A DNA stretch of 50,846 bases from Nitrospirota bacterium (GTDB lineage: Bacteria; Nitrospirota; 9FT-COMBO-42-15; HDB-SIOI813): contig JADLDG010000001.1 of assembly GCA_020846775.1 (NCBI GenBank), forward strand, positions 1 to 50,846. Direction: 5' to 3'. This document shows positions 1 to 50,846 of this stretch, piece after piece (position 1 is the first letter of the stretch; each line of letters begins with the position of its first letter). A model generated the notes under the pieces. The model ran no database searches. It was given only the letters and a program-made list of their open reading frames with translations, and was not told where the DNA came from. The translations under genes were made by a program, and so were the position numbers.

Positions 1-671
1 ATAAGAGATGATGATTCACTCTCATACATCTTAAATAACGTGAACAACATCTCTATGTCTGCCTCTTCAAAATTATACCTGGAAAACTCCACCTCTGTCC
101 TGTGATGGATATCTCCATACGACATTCCATCTGTCCAGACGAGATCGAATACATTGTCCACGCCCTGAAGATACATGGCTATTCGCTCGAGACCATATGT
201 AATCTCAACAGAGACCGGCTCCAGCTCGATCCCTCCAACTTCCTGAAAGTAGGTAAATTGGGTAATTTCCATCCCGTCAAGCCAGACCTCCCACCCAAGT
301 CCCCATGCCCCGAGTGTCGGCGATTCCCAATCGTCTTCAACAAAACGGAAGTCATGCTCATCTTTTTTAAGCCCAAGAGAAGCAAGACTCTGTAAATAGA
401 TATCCTGAATATCATCCGGAACGGGCTTCAGGATAACCTGAAACTGGTAATAGTGCTGGAGGCGGTTGGGGTTCTCACCATACCGGCCGTCAGTCGGCCT
501 CCTCGACGGCTCAACATATGCGACCCTCCAGGGATCAGGCCCCAACACCCTGAAAAATGTAGCGGGATTAAATGTTCCAGCCCCAACTTCAATATCATAA
601 GGCTGTCTGATAACACAGCCCCTGTCGGCCCAAAACCTTTGAAGTGAAAGAATAACGTCCTGAAATTTCAT
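1..671 (-). CDS. glyQ: Glycyl-tRNA synthetase alpha subunit (partial, C-terminus beyond left edge)
   Basis: Charges tRNA-Gly as the alpha chain of the alpha2beta2 bacterial-type GlyRS. The reverse-strand frame stays open from ATG at 671 to the window edge (223 codons). It reads [14 protein letters not shown], then the GlyQ hallmarks [52 protein letters not shown] and [10 protein letters not shown], all class II catalytic-core signatures of the alpha subunit. The start is fixed by the usual N-terminus of the family. There is no Shine-Dalgarno sequence; a near-consensus promoter places the transcript start on the A of the ATG, so the mRNA is probably leaderless. glyS would be expected to the left, outside the window. 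Confidence 0.96.
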
Positions 672-677
672 AGATGG

Positions 678-707
678 ATTATAAGGAAATGACCCTTATA
701 CTGTCAA
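678..707 (-). promoter_or_regulatory. Sigma-70 promoter of glyQ
   Basis: On the minus strand TTGACA (702-707), an 18-nt spacer and TATAAT (678-683) match consensus perfectly. The -10 box ends 6 nt before the glyQ ATG, so the predicted +1 coincides with the start codon. The rest of 672-818 shows nothing else recognisable. Confidence 0.8.
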
Positions 708-818
708 GCAAATGCATTAACAAGGGATGTTTCAATTTAAGGAAATGTGACGGATGGAAGGGTTTGCGAAAATAACATCGGAGCCTGCGTTATCCATATA
801 TATTTGACCATTGCTTGA

Positions 819-1082
819 TTACTCATCGGTAATGTCTCGTCTTCCTCCTTGTTGATTTTCCAAAGAAAAATGACTCCCTGTTCCCGGTTTATTCGCAGGC
901 AGCGAGATAATGTAATCCCCAGAGACTTTATTCAGCCTGATATTCCCTTTTGCCACGAGCCTTTCAACTGCTAAAAAAATAAGATTGTAGGAGGCATCAA
1001 TAGAATATTCAAGCCTTGAAAGTGAGATACTTCCATGCTGACTAACAATGTCTTCTATTCTTAACGCAGTTAAATCAATCAT
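819..1082 (-). CDS. Small winged-helix-like hypothetical protein
   Basis: An 87-residue protein from ATG 1082; a GTG at 1175 would add 31 residues of poor protein-like character, so the internal ATG is preferred. The body (IEDIVSQHGSISLSRLEYSI, then FLAVERLVAKGNIRL and a short beta-hairpin GDYIISL) has the helix-helix-helix-wing layout of small winged helix-turn-helix proteins such as DUF2582. That assignment is by pattern only. The C-terminal 20 residues are polar and probably disordered. It is monocistronic, between glyQ and a small membrane protein gene. It could be a DNA-binding regulator, but no target is visible. The AT-rich stretch 1083-1296 holds no further gene. Confidence 0.55.
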   Translation of the reverse strand: MIDLTALRIEDIVSQHGSISLSRLEYSIDASYNLIFLAVERLVAKGNIRLNKVSGDYIISLPANKPGTGSHFSLENQQGGRRDITDE

Positions 1083-1256
1083 ATCGTCCAAATTTACCCC
1101 CCCACAACAAGGCCTTGTCAGGTAAGTTATCGCCTTTTTATAAATATATAGGAGATAGACGGCTGGAACAATCACTCAACTTATGATTATGATGTAATAT
1201 AATTTATTATGATAATGTAGAATTTATTTTACAAAAGTATAGGCATTAGATAATCT

Positions 1257-1286
1257 TTGACGATAAATAGCTTACTCTGATATGAT
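1257..1286 (+). promoter_or_regulatory. Candidate promoter reading towards the ROK kinase operon
   Basis: TTGACG (1257-1262), an 18-nt spacer and TATGAT (1281-1286). It would give a roughly 290-nt leader that runs antisense to the small ORF at 1297-1503. Consensus match only. Confidence 0.3.
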
Positions 1287-1296
1287 TGATAACGTT

Positions 1297-1503
1297 TTAT
1301 TTAAGCATTGTATATAAGGTGTATCCTATGGCAAGCAGTCCGGCAGGCAGATTTATCATTCTTGTGGCTGGCGTCGGACGGGGCGTAAAAAAAGTATCGA
1401 GTCGGAAGGTCTCAGTAATCCTGTTGCTTTTAAAGGCAGCTACGATCAGGACTGCACCGTATAATAAAGTTATTAAATTAAGTATACTGTTTAGGGTGTT
1501 CAT
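1297..1503 (-). CDS. Small two-helix membrane protein, hypothetical
   Basis: A 68-residue protein with hydrophobic segments at about residues 5-23 (ILNLITLLYGAVLIVAA) and 50-66 (INLPAGLLAIGYTLYTML), separated by a polar loop rich in R, T and P. GGAGG sits a few bases before ATG 1503, which supports real translation. The family is not recognised. It is divergent from the ROK kinase gene, with the two starts about 80 nt apart. It could be a small inner-membrane accessory protein; no function is claimed. Confidence 0.55.
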   Translation of the reverse strand: MNTLNSILNLITLLYGAVLIVAAFKSNRITETFRLDTFFTPRPTPATRMINLPAGLLAIGYTLYTMLK

Positions 1504-1580
1504 TCATCCTCCATATGTTTTGTACTGTCAATATATCAGAAACAGGAATAAAATTAAATAAGGGGATGGGTTATTTCCAA

Positions 1581-2552
1581 GTGAAACTAAACAACGATAT
1601 TGTAATAGGTATAGATCTGGGCGGCTCTGCTATTCGTCTGTCAACCGTCATGAGGAGCGGCAGACTACGGCATTCAAGGAGGGTATCCATCTCCTCAAGA
1701 CGTGACAAAAAACATGTCATCTCCTCTATCGCTGCTAACATTAAAGAACTTATACAGATTGAAGAGGGACGCGGCAAAAAGGTAATGGCCATAGGTATAG
1801 GCTCTCCAGGTATAATTGATCTGAAAAGAGGGGTTGTTTTGACCTCACCCAATTTTAAAGATTGGAAAGATGTGCGGCTAAGGGCCATTCTTGAAAGAGA
1901 GTCTAATCTGCCGGTTGTGCTCGATAACGATGCCAATGCAGCAGCATATGGTGAAAAATGGAAGGGGGCTGGACGTAAGGTCAATAGCCTGGTCTGTCTT
2001 ACCATGGGAACAGGTATAGGAGGAGGAATTATTCTTAACGGTGAGATATGGCATGGCGCCGACGGAATGTCAGGTGAAATAGGACACATGACTGTAAACC
2101 CGGATGGACCGCACTGCAATTGCGGAAACAACGGTTGCCTTGAAACATACTCATCTGCTACAGGCATGGTACGGAGTGCTGTGACATCTCTAAACAATGG
2201 GAAAAGGTCTGTTCTTAAAAAACTATCATACGGTGACAACAGCAGTATCACGGCAAAGATGATCTATGAATCAGCTTTAAAGGGTGACAGGCTATCTGTG
2301 GATATACTGGCAGAGGCAGGGAAATATCTCGGCATTGCCATGGCCAATCTCATCAATATTATCAACCCTGAGATGATTGTCCTGGCCGGGGCCGTTGCAG
2401 GAGCATGGGATCTTTTTATGCCCTCGGCAAGGAAGGAAATAAAAAAACGGGCCTTCAAAGTACTTGCAGAGAGGACCAAAATAGTTCGAGGTAAACTAAT
2501 AGATACAGCCGGCATAGTGGGAGCGGCAGGTCTGGCGCTAAAGCAGCTATGA
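1581..2552 (+). CDS. ROK-family sugar kinase (glucokinase-like)
   Basis: A cytoplasmic ATP-dependent sugar kinase of 323 residues. It has the N-terminal phosphate motif GIDLGGSAIRLS, the sugar-binding/catalytic DNDANAAAYGE, the phosphate-2 motif TMGTGIGGGII, EIGHMTV, and the ROK zinc-type motif CNCGNNGCLE. There is no N-terminal HTH, so it is an enzyme rather than a ROK repressor; glucose is the likely but unproven substrate. GTG 1581 is preferred: it has GGGGATGGG about 10 nt upstream, whereas ATG 1566 sits directly on that G-run and ATG 1515 adds non-conserved sequence. The start region resembles the repeat-derived start modules seen before lpxD and waaF. The stop overlaps the start of the next gene by 4 nt. 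Confidence 0.87.
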   Translation: MKLNNDIVIGIDLGGSAIRLSTVMRSGRLRHSRRVSISSRRDKKHVISSIAANIKELIQIEEGRGKKVMAIGIGSPGIIDLKRGVVLTSPNFKDWKDVRLRAILERESNLPVVLDNDANAAAYGEKWKGAGRKVNSLVCLTMGTGIGGGIILNGEIWHGADGMSGEIGHMTVNPDGPHCNCGNNGCLETYSSATGMVRSAVTSLNNGKRSVLKKLSYGDNSSITAKMIYESALKGDRLSVDILAEAGKYLGIAMANLINIINPEMIVLAGAVAGAWDLFMPSARKEIKKRAFKVLAERTKIVRGKLIDTAGIVGAAGLALKQL

Positions 2553-3337
2553 ATAAATATTTTTCTCTTTTCCATATAAACTGGCAGAACTCACTCCAGT
2601 ACAGGTTTTCACTTGTGGTCTATATAGGCGGATACTCCATCTATATAGGCGTGCTCCTATACCTTTGGTCCGCCATATACAGCGAAGGCCAGTCGGTAGG
2701 AAACTATACACTATCCCAGCTCACAACTTATTATATCCTTCAGCTTATGATCAACTCTATCATCTTCTCTTATGTAAGCTGGGATGTCATAGATAATATA
2801 AAGACGGGAAACTTTTCAAACTTTCTCACAAAACCGCTTGATTACTATATGTACTGGTTCACTATAAACATATCAGGCAAGATGCTTGAGTCAGTTTTCA
2901 TCATCATCACGGCAGGCATAGTCTCTTTTTTTGTCAGCGATTACGTCTCTTTACCTCCTCACCTTAGCTCCCTTATCTACTTTCTGATCTCAATAATCCT
3001 TGGGATAATCCTTGCATTTGAGATGGACTTTTGCATCGGCATGATCACCTTCTGGCTGACACAAGTGCGGACATTTAAATACATGCTCCAGACCATGATA
3101 CTCTTTTTTGCAGGGGCAATGCTTCCGCTTGACCTGTTCCCGCCACTCCTTACTAAGATTGCAGATTTCCTTCCCTTCAGATATCTCGTATACTTTCCTA
3201 TCAGCATATACCTTGGAAAGATTGTGAATCCACTCCCCTCTTTCGCAATATTGATAGTCTGGATTATACTATTCTTAGGCCTCTCCCGTATCCTTCTGAT
3301 CAGGGGAATAAAGAGATATGAGGCAGTGGGTGCTTGA
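2549..3337 (+). CDS. ABC-2 type exporter permease (COG4587/COG3694 type)
   Basis: A 262-residue inner-membrane protein with about six transmembrane helices and a short cytoplasmic N-terminus containing an amphipathic segment. The segment around WDVIDNIKTGNFSNFLTKPL is the characteristic cytoplasmic loop (G-x-F-x-x-x-L-x-x-P) shared by the permeases that accompany COG4586 ATPases. It starts inside the end of the ROK kinase gene (ATGA overlap) and abuts the second permease, so the three exporter genes form one transcriptional unit. The substrate is unknown. Confidence 0.85.
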   Translation: MNKYFSLFHINWQNSLQYRFSLVVYIGGYSIYIGVLLYLWSAIYSEGQSVGNYTLSQLTTYYILQLMINSIIFSYVSWDVIDNIKTGNFSNFLTKPLDYYMYWFTINISGKMLESVFIIITAGIVSFFVSDYVSLPPHLSSLIYFLISIILGIILAFEMDFCIGMITFWLTQVRTFKYMLQTMILFFAGAMLPLDLFPPLLTKIADFLPFRYLVYFPISIYLGKIVNPLPSFAILIVWIILFLGLSRILLIRGIKRYEAVGA

Positions 3338-4138
3338 ATGATAAGGGTATTAACCCGTTACATGCGGCTTTATAAGGCTTTCTTCTACCAGTGTCTCAAG
3401 GAAGACATGATCTACAGGTCCAACTTCCTGACACTGGTCATTATGGACATAGGGTTCGTTTGCGTGAGTCTCGTCCTTTTCAAGGTAATTTATGGTCATG
3501 TAAACACAATTGCCGGATGGACTTTTAATCAGTCTGTAATACTGATTGGAACCGTCGGGATTGTGAGGGAGATGGCGTATCTAACCTTCAGACGCGGATT
3601 TTTAGAGTTGGGAAACCACATACGTACAGGCACCTTTGATATGTTTATGGTAAGACCGATTGCATCGGGCATCCATCTGGGCATGAGGCATCTCTCCATT
3701 TCAGAAAGCTTTGGTGAAGGGATGATGGGGATTGCCCTTGTTATATTCGGGTTCGTTCATATTGACAACTGGAGCTGGGTAGTCTTCCCGCTTTATATAA
3801 TGTTCCTGTTAAACTCACTAATGATATATTACGGATTCAGCCTGATTATTAACAGCATTGTATTCTGGGTAGTGAAGTCACAGGAGTTAAATACAGTTGT
3901 CTATTTTTTCATGGAGACTTCGAGATATCCGGGAGACATCTACCGGGGGATAGGCAAGGTGATATTCACTTTCATTGTACCGATAGGAATCATCGCTACA
4001 GTGCCGGCATCGGTGCTGACAGGGCGTTTAGGATTCAATTTCGCAATCCTGTCGCTTGTCATAGGGATATCGTTCCTATGTACGGGATTGTTTGTGTGGA
4101 AGATGAGCATCGAACATTATTCTTCAGCCAGCGGGTAA
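3338..4138 (+). CDS. ABC-2 type exporter permease, second subunit
   Basis: A 266-residue membrane protein with about six helices. The loop RGFLELGNHIRTGTFDMFMV repeats the G-x-F-x-x-x-(L/M)-x-(R/K)-P pattern of its neighbour, followed by RPIA. The two permeases are paralogous and presumably form a heterodimer. ATG 3338 follows the preceding stop directly, and the stop is 1 nt from the ATPase start, indicating tight translational coupling. Confidence 0.85.
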   Translation: MIRVLTRYMRLYKAFFYQCLKEDMIYRSNFLTLVIMDIGFVCVSLVLFKVIYGHVNTIAGWTFNQSVILIGTVGIVREMAYLTFRRGFLELGNHIRTGTFDMFMVRPIASGIHLGMRHLSISESFGEGMMGIALVIFGFVHIDNWSWVVFPLYIMFLLNSLMIYYGFSLIINSIVFWVVKSQELNTVVYFFMETSRYPGDIYRGIGKVIFTFIVPIGIIATVPASVLTGRLGFNFAILSLVIGISFLCTGLFVWKMSIEHYSSASG

Positions 4139-4139
4139 A

Positions 4140-5114
4140 ATGCCAAATTCAATATATGTTAAAGAGCTCCGCAAGTCCTACGACTATTTCAAAAAAGAGC
4201 CTGGCCTGACAGGCTCCCTCAAGAGTCTTTTCTGGAGGGAAAAGCTCTATAATGAGGCTTTGAAAGGAATATCTTTTGAAATCGCTGAAGGAGAGCTTGT
4301 AGGATTCTTAGGCCCTAATGGCGCCGGCAAGACAACTACACTCAAAATACTATCGGGCATACTCTACCCGTCGGGCGGAAACGCCTCAGTCCTCGGTCAT
4401 ATACCCTGGAAAAGGGAGCCGTCTTATCAGAAACAATTCTCTATTGTGATGGGTCAGAAAAACCAGCTCTGGTGGGACCTGCCTGCACAGGAGTCATTCA
4501 CACTGAACAGGGAAATCTACGAGGTTGACCAGACGACATACAACCGAAATCTTTCGGAGCTGACAGAGATGTTTGACATCAAAGACCTGCTGGATGTACC
4601 GGTAAGAAAACTGTCCATGGGCCAGAGGATGAAGTGCGAGCTTGTTGCAGCCCTCCTCCACTCCCCTAAAGTACTGTTTCTCGATGAACCTTCTATAGGT
4701 CTTGATATAATTTCTCAGGACAAGATTATAAATTATATTGAAGAATATAACAGTCTTAAGAAAACAACGGTCCTGCTGACGAGCCATTATATGAGGGATG
4801 TAGAGAGGCTGTGTAAAAGGGTTATAGTCATTAATCATGGAGCTATAATATATGACGGTTCTGTTAAAGACCTGATGACAACATATGCAGACCACAAGAT
4901 AATAAGACTGCGCTTCTCCTCAGAGTTTGCAGAAAGTGTCCTCGAAAAATATGGAGAGGTACTGGAGAGAGACAGGCTGAATGCAGTATTGAAGACAGAA
5001 CGGAACACAATCGCATTGGCCACTTCAAGGATACTTAATGACCTGCCTGTAGACGACCTGTCTGTGGAGGACGTTGAAATTGAAGATGTTATAAAGAAGA
5101 TCTTTGCAGGATAG
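4140..5114 (+). CDS. ABC exporter ATP-binding protein (COG4586 family)
   Basis: The ATPase energising the two upstream permeases, 324 residues. It shows Walker A GPNGAGKTT (about residue 59), Q-loop near VMGQKNQLWWD, signature LSMGQRMK (about residue 158), Walker B VLFLDEPSIGLD and switch His in LTSHYMRD. The long N-terminal lead-in (YFKKEPGLTGSLKSLF) before the Walker A motif is typical of COG4586 members, as is the extra C-terminal domain after residue 235. The exported substrate cannot be told from sequence. It is last gene of the kinase-exporter unit. Confidence 0.9.
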   Translation: MPNSIYVKELRKSYDYFKKEPGLTGSLKSLFWREKLYNEALKGISFEIAEGELVGFLGPNGAGKTTTLKILSGILYPSGGNASVLGHIPWKREPSYQKQFSIVMGQKNQLWWDLPAQESFTLNREIYEVDQTTYNRNLSELTEMFDIKDLLDVPVRKLSMGQRMKCELVAALLHSPKVLFLDEPSIGLDIISQDKIINYIEEYNSLKKTTVLLTSHYMRDVERLCKRVIVINHGAIIYDGSVKDLMTTYADHKIIRLRFSSEFAESVLEKYGEVLERDRLNAVLKTERNTIALATSRILNDLPVDDLSVEDVEIEDVIKKIFAG

Positions 5115-5164
5115 GCAAAACTGTATGATCAAGGGCTTGACAATAAACGGGTTGTTCATTTAAT

Positions 5165-5440
5165 ATGACGTACATAATGGACAGATCAGATGAAAGGCTC
5201 AGAGAACTAATGAGGTCGCTCGCTGATACAATAGGTGAGGTTGTTAACGATAACGATGAGATAAGGAATACTCTGGCAATGATGGAACAGGAAGGCTATC
5301 CTGTTGACATGATAGTAGCCTCAATTACAATGATAACAGCATCAGACAGTGATGCATCAACAGAGGCCGATGAAGATCTGAGCAGCTTCGACAAATCGTT
5401 TCTTAAGAAGATTCACGTCAGACTCGGAGACAGTCAATAG
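5165..5440 (+). CDS. Hypothetical acidic protein, 91 aa
   Basis: Not recognised. It is a small soluble protein, mostly helical, with charged segments (DERLRELMRSLADTIGEVV) and an acidic middle (ASTEADEDLSS). There is no signal peptide or membrane segment. A second in-frame ATG at 5177 is an equally plausible start because neither has a strong Shine-Dalgarno sequence. It lies 50 nt after the ABC ATPase on the same strand and could be co-transcribed. Confidence 0.55.
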   Translation: MTYIMDRSDERLRELMRSLADTIGEVVNDNDEIRNTLAMMEQEGYPVDMIVASITMITASDSDASTEADEDLSSFDKSFLKKIHVRLGDSQ

Positions 5441-5485
5441 AAAAACCGTGAATAAATTCAATCAATTCAGCTTATATCGCTGAAT

Positions 5486-5669
5486 ATACGCTCAAAATGG
5501 GTCAGGTGCAAGGAAGGCCAAGACAGGACATAATAGCATTGACTTTATGCTCAAAACAGGTCATATGCAAGGAAGAACAGAATATATGAGTTGAGGCGTA
5601 CCTTACGGTACATTGAAACTCATATATTCTGTTCTGACGCCGCAGATGGTCCATTTTCAGCGTAAAGTC
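5486..5669. repeat. Long imperfect palindrome plus an extra half-copy (REP/MITE-like family A)
   Basis: Positions 5541-5604 and 5609-5669 are inverted repeats of about 60 nt, centred on a short loop (GTACC-TTAC-GGTAC), and both ends read GACTTTA/TAAAGTC. An extra left-arm copy (CGCTCAAAATGGGTCAGGTG) lies at 5486-5516. The core CTCAAAAnnnnnCAnnTGCAAGGA recurs at 44490-44514. The right end stops 3 nt before the tRNA-Phe gene. No ORF is encoded, so it resembles a non-autonomous palindromic element. Confidence 0.8.
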
Positions 5670-5672
5670 CGT

Positions 5673-5748
5673 GGGCTCTTAGCTCAGTCGGTAGAGCAGA
5701 GGCCTGAAAAGCCTCGTGTCCGCAGTTCAATTCTGCGAGAGCCCACCA
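5673..5748 (+). tRNA. tRNA-Phe (anticodon GAA)
   Basis: A 76-nt cloverleaf. Acceptor arms GGGCTCT/AGAGCCC pair fully, the D-arm is TAGCTCAGTCGGTAGAGCA, and the anticodon stem GAGGC/GCCTC encloses loop CTGAAAA, giving anticodon GAA. The T-arm is CGCAGTTCAATTCTGCG. Discriminator A and CCA are encoded. It lies immediately right of a long palindromic repeat. Confidence 0.97.
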
Positions 5749-5860
5749 AATTCTACAACTTCAAAATACACCCTGACTTAATTTTCATGATTCCTTGTGA
5801 TGCATTTTCGTGCCTGGTCATCATAAAATAGTCGCTGTTCTTCGCCCCCTCATATATTCT

Positions 5861-5889
5861 TTGCACATTCGTCATAGAAATGCTATTAT
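5861..5889 (+). promoter_or_regulatory. Promoter of the bamA-lpx-LPS cluster
   Basis: TTGCAC (5861-5866), a 17-nt spacer ending in TGC, then TATTAT (5884-5889), i.e. a good -35 and an extended -10. It places the start about 25 nt before bamA. No terminator or stronger promoter is seen between here and lpxB, so this may drive much of the cluster. Confidence 0.6.
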
Positions 5890-5918
5890 TTTTCGTTTCT
5901 TGAAAGGTATTTAATAAT

Positions 5919-8189
5919 ATGATCTACCGTCTTAACACTTTCTTAATCGTACTTATATGCTTTATTTCGACATGTTTCCTCTTTCCCACACTGTGTCATG
6001 CAGAGGTTGAATCACATATAAATCAGATTGAGATAAGTGGCAACAGGCGAATAGAGACTTCAACTATCCTTTCAAAGATTAGAGAAAAGGCCGGTGACAT
6101 TTATTCTGCGGATTCGGTACGGGAAGATATCAAAGTACTCTACGACACAGACTACTTTGATGATATAAGGGTGGAGACCGAGGCATCTGAAGATGGCATC
6201 AAATTGATATATCATGTAAAAGAAAGACCAATACTTAAGGATGTAAAATATGAAGGCAATGATAAAATAACTACTGAAAGGCTGAAGGAAAAGGCTTCCT
6301 TTATTACTGGGGTCCCTGTAAGTCAAAAACAGGTAAAAGAAAATGTTGAGCGACTGAGAGAGCTATACCGGGAAGATGGCTACTATGAAGCGACAATAAT
6401 ACCTGTTGTTAACAAGATATCAGAGGATACTGTTTCAGTCACATACTATATTAAAGAGGGCAGAAAGATAAAGATTAAAGAAGTTCGTGTTGCCGGAGCT
6501 GCAAAGATATCCGAATCAAGCCTCATAAAAGTCATAAACACAAAAAAATACAATCTGCTGACATCATGGATTACAGACACAGGTATCTTCAAAGAGGTTG
6601 AGGCCCAGAATGATGTAGACAGGATACGTGACTACTATCTGGACCGGGGTTATGTACAGGCGCAGGTAAGCGGGCCGGAAATAGAGGTAATTGAAGGCGG
6701 AAAATGGATGAGAATCACCTTCGATGTCACAGAGGGAGAACAATTCCGAATCAGGGGGATTGATTTTAAGGGTAATGACATCTTTACAAGGGATAATATA
6801 GAATCCAGGACCAGCCTTCGAAAGGGTATGATCTTCAGCAGGAAGACTTTGCGTGAAGATATGGGAATGATAACTGACATGTATGGTGAAAAGGGGTATG
6901 CCTTTGCGAACGTGTCACCTGACATCAGGCCGGATGATCATTCTCATGAGATTGATATAACCTTCAATATAGACAAGGGAGAGAAAATAAAGGTCAGGAA
7001 GATTAATATAAGCGGCAACGAAAAGACAAGGGACAAGGTAATACGGCGGGAATTAAGATTGAGTGAGCAGGACTATCTTAATACAAGTGCGCTCAGAAGG
7101 AGTTTTCAGCGTATAAACAACCTGAACTTCTTTGAGAATGTTGAGATTGTGCCTGATACGGTCAGTAAGGATATGGTTGACCTTAATGTGAGGGTCAAGG
7201 AAAAACCAACCGGGGCATTCAGCGTGGGAGGCGGTTACAGTTCAGTATATGGACTGGTTGGGATGCTGGATGTGACCGAAGGCAACCTCTTTGGAAAGGG
7301 TGAACTCCTTAAAGCCAAAGGGGAGTTTGGAGAACTCAGGACAAGCTATAATATCACATTCAGGGAACCGTGGTTTATGGACACACCTACTTCCGTCACG
7401 ACCAATCTGTTTGATACAGTCAACACATACGATTCATATGACGTTAACAGCAGGGGCGGTAACATAGGAGTCGGCCGCTCTTTCGGAGAATACTGGAGCG
7501 GAGGCATAACATACGGAATACAGAATATTACAGTAAGCGGTACCCCGCCATCCGGTATTAATGATGGCACGACGACTACCGGAAGCATCACAACTTCAGC
7601 TACAAGGGATACGAGGGACAACTACTGGGACCCGCGTTCCGGCAATAAGAATAACATATCTATAGAATATGCAGACAAAATCTTCGGCGGCAGCAATATC
7701 TTTGTGAAGTATATCCTTGACACAACGTGGTATTATCCTATGCCCCTCGACACAGCAATAATGTTCCATGGCAGATATGGAGAAGGAAGAGGATTCAGGG
7801 GAGTAGACCTTCCTGCCAATGAAAAGTTCTATGTCGGGGGCATATATTCAGTGAGGGGTTTTGATTATGGCAAGGCCACAACTAAATCCACAATCGACCC
7901 TGTAACTAATGATCTTTTAGGAGCTGACAAGGAACTTATATTTAATTTAGAATATGTTGTGCCCTTGGTTAAAGATGCAAAAATTAACGGGGTGTTGTTT
8001 TATGATGCTGGTTCAGGTTTCGGGAAAGATGACTCCATCACCATGTCTGACATCAGGACAAGCGCAGGCGGAGGTTTCAGGTGGTTCTCACCTATTGGCC
8101 CATTACGCCTTGAATGGGGATACAACCTCGATCCGAGACCAGGCGAGCGGCAGAGCATCTGGGAATTTTCTATAGGAACTTTGTTTTAA
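5919..8189 (+). CDS. bamA: Outer-membrane assembly factor BamA (Omp85)
   Basis: Inserts beta-barrel proteins into the outer membrane. The 756-residue precursor has a Sec signal peptide (residues 1-29, cleavage near CHA-EVE). Five POTRA domains follow at roughly 33-100, 101-180, 183-270, 273-350 and 353-428, recognisable by repeated G-N-x-x-x-x-x-x-x-(I/L) openings such as EISGNRRIETS, FKGNDIFTRD and ISGNEKTRDK. The barrel from about 450 contains the loop-6 type motif VRGFDYG and ends in SIGTLF, with the terminal Phe of a beta-signal. It is first in the lipid A cluster, followed by skp, the widespread bamA-skp-lpxD-fabZ-lpxA order. Confidence 0.97.
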   Translation: MIYRLNTFLIVLICFISTCFLFPTLCHAEVESHINQIEISGNRRIETSTILSKIREKAGDIYSADSVREDIKVLYDTDYFDDIRVETEASEDGIKLIYHVKERPILKDVKYEGNDKITTERLKEKASFITGVPVSQKQVKENVERLRELYREDGYYEATIIPVVNKISEDTVSVTYYIKEGRKIKIKEVRVAGAAKISESSLIKVINTKKYNLLTSWITDTGIFKEVEAQNDVDRIRDYYLDRGYVQAQVSGPEIEVIEGGKWMRITFDVTEGEQFRIRGIDFKGNDIFTRDNIESRTSLRKGMIFSRKTLREDMGMITDMYGEKGYAFANVSPDIRPDDHSHEIDITFNIDKGEKIKVRKINISGNEKTRDKVIRRELRLSEQDYLNTSALRRSFQRINNLNFFENVEIVPDTVSKDMVDLNVRVKEKPTGAFSVGGGYSSVYGLVGMLDVTEGNLFGKGELLKAKGEFGELRTSYNITFREPWFMDTPTSVTTNLFDTVNTYDSYDVNSRGGNIGVGRSFGEYWSGGITYGIQNITVSGTPPSGINDGTTTTGSITTSATRDTRDNYWDPRSGNKNNISIEYADKIFGGSNIFVKYILDTTWYYPMPLDTAIMFHGRYGEGRGFRGVDLPANEKFYVGGIYSVRGFDYGKATTKSTIDPVTNDLLGADKELIFNLEYVVPLVKDAKINGVLFYDAGSGFGKDDSITMSDIRTSAGGGFRWFSPIGPLRLEWGYNLDPRPGERQSIWEFSIGTLF

Positions 8190-8248
8190 TATGGGGGGTC
8201 AGGGGGGATTTGAAAGGTTATTTCTAATGAATGAAAGGAGAATATAAA

Positions 8249-8806
8249 ATGAAGCTCAGTAACAAAATGTTGTATGCAGTAATTACAGGTCTCTTCCTTG
8301 CGATGTATACCGTTATGCCGGTCATGGCTGAGGACATGAAAGTCGGCTTCATAGACGCGCAAAAGGTCCTGGATGAGAGTTTAAGGGGCAAACAGGTCAA
8401 AGACCAGCTTAACGAATATGTCCAGAGCCGGCAGAAGATCGTTGATATAGAAGAATCAGAACTCAAAAATCTTCAGGATGAGATGACTAAGCAGGGTGCC
8501 GTCCTGAGTCCGTCGGCAAAGCAGGAAAAGGAAGACCTGTTCCAGAGAAAATTCATGGACTATCAGAAAAAGGTTTCAGAATTACAAAAAGAAATTCAGC
8601 AGAGAAGAACCGATAAACTCGACGAATTTAATATTGAATTGAGAAAGATAGCAAAAAGCCTGGGAGAAAAAGAAGGCTATTCCATGATCCTGACAAACCT
8701 TGATGTAGACATCATTATTTATGCAATGCCATCCCTTAATCTGACTGAAAGTGTGATAAAGGAACTTGATAAGGGACTGACTAATGAAAAAGAGAACAAG
8801 AAGTAG
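8249..8806 (+). CDS. skp: Periplasmic chaperone Skp/OmpH family
   Basis: Periplasmic holdase delivering unfolded outer-membrane proteins to BamA. The 185-residue precursor has a signal peptide ending near VMA-EDM. The mature part begins KVGFIDAQKVLDES, then runs into a long charged coiled coil (about residues 55-125, rich in Q, K, E) and the conserved C-terminal strand YSMILTN. ATG 8249 is chosen over 8231 because AAAGGAGAA lies 8 nt upstream of it and the signal peptide then starts correctly (MKLSNKM). It sits between bamA and lpxD. Confidence 0.92.
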   Translation: MKLSNKMLYAVITGLFLAMYTVMPVMAEDMKVGFIDAQKVLDESLRGKQVKDQLNEYVQSRQKIVDIEESELKNLQDEMTKQGAVLSPSAKQEKEDLFQRKFMDYQKKVSELQKEIQQRRTDKLDEFNIELRKIAKSLGEKEGYSMILTNLDVDIIIYAMPSLNLTESVIKELDKGLTNEKENKK

Positions 8807-8867
8807 GGACAGGCCTGTCCTGAGAGAAATCGAAAGAGTGGGGATGGGTTAAAAAGGGTATTATCGA

Positions 8868-9908
8868 GTGAACCGGAAAAGAGACATAACACTTAAAGAG
8901 ATTGCAACCGCTATTAGCGGTGAACTGATTAACGGGCGTGGTGATATATTAATATCCAGTGTAGCGGGTCTGAGAGATGCTAAAATTGGAGAAATAAGTT
9001 TTCTTGCACACCGCAGATACCTGAAAGACATTGAGAAGACCCTGGCCTCAGCAGTGGTTATCCCGAAGGATATGTCATTTGACAGACTGCCTGCCATTAA
9101 AGTTGATAACCCCTACTTTGCGTTCTCACAGCTATTACACTTATTTCACGACAAGCCGTACTCTGCCAGAGGAGTAGACAGCAGCGCCTTTGTGGGAAAC
9201 AATGTAGAATTAGGTGAGGATATATCCATTTTCCCTTATGTCTATATTGGTAATAATGCTGTAATAGGGAACAATGTCACCATATATCCATTCACATTCA
9301 TTGGAGAGGGTTCTGTTATAGGGAGTAATTCTATAATATATTCAAATGTCGCAGTGAGGGAGATGTGCAGGATTGGCAGCCGTGTTATCATACATTGCGG
9401 AGCAGTAATCGGCAGTGACGGTTTTGGATATGTAACACACCACGGGATACATCATAAAATACCACAGATCGGTGGCGTCGTTATTGAAGATGATGTTGAG
9501 ATTGGCGCCAATACTGCTATTGACAGGGGAACTACAGGAGACACGATAATCAGGAAAGGCTCTAAGATTGATAATCTTATTCAGGTAGCCCACAATGTAT
9601 CAATTGGTGAAAATTGCCTGTTTGCCGCTCAGTCCGGAATAGCAGGGAGTTCAACAACAGGTAATTATGTAATAATGGCCGGTCAGTCCGGAGTAGCAGA
9701 CCACATTAATGTGGGTAATAATGTTATAATTACAGGCCAGTCCGGGGCCACAAAGGATATAAAGGACGGAGAAACGGTCTCAGGCATGCCGGCCATGTCT
9801 CATCGCAGCTGGCTGAAGGCAATGGCTGTGTTTGAAGACCTGCCAGTGTTGAAAAAAAAGATTGCAGAACTTGAGAAAAGGCTGGATGAGATAATAAATA
9901 AACAATGA
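8868..9908 (+). CDS. lpxD: UDP-3-O-acylglucosamine N-acyltransferase LpxD
   Basis: Third step of lipid A synthesis: N-acylation of UDP-3-O-acyl-GlcN. 346 residues: an N-terminal uridine-binding domain (1-100, with KVDNPYFAFSQLL), a left-handed beta-helix of hexapeptide repeats (about 110-310) with catalytic-His segment LIQVAHNVSIGEN, and a C-terminal helix (VLKKKIAELEKRLDE). The GTG start at 8868 lies in the module AAAAAGGG-TATTATCGA-GTGAA, with Shine-Dalgarno spacing of 9 nt. The 35 nt upstream closely resemble those before waaF, suggesting a decayed repeat. Confidence 0.96.
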   Translation: MNRKRDITLKEIATAISGELINGRGDILISSVAGLRDAKIGEISFLAHRRYLKDIEKTLASAVVIPKDMSFDRLPAIKVDNPYFAFSQLLHLFHDKPYSARGVDSSAFVGNNVELGEDISIFPYVYIGNNAVIGNNVTIYPFTFIGEGSVIGSNSIIYSNVAVREMCRIGSRVIIHCGAVIGSDGFGYVTHHGIHHKIPQIGGVVIEDDVEIGANTAIDRGTTGDTIIRKGSKIDNLIQVAHNVSIGENCLFAAQSGIAGSSTTGNYVIMAGQSGVADHINVGNNVIITGQSGATKDIKDGETVSGMPAMSHRSWLKAMAVFEDLPVLKKKIAELEKRLDEIINKQ

Positions 9909-9945
9909 GCAATGATTTTAGAGCGATGAGTAAAAGGAGGTAATT
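9903..9945 (+). repeat. Degenerate GCAATGAG-type short repeat, lpxD-fabZ spacer
   Basis: AACAATGAGCAATGATTTTA and GCGATGAGTAA at the lpxD stop. The same vocabulary recurs in the fabZ-lpxA spacer (10384-10410), in the gmhB-waaC linker (19916-19945) and, reverse-complemented, between mlaE and mlaF (about 40795-40830). Confidence 0.5.
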
Positions 9946-9946
9946 C

Positions 9947-10384
9947 ATGGATATAAAGGAGATACTCAGAATTCTCCCGCACCGATACCCATTTCTTCTT
10001 ATAGACAGGATAACAGAGATCGAATTGTTCAAGCGTATTGTGGGGATAAAGAACGTAACAATGAATGAGGGTTTTTTCCAGGGACATTTTCCTGATTTTC
10101 CCGTCATGCCAGGTGTACTGGTTATAGAGGCTATGGCACAGGTAGGATGCGTACTGGCATATAAATCAGCTGAGACCACAATGGACTTATCAAATAAACT
10201 GGTATATTTTGCGGGGATTGATAATGCAAGGTTCCGGAAACCGGTCTTACCAGGAGACCAGATAAGATTTGAAGTTAAACTGCTGAGATCAAAGGGAACC
10301 TTCTGGAAGATGAAGGGAGTCGCCACGGTTGACGGAGAGACGGCTTGCGATGCTGAGATTATGGCTGTGCTGGGAGATAAATGA
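9947..10384 (+). CDS. fabZ: 3-hydroxyacyl-ACP dehydratase FabZ
   Basis: Cytoplasmic dehydratase of type II fatty acid synthesis, competing with LpxA for 3-hydroxyacyl-ACP. 145 residues, usual family length. Catalytic His in [13 protein letters not shown] (residues 10-22), the conserved [20 protein letters not shown] with catalytic Glu, and the hot-dog beta-strands FRKPVLPGD and FEVKLL. AAAGGAGG precedes ATG 9947 with good spacing. It lies between lpxD and lpxA, the canonical arrangement. Confidence 0.97.
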
Positions 10385-10426
10385 GAAGCAATGAGTGAAA
10401 ATCAATGAGATTATGGAGCAAATATA

Positions 10427-11203
10427 ATGAATAGAATTCATGAAACAGCGATAATAGATCCTAAGGCTGAATTGGGCGAGGGGGTTACGGTCGGTCCCTA
10501 CTCTATCATTGAAGAGCATGTTGAGATTGGGGATGGGACTGTTATTGACTCACATGCATTAATCGGGAAATGGACCAGGATAGGGAATAAATGCAAGATC
10601 TCATCGTTTACTTCAATAGGTACTCCACCGCAGGATATTTCATTTGCGGGTGAAGAGACAAGGGTAGTTATTGGGGACAGAAACACCATTCGCGAATACG
10701 TGACTCTTCACAGGGGAACAAAAAAAGGCGGCGGCATTACAACTGTGGGGTCTGATAATTTCATAATGGCATATGTCCATATAGCTCATGACTGCCTGAT
10801 TGGAAACCATGTAATAATGGCAAATGCTGCAACCCTTGGCGGACATGTAACGGTAGAAGACCACGCACTGATCGGAGGACTGACAGGGATACACCAGTTC
10901 GTACGCATAGGTGCCTATGCAATGGTTGGCGCATGCTCTGCAGTGTCTCTTGATGTACCTCCATATGTATCTGCAGTTGGAAACAGGGCTGAGCTCTTTG
11001 GTCTAAATATTGTAGGCCTTAGAAGACAGGGATTTGATAAGGCACGTGTACAGAAGATAAAGAAGGCATACAACATACTCTTCAGATCAAAGCTTCAGCT
11101 TAAAGATGCAATGATTAACGTCCTCAAAGAGGTGCCTGATTCAGATGATGTGGAACGGATGGTAAAGTTCATCAAGGAAACGAGGCGTGGAATATGCAGG
11201 TAA
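10427..11203 (+). CDS. lpxA: UDP-GlcNAc (or GlcNAc3N) acyltransferase LpxA
   Basis: First step of lipid A synthesis. 258 residues: hexapeptide-repeat beta-helix from residue 1 to about 190, then a C-terminal helical domain. Diagnostic motifs are IREYVTLHRGTKKGGG, MAYVHIAHDCLIGNHVIMAN with the catalytic His, GGLTGIHQFVRIG and the region DVPPYVSAVGNRAELFGLN. A Gfo/Idh dehydrogenase lies two genes downstream, as in organisms that supply LpxA with the 3-amino sugar nucleotide; substrate choice cannot be settled here. Confidence 0.96.
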   Translation: MNRIHETAIIDPKAELGEGVTVGPYSIIEEHVEIGDGTVIDSHALIGKWTRIGNKCKISSFTSIGTPPQDISFAGEETRVVIGDRNTIREYVTLHRGTKKGGGITTVGSDNFIMAYVHIAHDCLIGNHVIMANAATLGGHVTVEDHALIGGLTGIHQFVRIGAYAMVGACSAVSLDVPPYVSAVGNRAELFGLNIVGLRRQGFDKARVQKIKKAYNILFRSKLQLKDAMINVLKEVPDSDDVERMVKFIKETRRGICR

Positions 11204-11245
11204 TAATCTCATGACCCAGGGTGCACAATATGAAGGTATTATCTG

Positions 11246-12043
11246 ATGAAGCTCGGTATTATTGCAGGTGATGGCAGGTTCCCCGTTATAATTGCCGATG
11301 CCGCAAGGAAAAGCGGTTATACCATAATCTCCATTGCACATACAGGCCTGACGTCTCCGGAAATTGAAAACGCATCAGACAGGGTTTATTGGACTAAATT
11401 AGGCCAGCTGTCCTCGTTAATTAATATCCTGAAAAAAGAGGGTGTAACAGAGGCTATAATGGCCGGAGGTGTAAGTAAGCGTCTCATGTTCACCAATATC
11501 ATGCCTGATATCAAGGCCCTGGCGCTTCTGACGAGGCTTAAGGACAGGAAAGATGATACAATCCTCAGGGCTATTGCCGGTCAATTGGAGAAAGATGGGA
11601 TAAAAGTAAATTCTGCCACATCATACATAAAGTCAATCCTGGCGGATAAGGGGACACTGACGAAAAAGGGGCCAAAGGCTGAAGAGTGGGAGGATATACG
11701 ATTCGGTGTGAATATGGCAAAGGAAATAGGCAGACTTGACATAGGACAGTGCGTGATTGTCAAAAACCGAGCAGTTATAGCGGTTGAGGCGGTTGAAGGT
11801 ACGGATGAAACCATACTCCGGGGTGGAAGACTTGCCAATGGCGGGGCAGTTGTAGTCAAGGTTTGCAAACCAGATCAGGACACAAGGTTTGACCTGCCGA
11901 CAGTCGGACCAACTACAATAAGAAGCATGATTGAGATCAGGGCGGGGGTACTTGCTATAGAAGCAGGACTTACTATCATGATAGACAAGGACGAGATGCT
12001 GATGTCAGCTGATAAAGCAGGCATATCTGTTGTTGGGATATAA
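11246..12043 (+). CDS. lpxI: UDP-2,3-diacylglucosamine pyrophosphatase LpxI
   Basis: Hydrolyses UDP-2,3-diacylglucosamine to lipid X in organisms without LpxH. 265 residues. It has the N-terminal LGIIAGDGRFPVIIADAAR, GGVSKRLMF, and the C-terminal domain with AVEAVEGTDETILRGG, KVCKPDQDTRFDLPTVGP and EAGLTIM, all characteristic of the LpxI (former DUF1009) family. ATG 11246 is the natural start, 42 nt after lpxA. It stands in the lpxA-lpxI-Gfo/Idh-lpxB order. Confidence 0.94.
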   Translation: MKLGIIAGDGRFPVIIADAARKSGYTIISIAHTGLTSPEIENASDRVYWTKLGQLSSLINILKKEGVTEAIMAGGVSKRLMFTNIMPDIKALALLTRLKDRKDDTILRAIAGQLEKDGIKVNSATSYIKSILADKGTLTKKGPKAEEWEDIRFGVNMAKEIGRLDIGQCVIVKNRAVIAVEAVEGTDETILRGGRLANGGAVVVKVCKPDQDTRFDLPTVGPTTIRSMIEIRAGVLAIEAGLTIMIDKDEMLMSADKAGISVVGI

Positions 12044-12066
12044 CGCAAGGGAGGTTGTGTTCTCTA

Positions 12067-13017
12067 ATGGATAATAAAATTAAGGTCGCAGTAATTGGAG
12101 TCGGATATCTTGGAGAACATCACGCAAGAATCTACTCTTCCATGAGTGACGTTCTCCTTGTTGGTGTAGTTGATGCGAATAAATCCCGGGCGGACGAAAT
12201 AGCCGCAAAATACTCTACAAAGGCATACTATGACTACAAGGAATTACCCGGGAATGTTCAGGCCGTAAGTATAGCCGTGCCTACAGTTCTCCACCATAGC
12301 ATTTCACTTGATTTTATTAAACACAATATTGACGTCCTGATAGAAAAACCTGTCACAACTACAATTGATGAGGCGGACGATCTGATTAAAGAGGCACAGA
12401 AGCGCAGTGTTCTTCTCCAGGTGGGTCACATTGAACGATTCAATTCAGCATATAAGAATTTGCTGAACGTTGTCCGGAAACCGGGATTCATTGAGACACA
12501 CCGGCTTGGGCCTTATGTAGGAAGAGGAATAGATGTAGATGTCATTCTGGATCTTATGATACATGATATTGACATCATACTTTCCATAGTTAAATCAGAT
12601 GTTGTTGAAGTAAGGGCACTGGGCGTTCCTGTACTCACCAGTAATATTGATATCGCCAATGCCAGACTGGAGTTTTCAAACGGATGTGTAGCTAATCTTA
12701 CAGCCAGCCGGGTATCCAGGGAAAAGGTAAGGAAAATCAGAATTTTCCAGGCCAACACCTATATTGCTGTAGATTATGCTCAGCAGAGTATGGGAATATA
12801 CAGGAGAGTAATCGAGAATAATATTCCCAAAATAACAGGAGAAGACACAAAACTGGAAAAAGAGGAGCCCCTGTTATCCGAGCTTGCATCCTTTATAAAT
12901 GCGGTCCGTAAAAGATCCACCCCGGCAGTATCAGGAGAAGATGGCAGGGAAGCGTTAAGAGTCGCCATCAGGATTCGCGAAGATGCTGAAAAAAGACTAT
13001 CCTCCACACCAACATAA
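12067..13017 (+). CDS. Gfo/Idh/MocA-family sugar-nucleotide dehydrogenase (GnnA-like position)
   Basis: NAD(P)-dependent oxidoreductase, 316 residues. N-terminal Rossmann motif VAVIGVGYLGEHHARIY, then VLIEKPVTT (the EKP signature, about residue 98) and catalytic-domain HIERFNSAY and DLMIHDIDI (His of the D-x-x-x-H pattern). Position between lpxI and lpxB matches the gene that in some bacteria (GnnA) oxidises UDP-GlcNAc for 3-amino lipid A. The partner aminotransferase GnnB is not in this window, so the role is inferred. ATG 12067 is preferred over TTG 12055, which touches the GGGAGG sequence. Confidence 0.85.
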   Translation: MDNKIKVAVIGVGYLGEHHARIYSSMSDVLLVGVVDANKSRADEIAAKYSTKAYYDYKELPGNVQAVSIAVPTVLHHSISLDFIKHNIDVLIEKPVTTTIDEADDLIKEAQKRSVLLQVGHIERFNSAYKNLLNVVRKPGFIETHRLGPYVGRGIDVDVILDLMIHDIDIILSIVKSDVVEVRALGVPVLTSNIDIANARLEFSNGCVANLTASRVSREKVRKIRIFQANTYIAVDYAQQSMGIYRRVIENNIPKITGEDTKLEKEEPLLSELASFINAVRKRSTPAVSGEDGREALRVAIRIREDAEKRLSSTPT

Positions 13018-13039
13018 TGACGTTTAAGATGACCAAACG

Positions 13040-13150
13040 ATACATATAATGAAAGCACCGGGAACCCTGGCTCACAGTTGCAGGGTCGGGAAATACCGAA
13101 AATGTCCGGGATGACAGGCGTCAATGACAGGGGAGCTGTTTTCGAGTGAA
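13040..13150 (+). repeat. Degenerate repeat upstream of lpxB
   Basis: Between the dehydrogenase and lpxB are the segment CCCTGGCTCACAG, a ...CGGGATGACAGG piece and terminal TTTTCGAGTGAA. These correspond to left, family-C and right pieces of the dispersed repeats seen intact further right. It appears to be a decayed copy whose right end provides the lpxB start. Confidence 0.5.
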
Positions 13151-14294
13151 AAAAATCCTGATTATAGCCGGTGAGGCTTCCGGAGACATGTATGGCGCTG
13201 ATCTGGCGAGACATCTCTTTGAAACCAGACCTGACCTTAAGATTTCAGGCATAGGGGGAAAAAGGATGCGGGACGCAGGTGTTGAAATCCTCTATGATAT
13301 ATCTTATATCAGTGTAGTCGGTTTCTCTGAAATAGTACCAAAGCTGCGCAAAATCAAAAAAGCCTTTAACCTGGTATCAGACATAATCAAGTCAGGAGGC
13401 GCAGACCTTGTTGTTCTTATTGACTATCCCGGATTCAATATAAGACTTGCCGGTGTGGCTGAAAAAGCAGGCGTACCTGCAGTATACTATATAAGCCCGC
13501 AGGTCTGGGCATGGAGGAAGGGGAGAATACGCCAGCTGGCAGGCAGAATAAAAAAGATGATTGTAATATTGCCTTTTGAAGAAGAGATCTATACCCAAGA
13601 AGGAATAGACTGCTCTTTCCTTGGCCATCCGCTTGTTGACGAGGTACTCTCAGCCAGAGATAAGAAAGAATCCATGCGGCTTTACGGACTGAATGAAAAC
13701 AGGACTGTTCTTGGCATCCTGCCGGGAAGCCGGACAGTAGAGGTCAGGACATTACTTCCATTATTACTAACTGCTGCTCAGATAATCATAGACGAAAATC
13801 CTAAGATACAGGTAATTATGGCAGTAGCTGAATCGCTTGATTTTAATGAAGTGGAGGGGATTGTACACAAATGGAAGGCTTCAGACAATAACAGATCGCT
13901 CGATGTAAAACTGATAAAGGGAGACGCAAATGATGTAATTAATGTCAGTAATTTTATACTGGCAGCCTCCGGTACAATTACGCTGCAGGCAGCGCTCTTT
14001 GGAAAACCTATGGTGATAATCTATAAGATGTCTCTGATTACCTACGCAATCGCAAGACTGCTCGTCAACGTAAAACATATTGGTCTCGTAAATATACTGG
14101 CAGGTAAGAGGATTGTCCCTGAATTGATACAGTATGATGCAACTCCTGTCAATATAGCCCGTGAGGCCAAAAGATTCCTGAATGACTTTCAATATTATGA
14201 GAAGACAAGAAAGGAATTAAACGCTGTCAGGCTGATGCTCGGCCCGCCAGGGGCATCTGAAAGGGTGGCAAAGGAAATAGCAGGGATGTTATAA
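13146..14294 (+). CDS. lpxB: Lipid-A-disaccharide synthase LpxB
   Basis: Joins lipid X and UDP-diacyl-GlcN into the disaccharide-1-phosphate at the inner-membrane face. 382 residues, normal for this GT19 family. Motifs: IIAGEASGDMYGADL (residues 5-19), GIGGKRM, VVLIDYPGFNIRLA, YYISPQVWAWRKGR, FLGHPLVDE, LGILPGSR and the nucleotide-binding AASGTITLQAAL. GTG 13146 lies in GGGGAG-CTGTTTTCGA-GTGAA. Followed 36 nt later by msbA. Confidence 0.96.
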   Translation: MKKILIIAGEASGDMYGADLARHLFETRPDLKISGIGGKRMRDAGVEILYDISYISVVGFSEIVPKLRKIKKAFNLVSDIIKSGGADLVVLIDYPGFNIRLAGVAEKAGVPAVYYISPQVWAWRKGRIRQLAGRIKKMIVILPFEEEIYTQEGIDCSFLGHPLVDEVLSARDKKESMRLYGLNENRTVLGILPGSRTVEVRTLLPLLLTAAQIIIDENPKIQVIMAVAESLDFNEVEGIVHKWKASDNNRSLDVKLIKGDANDVINVSNFILAASGTITLQAALFGKPMVIIYKMSLITYAIARLLVNVKHIGLVNILAGKRIVPELIQYDATPVNIAREAKRFLNDFQYYEKTRKELNAVRLMLGPPGASERVAKEIAGML

Positions 14295-14330
14295 TAAACG
14301 AAACATGACAGGCTCGTTAAAAAGTCGAAT

Positions 14331-16055
14331 ATGTATCAGCGGATACTGAAATACGTCAAACCATACTGGTTAAGAATAATAATAGCATCTCTTTGCGCCA
14401 TTGGTGTGTCCGGAACAACTGCCGCTGCTGCATGGTTAGTCCAGCCTGCACTTGACAAGATATTCATCGAGAAAAATGTGCACTTGCTGCTTATGATCCC
14501 GTTGGTCGTCCTGATTATATATTTCATCAAGGGTGTTTGCAATTACTACCAGTCTTATCTGATGAGGTACGTTGGGAACCGCGTCATTATGGATATGCGT
14601 AATGACCTGTACTCTCACATTGCTGTCATGCCAATGAAATTTTACACCGAACATTCTACAGGCAGTCTTATGTCGAGATTACTGAACGACGTTGGCATCA
14701 TAAACAATGCGGCATCAACCTCGATAAAAGACCTTGTACAGAATACTATCACCGTAATCGCCCTATTCGGCGTTATCTTTTATCAGGACTGGAGACTTGC
14801 CGCAATATCATGCATTGTCCTGCCATTCGCTTACTACCCGCTTATACAGCTTGGCAGGAAATTAAGGCGCATCAGCACTAAGGGCCAGGAGGAGATTTCA
14901 GGGGTGACCGCCATATTGCATGAGACATTTACAGGGGCCAGTGTTGTTAAGGCATTTGGAATGGAGGAATCCGAGATTAATAAATTCAATGAAAAGAATT
15001 ACAGCCTTTTCAAGATCAGCATGAAGGGTGTGAAACTTACTGAACTCAGTACCCCTATTATGGAATTTATCGGCGCCGCCGGTGCATCGCTCATAATCTG
15101 GTATGGCGGGTATCAGGTGGTCAAAGGTGTCACAACGCCAGGCACCTTTTTCTCATTTCTGACGGCTCTTATTATGATGTTCAGTCCTCTCAAGGCACTG
15201 ACAAGGGTAAATGCAGCGATACAACAATCAATAGCTGCGGCTGAAAGGGTCTTTGCAATCCTCGATATGAGCAGCGAGAGGGATACAGACAAGGGGACAA
15301 GAAAGCTTACAGGTATAAAGGAAAAGATTGAATTGAAGAACATCTCGTTAAAATATGACGGATCGTCGAAACATGCACTTTCAAACGTCAGTTTTTCAGT
15401 TGAACATGGCAAGACAGTTGCTATTGTTGGCAGCAGCGGAGGCGGCAAGACAACGATCGGAAACCTGTTGCTTAGGTTCTATGATCCGGATACAGGGGGA
15501 ATTTACTTTGACGGCACAGATATCAGGGAATTTACTCTCAGCTCTTTGAGAAGTCAGATAGGCATAGTCAGTCAGGATGTTATTTTGTTCAATGATACAG
15601 TAGTAGGCAATATTTCATACGGGAAAGAAGATATCAGTATGGACGGTATAGTTAATGCTGCAAAAAAGGCATATGCTGATGATTTTATCAGCAGGATGCC
15701 TGACGGGTATAACACGATTATTGGAGAAAGAGGGGCAAAGTTGTCCGGCGGAGAAAAACAACGTATAGCTATAGCCCGTGCAATACTAAAAGATCCCCCT
15801 GTAATGATTCTTGATGAAGCCACATCTGCACTCGATACAGAATCAGAACATATAATCCAGATGGCGCTTGAAAACTTAATGATTGGGAGGACGACATTTG
15901 TCATTGCACACCGTCTGTCTACGGTAAAAAATGCTGACATGATTATTGCAATGGATGGCGGGAAGGTTGCTGAGATGGGGCAGCATGAGGAGTTGATCCG
16001 GAAAGGCGGATTATACAAGAGGCTGTATGATATGCAGTTTGCTGAAAAAGAATGA
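14331..16055 (+). CDS. msbA: Lipid A export ABC transporter MsbA
   Basis: Flips the lipid A core to the periplasmic leaflet. 574 residues with a fused transmembrane domain (six helices, about 15-300) and nucleotide-binding domain: Walker A GSSGGGKTT (about residue 367), Q-loop IGIVSQD, signature LSGGEKQRIAIARA, Walker B VMILDEATSALD and H-loop VIAHRLST. MKFYTEHSTGSLMSRLLNDV is the typical coupling-helix region of MsbA. Position between lpxB and lpxK makes lipid A the expected substrate. Confidence 0.94.
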   Translation: MYQRILKYVKPYWLRIIIASLCAIGVSGTTAAAAWLVQPALDKIFIEKNVHLLLMIPLVVLIIYFIKGVCNYYQSYLMRYVGNRVIMDMRNDLYSHIAVMPMKFYTEHSTGSLMSRLLNDVGIINNAASTSIKDLVQNTITVIALFGVIFYQDWRLAAISCIVLPFAYYPLIQLGRKLRRISTKGQEEISGVTAILHETFTGASVVKAFGMEESEINKFNEKNYSLFKISMKGVKLTELSTPIMEFIGAAGASLIIWYGGYQVVKGVTTPGTFFSFLTALIMMFSPLKALTRVNAAIQQSIAAAERVFAILDMSSERDTDKGTRKLTGIKEKIELKNISLKYDGSSKHALSNVSFSVEHGKTVAIVGSSGGGKTTIGNLLLRFYDPDTGGIYFDGTDIREFTLSSLRSQIGIVSQDVILFNDTVVGNISYGKEDISMDGIVNAAKKAYADDFISRMPDGYNTIIGERGAKLSGGEKQRIAIARAILKDPPVMILDEATSALDTESEHIIQMALENLMIGRTTFVIAHRLSTVKNADMIIAMDGGKVAEMGQHEELIRKGGLYKRLYDMQFAEKE

Positions 16056-16061
16056 TGTATA

Positions 16062-17090
16062 TTGCTTACACTCCTATCACATATATATAGATTAATCCTG
16101 TTCATACGGAAATGGCTTTATCAATCCAGTCTGTTCAAAACAGGGAGACTACCCTGCCCTGTTATCTGCGTCGGAAATCTCACCACCGGAGGCACAGGAA
16201 AGACGCCAGCGGTCATAGCAATAACCAGAATACTTAATAATAATGTTGTAATACTCTCACGCGGTTATAAGAGAAAGTCTAAAGCGCCGGTACTGGTAGT
16301 CAGTGATGGGAAATCAATTCTTACAACTCCTGAAGATTCCGGTGACGAGCCATATCTGATGGCATCAACACTTAAGAATGTCCCGGTAATTGTCGGCGGA
16401 AACAGATATAAATCAGGCATCTATGCCGCATCACATACAGGTTCAGGTATCTTCATACTTGATGACGGCTATCAGCACCTTCAGCTTCACAGGGATACAA
16501 ACATACTTCTCATTGACGCCTCAAATCCTTTCGGCAACGGGCATCTTCTCCCTAAAGGTATACTGAGAGAGCCGTTAAATGGCATTTCAAGGGCCGACTG
16601 CGTGATTGTAACAAGGGCAAATGAAGGCGGAAAAGACGACATAGAGACAGTGGTGAGAAGACATAATCCTGATGCCCCTGTGTTTTATGCATCATATAAG
16701 GCAGCGGATATAACAGACACTGATGGTTATTCTTATGGTCTTAATATTATAAATGGCAAGAAGGTATTTATTTTCTCCGGCATAGCAAATCCGCTGTCTT
16801 TTCGAAAGAGTATAGAAGATATCGGAGGAAAGGTCGTTGGTAGAATATCATACCCTGACCACTACTGGTTTAAGAATGATGACTTGCGAAAGATCATGAA
16901 AGAGGCATCAGATATATCAGCAGAAGCAGTGCTTACGACTGCCAAGGATGCTGTCAGACTGCACGGCTTAGACCTTTGTGATAAGACAAGTGACGCAATG
17001 AAAATCTTTATTCTTAATGTTGAGATGATAATTGACAATGGATTTACAGGGTGGCTACAAAAGCGGATGATCAAGGGTTTCTTCGAGTGA
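16062..17090 (+). CDS. lpxK: Tetraacyldisaccharide 4'-kinase LpxK
   Basis: Phosphorylates the 4' position of the lipid A disaccharide precursor. 342 residues. A membrane-associated N-terminal helix (about 1-22) precedes a Walker A-like P-loop CVGNLTTGGTGKTP (about residues 36-49). Further motifs are VVILSRGYKRKS, DEPYLMA, ILDDGYQHLQLHRD and the DGFQH-type catalytic region with LLPKGILREP. The start is probably TTG 16062 (no in-frame ATG nearby), 7 nt after msbA. Its end, CTTCGAGTGA, overlaps the GTG start of the next gene by 4 nt. Confidence 0.94.
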   Translation: MLTLLSHIYRLILFIRKWLYQSSLFKTGRLPCPVICVGNLTTGGTGKTPAVIAITRILNNNVVILSRGYKRKSKAPVLVVSDGKSILTTPEDSGDEPYLMASTLKNVPVIVGGNRYKSGIYAASHTGSGIFILDDGYQHLQLHRDTNILLIDASNPFGNGHLLPKGILREPLNGISRADCVIVTRANEGGKDDIETVVRRHNPDAPVFYASYKAADITDTDGYSYGLNIINGKKVFIFSGIANPLSFRKSIEDIGGKVVGRISYPDHYWFKNDDLRKIMKEASDISAEAVLTTAKDAVRLHGLDLCDKTSDAMKIFILNVEMIIDNGFTGWLQKRMIKGFFE

Positions 17091-17998
17091 AAAAGAAAAA
17101 GCACAGCAAATTGAAAAGACTTGCAGAATACACAGCGGCGGTTGTTTTTTTGCGAATTCTCGCAATCCTGCCCTACAGGATTGCCTCAGATGCAGGCGGA
17201 CTTATAGGACGTCTTGGATATAAGATTGACAAGAGGCACCGTAATGTTGCCATAGAGAACCTTTCGAGGGCATTTCCGGGAAGGGATAGGAAGGACATCT
17301 CCCGCATTGCAAATAAGGTCTTTGAAAACCTTGGAAGATCTGTTGCAGAATTTATTCATATAGCAAGTCGTCCTCCGGACTCAGTCAGGGAAATGCTGAA
17401 TAAATGGGTTAAGATTGAGGGACAGGATCATGTAAATAATGCAATAATGAATAATAAAGGCATCATATACCTGGGCGCCCACTTTGGAAACTGGGAGCTG
17501 CTTGGCCAGGTTTTGTCCACCAATAAGTGTGGATTTAATGTCATCGCAAGACCCATTGACAATTACCGTTTGAACCAGATCATTGTTTCTCTCAGAAGTG
17601 TACTCGGGGCCAATGTCCTTTCTAAAAAAGGGGTCCTCAGGGATACCCTGCGTGTATTAAAAAAAGGCGGCGCTGTCGGGATCCTTCTTGATCAGAACAG
17701 CTCAAAGGAAGACGGTGTTTTCGTAGACTATTTTGGGCAATTGGCAGCCACCAATAAGGGATTGGCGCTTATTGCCATGAAAAGCGGTGCATCGGTAATT
17801 CCGGTATTTATCGTTAGAGAAGATACCTGCAGGCACAGGGTTGTCTATTTGCCGGAGATAGAGATTAAGAGAAGTGATGATCTCGAGAGTGACGTATTAA
17901 CATACACCCAAAAGTTTACCAGTATAATCGAGTCATTTGTTAGAGACCACCCTGAACAATGGTTCTGGATGCACAGAAGGTGGAAGACAAGGCCATAA
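17087..17998 (+). CDS. Lipid A late acyltransferase (LpxL/HtrB family)
   Basis: Adds secondary acyl chains to lipid A. 303 residues from GTG 17087. An N-terminal transmembrane anchor (about 8-30) precedes the H-x4-D/E catalytic motif HFGNWE (about residue 127), VIARPIDN, GAVGILLDQNSSKEDGVFVD and the C-terminal PEQWFWMHRRWK signature. GTG 17087 is chosen because it forms the GTGA overlap with lpxK, has AAGGG 9 nt upstream and removes a frame extension lying inside lpxK. Whether it is LpxL or LpxM in specificity cannot be told. Confidence 0.9.
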   Translation: MKKKKHSKLKRLAEYTAAVVFLRILAILPYRIASDAGGLIGRLGYKIDKRHRNVAIENLSRAFPGRDRKDISRIANKVFENLGRSVAEFIHIASRPPDSVREMLNKWVKIEGQDHVNNAIMNNKGIIYLGAHFGNWELLGQVLSTNKCGFNVIARPIDNYRLNQIIVSLRSVLGANVLSKKGVLRDTLRVLKKGGAVGILLDQNSSKEDGVFVDYFGQLAATNKGLALIAMKSGASVIPVFIVREDTCRHRVVYLPEIEIKRSDDLESDVLTYTQKFTSIIESFVRDHPEQWFWMHRRWKTRP

Positions 17999-17999
17999 T

Positions 18000-18040
18000 G
18001 AAGGGGTGGTGATGGGGTTAACAAGGGTATTTTCGGATGA
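18000..18040 (+). repeat. Start-module repeat before waaF
   Basis: GTGATGGGGTTAACAAGGG-TATTTTCGG-ATGAA closely matches the 35 nt before lpxD (GGGGATGGGTTAAAAAGGG-TATTATCGA-GTGAA). It provides the Shine-Dalgarno sequence AAGGG and the start codon of waaF. Confidence 0.6.
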
Positions 18041-19236
18041 ATGGTACAAATATAAATAAAGTGCTAATAGTCGCACCCAATTGGCTTGGGGATGCAGTGC
18101 TTGCATTGCCTGCGATCGCAGGTATCAGGGAGCTTTTGCCTTCTTCTCACATGACAGTACTGGGTCTTCCACATATATGTGAACTGTTTAAAGAAAGTCC
18201 GTATATAGATGAAAGAACGATATACTCCGGGACCATGTTAACAACCGTAAATGAACTAAGAAACAAGCGATTTGATTTGGCGGTACTATTCCCTAACTCA
18301 TTCAGGACAGCACTGATGGTTCATCTTGCCCGTATCCCGCATCGCTGCGGATATAAAAGGGATGGACGCGGCATCATGCTTAATTTGCCGGTATCAGTAA
18401 CAGAAGAGACTAGGAAACTTGATCAGGTTGGATATTACCTGAACATAGTAAGTCTTTTAAAGGGGTTTCTTGAAAAAGAGATTCTGAAACAAGTTCAGAA
18501 TGACAGAAATGCAGTAATTTCGGATGAAACACCCATGAGCCTTGGCTCACAAAGGAAAATGAGAAGCACCCTTGTTCCCACTTTTTCAAAGGAGGAAAAC
18601 AGCTACCCCCCTTTAGAAAAGGGGGGTAAGGGGGGATTTTACCCAGGATTTTCAGGTAATCATAAGAAAAAAGAATGGCTGCACCTGTCTAAGGTAGAAC
18701 TTCAGAACGCAGATAAAATACTGCTGAATTACAAAGTACCATCAGGCTCTCTGATTATAGGCATAAATCCTGGCGCTGCATATGGCTCTGCCAAACGCTG
18801 GTATCCTGAACGTTTTGCCCGGGTCTGCAGGGGCATTGCAGAGAGGTACAATAATGCAAATATCATTATCTTCGGAAGTCAGCAGGAATCAGGTATAGCA
18901 GCAGAGATAGAGGCCCTTTCCGGTGTTCCGGTAATCAATATGGCAGGAAAGACTACAATTAGGGGGCTTATTTCACTGATAAAGCAGTGCACTGTTTTTG
19001 TTACAAACGACTCAGGCCCAATGCACATTGCAGCAGCCCTTGCAATACCTGTAGTAGCCATATTTGGTTCCACAGACCCGGTAAAGACAGGCCCTATGGG
19101 AGATGGAAACATCGTAATCAGGAAAAATGCAGAATGCAGTCCATGTTTTAAAAGGATATGCCCTACTGACCTTAAATGCATGGATTTGATAAAAGTAGAA
19201 GATGTGATGGCAGCTGTAAAAAGTATTCTCGGGTGA
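18037..19236 (+). CDS. waaF: LPS heptosyltransferase II (GT9) with repeat-derived internal insertion
   Basis: Adds the second heptose to the inner core. 399 residues, about 50 longer than usual WaaF. N-terminal Rossmann domain VLIVAPNWLGDAVLALPAI, RIPHRCGYKRDGRG; C-terminal nucleotide-sugar domain NPGAAYGSAKRWYP, NDSGPMHIAAAL, AIFGSTDPVKTGP and the Cys-rich CSPCFKRICPTDLKCM. The extra length is two dispersed repeats read in frame: residues about 148-157 and about 160-207 (ENSYPPLEKGGKGGFYPG). They sit between the two domains, where a linker could tolerate them. The final codons (TTCTCGGGTGA) lie in a further repeat copy. Confidence 0.88.
   Translation: MNGTNINKVLIVAPNWLGDAVLALPAIAGIRELLPSSHMTVLGLPHICELFKESPYIDERTIYSGTMLTTVNELRNKRFDLAVLFPNSFRTALMVHLARIPHRCGYKRDGRGIMLNLPVSVTEETRKLDQVGYYLNIVSLLKGFLEKEILKQVQNDRNAVISDETPMSLGSQRKMRSTLVPTFSKEENSYPPLEKGGKGGFYPGFSGNHKKKEWLHLSKVELQNADKILLNYKVPSGSLIIGINPGAAYGSAKRWYPERFARVCRGIAERYNNANIIIFGSQQESGIAAEIEALSGVPVINMAGKTTIRGLISLIKQCTVFVTNDSGPMHIAAALAIPVVAIFGSTDPVKTGPMGDGNIVIRKNAECSPCFKRICPTDLKCMDLIKVEDVMAAVKSILG
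18482..18657 (+). repeat. Two dispersed repeats translated inside waaF
   Basis: 18482-18506 is a family-C hairpin (CTGAAACAAGTTCAGAATGA). 18516-18657 is a full-length family-B element: left end ATTTCGGATGAAAC, GGCTCACAAAG, palindromic core with CTTTTTCAAAGG and CCCCTTTAGAAAAGGGG, G-rich arm and right end TTTTCAGGTAA. Compared with the copy at 21868-22017, stop codons are absent in the waaF frame and the right-hand GAGTGA has changed to CAGGTAA. Confidence 0.85.
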
Positions 19237-19368
19237 ACCATCATTAGCAGAGGCTCACAGAGGCACATAAAAATCCCCCTTACTCCCCCTTTTTCAAAGG
19301 GGAAAATTAGTTACCCCACTTTAGAAAAGGGGGGGCAGGGGGGATTTGAAAGGCAATTTTAGAGTGAA
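19223..19368 (+). repeat. Family-B repeat between waaF and gmhB, about 146 bp
   Basis: Left end GTATTCTCGGGTGAAC contains the waaF stop. Then GAGGCTCACAGAGGCACAT, CCCCCTTTTTCAAAGGGG, TTACCCCACTTTAGAAAAGG, a G-rich tract and right end GATTTGAAAGGC-AATTTTAGA-GTGAAC, which contains the Shine-Dalgarno sequence and GTG start of gmhB. Same order as the copy at 21868-22017. Confidence 0.85.
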
Positions 19369-21070
19369 CAAATTCGTAGTATTCATTGACAGGGACGGCA
19401 CTATCAACGAGGAAGCCGGCTATGTGGACTCCTTCGACAGATTTAAAATACTTCCAGGTGTATCAGATGCTGTCTGTAAATTAAATGTAAACAATATTCC
19501 GGCGATTGTCATAACAAACCAGTCCGGTATTGCCCGGGGATATTTCTCATCTGATTTTGTCAATAAACTGCATGACAGTATGATAGCCATACTTAAGAGA
19601 AAAGGCTGCTTTTTGGATGACATTTATGTGTGTCCCCACCACCCTGATGAAGGGTGTGCCTGCAGAAAGCCCCGGCCTGGGATGCTGCTTAAGGCAGCAA
19701 AAGATCATGGCGTATCACTTCGCAGATCCTTCGTCATCGGAGATAAGATTATTGATATTAAAACAGCTCACAGCGTTGGCGCCAAAGGCATACTCGTATT
19801 GACAGGTTATGGTACGGAAGAAATGAAGGGCCTGACAAATCAGGATCCGGAAGACAGGCCCGACCATATTGCTGCAAATTTATATGAGGCAGTATCCTGG
19901 ATTATAAAAGAAGTTATGAGCAATGAGCAACGAGCAATGAGCGAGAAGGAAAATAAAAACACCCTCCCTTTCAAGGGGAGGGAAGGGGCGGGGATGGGGT
20001 ATTCGGGTGAAGTCAGGCGTATTTTGATTGTCAAACCAAGCTCACTCGGTGACATCATTCACAGCCTTCCCGTGCTGTGGGCGTTAAGGAAGATATATCC
20101 TGACGCTTTTATTGCCTGGGTTGTTAAAGAGGTCTGGCAGGATGTCCTTGCAGACAACCCCCTGATTGACCGCCTGATAATCCTTAAGAAAGGATTATCA
20201 GGTATTAACTCTGCTATCCGCGAAACACGCAGTTTAAGATTTGATACTGTAATTGACCTTCAGGGCCTTTTCAGAAGCGGGATTATTACTTTTTTCTCCG
20301 GTGCCGCAGACAGATTTGGTTTCTCCAATGCAAGAGAATTTGCTCCAATATTTTACAATAACAAAGTTATGGTACCGCCAGGTAAAATTCATGCTGTTGA
20401 CAGATATATGCTCACTATCAGTGCTCTCTCCTGTCCTCAAATCCCCCTTTTTCCCCCTTTATTAAAGGGGGAAAGAAGAAAATTACAGTTTCCGTTTTAC
20501 ATCAGGATTGAAGATGCAGAATGGGTAAGGCAGTTCCTTCTGGAAAATAATTTAAGCGACAAGCAACCCCTTATTGCCATCAATCCGTCTGCACGGTGGA
20601 TAAAAAAACGCTGGCCTGCAGCCTCTTATTCCGCTTTAATAAATCAATTGATAAAAGAACTGAAAGCAGGTATAATAATCGTTGGCAGTAAGGATGATAT
20701 TCCGATTGCGAATGAGATATCATCTCTTGTAGATGAGACGCCTGGCATAGCAACTGGCAAGACATCTATCAGAAAACTGGCGGCATTACTTACTAAAGTC
20801 AATCTGCTCATTACAAATGATTCAGGGCCGATGCATATTGCGGCAGCCCTGGGAACACCGGTAGCAGCATTGTTCGGCCCGACTGATCCTGAGTTAACCG
20901 GCCCTTACGGACAAGGACATGCAGTTGTAAGGAAGAATCTTGATTGCAGTCCCTGTATGAGAAGACCATGTACTGAGGGAAAAACCGTATGCATGGACAC
21001 AATTACCCCGGAAGATGTATTGAATGCAGTTCTCGGGATACTTAAGGGAGTGAAACATGGCGCTAAGTAA
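19364..21070 (+). CDS. Fusion: heptose-1,7-bisphosphate phosphatase GmhB + heptosyltransferase I (GT9)
   Basis: 568 residues. Residues 1-185 are GmhB, a HAD phosphatase of ADP-heptose synthesis: catalytic FIDRDGTINEEAGYV, VITNQSGIARGYF, zinc ligands CPHHPDEGCACRKPRPGM and VIGDKIIDI. Residues from about 217 are a WaaC-type GT9: IVKPSSLGDIIHSLPVLWAL, WVVKEVW, NPSARWIKKRWP, NDSGPMHIAAALGTPVAALF. The linker (about 186-216) is made of a GAGCAAT repeat and a GC-rich palindrome, and another repeat is read inside the GT9 part near residue 360. An internal ATG at 19994 with a G-rich upstream sequence could start WaaC separately, so both fused and separate products are possible. Confidence 0.85.
   Translation: MNKFVVFIDRDGTINEEAGYVDSFDRFKILPGVSDAVCKLNVNNIPAIVITNQSGIARGYFSSDFVNKLHDSMIAILKRKGCFLDDIYVCPHHPDEGCACRKPRPGMLLKAAKDHGVSLRRSFVIGDKIIDIKTAHSVGAKGILVLTGYGTEEMKGLTNQDPEDRPDHIAANLYEAVSWIIKEVMSNEQRAMSEKENKNTLPFKGREGAGMGYSGEVRRILIVKPSSLGDIIHSLPVLWALRKIYPDAFIAWVVKEVWQDVLADNPLIDRLIILKKGLSGINSAIRETRSLRFDTVIDLQGLFRSGIITFFSGAADRFGFSNAREFAPIFYNNKVMVPPGKIHAVDRYMLTISALSCPQIPLFPPLLKGERRKLQFPFYIRIEDAEWVRQFLLENNLSDKQPLIAINPSARWIKKRWPAASYSALINQLIKELKAGIIIVGSKDDIPIANEISSLVDETPGIATGKTSIRKLAALLTKVNLLITNDSGPMHIAAALGTPVAALFGPTDPELTGPYGQGHAVVRKNLDCSPCMRRPCTEGKTVCMDTITPEDVLNAVLGILKGVKHGAK
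19916..20010 (+). repeat. Composite repeat forming the gmhB-waaC linker
   Basis: 19916-19945 is a short tandem array (ATGAGCAATGAGCAACGAG type). 19961-20010 is a GC palindrome (CCCTCCCTTTCAAGGGGAGGG type, positions 19962-19982) followed by GGGGCGGGGATGGGG and the module end TATTCGGGTGAAG. The whole block is open in the gmhB frame. Confidence 0.75.
20437..20476 (+). repeat. Short family-B core read in frame inside the WaaC domain
   Basis: AAATCCCCCTTTTTCCCCC then TTTATTAAAGGGGGAAAG: the palindromic core without the terminal modules. It encodes PQIPLFPPLLKGERRK between the two halves of the GT9 fold. Confidence 0.7.
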
Positions 21071-21227
21071 AGATCTGCTTGAAATACTCGCATGTCCCAA
21101 GTGCAAAGGTGACATCCGGCTGTCGGCAAAGGGAGACGGGCTTATATGTGACAGATGCAAACTCCTCTACCCCGTTAAAGACGATATACCGGTCATGCTC
21201 ATAGACGAGGCAACCAGCATAAGTTAA
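21057..21227 (+). CDS. Trm112-like zinc-ribbon protein (UPF0434/YcaR family)
   Basis: A 56-residue protein from ATG 21057: LLEILACPKCKGDIRL, CDRCKLLYPVKDDIPVMLID. Two CxxC pairs form the zinc ribbon typical of Trm112/UPF0434 proteins. It overlaps the 3' end of the heptosyltransferase by 14 nt. In enterobacteria the same family (ycaR) also sits in an LPS gene neighbourhood next to lpxK, so the linkage is recurrent. Trm112 proteins activate methyltransferases in eukaryotes and archaea; the bacterial partner is unknown. Two methyltransferase-like genes lie just downstream. Confidence 0.88.
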   Translation: MALSKDLLEILACPKCKGDIRLSAKGDGLICDRCKLLYPVKDDIPVMLIDEATSIS

Positions 21228-21275
21228 TGTCATATTTGACATTTTCTCAGTAAACAACATATACAGGTTTTTCAA

Positions 21276-21881
21276 TTGCAACAGACTTTTTCAGAATATC
21301 TCAGACAATCCATTTCCAGGAACAGGGTTACACTAAGCTTCGCAGCTGCGGCCTTCTTTTTATACTATGCCGCACCTACCCGCACTTCGGTTCTTGCCGG
21401 CATCCCCTTTATCATCCTTGGGGAAATTATGCGGATATGGGCATCAGGCTACATAAAGAAGAATGAAGAGCTTTCACAAAGCGGACCATATGCTATTACA
21501 AGAAACCCTCTCTATGTCGGTAATTTCCTTATTGGTACAGGATTCAGCATCATTACGAGCAGGGCCTTACTTATCCTGCTCTACTTAGCCGCTTTCATAT
21601 ATATATACAGATTAACTATACAGGACGAAGAAGCGTTCCTGTCATCTAAATTCGGAGAAACATTTTCAAGATATAAGGCGCGGGTACCGGTTTTTTTCCC
21701 TATAAAAATTCTCTCCTCTGGATCAGCAGCGACTAAAATTACGGATATGCATTTCGCCTGGTATTTAGTACTGAAACACAGGGAATATAATACATGGCTG
21801 GGAATTATTGCGGGGCTGATTATCCTTATTGCGAAGGCAGCATTTTTTACGGCTAAATCATCAGGGAGTATTTTCGGATGA
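21276..21881 (+). CDS. Isoprenylcysteine carboxyl methyltransferase-like membrane protein
   Basis: A 201-residue integral membrane protein with about five hydrophobic segments. The region SGPYAITRNPLYVGNFLI is the signature of the ICMT/PEMT-like methyltransferase family (G-P-Y-x-x-x-R-N-P-x-Y), and EEAFLSSKFGETFSRYKARV is the matching E-E-x-x-L...F-G-x-x-Y-x-x-Y motif. The substrate is unknown. TTG 21276 is the only upstream start available; it lacks a strong Shine-Dalgarno sequence. The last residues (SIFG) and stop are provided by the left end of a dispersed repeat. Confidence 0.8.
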   Translation: MQQTFSEYLRQSISRNRVTLSFAAAAFFLYYAAPTRTSVLAGIPFIILGEIMRIWASGYIKKNEELSQSGPYAITRNPLYVGNFLIGTGFSIITSRALLILLYLAAFIYIYRLTIQDEEAFLSSKFGETFSRYKARVPVFFPIKILSSGSAATKITDMHFAWYLVLKHREYNTWLGIIAGLIILIAKAAFFTAKSSGSIFG

Positions 21882-22017
21882 ACTGTCATGAGCCCTTGGG
21901 GCTCACAAAGATACATGAAAATAATCCCCCTTAATCCCCCTTTTTCAAAGGGGGAAATTGGTTACCCCACTTTAGAAAAGGGGGGCAGGGGGGATTTGAA
22001 AGGCTATTTCGAGTGAA
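21868..22017 (+). repeat. Family-B repeat between ICMT-like gene and rfbD, about 150 bp
   Basis: The best complete copy. Left end GTATTTTCGGATGAAC (stop of the ICMT-like gene), GGGGCTCACAAAGATACATG, core CCCCCTTTTTCAAAGGGGG, TTACCCCACTTTAGAAAAGG, G-rich arm and right end TTGAAAGGC-TATTTCGA-GTGAAG, with the rfbD start at 22013. The two ends are near-identical direct repeats of TATTTTCGRRTGAA. Confidence 0.88.
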
Positions 22018-22888
22018 GATACTTATTCTTGGTGCAGGCGGTCAGCTCGGCAGTGAGCTGGTAAACATGTTGCAGGATGATATACTCATACCCCTGACTC
22101 ACAGGGACATAGAGTTAACGGATGAACAGAAGGTAAATGACATCATCTCCTCTAACTTGCCAGATGTAGTAATAAACACGGCTGCCTATCACAAGGTTGA
22201 CGACTGCGAAGACAACGTTGAGTTGAGTTTTGCCGTAAACAGCTTCGCCGTAAGGAACCTTGCAATGATTTGCAATGAATACGGGATCCCGTTTGTTCAC
22301 TTCAGCACAGACTTTGTATTCGGAGGAGACAAGAAGACCCCGTATGTCGAAGATGACTGTCCCAATCCAGGCAGTGTCTATGCGGTTTCAAAACTTTCAG
22401 GAGAGCTTTTTGTCAGAAATACATGCAGCAAGTACTTTTTAATAAGGACATGCGGTCTTTACGGCGCGAAGGGACAAAGCGGTAAGGGCGGGAATTTCAT
22501 TGAAACGATGATAAAACTTGCAAACAGCGGCAAGAAAATCAAGGTAGTATCAGACCAGATTGTAACACCAACTTATGTAAAGGAACTTGCGGCACGTGTT
22601 TCGCAACTGATAAGGACTGATAAATATGGTCTCTATCATATTACAAATAACGGTGGATGCTCATGGTTTGAGTTTGCAAGCGCCATATTTGAACTGACAG
22701 GAATTGTTGCGGATATATCCCCTACATCTTCGTCTGAGTTCGGGTCCAGGGCCCGCAGACCGGCTTACTCAGTACTCGAAAACAGAAATCTGGGATTACT
22801 TGGTCTCGATGACATGTCGCACTGGCGTAATGCCTTAAAGGATTATCTGGCAGAGAAAGGTTATCTCAGACAGCTCAGTGGGTCATGA
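22013..22888 (+). CDS. rfbD: dTDP-4-dehydrorhamnose reductase (RmlD-like)
   Basis: NADPH-dependent reduction giving dTDP-L-rhamnose. 291 residues, usual length. Rossmann motif ILGAGGQLGSELVNML (residues 4-19), VVINTAAYHKVDDCE, VHFSTDFVFGG with the catalytic Ser/Thr, and catalytic Tyr-Lys in YAVSKLSGE (Y-x-x-x-K). DQIVTPTYV and GLYHITNNG are typical of RmlD. rfbA, rfbB and rfbC are not in the window. The GTG start is inside the preceding repeat. Confidence 0.9.
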   Translation: MKILILGAGGQLGSELVNMLQDDILIPLTHRDIELTDEQKVNDIISSNLPDVVINTAAYHKVDDCEDNVELSFAVNSFAVRNLAMICNEYGIPFVHFSTDFVFGGDKKTPYVEDDCPNPGSVYAVSKLSGELFVRNTCSKYFLIRTCGLYGAKGQSGKGGNFIETMIKLANSGKKIKVVSDQIVTPTYVKELAARVSQLIRTDKYGLYHITNNGGCSWFEFASAIFELTGIVADISPTSSSEFGSRARRPAYSVLENRNLGLLGLDDMSHWRNALKDYLAEKGYLRQLSGS

Positions 22889-22917
22889 ACCAGTCATGAG
22901 AAGGTGTCATTTTTCGG

Positions 22918-23613
22918 ATGAACGCAAATAAAACAGTTGCTGGCGAAACAGTAGAGAAATATGAGAAGAAAAAAAAGCACTATCAGAGCGATACTGTCGC
23001 CTCAAAATATGATGATGTAAGGTTCATAAAACGCTCGCACAGGATGCGCAATAACAGGAAACTTGCTGCTATACAGAAGGCTATTTCAACGGCCCGGGAC
23101 CTCGGGCATGAGATTAAGAATGTCCTCGATATACCATGCGGTACAGGCAGATTATTCCCGCTGTTAATAGACAATAAGATTTCTTTTACCGGATCTGACA
23201 TCTCAAGGGAAATGATGGAGGTGTCTCGTACCAGGTTTAATAAATCCGGCCTGATCAATGGTATGGTGCGGTGTGATGCAGAATCGCTGCCTTTCAGGGA
23301 CAGGTCATTTGACTCTGTATTAAGCATTCGATTTATGTTCCATGTTCCGAAAGAGGTAAGACATAACATATTAATTGAGATGGCACGGATCAGCAGGAAA
23401 TGGCTGATCATAGATTTCCGCCACAAATACACGGTAAAGTACTACATTAAAAGCTTCCTCAGCAACCTTGGCATTGGAAGGCCGCCTTCATATCGTTTTT
23501 CTGAATCTGAACTGCAAAGTGAACTGCACTCTGCCGGGATAAAGGTAGTCAGGATATTTCCTACCCTGCGTTTTTTTTCTGACAAATGGGTAGTCCTTTG
23601 CAAAATAAGTTAG
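22918..23613 (+). CDS. Class I SAM-dependent methyltransferase
   Basis: 231 residues. SAM-binding motif I VLDIPCGTGRLFPLL (about residue 63), FTGSDISREM (motif II), CDAESLPFRDRSFDSVLSIR (motifs III-IV). A basic N-terminal segment and a C-terminal region mentioning RFFSDKWVV follow. The position among LPS core genes suggests methylation of a saccharide or lipid precursor, but no substrate is identifiable. ATG 22918 lies in the module ...TTTTTCGG-ATGAAC. Confidence 0.82.
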   Translation: MNANKTVAGETVEKYEKKKKHYQSDTVASKYDDVRFIKRSHRMRNNRKLAAIQKAISTARDLGHEIKNVLDIPCGTGRLFPLLIDNKISFTGSDISREMMEVSRTRFNKSGLINGMVRCDAESLPFRDRSFDSVLSIRFMFHVPKEVRHNILIEMARISRKWLIIDFRHKYTVKYYIKSFLSNLGIGRPPSYRFSESELQSELHSAGIKVVRIFPTLRFFSDKWVVLCKIS

Positions 23614-23617
23614 CGTT

Positions 23618-24517
23618 ATGTTAAAACTGTCCGGTTTCACATTTATCAGGAATGCCGTCTCACTCGACTATCCTGTAGTTGAAAGTATTTCCTCCATACT
23701 GCCTGTTGTAGATGAATTTATAGTCAACATAGGACCTGATAATGATGATACTGCAAAACTTATACAGTCCATAGGAAACCCTAAAATTAAAATAGTTCAC
23801 AGTCAATGGAATCCAAATATGACCACAGGGGCTTACATATATGCACAGCAAACCAATATCGCCCTCTTTAACTGTACAGGCAAATGGGCATTCTATCTTC
23901 AGGCAGACGAGGTCATACACGAAAATGATCTTCAGAAAATAATGTCTTTTGCGGACCGCTACGCATATGATGACAGGGTTGACGGTCTTGCACTGACCGA
24001 GCTGAGTTTCTGGGGAGACTACAGGACCGTTGTTGATGTTTACCCTCAGAGAAAGAGGAGACGATGCCGGATCGTAAAGCCCCATCATTTTGTCATGTCC
24101 CGGGGCGATGCAGCAGGTTTTACTGTACACCCCCGGTATAAAGAAAAAGGACGCAGGATGAGGGTAATAGATACAGGGATACAGCTTTTTCACTATTGCA
24201 GCGTCAAGTCAGAGAAGGCCATGCAGGCTAAGGCACAGACTACCTCAAATTACTGGAGTGAGACTAAATCAGCACAATCTGCATTCAACACTTATTACAA
24301 CCTCCCCAGAAAATTTGTAGCGCCATATGAAGGTACACACCCTGCAGTTATGGATGACAGGATATCAAGACACACGATTTCAATTGATCTTTCTTCACCC
24401 CTCTGGCGAAATGAAATGACGTGGAAAGAACGACTGCGATTACTTAAAACCCTGTGGGTGGAACATATAACAGACAGATTCTCAGGACGCGGGAGTTATA
24501 TCCTCGTTAAGAAATAA
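23618..24517 (+). CDS. Family 2 glycosyltransferase
   Basis: 299 residues. GT-A fold start LSGFTFIRNAVSLDYPVVES, DEFIVNIGPDNDDT, WAFYLQADEVIHENDL with a D-x-D-like ADE motif. Resembles predicted GT2 enzymes of LPS core clusters (WaaE-like architecture), but no acceptor can be assigned. Starts 4 nt after the methyltransferase and its TAA overlaps the next ATG by 1 nt. Confidence 0.82.
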   Translation: MLKLSGFTFIRNAVSLDYPVVESISSILPVVDEFIVNIGPDNDDTAKLIQSIGNPKIKIVHSQWNPNMTTGAYIYAQQTNIALFNCTGKWAFYLQADEVIHENDLQKIMSFADRYAYDDRVDGLALTELSFWGDYRTVVDVYPQRKRRRCRIVKPHHFVMSRGDAAGFTVHPRYKEKGRRMRVIDTGIQLFHYCSVKSEKAMQAKAQTTSNYWSETKSAQSAFNTYYNLPRKFVAPYEGTHPAVMDDRISRHTISIDLSSPLWRNEMTWKERLRLLKTLWVEHITDRFSGRGSYILVKK

Positions 24518-25359
24518 TGTGGCTCTATCTTAACAACAAATTCAGTGAATTGTTGCAGCAGAATTGCCTGAATCAATTCAAAGACTTTATGAACTTTTCC
24601 GGAGGAAAGGTCTTAAAACGTCTCCCCTCCAGGACTATTACTAAAGTGGATCTTACTGATGGAAAAAATACAACAACCTTTTTCCTGAAGCGTCATACAG
24701 GTCCTGTGAGACCCGTTGAAATGCTGCGTACATATTTATCAGGCTTTTCCCTGTCATGGGGTCGAAAGGAGTGGGAGGTTATTGATTCATTCAAAAAATG
24801 CGGCATCCCGACACTGACCCCTGTTGCAGCAGGCGAAAAAGGTTCATTATTACGGATGGAATCATTTCTGATGACGAAAGAACTGTCAGGATTCCAGTCT
24901 CTTGAGAAATTTATACAGGATTATTTTTCATATCCCATGTCATCTGATAAGATAATGGAAAAAAGGGCATTAATACGGGAGGTCGCTGAGATAGCAAAAA
25001 GAATGCACAATGCAGGGTTTAATCACAGGGATTTCTACTGCTGCCACATATTTATAAGGCGATCGGAAGACGGCATCAGGGATCTGCGTGTCCTCGACCT
25101 CCAGAGGGTTGACAGAAGACGCTGGTTCCGCAGGCACTGGATAGTCAAAGACATCGCAGCATTGAACTATTCTGCTTCATCACGAATAATTACAAAGAGT
25201 GACCGTCTGAGATTCCTGATTCATTACCTGGTTGGCAAAGATAAGGTCAGGCAAAACATATCATTCATCAAACAGGTTATTTCCAAGACCAACAGGATCA
25301 GCCGGCACGATATTAAATTAAAGGCAAGACGTTCCTTAAAAACCGTAAACAACGGATGA
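24517..25359 (+). CDS. LPS core heptose kinase-like protein (WaaP/KdkA family)
   Basis: 280 residues with a protein-kinase-like fold. Lys-containing strand TTFFLKRHTG, GIPTLTPVAAGEKG, catalytic loop FNHRDFYCCHIFI (HRD with downstream C-H instead of N) and metal-binding VLDLQRVDRR. This pattern, and location among heptosyltransferases, matches the Kdo/heptose kinase family PF06293. It would phosphorylate core heptose in the cytoplasm. ATG 24517 overlaps the GT2 stop. Confidence 0.85.
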   Translation: MWLYLNNKFSELLQQNCLNQFKDFMNFSGGKVLKRLPSRTITKVDLTDGKNTTTFFLKRHTGPVRPVEMLRTYLSGFSLSWGRKEWEVIDSFKKCGIPTLTPVAAGEKGSLLRMESFLMTKELSGFQSLEKFIQDYFSYPMSSDKIMEKRALIREVAEIAKRMHNAGFNHRDFYCCHIFIRRSEDGIRDLRVLDLQRVDRRRWFRRHWIVKDIAALNYSASSRIITKSDRLRFLIHYLVGKDKVRQNISFIKQVISKTNRISRHDIKLKARRSLKTVNNG

Positions 25360-25407
25360 CCTGATAAGGAATAAACAATTCCCATATCAATTAAATAGAA
25401 CCCGATA

Positions 25408-26532
25408 TTGAAAATAGCAATTATCAGAAAGAAATATAATCCGTTTGGCGGGGCCGAGCGTTACCTGAATCTGCTGGCCTCTCATCTTGTTCGTGAAGGA
25501 CACGATGTCCATATCTTTGCCAACAAGTGGCCCGGGGGAACTAATAACGGTGTAACTTTTCATAAGGTCCCAATGATTGGAGGGTTGTCAATACTCAAGG
25601 TCTGGAGCTTTGCTGTTGCGGCATGGGTTGTATTAAGACGATTTGATGCTGATATCATATTCAGCAATGAAAGGTTGTTTTCTCAGGATATACTAAGAAC
25701 ATCAGACGGGGTACACAAGACATGGCTCAGGATAAGGATGCGATACTCCTCTCCTTTCAGGAGGCTCTCATTCATTATTAATCCTCTGCACCTGTCCATA
25801 CGTATCCTCGACTGGCATATCTTTAACAGGAGGGCATACAGGAAGATTATCGCTCCATCAAATTTCATAAAACAAAATATCCTGTCGGAATACAGGAATG
25901 TGCGTCCGGATGATATCACTGTTATATATAACGGCGTTGATCTTGATCGTTTTCATCCTGCTAATGAAAATAAATACCGCGACCTGATACGCAAACAGCT
26001 TGGTATAACTGAGACTGTTAAACTACTCTTATTTATCGGTACGGGATTTGAAAGAAAGGGGCTAAGATACGCCATCGAGAGCATGCAGTATCTCCCTGCA
26101 AATACGTTCCTTGCAGTGATAGGGAAAGGCAGTATTAAATTATATAAAGAAATTGCTGAAAAGATTTCTGTGTCTGACAGGGTACTCTTTTTAGGCCCGG
26201 TAGACGATGCAGAAAGGTATTATGCCGCATCAGATATTCTTGTAGCGCCAACGCTTTATGAACCTATGGCAAATGTCATCCTTGAGGCACTGGCATCCGG
26301 CCTCCCCGTAGTTACTACACGGGATAGCGGAAATTCTGAGGTAGTTTCAGCTGGAGAAAATGGATGGCTCATTGATGATCCGACTGACGCTGAAGAAATA
26401 GCTGAAAGGATAAGACAGACACTTGATAATGCTGTTACGCCGATCATCAAAAAGACGGCGAGAAAAAGGGCAGAAGAGTTTACATTTGACAGGACATTAA
26501 GGAATATGCTTTCTGTTATCTGCAACAGATAA
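25408..26532 (+). CDS. Family 4 glycosyltransferase (WaaG-like)
   Basis: 374 residues, GT-B fold. N-terminal IIRKKYNPFGGAERYLNLLA, HIFANKWP; C-terminal donor site with LLFIGTGFERKGLRYAIES and the E-x7-E type motif YEPMANVILEALASGLPVV. WaaG transfers the first outer-core glucose; the motif set and neighbourhood are compatible but specificity is not proven. Probable TTG start at 25408, 48 nt after the kinase gene. Confidence 0.85.
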   Translation: MKIAIIRKKYNPFGGAERYLNLLASHLVREGHDVHIFANKWPGGTNNGVTFHKVPMIGGLSILKVWSFAVAAWVVLRRFDADIIFSNERLFSQDILRTSDGVHKTWLRIRMRYSSPFRRLSFIINPLHLSIRILDWHIFNRRAYRKIIAPSNFIKQNILSEYRNVRPDDITVIYNGVDLDRFHPANENKYRDLIRKQLGITETVKLLLFIGTGFERKGLRYAIESMQYLPANTFLAVIGKGSIKLYKEIAEKISVSDRVLFLGPVDDAERYYAASDILVAPTLYEPMANVILEALASGLPVVTTRDSGNSEVVSAGENGWLIDDPTDAEEIAERIRQTLDNAVTPIIKKTARKRAEEFTFDRTLRNMLSVICNR

Positions 26533-26571
26533 TTACAATCTAATTGAATATGGTTCGCAGGTAGTGACGAA

Positions 26572-27555
26572 ATGATCAAGGTCTTATTTATTATCCAGGA
26601 CGACAGACTTCCCAGCAGCAGGATAAGGGTTTTAAACCTGCTGCCTGAAATACAGAAATATGGGATTGAGACTGACGTTGTTCAATATCCAAAAAATAAC
26701 TTAGATAAAATAAGTCTTATTAAGAAATGTGCAAATTACGATATAACATATCTTCAAAAGAAATTATTGTCTCCTGTGGATGCCTTCCTTTTAAGAAAAT
26801 TTGCCAGAAAGTTAATCTTCGATTTTGATGACGCCATTTATTACAGACAGTATGATCATAAGACGTCACGCAGCTGGTCACGATATAAGAAGTTTAAATA
26901 CCTGATAAAACAAGTGGATATTGTTGTAGCAGGAAACAGAATCCTTGCTGATAACGCCGGCTGGTTAAATAAAAATGTATTTATTCTCCCTTCCGCTGTT
27001 GAAACGCGTAATATACCATTAAAGGAACACAATGGGCCGGATGATAAGACAATCATCGGCTGGGTGGGCGGAGAGGTAAACCTTCCTTACCTCAAGATAT
27101 TATCACATTCTGTACTGCCCAGACTCTCCATGGAACATAAAATAGATTTCAGGATATTAAGCAGCAAGACCATCGAAATTCCTTCGGTCGAAGTGACATT
27201 CATACCCTGGAGTCTTGAGACTCAGGAAAGGGAGATTGCGCTGTTTGATATCGGGGTCATGCCTCTGCCGGATAATAAATATACAGAGGGCAAGTGTGCA
27301 TATAAGGCATTGCAGTACATGGCTGCTTCAGTACCACCTGTATGCTCAGACGTCGGGGTCAACAGCGACATTATTGAAAATGGCAGGGATGGATTTGTAG
27401 TACAATCAGAAGATGAATACTATAATGTATTAAGCATGCTGATTGAGAATAAAGACCTTAGAATAAAAATGGGACATAACGCCCGCATCAAGGTTGAAGG
27501 GAATTACTCGATTCCAATTATAGGGAAAAAGCTATCTAATATTTTGAAGCTTTAG
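26572..27555 (+). CDS. Glycosyltransferase, GT4/group 1 type
   Basis: 327 residues. LFIIQDDRLPSSRIRVLNLL at the N-terminus, KLIFDFDDAIYY in the N-domain, donor-domain IIGWVGGEVNLPYLKIL and the terminal KCAYKALQYMAASVPPVCSD motif. Resembles GTs of polysaccharide clusters; sugar and linkage unknown. 39 nt after the previous GT. Confidence 0.8.
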   Translation: MIKVLFIIQDDRLPSSRIRVLNLLPEIQKYGIETDVVQYPKNNLDKISLIKKCANYDITYLQKKLLSPVDAFLLRKFARKLIFDFDDAIYYRQYDHKTSRSWSRYKKFKYLIKQVDIVVAGNRILADNAGWLNKNVFILPSAVETRNIPLKEHNGPDDKTIIGWVGGEVNLPYLKILSHSVLPRLSMEHKIDFRILSSKTIEIPSVEVTFIPWSLETQEREIALFDIGVMPLPDNKYTEGKCAYKALQYMAASVPPVCSDVGVNSDIIENGRDGFVVQSEDEYYNVLSMLIENKDLRIKMGHNARIKVEGNYSIPIIGKKLSNILKL

Positions 27556-27614
27556 ATTGAATCAGGTTGAAATTAAAATGACGTTTGTAAGTAATGAACA
27601 TGGAGGTGTTTAAT

Positions 27615-27641
27615 ATGCCCGGATGGGAGACATTCAATTGA
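27615..27641 (+). CDS. Possible 8-residue upstream ORF coupled to the PbgA-like gene
   Basis: GGAGG (27602-27606) is ideally spaced for ATG 27615, which encodes MPGWETFN and a TGA at 27639-27641. This TGA overlaps a TTG (27638) that is in frame with the next gene. It could couple translation of the membrane protein. No evidence beyond spacing. Confidence 0.3.
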   Translation: MPGWETFN

Positions 27642-29527
27642 AATATTCAAATTACTTAAGAGAACTATTCTATTTTGTTCTTGGCAATTACTTACTCTCT
27701 CTCTTTCTTGCCAGGGAATACCTCTCCTTTGCACCGACTTTTGAAACACACCTGGGATGGTTCTATACACGAGTTGCCTTTTTATCTCACTTTGCAATGA
27801 TACTGATGATCATCGGGATTATTCTGCTTCCATTCACATTATTCATCCGAAGCAGGATACAGATGTGGATACTTCCACCTCTAATGATGTTCATTTATCA
27901 GACTATGCTCCTTACAGATGTTAAGATATACACGCTCTTCCGCTTTCACTTCAATGGCCTGGTCTTTAACACACTTACAACAGAGGGCTCATGGGATTCA
28001 GTCAAGCTTGGAAATAAGACAATCCTTACCATTGTTATTGTGTTACTACTCCTCGCAGCTGCAGAATGGGGGGGAATGGGATTACTGATGCGATATAAAT
28101 CGGGACGTAGTAATAATGTCAGCCGTGAGCATTTGAAATGGCGAAAGAGTCTCATTTATATCATCCTGCCTTTTTTTATTATTGTTGTTACCGACAAACT
28201 GCTCTTTGCCTATGCCAATTTTTATGAGATGACGAATATCACCCGATATCAAAAATTATTTCCATTATATCAGCCTCTGTTTATGGATGAGACTTTTGAG
28301 AAATACCTTGGGTGGAAGAAAGAGCGCTCGACTGCCCTGCTGCCCAACCAAACCGGAACTATGCTTAACTACCCGCATAGGGATCCTGATACAAGCGGTG
28401 ATCTTAAGAAATGGAACATTGTCTGGATTACTATTGAGTCATGGCGATTTGATATGATGAACCGGGATATCACTCCTAACATTTCTGACTTCACTAAGGA
28501 GGCGCTTATTTTTAATAACCACTACAGCGGAGGCAACGCATCCCGCTTCGGGATATTTTCCATGTTCTATGGAATCTATGGCACCTACTGGCACCAGTTC
28601 CTTTCTGAACGCCGGTCTCCGGTATTGATAGACACACTAATGAAGCTTGGTTATGATTTAAATATTATGTCAAGCACCAGACTCACTTATCCTGAGATGA
28701 GAAGCACCGCGTTTGTAAAGGTTCCGGAAACCTCCATTGAAGACCACATTTCTGGAAATGCAGGAGATGAGAGGGACACCAACATGGAGAAACTTTTCAG
28801 GACATTTTTGAATAACAGAGACAAAGACAAGCCATTCTTCTCCTTTATGTTTCTGGACGCCCCTCATGCCCCGTATCGTTTTCCGAAGGGATTCGAAAAA
28901 TATACTCCAGTAGTAGATGAGGTAAATTATTTCCAGGTTAAGAAAAACGGGTCTGAAGTCAACCAGGACCATCCGTTGTTTAACCGTTACAGGAATGCAA
29001 TCTACTTTGATGACTCTGTTGTGGGAAGGATTATCAGGGATATTAAAGATACCGGTCAGATGGACAAGACAATTATCGTAATTACAGGAGATCATGGAGA
29101 AGAGTTTTTTGAGACCGGATATTATGGACACAATACTACATTCTCACCCTGGCAGTCCAAGGTTCCCTTTATCCTGTATGTCCCCGGGATTAAACCTCAC
29201 AAGGTAGACCGATTGACAAGCCATCTTGATTTAGCCCCGACAATGTTGTCTTTAATCGGGATCAGGACTGATCCTTCTTATTATTCACAAGGCAGATCAC
29301 TCCTGGATGAGAATGAACACCCTTATGTTGTTATCAGCGGATGGGATACATTTGCTATGGTTGAGAAGGATGCTGCAATCGTCCTGTCAACAGAATCCTA
29401 CAATGCAGGAATGGCTGATGTTTATACGGGGAATTATGAACCCGCAGAAGATCCCAAGGTTATCCTGAAAGAAAAGATGGGACAGCTTGTTGAGGTAACA
29501 AAAAACCTTGGATCTTTTCTGAAATAA
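27623..29527 (+). CDS. Inner-membrane sulfatase-fold protein, PbgA/YejM-like
   Basis: 634 residues. Five transmembrane helices in residues 10-200, then a periplasmic sulfatase/alkaline-phosphatase-fold domain: NIVWITIESWRFDMM (metal site), GGNASRFGIFSMFYG (nucleophile region), FLDAPHAPY, VITGDHGEEFFETGYYGH. The layout and GIFSMFYG segment match YejM/PbgA (which senses LPS and regulates its synthesis) better than EptA; the nucleophile Ser/Thr position shows NASR. It could regulate LPS synthesis or modify the core. The ATG at 27623 is 16 nt from GGAGG; TTG 27638 is an alternative. Confidence 0.82.
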   Translation: MGDIQLKYSNYLRELFYFVLGNYLLSLFLAREYLSFAPTFETHLGWFYTRVAFLSHFAMILMIIGIILLPFTLFIRSRIQMWILPPLMMFIYQTMLLTDVKIYTLFRFHFNGLVFNTLTTEGSWDSVKLGNKTILTIVIVLLLLAAAEWGGMGLLMRYKSGRSNNVSREHLKWRKSLIYIILPFFIIVVTDKLLFAYANFYEMTNITRYQKLFPLYQPLFMDETFEKYLGWKKERSTALLPNQTGTMLNYPHRDPDTSGDLKKWNIVWITIESWRFDMMNRDITPNISDFTKEALIFNNHYSGGNASRFGIFSMFYGIYGTYWHQFLSERRSPVLIDTLMKLGYDLNIMSSTRLTYPEMRSTAFVKVPETSIEDHISGNAGDERDTNMEKLFRTFLNNRDKDKPFFSFMFLDAPHAPYRFPKGFEKYTPVVDEVNYFQVKKNGSEVNQDHPLFNRYRNAIYFDDSVVGRIIRDIKDTGQMDKTIIVITGDHGEEFFETGYYGHNTTFSPWQSKVPFILYVPGIKPHKVDRLTSHLDLAPTMLSLIGIRTDPSYYSQGRSLLDENEHPYVVISGWDTFAMVEKDAAIVLSTESYNAGMADVYTGNYEPAEDPKVILKEKMGQLVEVTKNLGSFLK

Positions 29528-29536
29528 TATCTTAAG

Positions 29537-30640
29537 ATGGGCACCTGTACACAGGACATCAACTTCATCAGACTTTTCAAGTTAAGATACATCGGCGATG
29601 TATTGCTGACTACGCCTGCCATAAGGCTGATACGTCAGTCATATCCATATGCCCATATTACTGTTGTCGTTAACAGCGGTACTAACGATGTCATACGATA
29701 CAACCCACATATAGACAATATTATTACTATTGACAGGAGGATGATTGAGAAAGCAGATTTATTCAGCAGGCTTCGATATGAATGGAACACCCTGAAAACC
29801 CTCCGCGAACAGCCATGTGATCTTTCTGTGGATTTCGACAGCGGAGAAAGGGCTGCTTATCTATCTTTACTGAGTAATACCCGGATCAGGATAGGATTAA
29901 GATATCCCAAAGGTATACGTAAACTGATCTTCAACAGGCAGGTTAAAATCAACAGCCACACCCATACCGTTGAAAGAAACCTGCTGTTAGTTGAACAGGC
30001 CATCAATCTGTCAAGAACAGATGCAAGACTTGAACTTTATACGGGTTCAGAAGAGGAAGACTATATAGAATCATGGTTACTCAGCAACGGGCTGTTACAC
30101 AAGGACTATGTAGTTGTACATCCCGGCGCCCGCTTCTCTTTTAAACGCTGGTCCATAGAGAAATGGGCGGCGACTATTGATCTTATCCAGAGAGAGCTGT
30201 GTATTCCAGTCGTTATCAGCGGTGGTCAGAAAGAGTTGGACGATGTTAGGGCAATAGCATCCCTGATGACAACACCAGCATACTCTATAGCAGGCAGGAC
30301 GAGCATACTGGACCTTGCAGCTTTGCTGAAAAAGGCCGCTCTATTCATCGGCAATGACAGCGGCCCCACGCATATGGCTGCTGCCTCCGGCACAAAGGTA
30401 ATCGCCCTGTTCGGGCCGACTTCACCTGCAGTCTGGAGACCATGGGGAGATGGCCATACTGTTATATACAAACAGTTTGATTGCAGCCCCTGCGGCCGCA
30501 TACACTGTGACCTGAAAAATGAAGGTTGCATGGAAAAGATAAGCATTGCTGAGGTGTTCAGCGCTGTATGTCAGAGTCTCGCCGCTGTCCCCATTTTTCA
30601 TGTCAGAAGCTTATACTTGCCCTTGCACTATACATATTAA
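29537..30640 (+). CDS. GT9 heptosyltransferase (WaaQ/heptosyltransferase III-like)
   Basis: 367 residues. N-terminal IRLFKLRYIGDVLLTTPAIR, IGLRYPKGIRK; C-terminal VVHPGARFSFKRWSIEKWA, GNDSGPTHMAAASGTKVIAL, FGPTSPAVWRPWG and Cys-rich CSPCGRIHC..EGCM. The third GT9 of the cluster, most like branch heptosyltransferases. The 3' end overlaps the convergent outer-membrane protein gene by 38 nt, so the last dozen residues (YLPLHYTY) may be an unselected extension. Confidence 0.87.
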   Translation: MGTCTQDINFIRLFKLRYIGDVLLTTPAIRLIRQSYPYAHITVVVNSGTNDVIRYNPHIDNIITIDRRMIEKADLFSRLRYEWNTLKTLREQPCDLSVDFDSGERAAYLSLLSNTRIRIGLRYPKGIRKLIFNRQVKINSHTHTVERNLLLVEQAINLSRTDARLELYTGSEEEDYIESWLLSNGLLHKDYVVVHPGARFSFKRWSIEKWAATIDLIQRELCIPVVISGGQKELDDVRAIASLMTTPAYSIAGRTSILDLAALLKKAALFIGNDSGPTHMAAASGTKVIALFGPTSPAVWRPWGDGHTVIYKQFDCSPCGRIHCDLKNEGCMEKISIAEVFSAVCQSLAAVPIFHVRSLYLPLHYTY

Positions 30641-31352
30641 CATCAGAGAAATCTGCCTGAATGGCAAAGCTCAGGAAGAGTAAACTCAACCTCGTCCCGA
30701 CAAACAGCTTGGTCGCACTTGTACTGACACTATCAAAATCCAGGAAATTAACGCTCTCTGATGCGTGGACCCAGACCTGCCCTATGCCGCCATATGGGGT
30801 AATGGGACCAAATCCCTTGCTTACAGATGCGTCAAGTCCGTAGGTAGATACATCAATATCATCAACTCCTGCCAGTGTAGTATAACTCCCCCTTATTGCA
30901 ACAGCAGGAGAAATAATGCTTCCCTTTAAGACCGCCCATTTAAGCTCTCCTCCGTAAAGTTTGATATTTGAACCAGGGAGGGCAGCAAAAACAGCGCCGA
31001 CATCAATTCCAAAGGGAAGTCCTTTTTGTGCATGAATCCTTGGCAATAAGATATAATCCGGCGGATTGCCGTCAGAAACGGCCTTTTTCCAGACAGATGA
31101 ACCTGAGTCAATCTTTGTAGCCGTCATCTCAACGCCTACATCAAAACCCAGTATTCCAAGAGGTTCAGCAGGTGCAAGTGGAATATAGCTTATCATCAGA
31201 CCAGCCTGTTTACTAAGGTCTTTGAACTCGCTCTCCAGCAACCCTGAATTAAGTTTGATGTCATTGCCTGCGGCATTAACGTATGATGCAGCAGAAATGA
31301 TAAGAAGTACACAAACCAGTGAAGATATCGTCAATTTAACTATTTTTTCCAT
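30603..31352 (-). CDS. Predicted outer-membrane beta-barrel protein, unknown function
   Basis: A 249-residue precursor with a Sec signal peptide (about 1-27, cleavage near VNA-AGN). The mature part is rich in alternating hydrophobic/polar strands with glycines (IDVGAVFAALPGSNIKLYGG, AVAIRGSYTTLAG, TPYGGIGQVWV) and ends ARASISF, a C-terminal Phe beta-signal. Probably an 8-10-stranded barrel. AGGAGGG precedes ATG 31352. It stands alone, facing the LPS cluster tail to tail. Confidence 0.75.
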   Translation of the reverse strand: MEKIVKLTISSLVCVLLIISAASYVNAAGNDIKLNSGLLESEFKDLSKQAGLMISYIPLAPAEPLGILGFDVGVEMTATKIDSGSSVWKKAVSDGNPPDYILLPRIHAQKGLPFGIDVGAVFAALPGSNIKLYGGELKWAVLKGSIISPAVAIRGSYTTLAGVDDIDVSTYGLDASVSKGFGPITPYGGIGQVWVHASESVNFLDFDSVSTSATKLFVGTRLSLLFLSFAIQADFSDVNMYSARASISF

Positions 31353-31514
31353 TAATCCCTCCTATCAGCGATAACTCATCGTCTGTCAATTCTATATTAA
31401 ATATCAAATCAGTAATCTCATGCTATACCATATCGTCCGCTCAAATCAACCTATCATATAAAGACATTCTCTATCAAGGAAATTTTAGGAATTAAGGTAA
31501 CCCCTCGGTGAATG

Positions 31515-31587
31515 GGGGTGATTTGTCACCCTGACTTGTTTCAGGGTCTAAAATAGATGCTGAACCAAGTTCAGCATGACAGGTTGC
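31515..31587 (+). repeat. Family-C dispersed repeat (GAAACAAGTTCAGGATGACA type)
   Basis: GTCACCCTGACTTGTTTCAG and CTGAACCAAGTTCAGCATGA form two facing half-palindromes. The same family is at 18482-18506 (inside waaF) and 36337-36440. The rest of 31353-31632 has no recognisable gene. Confidence 0.7.
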
Positions 31588-31632
31588 CCCGGTTCACCAA
31601 GGGATTACGAATTAAGATTGAAATCAACGATC

Positions 31633-32208
31633 TCACCGATGTGCTCTGGTCATCATATCTTCAATATATCCTGTTGTTCTTTTCGCTACTACAAGAGAGT
31701 CAATCATAAGGGAAAGTTCCTTATTGTACTGCAGGGCGCTCGCTGTCAGGTTGTGACTTCCAATGAATGTGTACCTGTCGTCAATTACGATGGCCTTGAC
31801 GTGAGTACGTCTGTTTGGTGAATCAAAGAAGACCTTAACTCCGCCATTCGTAAGCTTGCCTGCAGTAATTCTGTTATCATTGTTAAGTGACGAAGAGTTA
31901 CCCTCTTCTTCTTCGAGTATTACTTTAACTTTAACTCCTCTTTTCGCAGCCTTTATTAGTGCGTCTTTAACCTTATTTGACGCACTCTTCTTCTTACCGG
32001 TTGTCTTGAATATATACATGCTGACAAGGATACCGGACTGCGCTTGATTTATCTTGTCCAGGAGTGAATCAAGATACCTGCTGTCTTCAAGGACAAGGAC
32101 ACCGTTTCCTTCCGGACTGACGGGGCCCAATGTCTGCTGTTCACTGCAAGCAAATGCCGGAAAAAGAAATGAGACAGCTAACAATATTGCAATTAGTCTC
32201 TTTATCAT
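31633..32208 (-). CDS. Phospholipase D-like lipoprotein (single HKD motif)
   Basis: 191 residues from ATG 32208, chosen because a lipoprotein signal peptide then begins at residue 1 (MIKRLIAILLAVSFLFPAF, lipobox Cys at about 20). The PLD domain contains one complete H-x-K-x4-D motif in THVKAIVIDDRYTFIGSHN (about 130-150), typical of Nuc-like PLD nucleases or phospholipases that dimerise to form the active site. A PLD-typical VSMYIF strand and a Lys-rich segment (TTGKKKSASNK) precede it. A TGCTAATCT extended -10 lies 7 nt before the ATG, suggesting almost no leader. Substrate unknown. Confidence 0.82.
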   Translation of the reverse strand: MIKRLIAILLAVSFLFPAFACSEQQTLGPVSPEGNGVLVLEDSRYLDSLLDKINQAQSGILVSMYIFKTTGKKKSASNKVKDALIKAAKRGVKVKVILEEEEGNSSSLNNDNRITAGKLTNGGVKVFFDSPNRRTHVKAIVIDDRYTFIGSHNLTASALQYNKELSLMIDSLVVAKRTTGYIEDMMTRAHR

Positions 32209-32242
32209 GCAGATAAGATTAGCATAGTTACGCGTGCTATAT

Positions 32243-32713
32243 CTACAGAAGTTTCGGTCGGACAGAGTAATCGTTTTGATTCCTAAAATGAATTTTGTAC
32301 TTATTAGTCGCAATAAGTGTAGAAAGACCACACACTGGGATAATTACTCCGTCAACCTCTACTACTTCCTTGTCCTAATCAACCGCCTCAAAAGAAATTG
32401 CTCCTATTTTGCCTATAAGATCAATTACAATATCTTCAGATTCCGGGGCAATCCTGACAACAGCATATTGTGCAACATCATCATTAATATTAAATACATC
32501 TTCAGATCCAAAGACCTTATAAAGCACTTCTTTCATTTTCCTTATGGTTTCCGGCGCTGTATCTACGATGAGGCCAATATCATGAGTTGTCCTGTAATAT
32601 ACATGAAGAATAACAGCACATCCTCCGACTACTATGTATTTTATTCCTGCGCGATTAAGTGCATCACACAACCTAACTAATTCTTTTTGTAGTTCCAGTT
32701 TCAGCCTCTTCAT
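32243..32713 (-). pseudogene. Degraded AbiEii/MNT-type nucleotidyltransferase
   Basis: The reading frame resembles a small nucleotidyltransferase: YIVVGGCAVILHVYYRTT, HDIGLIVD, then ISFEAVD and a TAG at 32375. Translation beyond the TAG continues in the same frame with family-like sequence (DKEVVEVDGVIIPV) to another stop at 32243. The catalytic D-x-D is also altered to D-I-G. A nonsense codon plus loss of a catalytic Asp indicates an inactive gene. Its 5' end is near the intact nucleotidyltransferase upstream. Confidence 0.7.
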
Positions 32714-32829
32714 TTGTTTATCTTGGGACAAAATAGATTACATGGAATTTCAGAAAACCATAGAGGACTTTGAGAAGATTGATGAGAAGTATGGAAATGA
32801 AGGTAGGTTTTAAGACAATCTGTACTCCT

Positions 32830-33765
32830 TTATAAAGTAATATCCGGTATATACTCAGCAATCCGTCCTTTAATGTAGCTCTTCCACTTAGCTGGCAGGG
32901 TCTCCAAATAGGACAAGGCATTTATCAGATCATCAGGCCTTTTTGAAATCTCTCTTAATATCGCTGCGGCCTGCATAATATCCTTTTCTTTTTTATCTTT
33001 AACCCTTCTGTTCTTTGCAATTAATATCTTGTGGTATGCAAGTACCCACGGATTCGGCACAATAAATTTATACCCATCTTTCTCTACCTCAATCTGCTGA
33101 TCAAACAACATCCTGAGATACCTCAAAGGAGTCGCACTTATTTTGAGAGGCTTGATGTAAACAGGCTCGTCCGTACCCCTGCCGCCTTGAGGAGCCAGAA
33201 ACTCTATTTTAAAAATACCATTTGTAAAGAAATTGGACCCATCCGGGTTGAATCCCAGAGAAAATCCGAGAGGCTTTAGAAGCAACACTATATCTATATT
33301 TTTGCCGCGGTAAGGAATATTTAAAAGGAAATCTATATCCTGGGTCTTAATCGTCGGCAAATTAAGTTTCATCTCCTCCTTAAGGATAGGGAAACAGTAT
33401 GAACCGATAAGGATTACCCGTATATCATTCTGCGAAAGAACTTTTATAATGTCATCTACCGTAACCCTCTGAGTATCTATCACCTTAGCTATAATTGTTA
33501 TCTCTTTAGATATCTCCTTTATTTGTCCTTCCAGTAATTTTCTTCTGTTTATTGCTTGAAGCAATCCCGGTGGTATCTCAGTGCCCAGGGAAACAGACTT
33601 CACTTTTTTCCCTTCTCTCCACTGATGATAGTAGTAGGTTGATTTGCCAATCTTCTTGGCGGAAATACTGCCTCCTGGCAGATTTTTAATTTCATCATCA
33701 ATGCGGGAAAGTTCTCTTATAAAGAATATATAATTTTCCTCTAATGTTTTTTTGATGATACTCAT
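32830..33765 (-). CDS. Nucleotidyltransferase-domain protein with N-terminal LPxGS/YYY-type domain
   Basis: 311 residues. N-terminal domain LPGGSISAKKIGKSTYYYHQ followed by WREGKKVKSVSLG, a pattern like DUF6788, then a helix, then a nucleotidyltransferase core: VILIGSYCFPIL (G-S) and TQDIDFLLN (D-x-D, about residues 143-151), and GIFKIEFLAP (third acidic). Similar to NTP_transf_8 (PF12281)-type proteins. Both catalytic Asp are kept, unlike the neighbouring pseudogene. Possible toxin-like or defence role; unproven. ATG 33765 follows the promoter by only about 4 nt. Confidence 0.75.
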   Translation of the reverse strand: MSIIKKTLEENYIFFIRELSRIDDEIKNLPGGSISAKKIGKSTYYYHQWREGKKVKSVSLGTEIPPGLLQAINRRKLLEGQIKEISKEITIIAKVIDTQRVTVDDIIKVLSQNDIRVILIGSYCFPILKEEMKLNLPTIKTQDIDFLLNIPYRGKNIDIVLLLKPLGFSLGFNPDGSNFFTNGIFKIEFLAPQGGRGTDEPVYIKPLKISATPLRYLRMLFDQQIEVEKDGYKFIVPNPWVLAYHKILIAKNRRVKDKKEKDIMQAAAILREISKRPDDLINALSYLETLPAKWKSYIKGRIAEYIPDITL

Positions 33766-33817
33766 GGTTAACTACATATTAACTACATATTATCTTAATG
33801 TCAATATTGTAGTTAAC
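33766..33817 (-). promoter_or_regulatory. Promoter overlapped by three TGTAGTTAA operator-like repeats
   Basis: Minus strand: TTGACA (33799-33804), 17-nt spacer, TAATAT (33776-33781). GTTAACTACA (33767-33776) and its perfect inverse TGTAGTTAAC (33808-33817) flank the promoter, and a third copy TTAACTACAT lies at 33779-33788. This layout is expected for an autoregulated gene. The predicted start lies about 4 nt from the ATG. Confidence 0.6.
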
Positions 33818-33953
33818 GAGCGACTTAATTTCAATCCTGGGAAATAATTTGGGGACAGTATGTCTATTTCTCTTAATAAAAGAATAATTCTGTATACCGA
33901 TCTTAAGATCTAATGCCAAATGATGTCTCCGGAACAAGCATACGCTTTTAATT

Positions 33954-34066
33954 CTATGCAAACATTAATCTCTCTTCCTTAGGATCTGGTACAGGGTCTC
34001 CGAACTCCTTGGCTGTTTCAATCCATGACTGAATTGCTCTTCGGCATTTCCTAATGCAGTTTCCGC
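33954..34066 (-). pseudogene. HicB-type antitoxin C-terminal remnant with frameshift
   Basis: Reverse frame reads AIQSWIETAKEFGDPVPDPK and ERLMFA to a TAG at 33954, the classic HicB tail. In the adjacent frame just upstream is ETALGNAEE, the expected preceding residues, joined by a one-base loss (GAAGAGCAA for GAAGAGGCAA). No HicB N-terminus or HicA is present. The remaining sequence of 33818-34164 shows nothing else. Confidence 0.6.
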
Positions 34067-34164
34067 AGATTCCGATCAAAATTTTAATAGACTTTGAGGT
34101 AGTATAGCAAGAGCCTAATTTATTTTCATTCTCCTTTTGACGTCAGATTGCACTCAGTTAAGAA

Positions 34165-36012
34165 TTATGGCAGTACCTCAAACACCTCCACAAGACCCAC
34201 ACCGGTACCCCCACTCACTCCGCTCATGACAGCGGTATATGCCCCAGGAGGCAGAGTGATGAGAAGCGCTGATTCATTACTGCATCCCGGAGGCGCTGAC
34301 GCCTGGCCGGGATTCGGGATGCACGGGTCAATACCGGTTGCTGTAATCTCTGCCGGACTGCCGCAGACAAACCCTTTTGACTCACAGAGGGTGTCGCTCT
34401 GATCACCCCAGTTGTCATTCTGCGCTATATATGCTCCGGCAGTTGAAGAGTACAGCCGTAAATAGGGATTCGACAATGTACCCGCTATATTAAACGGTGC
34501 CCCGCCCATTGACGGCCCCCGTGCACGGAGAAGAACGGTCTTTGGCACTGTCCCGTCAATGATAAAGCCTCCTATCATCCTGTTGTCTCCGGTCTCTACC
34601 CTGGCTCGGTATTGCGGAGATAAATGTCACACCGGACGGGAGGGTATCCGTCACTGTAACTCCTGTCGCAATGTCAGGCCCGTGGTTGGTCGCGGTCAAC
34701 GTATATGTCAGGTTCTGGCCTACTAAGGCCGAGCCGGGAGCACCCACCTTGGTGAGCGCTAAATCCGCAACCCTGCAGCATCTGATCCGGAGCAGTCCTG
34801 ATCTATCCCATCACCCGATATATCCACTGCACCGGGATGAATCTCCGGTTTACTGTCATCGCAGTCCACATTGTTCGGCGCATATCCATCGGAAACGAAA
34901 CATGCAAGAATCGGCACAGATGCAACATCCCCATACCCATCATCGTCCCCGTCTGGCCAAAAGGGGTTTGTGCCCCCTTCATCCACCTGGCCGTTACAGT
35001 TGTCATCCACCAGATTGCAGATCTCAACTGCTCCGGGATTGATGTCGGGTTCGCCGTCGTTGCAATCATCACCATTCGTTACATACCCGGCAGGCTGCAC
35101 GCAGGATTGGATAACGCTCGACGCGTCACCATAGGTGTCAAAGTCGAAGTCCTCATAATAGGTGTTCAGCACACAAGTAGCTGAAAAATCCTGAGCTGTC
35201 ACATCCGCCCCGGCAACGGTCACCGAACGGTATTCAGGGGTAAAGGTATAGCCGCCCATGCCCGGTGTTATCGTATAGCTCCCATCGGCAAGGCCGGGGA
35301 AGCTGTATGTCCCGTCGGCCGCAGTGGTGGTGCTTGAAGATGCATCTCCGCTCTCAGTGTCATGGTTACCCCGCTCAGACCCGCACTGTTTTCCGTGACG
35401 GTTCCAATGATCGAATGAACCGAAGGGCCAACCTGTCCGGAACGTACTGGCTACACAGGGGCGACGTTGGACTTAGGGAAGGTGTACACGAAGCCAACCC
35501 ACATATGGACGATCCACGCGAGATCCGTATAGTCCGTGCTAGTAGTAGACGACCAGTAGTAACTAGACTGCACATTAATAAAGGGATGACCTGACGGCAG
35601 GGCAGGGCCATACTTTGAGCGGTCAATAAGGCTCATCAGCTCTTTTCTGTCTGGAAGCCTCCAGTCATGTAACTGCAGAGGGTGAGATTGATGGCATAAT
35701 CCAATGCCTGCTGCCAGGTCTTATATGTCCCCGCTAAGTTTGCATCCTTTGCCACATCAGGCCGGTAAGATTGTCTGTAACACAATCAGCCCCTGTCCCA
35801 GTGCCTGCTGTAAACCTCGGACTAGGCCAGGGGACACCGGCCTGGATATCCCCATCCTGTCCTGTCCCGGGGCAGGCGATCACACTTCCCGAGCTGTTAT
35901 AGCAGGTGGTCTGCCCTGTCTCCGGAAGCTCAACCGTCCCTGCCAGGACAAAAACAGGGAGAAACAAAATCAATACCACCGTCATTAAGACAACCAGTCT
36001 GTTTTTAACCAT
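34165..36012 (-). pseudogene. Broken secreted DUF1566/MopE/DUF11 multidomain protein
   Basis: The pieces read in order on the minus strand: signal peptide (MVKNRLVVLMTVVLILFLPV, from 36012), DUF1566 (CVTDNLTGLMW; DWRLPDRKELMSLIDR; YYWSSTTSTD), a SdrD/CarboxypepD-like domain (GTVTENSAGLSGVTMTL), two MopE-type metal-binding repeats (DCDDSKPEIHPGAVDI), DUF11 (LVGQNLTYTLTATNHGPD) and a C-terminal RMIGGFIIDGTVPKTV domain ending at 34165. They lie in three frames: one-base losses near 35750 and 35660, TGG-to-TAG near 35449, a two-base gain near 35340, a shift near 34760, and an apparent deletion near 34600. Preceded by a functional-looking riboswitch. Confidence 0.85.
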
Positions 36013-36100
36013 ATGGGGGGATTTATGTAGAACGACTTGAGTCGCTGCACTCCGGAGATCACGATAAATAGAATTAGTGCTGGTCATGATAAACCCCCAT

Positions 36101-36169
36101 AAACAAAAAAGCCGGACTGCCAAACGGACAACAATTAAAAAAATCATTGTCACCTCGGCAGCCCGGCTT
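36101..36169 (-). terminator. Rho-independent terminator of the c-di-GMP riboswitch
   Basis: Minus strand: AAGCCGGGCTGCCG pairs with GGCAGTCCGGCTT across a stem that also includes TGACAAT/ATTGTTGTC, followed by TTTTTTGTTT. The 5' arm is the 3' strand of the aptamer, so aptamer folding and terminator are mutually exclusive. Confidence 0.8.
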
Positions 36170-36238
36170 GCTTAAATTCCTGATATAAGCCCCGTTGGCT
36201 TTGCGCCCTGCCCTCTCAGACAGTTTGCCATGATAGAA
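36150..36238 (-). ncRNA. Cyclic di-GMP-I riboswitch (GEMM-I aptamer)
   Basis: Minus strand contains, in order, the GEMM-I landmarks: GGCAAAC, stem CTGTC-TGAGAG-GGCAG (GNRA-like loop), GGGCGCAAAGCC, stem GCTTA/TAAGC, and AAGCCGGGCTGCCG. These are the conserved nucleotides of the class I c-di-GMP aptamer. Because the terminator uses the last segment, ligand binding is predicted to turn transcription on. It leads into the decayed DUF1566 gene. Confidence 0.88.
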
Positions 36239-36246
36239 GGTATTTA

Positions 36247-36275
36247 TATATAGCTAAATAATAATCGCTTGTCAA
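36247..36275 (-). promoter_or_regulatory. Promoter of the riboswitch transcript
   Basis: TTGACA (36270-36275), exactly 17 nt, TATATA (36247-36252) on the minus strand. Predicted +1 near 36240, just before the aptamer begins. Confidence 0.75.
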
Positions 36276-36329
36276 GAAATATTTAGCTACTTAATGTAAT
36301 GTCTCTGTGAACGGGAATATCATGTTACT

Positions 36330-36445
36330 GTCATCTTCCTGTCATCCTGAACCATGTGCTGAACTTGTTTCAGCATCGTTTCAGGATCTCATACGTGGCT
36401 ACGTGAGGAGATCCCGAAACAAGTTCGGGATGACAGGAATGATGG
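36330..36445 (+). repeat. Family-C dispersed repeat pair
   Basis: GTCATCCTGAACC, TGCTGAACTTGTTTCAGCA, TTTCAGGATCTC facing GAGATCCCGAAACAAGTTCG-GGATGACAGG: nested palindromes about 110 bp long between the riboswitch promoter and acs. Confidence 0.75.
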
Positions 36446-36502
36446 TTTGTATGACAGGATACCTCTGTTAACCGAGAGATTACGCGTGTAGTTTCATTTC
36501 AT

Positions 36503-36532
36503 TTGACACTATCAATCTATGTATACTAAAAT
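36503..36532 (+). promoter_or_regulatory. Promoter of acs
   Basis: TTGACA (36503-36508), 18-nt spacer, TAAAAT (36527-36532). The acs start follows about 30 nt later with GGAGG at a good distance. Confidence 0.65.
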
Positions 36533-36561
36533 CAGCTATCATTTCAAAATGGAGGTGCCTA

Positions 36562-38508
36562 ATGCCGGAAGCAGACATTGAGTCAATTCTAAAGGAAAAA
36601 CGCGTATTCCCGCCAGACAGGACTTTCAGTGAAAAATCGCACATCAAAAGTATGGAAGATTATGAACGCTTAAGGAAAGAGGCGGAGGACAATCCTGATG
36701 AATTCTGGGGGAGGCTTGCAGGCGAATTACACTGGTTTAAGAAATGGGATAAGGTGCTTGAGTGGAATCCGCCATTTGCAAAGTGGTTCGTTGGCGGTGA
36801 AATTAATCTCTCCTATAACTGCCTTGACAGACACCTGACTACATGGCGAAAGAATAAGGCTGCCATCATCTGGGAAGGCGAACCTGGTGACTCAAGGACC
36901 CTCACCTATCAGGACCTGCACCGTGAAGTTTCAAAATTCGCTAATGTATTAAAGTCGCTTGGAGTAACTCAAGGAGACAGGGTTGCCATATACATGCCGA
37001 TGATACCGGAGCTTCCTATTGCCATGCTCGCATGCGCAAGGATAGGGGCCATCCACAACATTGTCTTCGGCGGTTTCAGCAGCGAGGCGCTTAAAGACCG
37101 TGTAAATGACTCTCAGGCAAAACTGATTATCACTGCTGACGGCGGACACAGACGCGGTGAGATTGTAACGCTTAAAGATAAGGTAGACGAGTCTGTAAAG
37201 AATACACCTACAGTTGAAAAGGTCATTGTCTGCAGGCGGACAGGACAGGCAATGGAGATGGCTGCGGGACGTGACCTCTGGTGGCATGACCTGATGAAGG
37301 ATGCCTCCGATAAGTGCGAGGCAGTACCGTTAGACTCCGAGCATCCCCTCTTTATCCTATACACGAGCGGCACCACAGGCAAACCAAAGGGTGTAGTTCA
37401 TACAACAGGCGGCTATCTGCTCGGCGCTCATATTACGACAAAGTGGGTCTTTGACCTTAAGGACGAAGACACATACTGGTGTACGGCAGATATAGGCTGG
37501 GTAACAGGTCACAGCTATATAATCTACGGCCCCCTGTCAAACGGAGCGACAAGCCTGATGTATGAAGGTGCACCGCTGCACCCCCAGCCTGACAGGTTCT
37601 GGAAGATAGTTGACAAATACAAGGTAAACATTTTCTATACCGCCCCTACAGCTATCAGGACACTTATTAAATATGGAGATAAGTGGCCTCTGCAAAATGA
37701 CCTCGGCAGCCTGCGCCTCCTTGGCTCAGTCGGTGAACCGATCAACCCTGAGGCATGGATCTGGTACCACAAGATCATTGGTAAGGAAAAGTGTCCGATC
37801 GTTGATACGTGGTGGCAGACAGAGACAGGCTCTATACTCATATCTCCTCTTCCAGGCGCAACCCCGACCAAACCAGGCTCAGCTACAAAACCACTACCCG
37901 GTATCTCCGCTGATGTAGTCACGAAAGATGGAAAGTCAGTGCCTGCAAATCAGGGCGGGTTCCTCGTAATAAAAAGGCCATGGCCTTCAATGCTGAGGAC
38001 TGTTTATGGTGATCCCGAGAGATACAAAAAACAGTACTGGGATGAGATTAAAGACGTTTACTTTACCGGTGATGGTGCAAGGCGTGATGAGGACGGATAC
38101 TTCTGGGTCATGGGCAGGGTTGATGATGTTATTAATGTAGCAGGGCACAGACTCAGCACCATGGAGATAGAGAGCGCACTTGTCAGCCATTCAAAGGTCG
38201 CTGAGGCAGCTGTAGTTGGAAGGCCGGATGACTTGAAGGGACAGGGTATATCGGCATTTGTAACCCTTGACATCGGCTATATGCCGTCGGAGGCTCTCAA
38301 AAAGGAGTTGCGGGAGCATGTTTCAAAGGAGATCGGTCCTATCGCCAAACCTGATGAAATACGATTTGCCGATGCCCTGCCAAAGACAAGAAGCGGAAAG
38401 ATAATGAGGAGGCTTCTCAAGGATATTGCTTATGGCAAGGAAAAGGTCGGGGATACAACCACGCTTGAAGATTACTCGGTACTGGCAAGACTAATGGAAG
38501 AGGAGTAG
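36562..38508 (+). CDS. acsA: Acetyl-CoA synthetase
   Basis: AMP-forming acetate activation. 648 residues, normal length. N-terminal [11 protein letters not shown] and [18 protein letters not shown] are diagnostic of Acs. Adenylation motifs are [11 protein letters not shown] (about residue 270), [28 protein letters not shown] and the C-terminal acetylation-site Lys in [13 protein letters not shown] (about 615). AATGGAGG precedes ATG 36562. Monocistronic, ending 1 nt from the convergent mlaD-like gene with no terminator visible between them. Confidence 0.97.
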
Positions 38509-38509
38509 A

Positions 38510-39994
38510 CTACGGCAGCGAGACCGGAAGCCTCGTCATAATGTATTTAAGATCTTCATCGTCGAATGTCAGGCCAATCCCGGCAAAGGTGCTTGAGGTC
38601 TTTTCATTGGCGACATCATCAACGCCTGCATTTATAAAGAGCGTCTTGAAAACTGTATAGCTCGCCGTTAGTTTTACATGAGGATTTTCTGCATCTACCT
38701 CTCCATCAAATTTCCATGCGTCCACTGTCGCCTTTACCTTATCATTAATAACATGATAATCTGCCCCAACCCCGAAGCTCCCTTCCATCAGACCGCCGCG
38801 GAAGGTTACATCTCCAAACCGCCTGGCAAATTGAGCGCTGAATTTTAAAGCATCCTCCCTCTTGACCTCATGAGTCTTGACCAGGGTGCCGGGAGTGGTT
38901 GTAACCTCTGTGTCTGTCACCTTTACCTTACCCTTTGGGTCATCTATTATCTCAAACAAATAGAATTTATCATCCCGAGGCTGCAGCTTAAGGGAGAAAT
39001 ACCCCTTGGTATCACCCTCATCAAACATGTATTCACCCCTGAATCCCAGATTAAGCGTGAACCTGTCCATTGCAGATATATATTTATCAACACCTGCCAA
39101 CGCAGAATCAAGCTTATTATACAACCCATCCTCCTTCATCAGCTTACCGACAGTACCCTCACCCTTGTCCACCCTTTCAACAAGGTTATCAACCCTTTCC
39201 AGTATCCTGGGTGTACGTTCCCTTATGTCTGCCGAGACCTGATTCAGATTGGCAATGGTTGACTTCAACGGCTCCCTGTTGTCCCTGGCCATGTCACTTA
39301 TATCCTTCGTTATGCCTTCAAGATTGGCTATGGCCCCTTTAAGCGGTTCCCTGTTTTCTACAGTCATCTCCTTAACACCTGCAATGAGGTCGCTCAGGTC
39401 CTGGATAACTTTTTCAATGGCGTCGCTGTCGCGCTCTGCAATGTTGGCAAGATTTGCAGTAAGATTTCTCATATTCACTATTATTTCATTAATGGATTTC
39501 TTGGTTTCCGGAGCCCCCAGTGTCTCACTGAAGAAACTGCTTATTGTCTTAAGGTCCACTGCAACACTGTCAATCCTTGTTATCAGGCTGTCAATGTCTG
39601 CCACACTTATAGATTTCGCTATAACATCACCATCCTTCAGATAGACCTCCCTGTCACCCTGGATCAATTCAACATATCTCTCTCCAAGAAGACTCTCGGT
39701 CTTCATCGCAGCGATAACCCCCCTTTTTATCTTAACGTCAGGCTTGATCCTCATTCCAACTTTGGCCCTGCTGTCGTCAAGCGTTATCGTCTCTACAATT
39801 CCAATCGCAACACCCGCCATTTTTACAGGGGCCTTGACATCAAGGCCCGCGACAGAATCAAACACACCATAGACAATATATCCTGTATCACGACCGAAAG
39901 TCAGATCCCCTATCCTGACTGTCATGTATCCAAGAAATACAAGCGCTACTGCAACAAATATCCCAACTTTTACTTCAGTTGTAAAAGACTGCAC
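38510..39994 (-). CDS. MCE/MlaD lipid-transport protein with barrel-like C-terminal extension
   Basis: Substrate-binding component of an Mla-type lipid transporter. 494 residues. N-terminal transmembrane anchor (about 8-27), MCE domain (about 38-115: DSVAGLDVKAPVKMAGVAIG, SLLGERYVELI). A long helical stretch (150-290) contains two tandem repeats around NREPLKGAIANLEG and NREPLKSTIANLNQ. The C-terminal 180 residues are strand-like (LNLGFRGEYMFDEGDTKGYF, AQFARRFGDVTFRGGL), more like an outer-membrane barrel than the short MlaD tail. Follows the ATPase by 17 nt. Confidence 0.88.
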   Translation of the reverse strand: MQSFTTEVKVGIFVAVALVFLGYMTVRIGDLTFGRDTGYIVYGVFDSVAGLDVKAPVKMAGVAIGIVETITLDDSRAKVGMRIKPDVKIKRGVIAAMKTESLLGERYVELIQGDREVYLKDGDVIAKSISVADIDSLITRIDSVAVDLKTISSFFSETLGAPETKKSINEIIVNMRNLTANLANIAERDSDAIEKVIQDLSDLIAGVKEMTVENREPLKGAIANLEGITKDISDMARDNREPLKSTIANLNQVSADIRERTPRILERVDNLVERVDKGEGTVGKLMKEDGLYNKLDSALAGVDKYISAMDRFTLNLGFRGEYMFDEGDTKGYFSLKLQPRDDKFYLFEIIDDPKGKVKVTDTEVTTTPGTLVKTHEVKREDALKFSAQFARRFGDVTFRGGLMEGSFGVGADYHVINDKVKATVDAWKFDGEVDAENPHVKLTASYTVFKTLFINAGVDDVANEKTSSTFAGIGLTFDDEDLKYIMTRLPVSLP

Positions 39995-40011
39995 TCTTCC
40001 TCCTTTACTTC

Positions 40012-40758
40012 CTACACAGCCTTTATCGGCCCGACCGAACTTCCTGTGATAAACTGCCTGATTACAGGATCATCTGACATCCTGATCTCATCAGGAGTAC
40101 CGACACCGTGTATACGGCCTTCATACAACATCGCTATCCTGTCGCCTATCTTGTAAGCGCTGGTCATGTCATGAGTTATAGCAACCCCGGTAACATTAAT
40201 CTTGTTTTTCATATCTAAAATAAGGTCATTTATCGCGTCAGCCATTATCGGGTCAAGACCTGTCGTAGGTTCATCATATAGAAGGATCTCAGGCTCCATA
40301 GCTATTGCCCTTGCAAGTCCCACCCTCTTCCTCATCCCGCCTGACAACTCGGATGGCATGAGGTCTTCGATCCCCCTGAGACCTACCATTTCAAGTTTAC
40401 GCGATGCGATATCGCGGATCTCCTCCTTTGAAATATGGGTGTGCTGTTTGAGAGCAAATCCGACATTTTCCCAGACAGTAAGCGAATCAAAAAGCGCCGC
40501 ACCCTGAAATAACATACCGAATTTCTTTCTTATATTATTCAATTCTCCTTCAGATAAGGTGAAAATGTCAACACCATTAATCGTGACACTCCCTTCATCA
40601 GGTATCAGGAGCCCGATTATGTGTTTAATAAGTACACTCTTGCCTGAACCGCTCCCTCCGATAACAACCATAGTCTCGCCGCGCTCTATATTAAGATTAA
40701 CACCACGAAGGACCTGCTTGGTGTTGAAGGATTTATGCAGGTTGACAATTTCTATCAT
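40012..40758 (-). CDS. Mla-type ABC transporter ATPase
   Basis: 248 residues. Walker A GGSGSGKSV (about residue 34), signature LSGGMRKRVGLARA, Walker B ILLYDEPTTGLDP and VAITHDM H-loop. The R-K-R after the signature Gly-Gly-Met and D-P-I-M-A-D region are typical of MlaF/Mkl ATPases. Partner genes are the adjoining MlaE permease and MCE protein. The 78-nt spacer to mlaE carries a decayed GCAATGAG-type repeat. Confidence 0.92.
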   Translation of the reverse strand: MIEIVNLHKSFNTKQVLRGVNLNIERGETMVVIGGSGSGKSVLIKHIIGLLIPDEGSVTINGVDIFTLSEGELNNIRKKFGMLFQGAALFDSLTVWENVGFALKQHTHISKEEIRDIASRKLEMVGLRGIEDLMPSELSGGMRKRVGLARAIAMEPEILLYDEPTTGLDPIMADAINDLILDMKNKINVTGVAITHDMTSAYKIGDRIAMLYEGRIHGVGTPDEIRMSDDPVIRQFITGSSVGPIKAV

Positions 40759-40836
40759 AAAAAAATGCCCACTATTTACTACTTACTTATTATCACTTAT
40801 TGCTGATTGTTTGCTGCTCATTGCTAATTTGCCGAT

Positions 40837-41613
40837 TTACCTGAACAGCAAGGCTGCCATAAAATAGTTTGCAATCAGGACAAACATCATGGATAACACC
40901 ACGGCGCCTGTCGTTGCCCTCCCGACGCCCTCTGCACCGCCCTGCGTATAGAACCCCTTATAACAACTGACCGTAGAGATGATGACACCAAAAACGCACG
41001 CCTTAAGCAGCCCCCCGTACACATCATTTAATTCTATATACTCAGTAGTCATTCGCATATAAATAACGGAATTGGCGCCTAATACATAGACGGCTATTAA
41101 ATAACCGCCGATTACAGAAATGATGTCAGCAATTATTACAAGCAAAGGCAGCACAATAAGTCCCGCAATAAACCTCGGCACAACAAGATGTTTTACAGGA
41201 TTAGTCGCCAGGGTCACAAGTGCATCTATCTGTTCTGTAACACGCATTGTACCCAACTCAGCAGCCATGGCGGCTCCTGCCCGGCCAGATACAATAAGCC
41301 CTGTGAGTACCGGACCGAGCTCTCTTGCAACTGAAAGCGCAACGACAGTACCCACAAAATTCTCTGCGTTGAATCTCTTGAAGCCAGTGTATGTCTGAAT
41401 CGCAAGAACCATTCCTGTAAACAACGCCATGATAATGACAACCGGGAGCGAATTAAAACCTATCGCCTCCATCTGCTGAAAAATTATACGAAGATTAAAA
41501 GGACGTCTGAAACTCCATGATAGAGTCTGCCAGAACATTATAGAACCACGCCCGATCTCCTCTGTGAGCTTCAGTGTGCCCTTGCCTATGTATGCAAATG
41601 ATCTGATTATCAT
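40837..41613 (-). CDS. Mla-type ABC transporter permease MlaE family
   Basis: 258 residues, about five to six membrane segments. Conserved region SVARELGPVLTGLIVSGRAG followed by AAMAAELGTMRVTEQIDAL is the MlaE signature. Starts by ATGA overlap with the end of alr (41610-41613), so it is translationally coupled to it. Confidence 0.92.
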   Translation of the reverse strand: MIIRSFAYIGKGTLKLTEEIGRGSIMFWQTLSWSFRRPFNLRIIFQQMEAIGFNSLPVVIIMALFTGMVLAIQTYTGFKRFNAENFVGTVVALSVARELGPVLTGLIVSGRAGAAMAAELGTMRVTEQIDALVTLATNPVKHLVVPRFIAGLIVLPLLVIIADIISVIGGYLIAVYVLGANSVIYMRMTTEYIELNDVYGGLLKACVFGVIISTVSCYKGFYTQGGAEGVGRATTGAVVLSMMFVLIANYFMAALLFR

Positions 41614-42722
41614 TTTATATACACCCTGTCAACCCTCTCGCCTATCCCGCACAACACTTCATACGGTATTGTATCGGTCCAGCGTGCTATGTCATCAGCA
41701 TATATACCATTACCATCCGGGCCGCCTATAATTGCAACCTCATCACCAACTGCTGCACCCGGAATATCGGTAACATCAACCATCGTCATATCCATACAGA
41801 CCCGTCCAATTACAGGGGCACGAACTCCTCTTATAATGACCTGCCCTGTATTTGACAGACGGCGGCTGAAGCCATCAGCATATCCGACAGGCAGAGTAGC
41901 CACAATGGTTTCACGACTCGTAGTGAAAATCCTGCCATAACTTATACCTGTCTTGGGAGGGACCTTTTTCACATATATGATACTGCTCTTCAATGTCATT
42001 ACCGGTTTCAGATCAGCCTTTTCCCGAGACAGAGCAGATGGCGAATAGCCATACAGCATTATCCCGGGCCTCACCATGTCGAGATGAGTTTCCTTCATAT
42101 CAATAATCGCCGCACTATTGGCTGCATGTTTCAGAGGTATTCTGATACCAGCCTCTTCGATATTTTTGCATGCTGTTAAAAACCTGCTCAACTGCTCCTT
42201 TACAAAATCCTTATCATCAAGGTCTGACTCTGCAAAATGGGTCATCAGGCCTTGTATCGTAATCCCTTTGAAATTTGAGATACTTGAGACAAACTCTGCT
42301 GCATCGTCTGAGTCAACCCCGATCCTTCTCATACCGGTATCCACTTTTACATGAACCGGTACTTTTATGCCTGCCGAACAGGATGCCTCAGACAACGACT
42401 TTACCACAGACTGACTGTAAACAACAGGTGTTAAGCGCCACTTTATAATATCCTGTACACTGCCGGCACATATTAATCCAAGGACCAGGATGTCTTTGTT
42501 GATACCGGCCTTCCTCAGGCGAAGTCCCTCATCAACAGTAGCGACTCCAAGCATATCTACACCGGCATTTTCAAGCTCCCGCGACACCTCTATACTTCCA
42601 TGACCATAGGCGTTGGCCTTTACAACTGCAAGGACTTTACAGCCTGCAGGAATTAACATTCTCACCTGGTTAAGGTTATGGACTAAATTGGAAAGATTCA
42701 TCTCAGCGATTGTTAGATTCAC
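41610..42722 (-). CDS. alr: Alanine racemase
   Basis: PLP enzyme producing D-alanine for peptidoglycan. 370 residues. PLP Lys in VLAVVKANAYGHG (about residue 34), HVKVDTGMRRIG, the catalytic-Tyr region GISYGRIFTT, VGYADGFSRRL and the C-terminal GRVCMDMTMVDVT. The GTG start at 42722 lies inside the right end of a family-B repeat and overlaps the stop of the upstream TPR gene (GTGA). Family length is normal from this start. Confidence 0.95.
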   Translation of the reverse strand: MNLTIAEMNLSNLVHNLNQVRMLIPAGCKVLAVVKANAYGHGSIEVSRELENAGVDMLGVATVDEGLRLRKAGINKDILVLGLICAGSVQDIIKWRLTPVVYSQSVVKSLSEASCSAGIKVPVHVKVDTGMRRIGVDSDDAAEFVSSISNFKGITIQGLMTHFAESDLDDKDFVKEQLSRFLTACKNIEEAGIRIPLKHAANSAAIIDMKETHLDMVRPGIMLYGYSPSALSREKADLKPVMTLKSSIIYVKKVPPKTGISYGRIFTTSRETIVATLPVGYADGFSRRLSNTGQVIIRGVRAPVIGRVCMDMTMVDVTDIPGAAVGDEVAIIGGPDGNGIYADDIARWTDTIPYEVLCGIGERVDRVYIK

Positions 42723-42818
42723 TCGAAATAGCCTTTCAAATCCCCCCAGCCCCCCTTTTCTAAAGTGGGGTAACTAATTTCGCCCTTTGAAAAAGGGGGA
42801 TTAAGGGGGATTTTCATA
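42717..42818 (-). repeat. Family-B repeat spanning the TPR gene end and alr start, about 100 bp
   Basis: Minus strand: AATCCCCCTTAATCCCCC, TTTTTCAAAGGGCGAAATTA, TTACCCCACTTTAGAAAAGG, GGGGGGATTTGAAAGGC-TATTTCGA-GTGAA. The left module is missing. It is translated as the last 32 residues of the TPR protein and its right end gives the alr Shine-Dalgarno sequence and GTG. Confidence 0.88.
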
Positions 42819-43372
42819 TTTATCTCTTCAAGCAACTTTATCTCATCATCCCGTAATGACTTATCATCTGGCGAGGTAAGCACCATAGCCTCCTCTAATA
42901 TTTTCCTTGCATCTTCATATCTTCCCACACGATAATAAATATTAGCCAGTGTATTCAGGTAATACGGACTCCTCTCTATTCTGACCGCCTTCTCTGCCTC
43001 CCTGCCAGCATCCGCAAACCTGCCTGTATCAAGATAGACCCATGCAAGGTTATTATGCACATCTCCGTTATCCGGTGCAACCTTTAACGCTTTATTATAA
43101 TATCTTTCAGCAAGTTTATAATCTTTTTTTTTGTAGTAAACATTACCTGCATAAAGAAATGGTCTGAAGTCGTCCTTCGAAATTCTGATTGCCTTGTCAT
43201 ACTCTTTAACCGCAAGGTCATCCTCTCCTTTTTGTTCATAACTGAGGCCGAGGGTAATGTGTTCATTCATTGTCAGAGGGTCATGCATGACTATTAACCT
43301 TGGGATTGTGACACAGGAAGAGACTGAGAATATTAATATAATTGCAAGTATATCAATGTACGGTTTTTTCAT
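42719..43372 (-). CDS. TPR-repeat lipoprotein with repeat-derived C-terminus
   Basis: 217 residues from ATG 43372. The signal peptide has a lipobox around VSSCVTIP (Cys at about residue 20). At least three tetratricopeptide repeats are seen, e.g. EQKGEDDLAVKEYDKAIRIS, YYKKKDYKLAERYYNKALKV and LAWVYLDTGRFADAGREAEK. The last 32 residues (LNPPFSKGEISYPTLEKGG) are encoded by a family-B repeat, and so probably not ancestral. ATG 43372 overlaps the stop of the C39 peptidase gene by 4 nt. Such TPR proteins accompany PA2778-type peptidases; function unknown. Confidence 0.83.
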   Translation of the reverse strand: MKKPYIDILAIILIFSVSSCVTIPRLIVMHDPLTMNEHITLGLSYEQKGEDDLAVKEYDKAIRISKDDFRPFLYAGNVYYKKKDYKLAERYYNKALKVAPDNGDVHNNLAWVYLDTGRFADAGREAEKAVRIERSPYYLNTLANIYYRVGRYEDARKILEEAMVLTSPDDKSLRDDEIKLLEEINMKIPLNPPFSKGEISYPTLEKGGWGDLKGYFE

Positions 43373-43971
43373 TTTTTTGTAATTCGTAACGCCCAGTAGC
43401 TGCCCCGTTTCCAAATCCTCATAAAATCTTTATAACTTATAACCTTGTCTTTCTCTGCACCAGAATAGACAATGAACCCTCCGGCAGTGTCATCGTGGCC
43501 TACCACAAGCATGTAATGCCCTTTCCTGATATTCCATATACCAAGGTCAACAAAGACGATCAACGGATTATTCATGGACAGATTCTCTTTTAAAAATGTA
43601 ATATTACCCTGAAATTCCCTGACATCTGCGTCATCAAACCTGCGCGCAAAAGCAGCCATATCAATATTAAGGGTACCCCTGATATTTTTCAGGTAAATCT
43701 CTTTTGATATATCTTCAGGCTTAATATCGTATCCACGGTAATTTAAGACACCGGCAAGGACAGATGGCCCGCATTGGTAATCTTCACCCGGGTAAAAGGG
43801 TACATCAGGTATGTATGACGACGACAGAGGTGTATTAAATCCCGCTTCAGTTGTGTAACCATGGCTGCCTGCTGAACATCCTGCCAGCGCAGCAAAAATC
43901 AACCCTGAAAAAAGAAAGACCCCAGCGGCCCTGAGCCGTGGGGTCTTATTAGATTTTTTAAATATATCCAT
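43369..43971 (-). CDS. PA2778-family C39-like cysteine peptidase lipoprotein
   Basis: 200 residues. Lipoprotein signal peptide ending LAGCSAG (lipid-carrying Cys at about 32). Peptidase C39-like core: YQCGPSVLAGVLNYRG with the catalytic Cys (Q-C-G-P-S), and KGHYMLVVGHDD with the catalytic His. The substrate is unknown; unlike bacteriocin transporters it has no ABC domain. The combination PA2779-like protein, this peptidase and a TPR protein is a recurrent bacterial cassette. A strong terminator hairpin lies within codons about 8-22. ATG 43971 is the only start giving a full signal peptide. Confidence 0.85.
   Translation of the reverse strand: MDIFKKSNKTPRLRAAGVFLFSGLIFAALAGCSAGSHGYTTEAGFNTPLSSSYIPDVPFYPGEDYQCGPSVLAGVLNYRGYDIKPEDISKEIYLKNIRGTLNIDMAAFARRFDDADVREFQGNITFLKENLSMNNPLIVFVDLGIWNIRKGHYMLVVGHDDTAGGFIVYSGAEKDKVISYKDFMRIWKRGSYWALRITKK
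43905..43947 (-). terminator. Intrinsic terminator inside the C39 gene's signal-peptide region
   Basis: Minus strand: AAGACCCCACGGC, loop TCAGG, GCCGCTGGGGTCTT (one bulge), then a T-rich run TTCTTTTTTC. Stem about 13 bp, centred 45 nt past the PA2779 stop. It would stop most PA2779 transcripts inside the beginning of the next gene. Confidence 0.7.
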
Positions 43972-43980
43972 TAATTAAAT

Positions 43981-44400
43981 TTATTTAATTACAACCTCGA
44001 GTCCCATTAACTTCAGCACCACTAAAACGAGAATAATTATCACCAGCATGGCGATAATGCCACCGATAAAGCTGTCTCCTCCGGCATCTACCTGACCAAT
44101 ATGAGAGGCTATCTGATGCATCTGGTCAGCAGAAAGATGATTCAGCCTGGATGATACCTCTTCTGAAGTAAGCCCGAAATCTGAGAGCCGCTGCCTGACA
44201 ATCTTGGATTCGAGAAATGTCCTTACCCTGACTGCATCAGCTGCGGCATCCACGACTACATCGGCAGCAGAGACACCGGTAGTGCCTGAAGAAAGAAACA
44301 TAGCGGCTGATTGAGTCGGTACTGATGCAATAACGAACATGGCAATAATCAGATACACTGTAATCGAACGTCCCAATAAAATTCCAAGTTTCTTAACCAT
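43981..44400 (-). CDS. PA2779-family membrane protein
   Basis: 139 residues. N-terminal hydrophobic segment (about 10-33, possibly a cleaved signal ending SAA-MF), a helical middle with LESKIVRQRLSDFGLTSEEV and SSRLNHLSADQMHQIASHIG, and a C-terminal transmembrane helix (IGGIIAMLVIIILVLVVLKL). This arrangement is that of PA2779-family proteins, which are found next to PA2778-type peptidases. Function unknown. AAGGAGG precedes ATG 44400. Confidence 0.82.
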   Translation of the reverse strand: MVKKLGILLGRSITVYLIIAMFVIASVPTQSAAMFLSSGTTGVSAADVVVDAAADAVRVRTFLESKIVRQRLSDFGLTSEEVSSRLNHLSADQMHQIASHIGQVDAGGDSFIGGIIAMLVIIILVLVVLKLMGLEVVIK

Positions 44401-44480
44401 AAAACCTCCTTATTAACCTGCGCTTAAAACCATTCATGGAAATATGTGCTACCCTGTCTTATAATGCCCATATTGCATCC

Positions 44481-44526
44481 ATAGTTGGCGCTCAAAAATG
44501 CCCAGGTGCAAGGAAGCGCCAACTAT
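44481..44526. repeat. Family-A palindromic mini-element at the end of frr
   Basis: Perfect 12-bp inverted repeat ATAGTTGGCGCT/AGCGCCAACTAT around CAAAAATGCCCAGGTGCAAG-GA, the same core as at 5486-5574. It includes the frr stop codon. No T-run follows, so it is not a typical terminator. Confidence 0.65.
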
Positions 44527-45080
44527 ACTTCCATTATTTCCTGTTCCTTCTTCTTCAGTACTTCATCAACCTTATGAATATACTGATCTGTCAGCTTCTG
44601 CAACTCGTCCTGAGATTTTCTGATTTCATCTTCCGAGATGCTTGCCTCTTTGCCTGCCCTCTTTGCTTCATCATTGGCATCTCTTCGTATATTGCGTACC
44701 GCAACACGGGCATCCTCAGCCATTTTCTTTACCGTCTTGACAATATCCTTCCTTCGCTCTTCAGTAAGCGCCGGGACAGGAACTCTTATAATCTTTCCGT
44801 CATTGGAGGGCGTCAGGCCAAGCGACGATGTCATGATGGCCTTTTCAATCTCAGGTATCAAACGCTGTTCCCACGGCTGAATTACAATCATCCTGCTCTC
44901 CGGAACGGTAAGGGCAGCCACCTGTGAGACAGGGGTGGGTGTGCCATAATAGTCCACTGATATATTCTCAACTATTGATACGGAAGCCCTGCCCGTACGC
45001 ATGGCTGCGATGTCTTTTCTAAAGACACTCAGCGTCTGTTCCATCTTCTCTGCAGCCTTATTTTTAATATTGCCTATCAT
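44523..45080 (-). CDS. frr: Ribosome recycling factor
   Basis: Splits post-termination ribosomes with EF-G. 185 residues, standard length. Three-helix domain and Leu/Val-rich hinge: FRKDIAAMRTGRASVSIVEN, VDYYGTPTPVSQVAALTVPE, PWEQRLIPEIEKAI, VPALTEERRKDIVK. The stop lies in a palindromic repeat. Last gene of rpsB-tsf-pyrH-frr. Confidence 0.97.
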   Translation of the reverse strand: MIGNIKNKAAEKMEQTLSVFRKDIAAMRTGRASVSIVENISVDYYGTPTPVSQVAALTVPESRMIVIQPWEQRLIPEIEKAIMTSSLGLTPSNDGKIIRVPVPALTEERRKDIVKTVKKMAEDARVAVRNIRRDANDEAKRAGKEASISEDEIRKSQDELQKLTDQYIHKVDEVLKKKEQEIMEV

Positions 45081-45095
45081 GTATTGAGACCCTCA

Positions 45096-46426
<1,331 letters not shown>

Positions 46427-46432
46427 TGCTGA

Positions 46433-47227
46433 TTATGCCTCCTTGGATGTTACTGCGTCAATCTCAGTTACCGCTTCCGCCTCTGCAGTTTGTTGTTCTT
46501 CTACTGCTTTTACAGCAATATCCTGTTTAACTCCGCCCCTTGCATCATAGATAGCCTTTCCCTCAAGAACGGCATCTGCAACCTTGGAACAGATGAGTCT
46601 GATCGCCTTTATAGCATCGTCATTGCCTGGTATTACATAATCTATATTATCAGGATTACAATTCGTATCTACTACACCTATGACCGGAATACCAAGCCTG
46701 TTTGCCTCATGCACCGCTATAGTCTCTTTCTTTGTATCAATTACGAAGATGACTCCAGGGAGGACGTTCATCCCTTTTATTCCACCGAATATCTTATCCA
46801 TCTGGGCCATCTTTTTTTCAATTCCTATAACCTCTTTTTTTGGCAGTTGATTAAGTGTACCGTCTTCACGCGCCTTCTCATACTTCTTATATTTGTCAAT
46901 ACTCTTTCTTATAGTCGCAAAGTTTGTGAGCATGCCGCCGAGCCATCTCTGATTAATAAAGAACATCCCGCATCTCTTTGCCTCAGCCTCGACAATCTCC
47001 TGTGCCTGTCTCTTTGTTCCTATGAAGAGGACCGGCTTTCCCTGAATGGCCACTTCCTTCAGATATTCGCTGGCTTCTTCGAAGTTAGCCATTGTCTTTT
47101 GCAGGTCAATTATATAGATTCCATTTCTCTCACCAAATATGAATTTCTTCATCTTTGGATTCCATCTTTTAGTCTGATGTCCGAAATGTACCCCTGCCTC
47201 AAGTAATTCTTTAATTGCTACTCCCAT
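46433..47227 (-). CDS. rpsB: 30S ribosomal protein S2
   Basis: 264 residues. [46 protein letters not shown]-like [27 protein letters not shown] and [12 protein letters not shown]...[10 protein letters not shown] are canonical S2. The C-terminal 25 residues are an acidic low-complexity tail ([13 protein letters not shown]). GGAGGG precedes ATG 47227. Confidence 0.98.
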
Positions 47228-47283
47228 AATAAACTACCCTCCAGTAACTGTTGTGAAAATTAAATTTGTTAGTCCAGCAGAAA

Positions 47284-47312
47284 AAGTTAGCATAAGTCAG
47301 CAAAAATTGCAA
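47284..47312 (-). promoter_or_regulatory. Candidate promoter of rpsB-tsf-pyrH-frr
   Basis: Minus strand TTGCAA (47307-47312), 17 nt ending TATGC, TAACTT (47284-47289), an extended -10 (TGC-TAACTT). Leader about 50 nt, with GGAGGG before rpsB. Confidence 0.4.
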
Positions 47313-47325
47313 TAAATAATTAGGG

Positions 47326-48525
47326 CTATGACCTGTAGGCTACATTGATCTTTACATAGTCATATGAAAGATCTGTCGTCCAAACAGAGGTTTCACAATT
47401 TCCAACGTTCAAATCTATAGTAATCAAATACTCTTTGTTCTTCATGACCTCGGCTACCTTCTTCTCAATTTCCTTGCCCAGACCAAGACCATTCCTGACC
47501 AACTTCACTTTATCAAATGAAATGGATATACGATCCTCGATAACCACTGCTCCTGAATAGCCAATAGCGGCCATGATACGTCCCCAGTTGGGGTCGCCTG
47601 CAAAGATGGCGGTTTTAACAAGGCTTGAATTGGCTACTGCAAATCCGACCTTCTCTGCGTCCTTATCACTCTTTGCCCTTCGTACGAACACCTCTACAAG
47701 TTTAGTTGCCCCTTCACCGTCCCTTGCAATCATCAGGGCAAGACTGCGGCATACATGTCCGATCATTTTCTGAAAAAGGGCAAGATCCTTATTGGCCAGC
47801 GGACTATTCCCGGCCATTCCGTTTGCCATACATAACACCATATCGTTAGTGCTTGTATCTCCATCTACAGTAATCTTATTGAATGACTTGTTAACTTCTT
47901 TACTCAATATCGCCCTAAGTGTACTTTTGTCTACAGCAGCATCTGTAGAAATAAATGCCAGCATAGTTGCCATATCAGGATGGATCATTCCTGAACCTTT
48001 TGCTATCCCGCCAACAGTGATCGTCTTTCCGCCAACACGCCCCCTTACAGCTACCTCCTTAGGGAATGTATCAGTCGTCATGATTGCAATTGCAGCATCA
48101 CTGCCACCATCCGGGCTTATGGAATTAGCAGCCTGTTTAATGGAAGCTTTTATCCTGCTCATTGGAAGGAGTTCACCAATAACACCGGTTGAAGAGACAC
48201 ATACAAGGTCCTTATCAATAAACAGGGCATCCGCTGTCAGATCTGCCATCTCTTTTGCATCTTTCATTCCCTGAGCCCCTGTACAGGCATTTGCATTACC
48301 GCTGTTTACAATTACCGCCCTCGCCCTGCCATTCTTGATCTGCTTTTCCGTAAAGATAACAGGCGGGGCCTTTACCTTATTAGTTGTAAAGGTACCTGCA
48401 ACTGCGGCATCTCTCTCGCTGTAAATAATAGCGAGGTCTAATTTATTGGTTCGCTTTATACCGGCGTAAATGCCGGAGGCAAAGAATCCTTTTGGTGCGG
48501 TTATACCGCCTGGTATTTCTTTCAT
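47326..48525 (-). CDS. argJ: Bifunctional glutamate N-acetyltransferase/amino-acid acetyltransferase ArgJ
   Basis: Recycles or makes N-acetylglutamate in arginine synthesis. 399 residues. KGSGMIHPDMATMLAFI contains the autocleavage site and nucleophile Thr (about residue 187-188), VNSGNANACTGAQG (about 75), VDGDTSTNDM and GDPNWGRIMAAIGYSG are family hallmarks. Follows argC by 2 nt. Confidence 0.96.
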   Translation of the reverse strand: MKEIPGGITAPKGFFASGIYAGIKRTNKLDLAIIYSERDAAVAGTFTTNKVKAPPVIFTEKQIKNGRARAVIVNSGNANACTGAQGMKDAKEMADLTADALFIDKDLVCVSSTGVIGELLPMSRIKASIKQAANSISPDGGSDAAIAIMTTDTFPKEVAVRGRVGGKTITVGGIAKGSGMIHPDMATMLAFISTDAAVDKSTLRAILSKEVNKSFNKITVDGDTSTNDMVLCMANGMAGNSPLANKDLALFQKMIGHVCRSLALMIARDGEGATKLVEVFVRRAKSDKDAEKVGFAVANSSLVKTAIFAGDPNWGRIMAAIGYSGAVVIEDRISISFDKVKLVRNGLGLGKEIEKKVAEVMKNKEYLITIDLNVGNCETSVWTTDLSYDYVKINVAYRS

Positions 48526-48527
48526 AA

Positions 48528-49568
48528 TTATGGAAACAGGCCTGGCTGCATTAAGCCTGTTGTCTCCTCATAGCCTTTCATTATATTCATATTCTGAATA
48601 GCGGCGCCTGCTGCACCCTTTACGAGATTGTCTATCGCCGCGGTGACTATTATAAACCCATTACGTTTATCAAGGGAGATCCCTATGTCGCAGAAATTAG
48701 CCCCTTTTACATCCCTTATATTTGGCTGTCTCCCTGCATCGAGTACCCTCACAAATGTCTCTCCATTATAGTACTGTCTGTAAAGTTTAACAATATCATT
48801 CGTCTCCCCGCTGAAATCAGACGACACATAACAAGTGCTCAACAACCCCCTGTTTGCCGGGATCAGGTGCGGAACAAAGCATGTGGTTACCGTGCTTCCT
48901 GCTACATCTGACAGCACCTGCTCAATCTCCGGGATATGCCTGTGGGTGCCGGCCTTGTACGCCTCCATCCCTTCATTTGCCTCCGGATAGTGAAAGGAGA
49001 GGGACGGCGAACGTCCTGCACCTGAAATAGCTGACTTGGCATCTATAATAATCTTCCCGCCGTTATAAAATCCGCTTTTCATCAGGGGCGCTATACCGAG
49101 GATACTTGCCGTAGGATAACATCCCGGATTTGAAACCAGAGTTGCCCCACGTATATTGTTTCTGTAGATCTCAGGCAGTCCATACACAGCGCTCCGCAGT
49201 AAAGATTCAGCCGTGTGATTCACGCCATACCACTTCTCATAGGTAAGCGGGTCTTTTAACCTGAAGTCTGCACTTAGATCCACGACCATCTTGCCCATCT
49301 TCACAAAATCCGAGACAGGTGCAACAGATGTCCCGTGAGGCAGGGCAGTGAATATCAACTCAGCCTCCCCTGACATAACCTCTGAAGTTAGCGGCTCAAG
49401 CGTCAGGTCATAAAACCGCGACAGACTTGGAAACAGTTGTGTTATTGGTCTACCTGAAGATTTTTCTGAGGTAACAGCAACTACTTTGACATAAGGGTGC
49501 AGGGCCAGGAGTCTTAACAACTCACCTCCTGTATAACCACTCGCCCCTGCAACAGCTACCTTTAGCAT
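48528..49568 (-). CDS. argC: N-acetyl-gamma-glutamyl-phosphate reductase
   Basis: NADPH-dependent third step of arginine synthesis. 346 residues. Rossmann VAVAGASGYTGGELLRLL, PHGTS, VVDLSADFRL, catalytic Cys in SNPGCYPTAS (about residue 150), SGAGRSPS and HRHIPEIEQ. Co-transcribed with argJ downstream and rpsI upstream (28-nt gap). Confidence 0.97.
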   Translation of the reverse strand: MLKVAVAGASGYTGGELLRLLALHPYVKVVAVTSEKSSGRPITQLFPSLSRFYDLTLEPLTSEVMSGEAELIFTALPHGTSVAPVSDFVKMGKMVVDLSADFRLKDPLTYEKWYGVNHTAESLLRSAVYGLPEIYRNNIRGATLVSNPGCYPTASILGIAPLMKSGFYNGGKIIIDAKSAISGAGRSPSLSFHYPEANEGMEAYKAGTHRHIPEIEQVLSDVAGSTVTTCFVPHLIPANRGLLSTCYVSSDFSGETNDIVKLYRQYYNGETFVRVLDAGRQPNIRDVKGANFCDIGISLDKRNGFIIVTAAIDNLVKGAAGAAIQNMNIMKGYEETTGLMQPGLFP

Positions 49569-49595
49569 TCTTGGAAAAGAGTTAATACCCCGGCA

Positions 49596-49991
49596 TTATC
49601 TCTTGGAATATTGGAATTTCTTACGGGCCCCTTTCTGCCCTGGTTTTTTTCTCTCTTTTTCACGCGCGTCTCTCGTGAGAAAGCCTTTGCTTTTCAATGG
49701 ACGCCTGTATTCAGGATTGACATCCAGCAGGCTTTTCGCAATTCCGTGCCTTAATGCACCTGCCTGACCTGCAATCCCTCCCCCGGCTATGTTTGCATAT
49801 ATATCAAATTTCCCTGTTAATGACAACAAGTCAAGAGGCTGCTTGATAAGTCTGATCAGGGTATGGCCAGGGAAGTAATCCTCTGCCGGCCTGTCATTGA
49901 CTACGATCTTTCCCTCACCAGGGACTAATCTGACGCGTGCAATCGCGTTCTTTCTCTTACCTGTCGCACTGTGTTGTGTTGTTGTGTTCAT
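49596..49991 (-). CDS. rpsI: 30S ribosomal protein S9
   Basis: 131 residues. ATGKRKNAIARVRLVPG, GGGIAGQAGALRHGIAKSLL, FLTRDAREKERKKPGQKGAR and the C-terminal KKFQYSKR that reaches the P-site tRNA. 3 nt after rplM. Confidence 0.98.
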   Translation of the reverse strand: MNTTTQHSATGKRKNAIARVRLVPGEGKIVVNDRPAEDYFPGHTLIRLIKQPLDLLSLTGKFDIYANIAGGGIAGQAGALRHGIAKSLLDVNPEYRRPLKSKGFLTRDAREKERKKPGQKGARKKFQYSKR

Positions 49992-49994
49992 TCA

Positions 49995-50429
49995 TTACTC
50001 CTTTATTTCCAGTGCCTTAGGCATCTGTGAATCATGCGGGTGTACACCGCCTGTATAAACTTTCAATTTCTTTAACATGGCCTTGCCAAGCTTGTTCTTT
50101 GGAAGCATTCCCCAAACAGACCGTTTTATAAGCTCGTCAGGTTTTTCTTCAACATACTGACGGAGGCTTTCTTTTTTCAACCCGTCAGGATACCCTGAAT
50201 GGTGATAAAACTCCTTATCATTCACCTTGGTCCCTGTAATCCTGATCTTACCGGCATTGACCACAACAACAAAATCACCGGTATCTATATGCGGGGTATA
50301 TATCGGTTTATGCTTCCCCCTCAGTACAGACGCAACCTGGGATGCAAGCCTTCCAAGCACCTTGCCATCCGCATCCACCACAAACCAGTCCCTCTTTACA
50401 TCTTCTTTTCTAGCTGAATTAGTCTTCAT
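49995..50429 (-). CDS. rplM: 50S ribosomal protein L13
   Basis: 144 residues. [75 protein letters not shown]. Standard rplM-rpsI pair with a strong promoter upstream and AAGGGGG as Shine-Dalgarno sequence. Confidence 0.98.
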
Positions 50430-50458
50430 AATTAAAAACCCCCTTACACAAACACGTT

Positions 50459-50487
50459 ATTTTATTGATTTATGAAGTGCTTGTCAA
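50459..50487 (-). promoter_or_regulatory. Promoter of rplM-rpsI(-argCJ)
   Basis: TTGACA (50482-50487), exactly 17 nt, TAAAAT (50459-50464) on the minus strand. About 25-nt leader before rplM. Confidence 0.75.
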
Positions 50488-50585
50488 GTAATATTCTGAT
50501 TCAAGACTGCTTCATGTGGGGGATTTACCCGTTCGCTTCGCCAATATCGTATAAAAAATGATTTAGGGTACATATTGCATGATAT

Positions 50586-50614
50586 TTGCATTAGTATTAA
50601 GTTCATATTAAAAT
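50586..50614 (+). promoter_or_regulatory. Candidate promoter of the DUF4416 gene
   Basis: TTGCAT (50586-50591), 17-nt spacer, TAAAAT (50609-50614). The predicted start is about 10 nt before ATG 50631, and no Shine-Dalgarno sequence is present. Confidence 0.5.
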
Positions 50615-50630
50615 AGTCTAACACATTATT

Positions 50631-50846
50631 ATGGGAATTATAAGACCCGTTAAGCAGGTTAAGTTGTTTACAGCAATATTGTTTGGAAGTGAAGGTGTTT
50701 TTAACGCCGCACGTGAAAGGCTATCGTCAGCTTTGGGCCCGATTGATATGGAAAGTCCTGTCTGGACATGGTCCAATTCAACCTATTATGAAAAAGAGAT
50801 GGGCACTGACCTGAAGAGGACATTTTTATTTTATGAACGCCCCATC
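50631..50846 (+). CDS. DUF4416 family protein (partial, runs off right edge)
   Basis: 72 residues visible: IIRPVKQVKLFTAILFGSEG, ARERLSSALGPIDMESPVW, STYYEKEMGTDLKRTFLFYE. The opening P-V-K-x-V-K-L, the G-P-I-D and Y-Y-x-x-E-M-G motifs match DUF4416 (PF14385), a family of unknown function in anaerobic and thermophilic bacteria. Divergent from rplM across a 200-nt intergenic region containing both promoters. Confidence 0.85.
   Translation, partial: MGIIRPVKQVKLFTAILFGSEGVFNAARERLSSALGPIDMESPVWTWSNSTYYEKEMGTDLKRTFLFYERPI

Follow-up and report, generated by a model that had tools for sequence, protein, structure and literature searches.

On the minus strand of the window (the whole stretch of DNA analysed here, 50,846 nt), the gene for a TPR lipoprotein is followed by alr, and the junction between them is occupied by a copy of a dispersed repeat, whose end holds both the stop codon of the former and the apparent start codon of the latter. 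The features of this junction are as follows:

42719..43372, minus strand: TPR lipoprotein gene, with its ATG at 43372
41610..42722, minus strand: alr, alanine racemase of 370 aa, with its apparent GTG start inside the repeat
42718..42812, minus strand: 95-nt repeat core, an imperfect palindrome with an asymmetric tail ending in GTGAA, delimited by copy alignment
42739..42812, minus strand: palindromic middle, AATCCCCCTTAATCCCCC...GGGGGGATTT, of the CCCCCTT type in the alr copy
42718..42738, minus strand: constant right end, GAAAGG-CTATTTCGA-GTGAA, made up of a Shine-Dalgarno-like sequence, spacer and start codon, by copy alignment
42732..42736, minus strand: Shine-Dalgarno-like AAAGG, 9 nt before the GTG, by sequence reading
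42719..42722, minus strand: GTGA, in which the alr start codon (42722-42720) overlaps the TPR stop (42721-42719)
42722..42811, minus strand: C-terminus of the TPR lipoprotein as encoded by the repeat (30 residues)

Positions 1-74 of the core match their own inverse in a self-inverted BLAST match, and the segment 42690-42840 has a predicted RNA fold of -50.2 kcal/mol (z -3.8), in which the palindromic middle makes a strong hairpin. The TPR frame terminates, read on the minus strand, as ...LLEEINMK-IPLNPPFSKGEISYPTLEKGGWGDLKGYFE*, with NPPFSKGEISYPTLEK as a peptide stretch of the tail. A preliminary description of this DNA had attributed the last 32 residues of the protein to the repeat; a repeat-encoded terminus is confirmed, with 30 residues lying within the repeat (42811-42722) and the rest being the preceding Met-Lys. 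Its extent for the repeat, 42717-42818, shrinks to the core at 42718-42812, the conserved repeat ending with GTGAA at 42718 and the left third being missing from this copy. It had rightly placed the TPR stop and, shifted by one base, the GTG of alr in the last bases of the repeat, and rightly pointed to copies on the opposite strand about 20 kb away: the core at the alr site is 97% identical to the plus-strand copy at 21923-22017, 20.7 kb apart. About 40 further copies of the core are present in the 2.73-Mb genome (136 contigs), with E-values down to 1e-41, and hence the repeat is not a product of chance.

Upstream of its GTG, the alr frame runs into a TAG inside the repeat, with no ATG, GTG or TTG between the two. 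Downstream, a search of the sequence for a conserved start with a Shine-Dalgarno sequence of its own, the possibility that the preliminary description had itself raised against its reading, yielded none: the next candidate is the ATG at codon 8, which lacks a Shine-Dalgarno sequence and lies inside the conserved T-x-A-E stretch, common to solved alanine racemases from residue 8-9, that a start at this codon would remove. The TIGR00492 model matches the alr frame with 412 bits, aligning its residue 5 to profile position 4. We see no credible start for alr other than the GTG of the repeat, and the conservation of the reading frame argues for translation from it.

The proposed comparison of this junction across relatives (G000 being the genome of the window, G001 that of a sister species, and the other G numbers further genomes compared) clarifies how it arose. 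The homologous start codon of alr is GTG in G001, G004 and G006, and ATG in G002, G005 and G008. The site is filled in G000 and G001 and empty in G004 and G006, and in the latter two alr starts at the homologous codon, which likewise overlaps the stop of TPR as GTGA; this indicates that both the position of the alr start and its coupling are old. The repeat-encoded C-terminus of the TPR protein is missing in the orthologues of G001, G002, G004 and G006. Read together, these junctions indicate that the repeat replaced or preserved the alr start and created no new one, the TPR tail being the apparent novelty. The history of the junction is not simple, given that in G002, where the palindrome is absent, TPR is already read into alr; with its likeness to a solo right end, the junction of that genome, ATGAAAGGTATGTTAGATGAA, may have lost the palindrome. 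A further arrangement is seen in G001 (L043, 486-1500), where TPR and then alr each start at a GTCATTCCCGCG-type element, the one at alr being preceded by another in tandem.

The alr copy begins with ATGAAAATCCCCC and lacks the left third of full-length copies, namely the RTGA-CGTC-hairpin module, and it is because the stops of this left end are gone that the TPR frame reads through the repeat. The canonical palindrome leaves a single frame free of stops, which closes precisely at the terminal TGA and is, as it happens, the one used by the TPR protein. Of the 36 copies in the genome, that at alr is the only one in which a long frame from upstream extends as far as this TGA, making the TPR read-through an exception among the copies. 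This uniqueness, along with the varying length and phase of the leader frame MKIIPLNPPFSKG... between copies, would suit an account in which the alr copy is an isolated accident, with an ordinary selfish palindrome having landed between TPR and alr and the start having been restored by chance. We regard this as unlikely: the same coincidence of repeat and start codon is seen at dozens of genes, across two or more species. The account is already contradicted for the start codon and stands for the TPR tail.

Aligning the copies together with their flanks revealed a longer, composite unit, whose anatomy can be read directly from the aligned sequences. The left end, RTGAAC-CGTCATGAGCC-n-GGCTCACAAAGG-n-ATGAAAAT, can be parsed as RTGA(A)C-CGTC-hairpin-AAAGG..ATGAAAAT and contains TGA codons in all three frames. 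The middle is one of several unrelated palindromes, while the right end consists of a G-rich Shine-Dalgarno-like stretch (GAAAGGC), followed by TATTTTCGR and RTGAA, with a peak of G at the Shine-Dalgarno-like position across the right ends. Between copies and species the middles vary (CCCCCTTAATCCCCC..., GTCATTCCCGCG...GCGGGAATCC, GATTCTGAAACAAGTTCAGAATGACA, CCCTCCCCTTCAAGGGGAGGG... and AGCGGGACAAGAAAGTCCCGCC) and the ends are constant; thus, a right end as at alr is joined to unrelated middles in the relatives, and rmlD in G000, G001 and G004 is preceded by different middles with one and the same right end. Within the window, further instances are found at the following positions:

21870..22017, plus strand: full composite element with left boundary ATTTTCGGATGAAC; its right-end GTG at 22013 is the start of rmlD/rfbD
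19233..19368, plus strand: full composite element between waaF and a gmhB-heptosyltransferase fusion
18029..18041, plus strand: right-end motif ATTTTCGGATGAA, whose ATG at 18037 is the start of a heptosyltransferase gene
18471..18663, plus strand: old composite element within the heptosyltransferase coding sequence, in frame
1573..1585, plus strand: right-end-like motif ATTTCCAAGTGAA with no palindrome, whose GTG at 1581 starts a 323-aa ORF
22909..22922, plus strand: right-end-like motif, whose ATG at 22918 starts a 231-aa ORF
13138..13150, plus strand: right-end-like motif, whose GTG at 13146 starts a 382-aa ORF

Altogether, seven genes of the window start at a right end, six on the plus strand (1581, 13146, 18037, 19364, 22013 and 22918) and alr on the minus strand (42722). 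The element at 19233..19368 illustrates the use of both of its ends, with the waaF stop TGA (19234-19236) lying in the left GTGA and the fusion gene starting at the right GTG (19364). The heptosyltransferase encoded at 18037-19236 (plus strand) carries an insert of about 60 residues (KEILKQVQNDRNAVISDETPMSLGSQRKMRSTLVPTFSKEENSYPPLEKGGKGG...) that is missing from its orthologues in G001, G002, G004 and G005. The 323-aa ORF at 1581 is, by its sequence, a ROK-like kinase. As observations on the neighbouring genes, the frame at 19364-21067 (plus strand) fuses a GmhB phosphatase and an LPS heptosyltransferase into a single protein of 568 aa, and the linker between these two parts in G001 contains another translated palindrome (NPPFSKGETFFPPLVKGG).

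Searches and fetched stretches of the genomes, on which all our counts rest, delimit the spread of these ends. The left boundary pattern is present in 9 of 10 genomes of one family of uncultured Nitrospirota and in none of 188 others sampled from the phylum, and a 14-mer of the right end has 54 matches in G000, 103 each in G001 and G003, and 478 in G007, with 0-4 matches for the reversed pattern (4 in G007) and at most one match in two other families. By these counts, the composite element is limited to the one family. G007, the genome with most copies, has its approximately 478 right-end motifs in 3 Mb and displays tandem arrays of the element (L101-L112) with a period of ~123-150 nt and differing middles.

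The constancy of the right end (GG..TATTTTCGRRTGAA) could alternatively mean that it serves this family as a conserved leader for translation initiation or regulation and is no part of anything mobile, common palindromic repeats having inserted upstream of it. Right ends standing alone, with no palindrome, at the fabH, rok and dapF starts agree with such a leader, as does the presence of different palindromes before the same start across species (rmlD, gmhB and queC). However, the motif also occurs in tandem arrays and away from genes, as the excess over the reversed control in G007 indicates, close relatives lack it at orthologous starts (trmFO, the L125 gene and ispD), and the left REP-like module accompanies it. 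We therefore consider a leader of this kind distinctly improbable. The solo right ends themselves (L149, L143 and L166 of G000, at the starts of fabH, the ROK-like kinase and dapF) look like what would remain of an element after a deletion from one of its direct-repeat ends to the other.

The role at gene starts extends, as the preliminary description had surmised, beyond one operon, being genome-wide and family-wide. As a proxy for a real start, we took a right-end RTG that opens an ORF of at least 80 aa, using the loci first among the matches listed along with the fetched stretches, and right ends not followed by another element. By this measure, the RTG opens such an ORF at 46 of the 68 sites listed in G001, against 189 of 1023 other RTGAA (control 18%; Fisher 2.6e-17), and at 18 of the 25 sites listed in G000, against 273 of 1319 (control 21%; Fisher 7.5e-8). 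Boundaries with a further element behind them open none (0/33 in G001 and 0/5 in G000). G007 was set aside as support for this rule, its sample, chosen for tandem arrays, showing no significant excess of ORF starts (7/26 vs 91/437). Genes started by right ends align to NCBIfam models from their first residues, among them ispD, rmlD, murJ, thiE, cobA, apsK, lexA, pcrA/uvrD, gspK, gmhB and others. In several copies (L005, L010, L011, L015 and L017), the element has an ATG of its own in the frame of the gene, which could start the gene further upstream. A gene for a Csm6-type CRISPR ring nuclease (L036:3166-4308) also starts at the GTG of an element.

Orthologous sites with and without the element reveal what it displaces. 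For trmFO, the site is empty in G001, G004, G005 and G008, where the TGA of the preceding gene overlaps the ATGAAACC start, and filled in G000, where the element lies between AAGGAATAATGAAC and TTTTCAGATGAAACC. The TPR start within the window, where the ATG at 43372 overlaps the stop of the preceding gene as ATGA, is itself the empty site of an element that G001 carries: a stop/start overlap is seen in G000 (AAAAAATGAAAAAACC) and G002 (AAAGAGTGAAAAATA), and G001 has the upstream stop at the left ATTTCCAAGTGA and the TPR start at the right TTTTCGAGTGAAG. The L125 gene has an ATGA overlap in five relatives and is filled in G001, with the end of the upstream protein, AAGGGCAAGTGA, kept at the left and the start provided at the right by GTGAAA. 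Similarly, the L185 gene is filled in G001 where G000 has TTTTCAGGTGAC, and hisD is filled in G001 where G000 has an ATGA overlap. These pairs indicate that an RTGA overlap is turned by insertion into two copies, one serving as stop and the other as start. A simple target duplication is nevertheless doubtful, the left and right RTG bases agreeing in 30 of 50 G001 elements but not strictly.

The same sites bring up the question of whose start codon this is, as RTGAA was often present before insertion. It is possible, though we think it doubtful, that target preference is the entire explanation: the element would insert beside RTGAA, a common gene start (ATG-AAA/AAC), so that the host supplies the start codon and the element adds only a new 5' flank. 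Empty relatives indeed already have RTGAA at the start of dapF, trmFO, ispD, degT and rfbD, and the trmFO, TPR and L125-gene sites had it before insertion. Against this, RTGAA persists at right ends that no gene follows and at all boundaries inside the tandem arrays, and the start base tracks the type of element of the genome (GTG in G001, ATG in G007) regardless of whether a gene follows, which argues that the RTG is carried by the element. Further, the RTG of the element is off the homologous codon in uvrD, in waaF of G001 and in fabH. For uvrD, relatives have ATGGAY where G000 has AAAGAC, the native ATG having been lost, and the GTG of the element three codons upstream now starts the frame; to judge from these frames, the start of uvrD in G000 is plainly the element's own. 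The Shine-Dalgarno-like sequence is in any case replaced.

Hence, we propose that the repeat probably belongs to a dispersed composite element, apparently mobile, which punctuates translation from one gene to the next. Such elements lie at stop/start junctions, overlapping RTGA codons among them, the stop of the gene upstream remaining in the left RTGA and the start of the gene downstream falling in the right one. Under this proposal, ribosomes at the end of the upstream gene would terminate in the left end, and a new initiation, at the Shine-Dalgarno-like sequence and start codon of the right end, would serve the downstream gene. An insertion inside an operon would thus leave both proteins intact, which may be why copies accumulate at operon junctions in the orientation of the genes; tolerance in operons would then be the cause of the distribution. 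At alr, the missing left end would leave the TPR frame open through the palindrome to the terminal TGA, so that the protein gains its 30 extra residues and alr regains a GTGA stop/start coupling like the ancestral one. A more specific version of the proposal, namely a lineage-specific mobile element that targets the RTGA stop/start overlap of operon genes, carries a complete punctuation set (three-frame stops, hairpins, Shine-Dalgarno and start codon), splits coupled genes harmlessly and is now the native start of dozens of housekeeping genes including alr, is one on which our confidence is evenly divided.

Certain other candidates for function and mobility met with difficulties. An RNA structure exposing the Shine-Dalgarno region was rejected as a general feature, predicted folding making the region more open in G001 (0.49 vs 0.35 unpaired) and not in G000. 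A coupled leader peptide is suggested by full CCCCCTT-type copies, which encode MKIIPLNPPFSKG..GYFE* ending on the terminal TGA; it was rejected as the general function because few copies keep this phase and many enter the gene or stop inside. Movement would presumably require some enzyme. RAYTs look doubtful as the mover: Y1_Tnp genes number one each in G000 and G001, are absent from the copy-richest G007, and are nowhere flanked by the element. Among the genomes compared, we found no parent transposon.

Bacterial repeats are usually thought to be tolerated because they avoid genes. The repeat described here falls time after time on the start codon, where a gene is most sensitive, and seems to be tolerated by bringing its own start. 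If true, this would show a mobile sequence spreading inside operons and uncoupling overlapping genes, would account for a large class of wrongly annotated starts and unusual protein tails (NPPFSKGG-type peptides) in these genomes, and would supply natural pairs of junctions, coupled where empty and uncoupled where filled, in which to test the function of stop/start overlaps.

Among the known classes of repeats, the element is MITE-like in being short, non-coding, dispersed, and present or absent at orthologous sites; its ends carry RTGA(A) on both sides as direct, not inverted, repeats, though not always with matching bases. Repeats that contain stop codons are already known from REP and BOX, and in-frame repeats from the RU and Rickettsia elements. 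Our literature search, in which few subscription-journal papers were covered, found no repeats that systematically supply start codons with a Shine-Dalgarno-like sequence.

Close parallels are found in the CGTC- and GTAG-tagged REPs and mosaic BIMEs (Di Nocera et al. 2013, PMC3733652). The ends of GTAG REPs were reported to furnish flanking ORFs with a TAG stop, and uni-directional REPs are described as lying near the 3' end of the upstream gene at a varying distance from the downstream start (PMC3733652). The element resembles them in having short palindromes and a CGTC tag, in being a mosaic of several palindromes, and in being intergenic and co-directional, and its GTCATTCCCGCG.. middle has the form of the CGTC-1/dRS3 repeat (PMC3733652). 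The CGTC tag is evident as a left module, CCGTCATGAGCC-n-GGCTCAC, in most full-length copies, the alr copy being without it. In place of the REP stem of 8-9 bp from AT with a 4-5 nt loop and a CCA-type tail, the left stem of the element, TGAGCC/GGCTCA, has 6 bp with an A-C mismatch below, a variable loop and the tail AAAGG. Unlike the REPs of that study (PMC3733652), the element falls with its right end exactly on the start codon of the gene downstream and brings a Shine-Dalgarno-like sequence there.

Pneumococcal BOX elements contain the stop codon of 36 annotated genes and provide a few start codons from boxC (PMC3049150), and BOX-encoded ORFs that start within the repeat are hypothetical proteins without a good Shine-Dalgarno (PMC3049150). 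The element shares with BOX constant ends around a variable middle, a likeness of modular architecture (PMC3049150); it differs in that known housekeeping genes start at its end behind a Shine-Dalgarno-like sequence (PMC3049150). Rickettsia palindromic elements and enterobacterial RU elements make in-frame fusions in proteins (PMC2759123), as does the present repeat in the TPR tail and the heptosyltransferase at 18037-19236; unlike in those elements, coding use is rare here and the start/stop role is the rule (PMC2759123). The intrastrand triplex motif TM_ECO of E. coli is reported to be intergenic, to show no strand bias and not to be tied to gene starts (PMC4666352). The CCCTCCCCTTCAAGGGGAGGG..AGGGTGGGG middle resembles it, and the alr middle likewise has pyrimidine-pyrimidine-purine tracts (PMC4666352); by reading, the alr copy with its CCCCCTT-type middle departs from the consensus CCCTCNCCCN(3-6)GGGNGAGGGN3GGGNGAGGG, and some of the middles in relatives resemble it. 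Finally, the 4-nt RTGA stop/start overlap serves translational coupling by termination-reinitiation (PMC6728339). The junction that the element occupies and recreates is this very coupling overlap, with the difference that there it belongs to overlapping host genes and involves no mobile element (PMC6728339).
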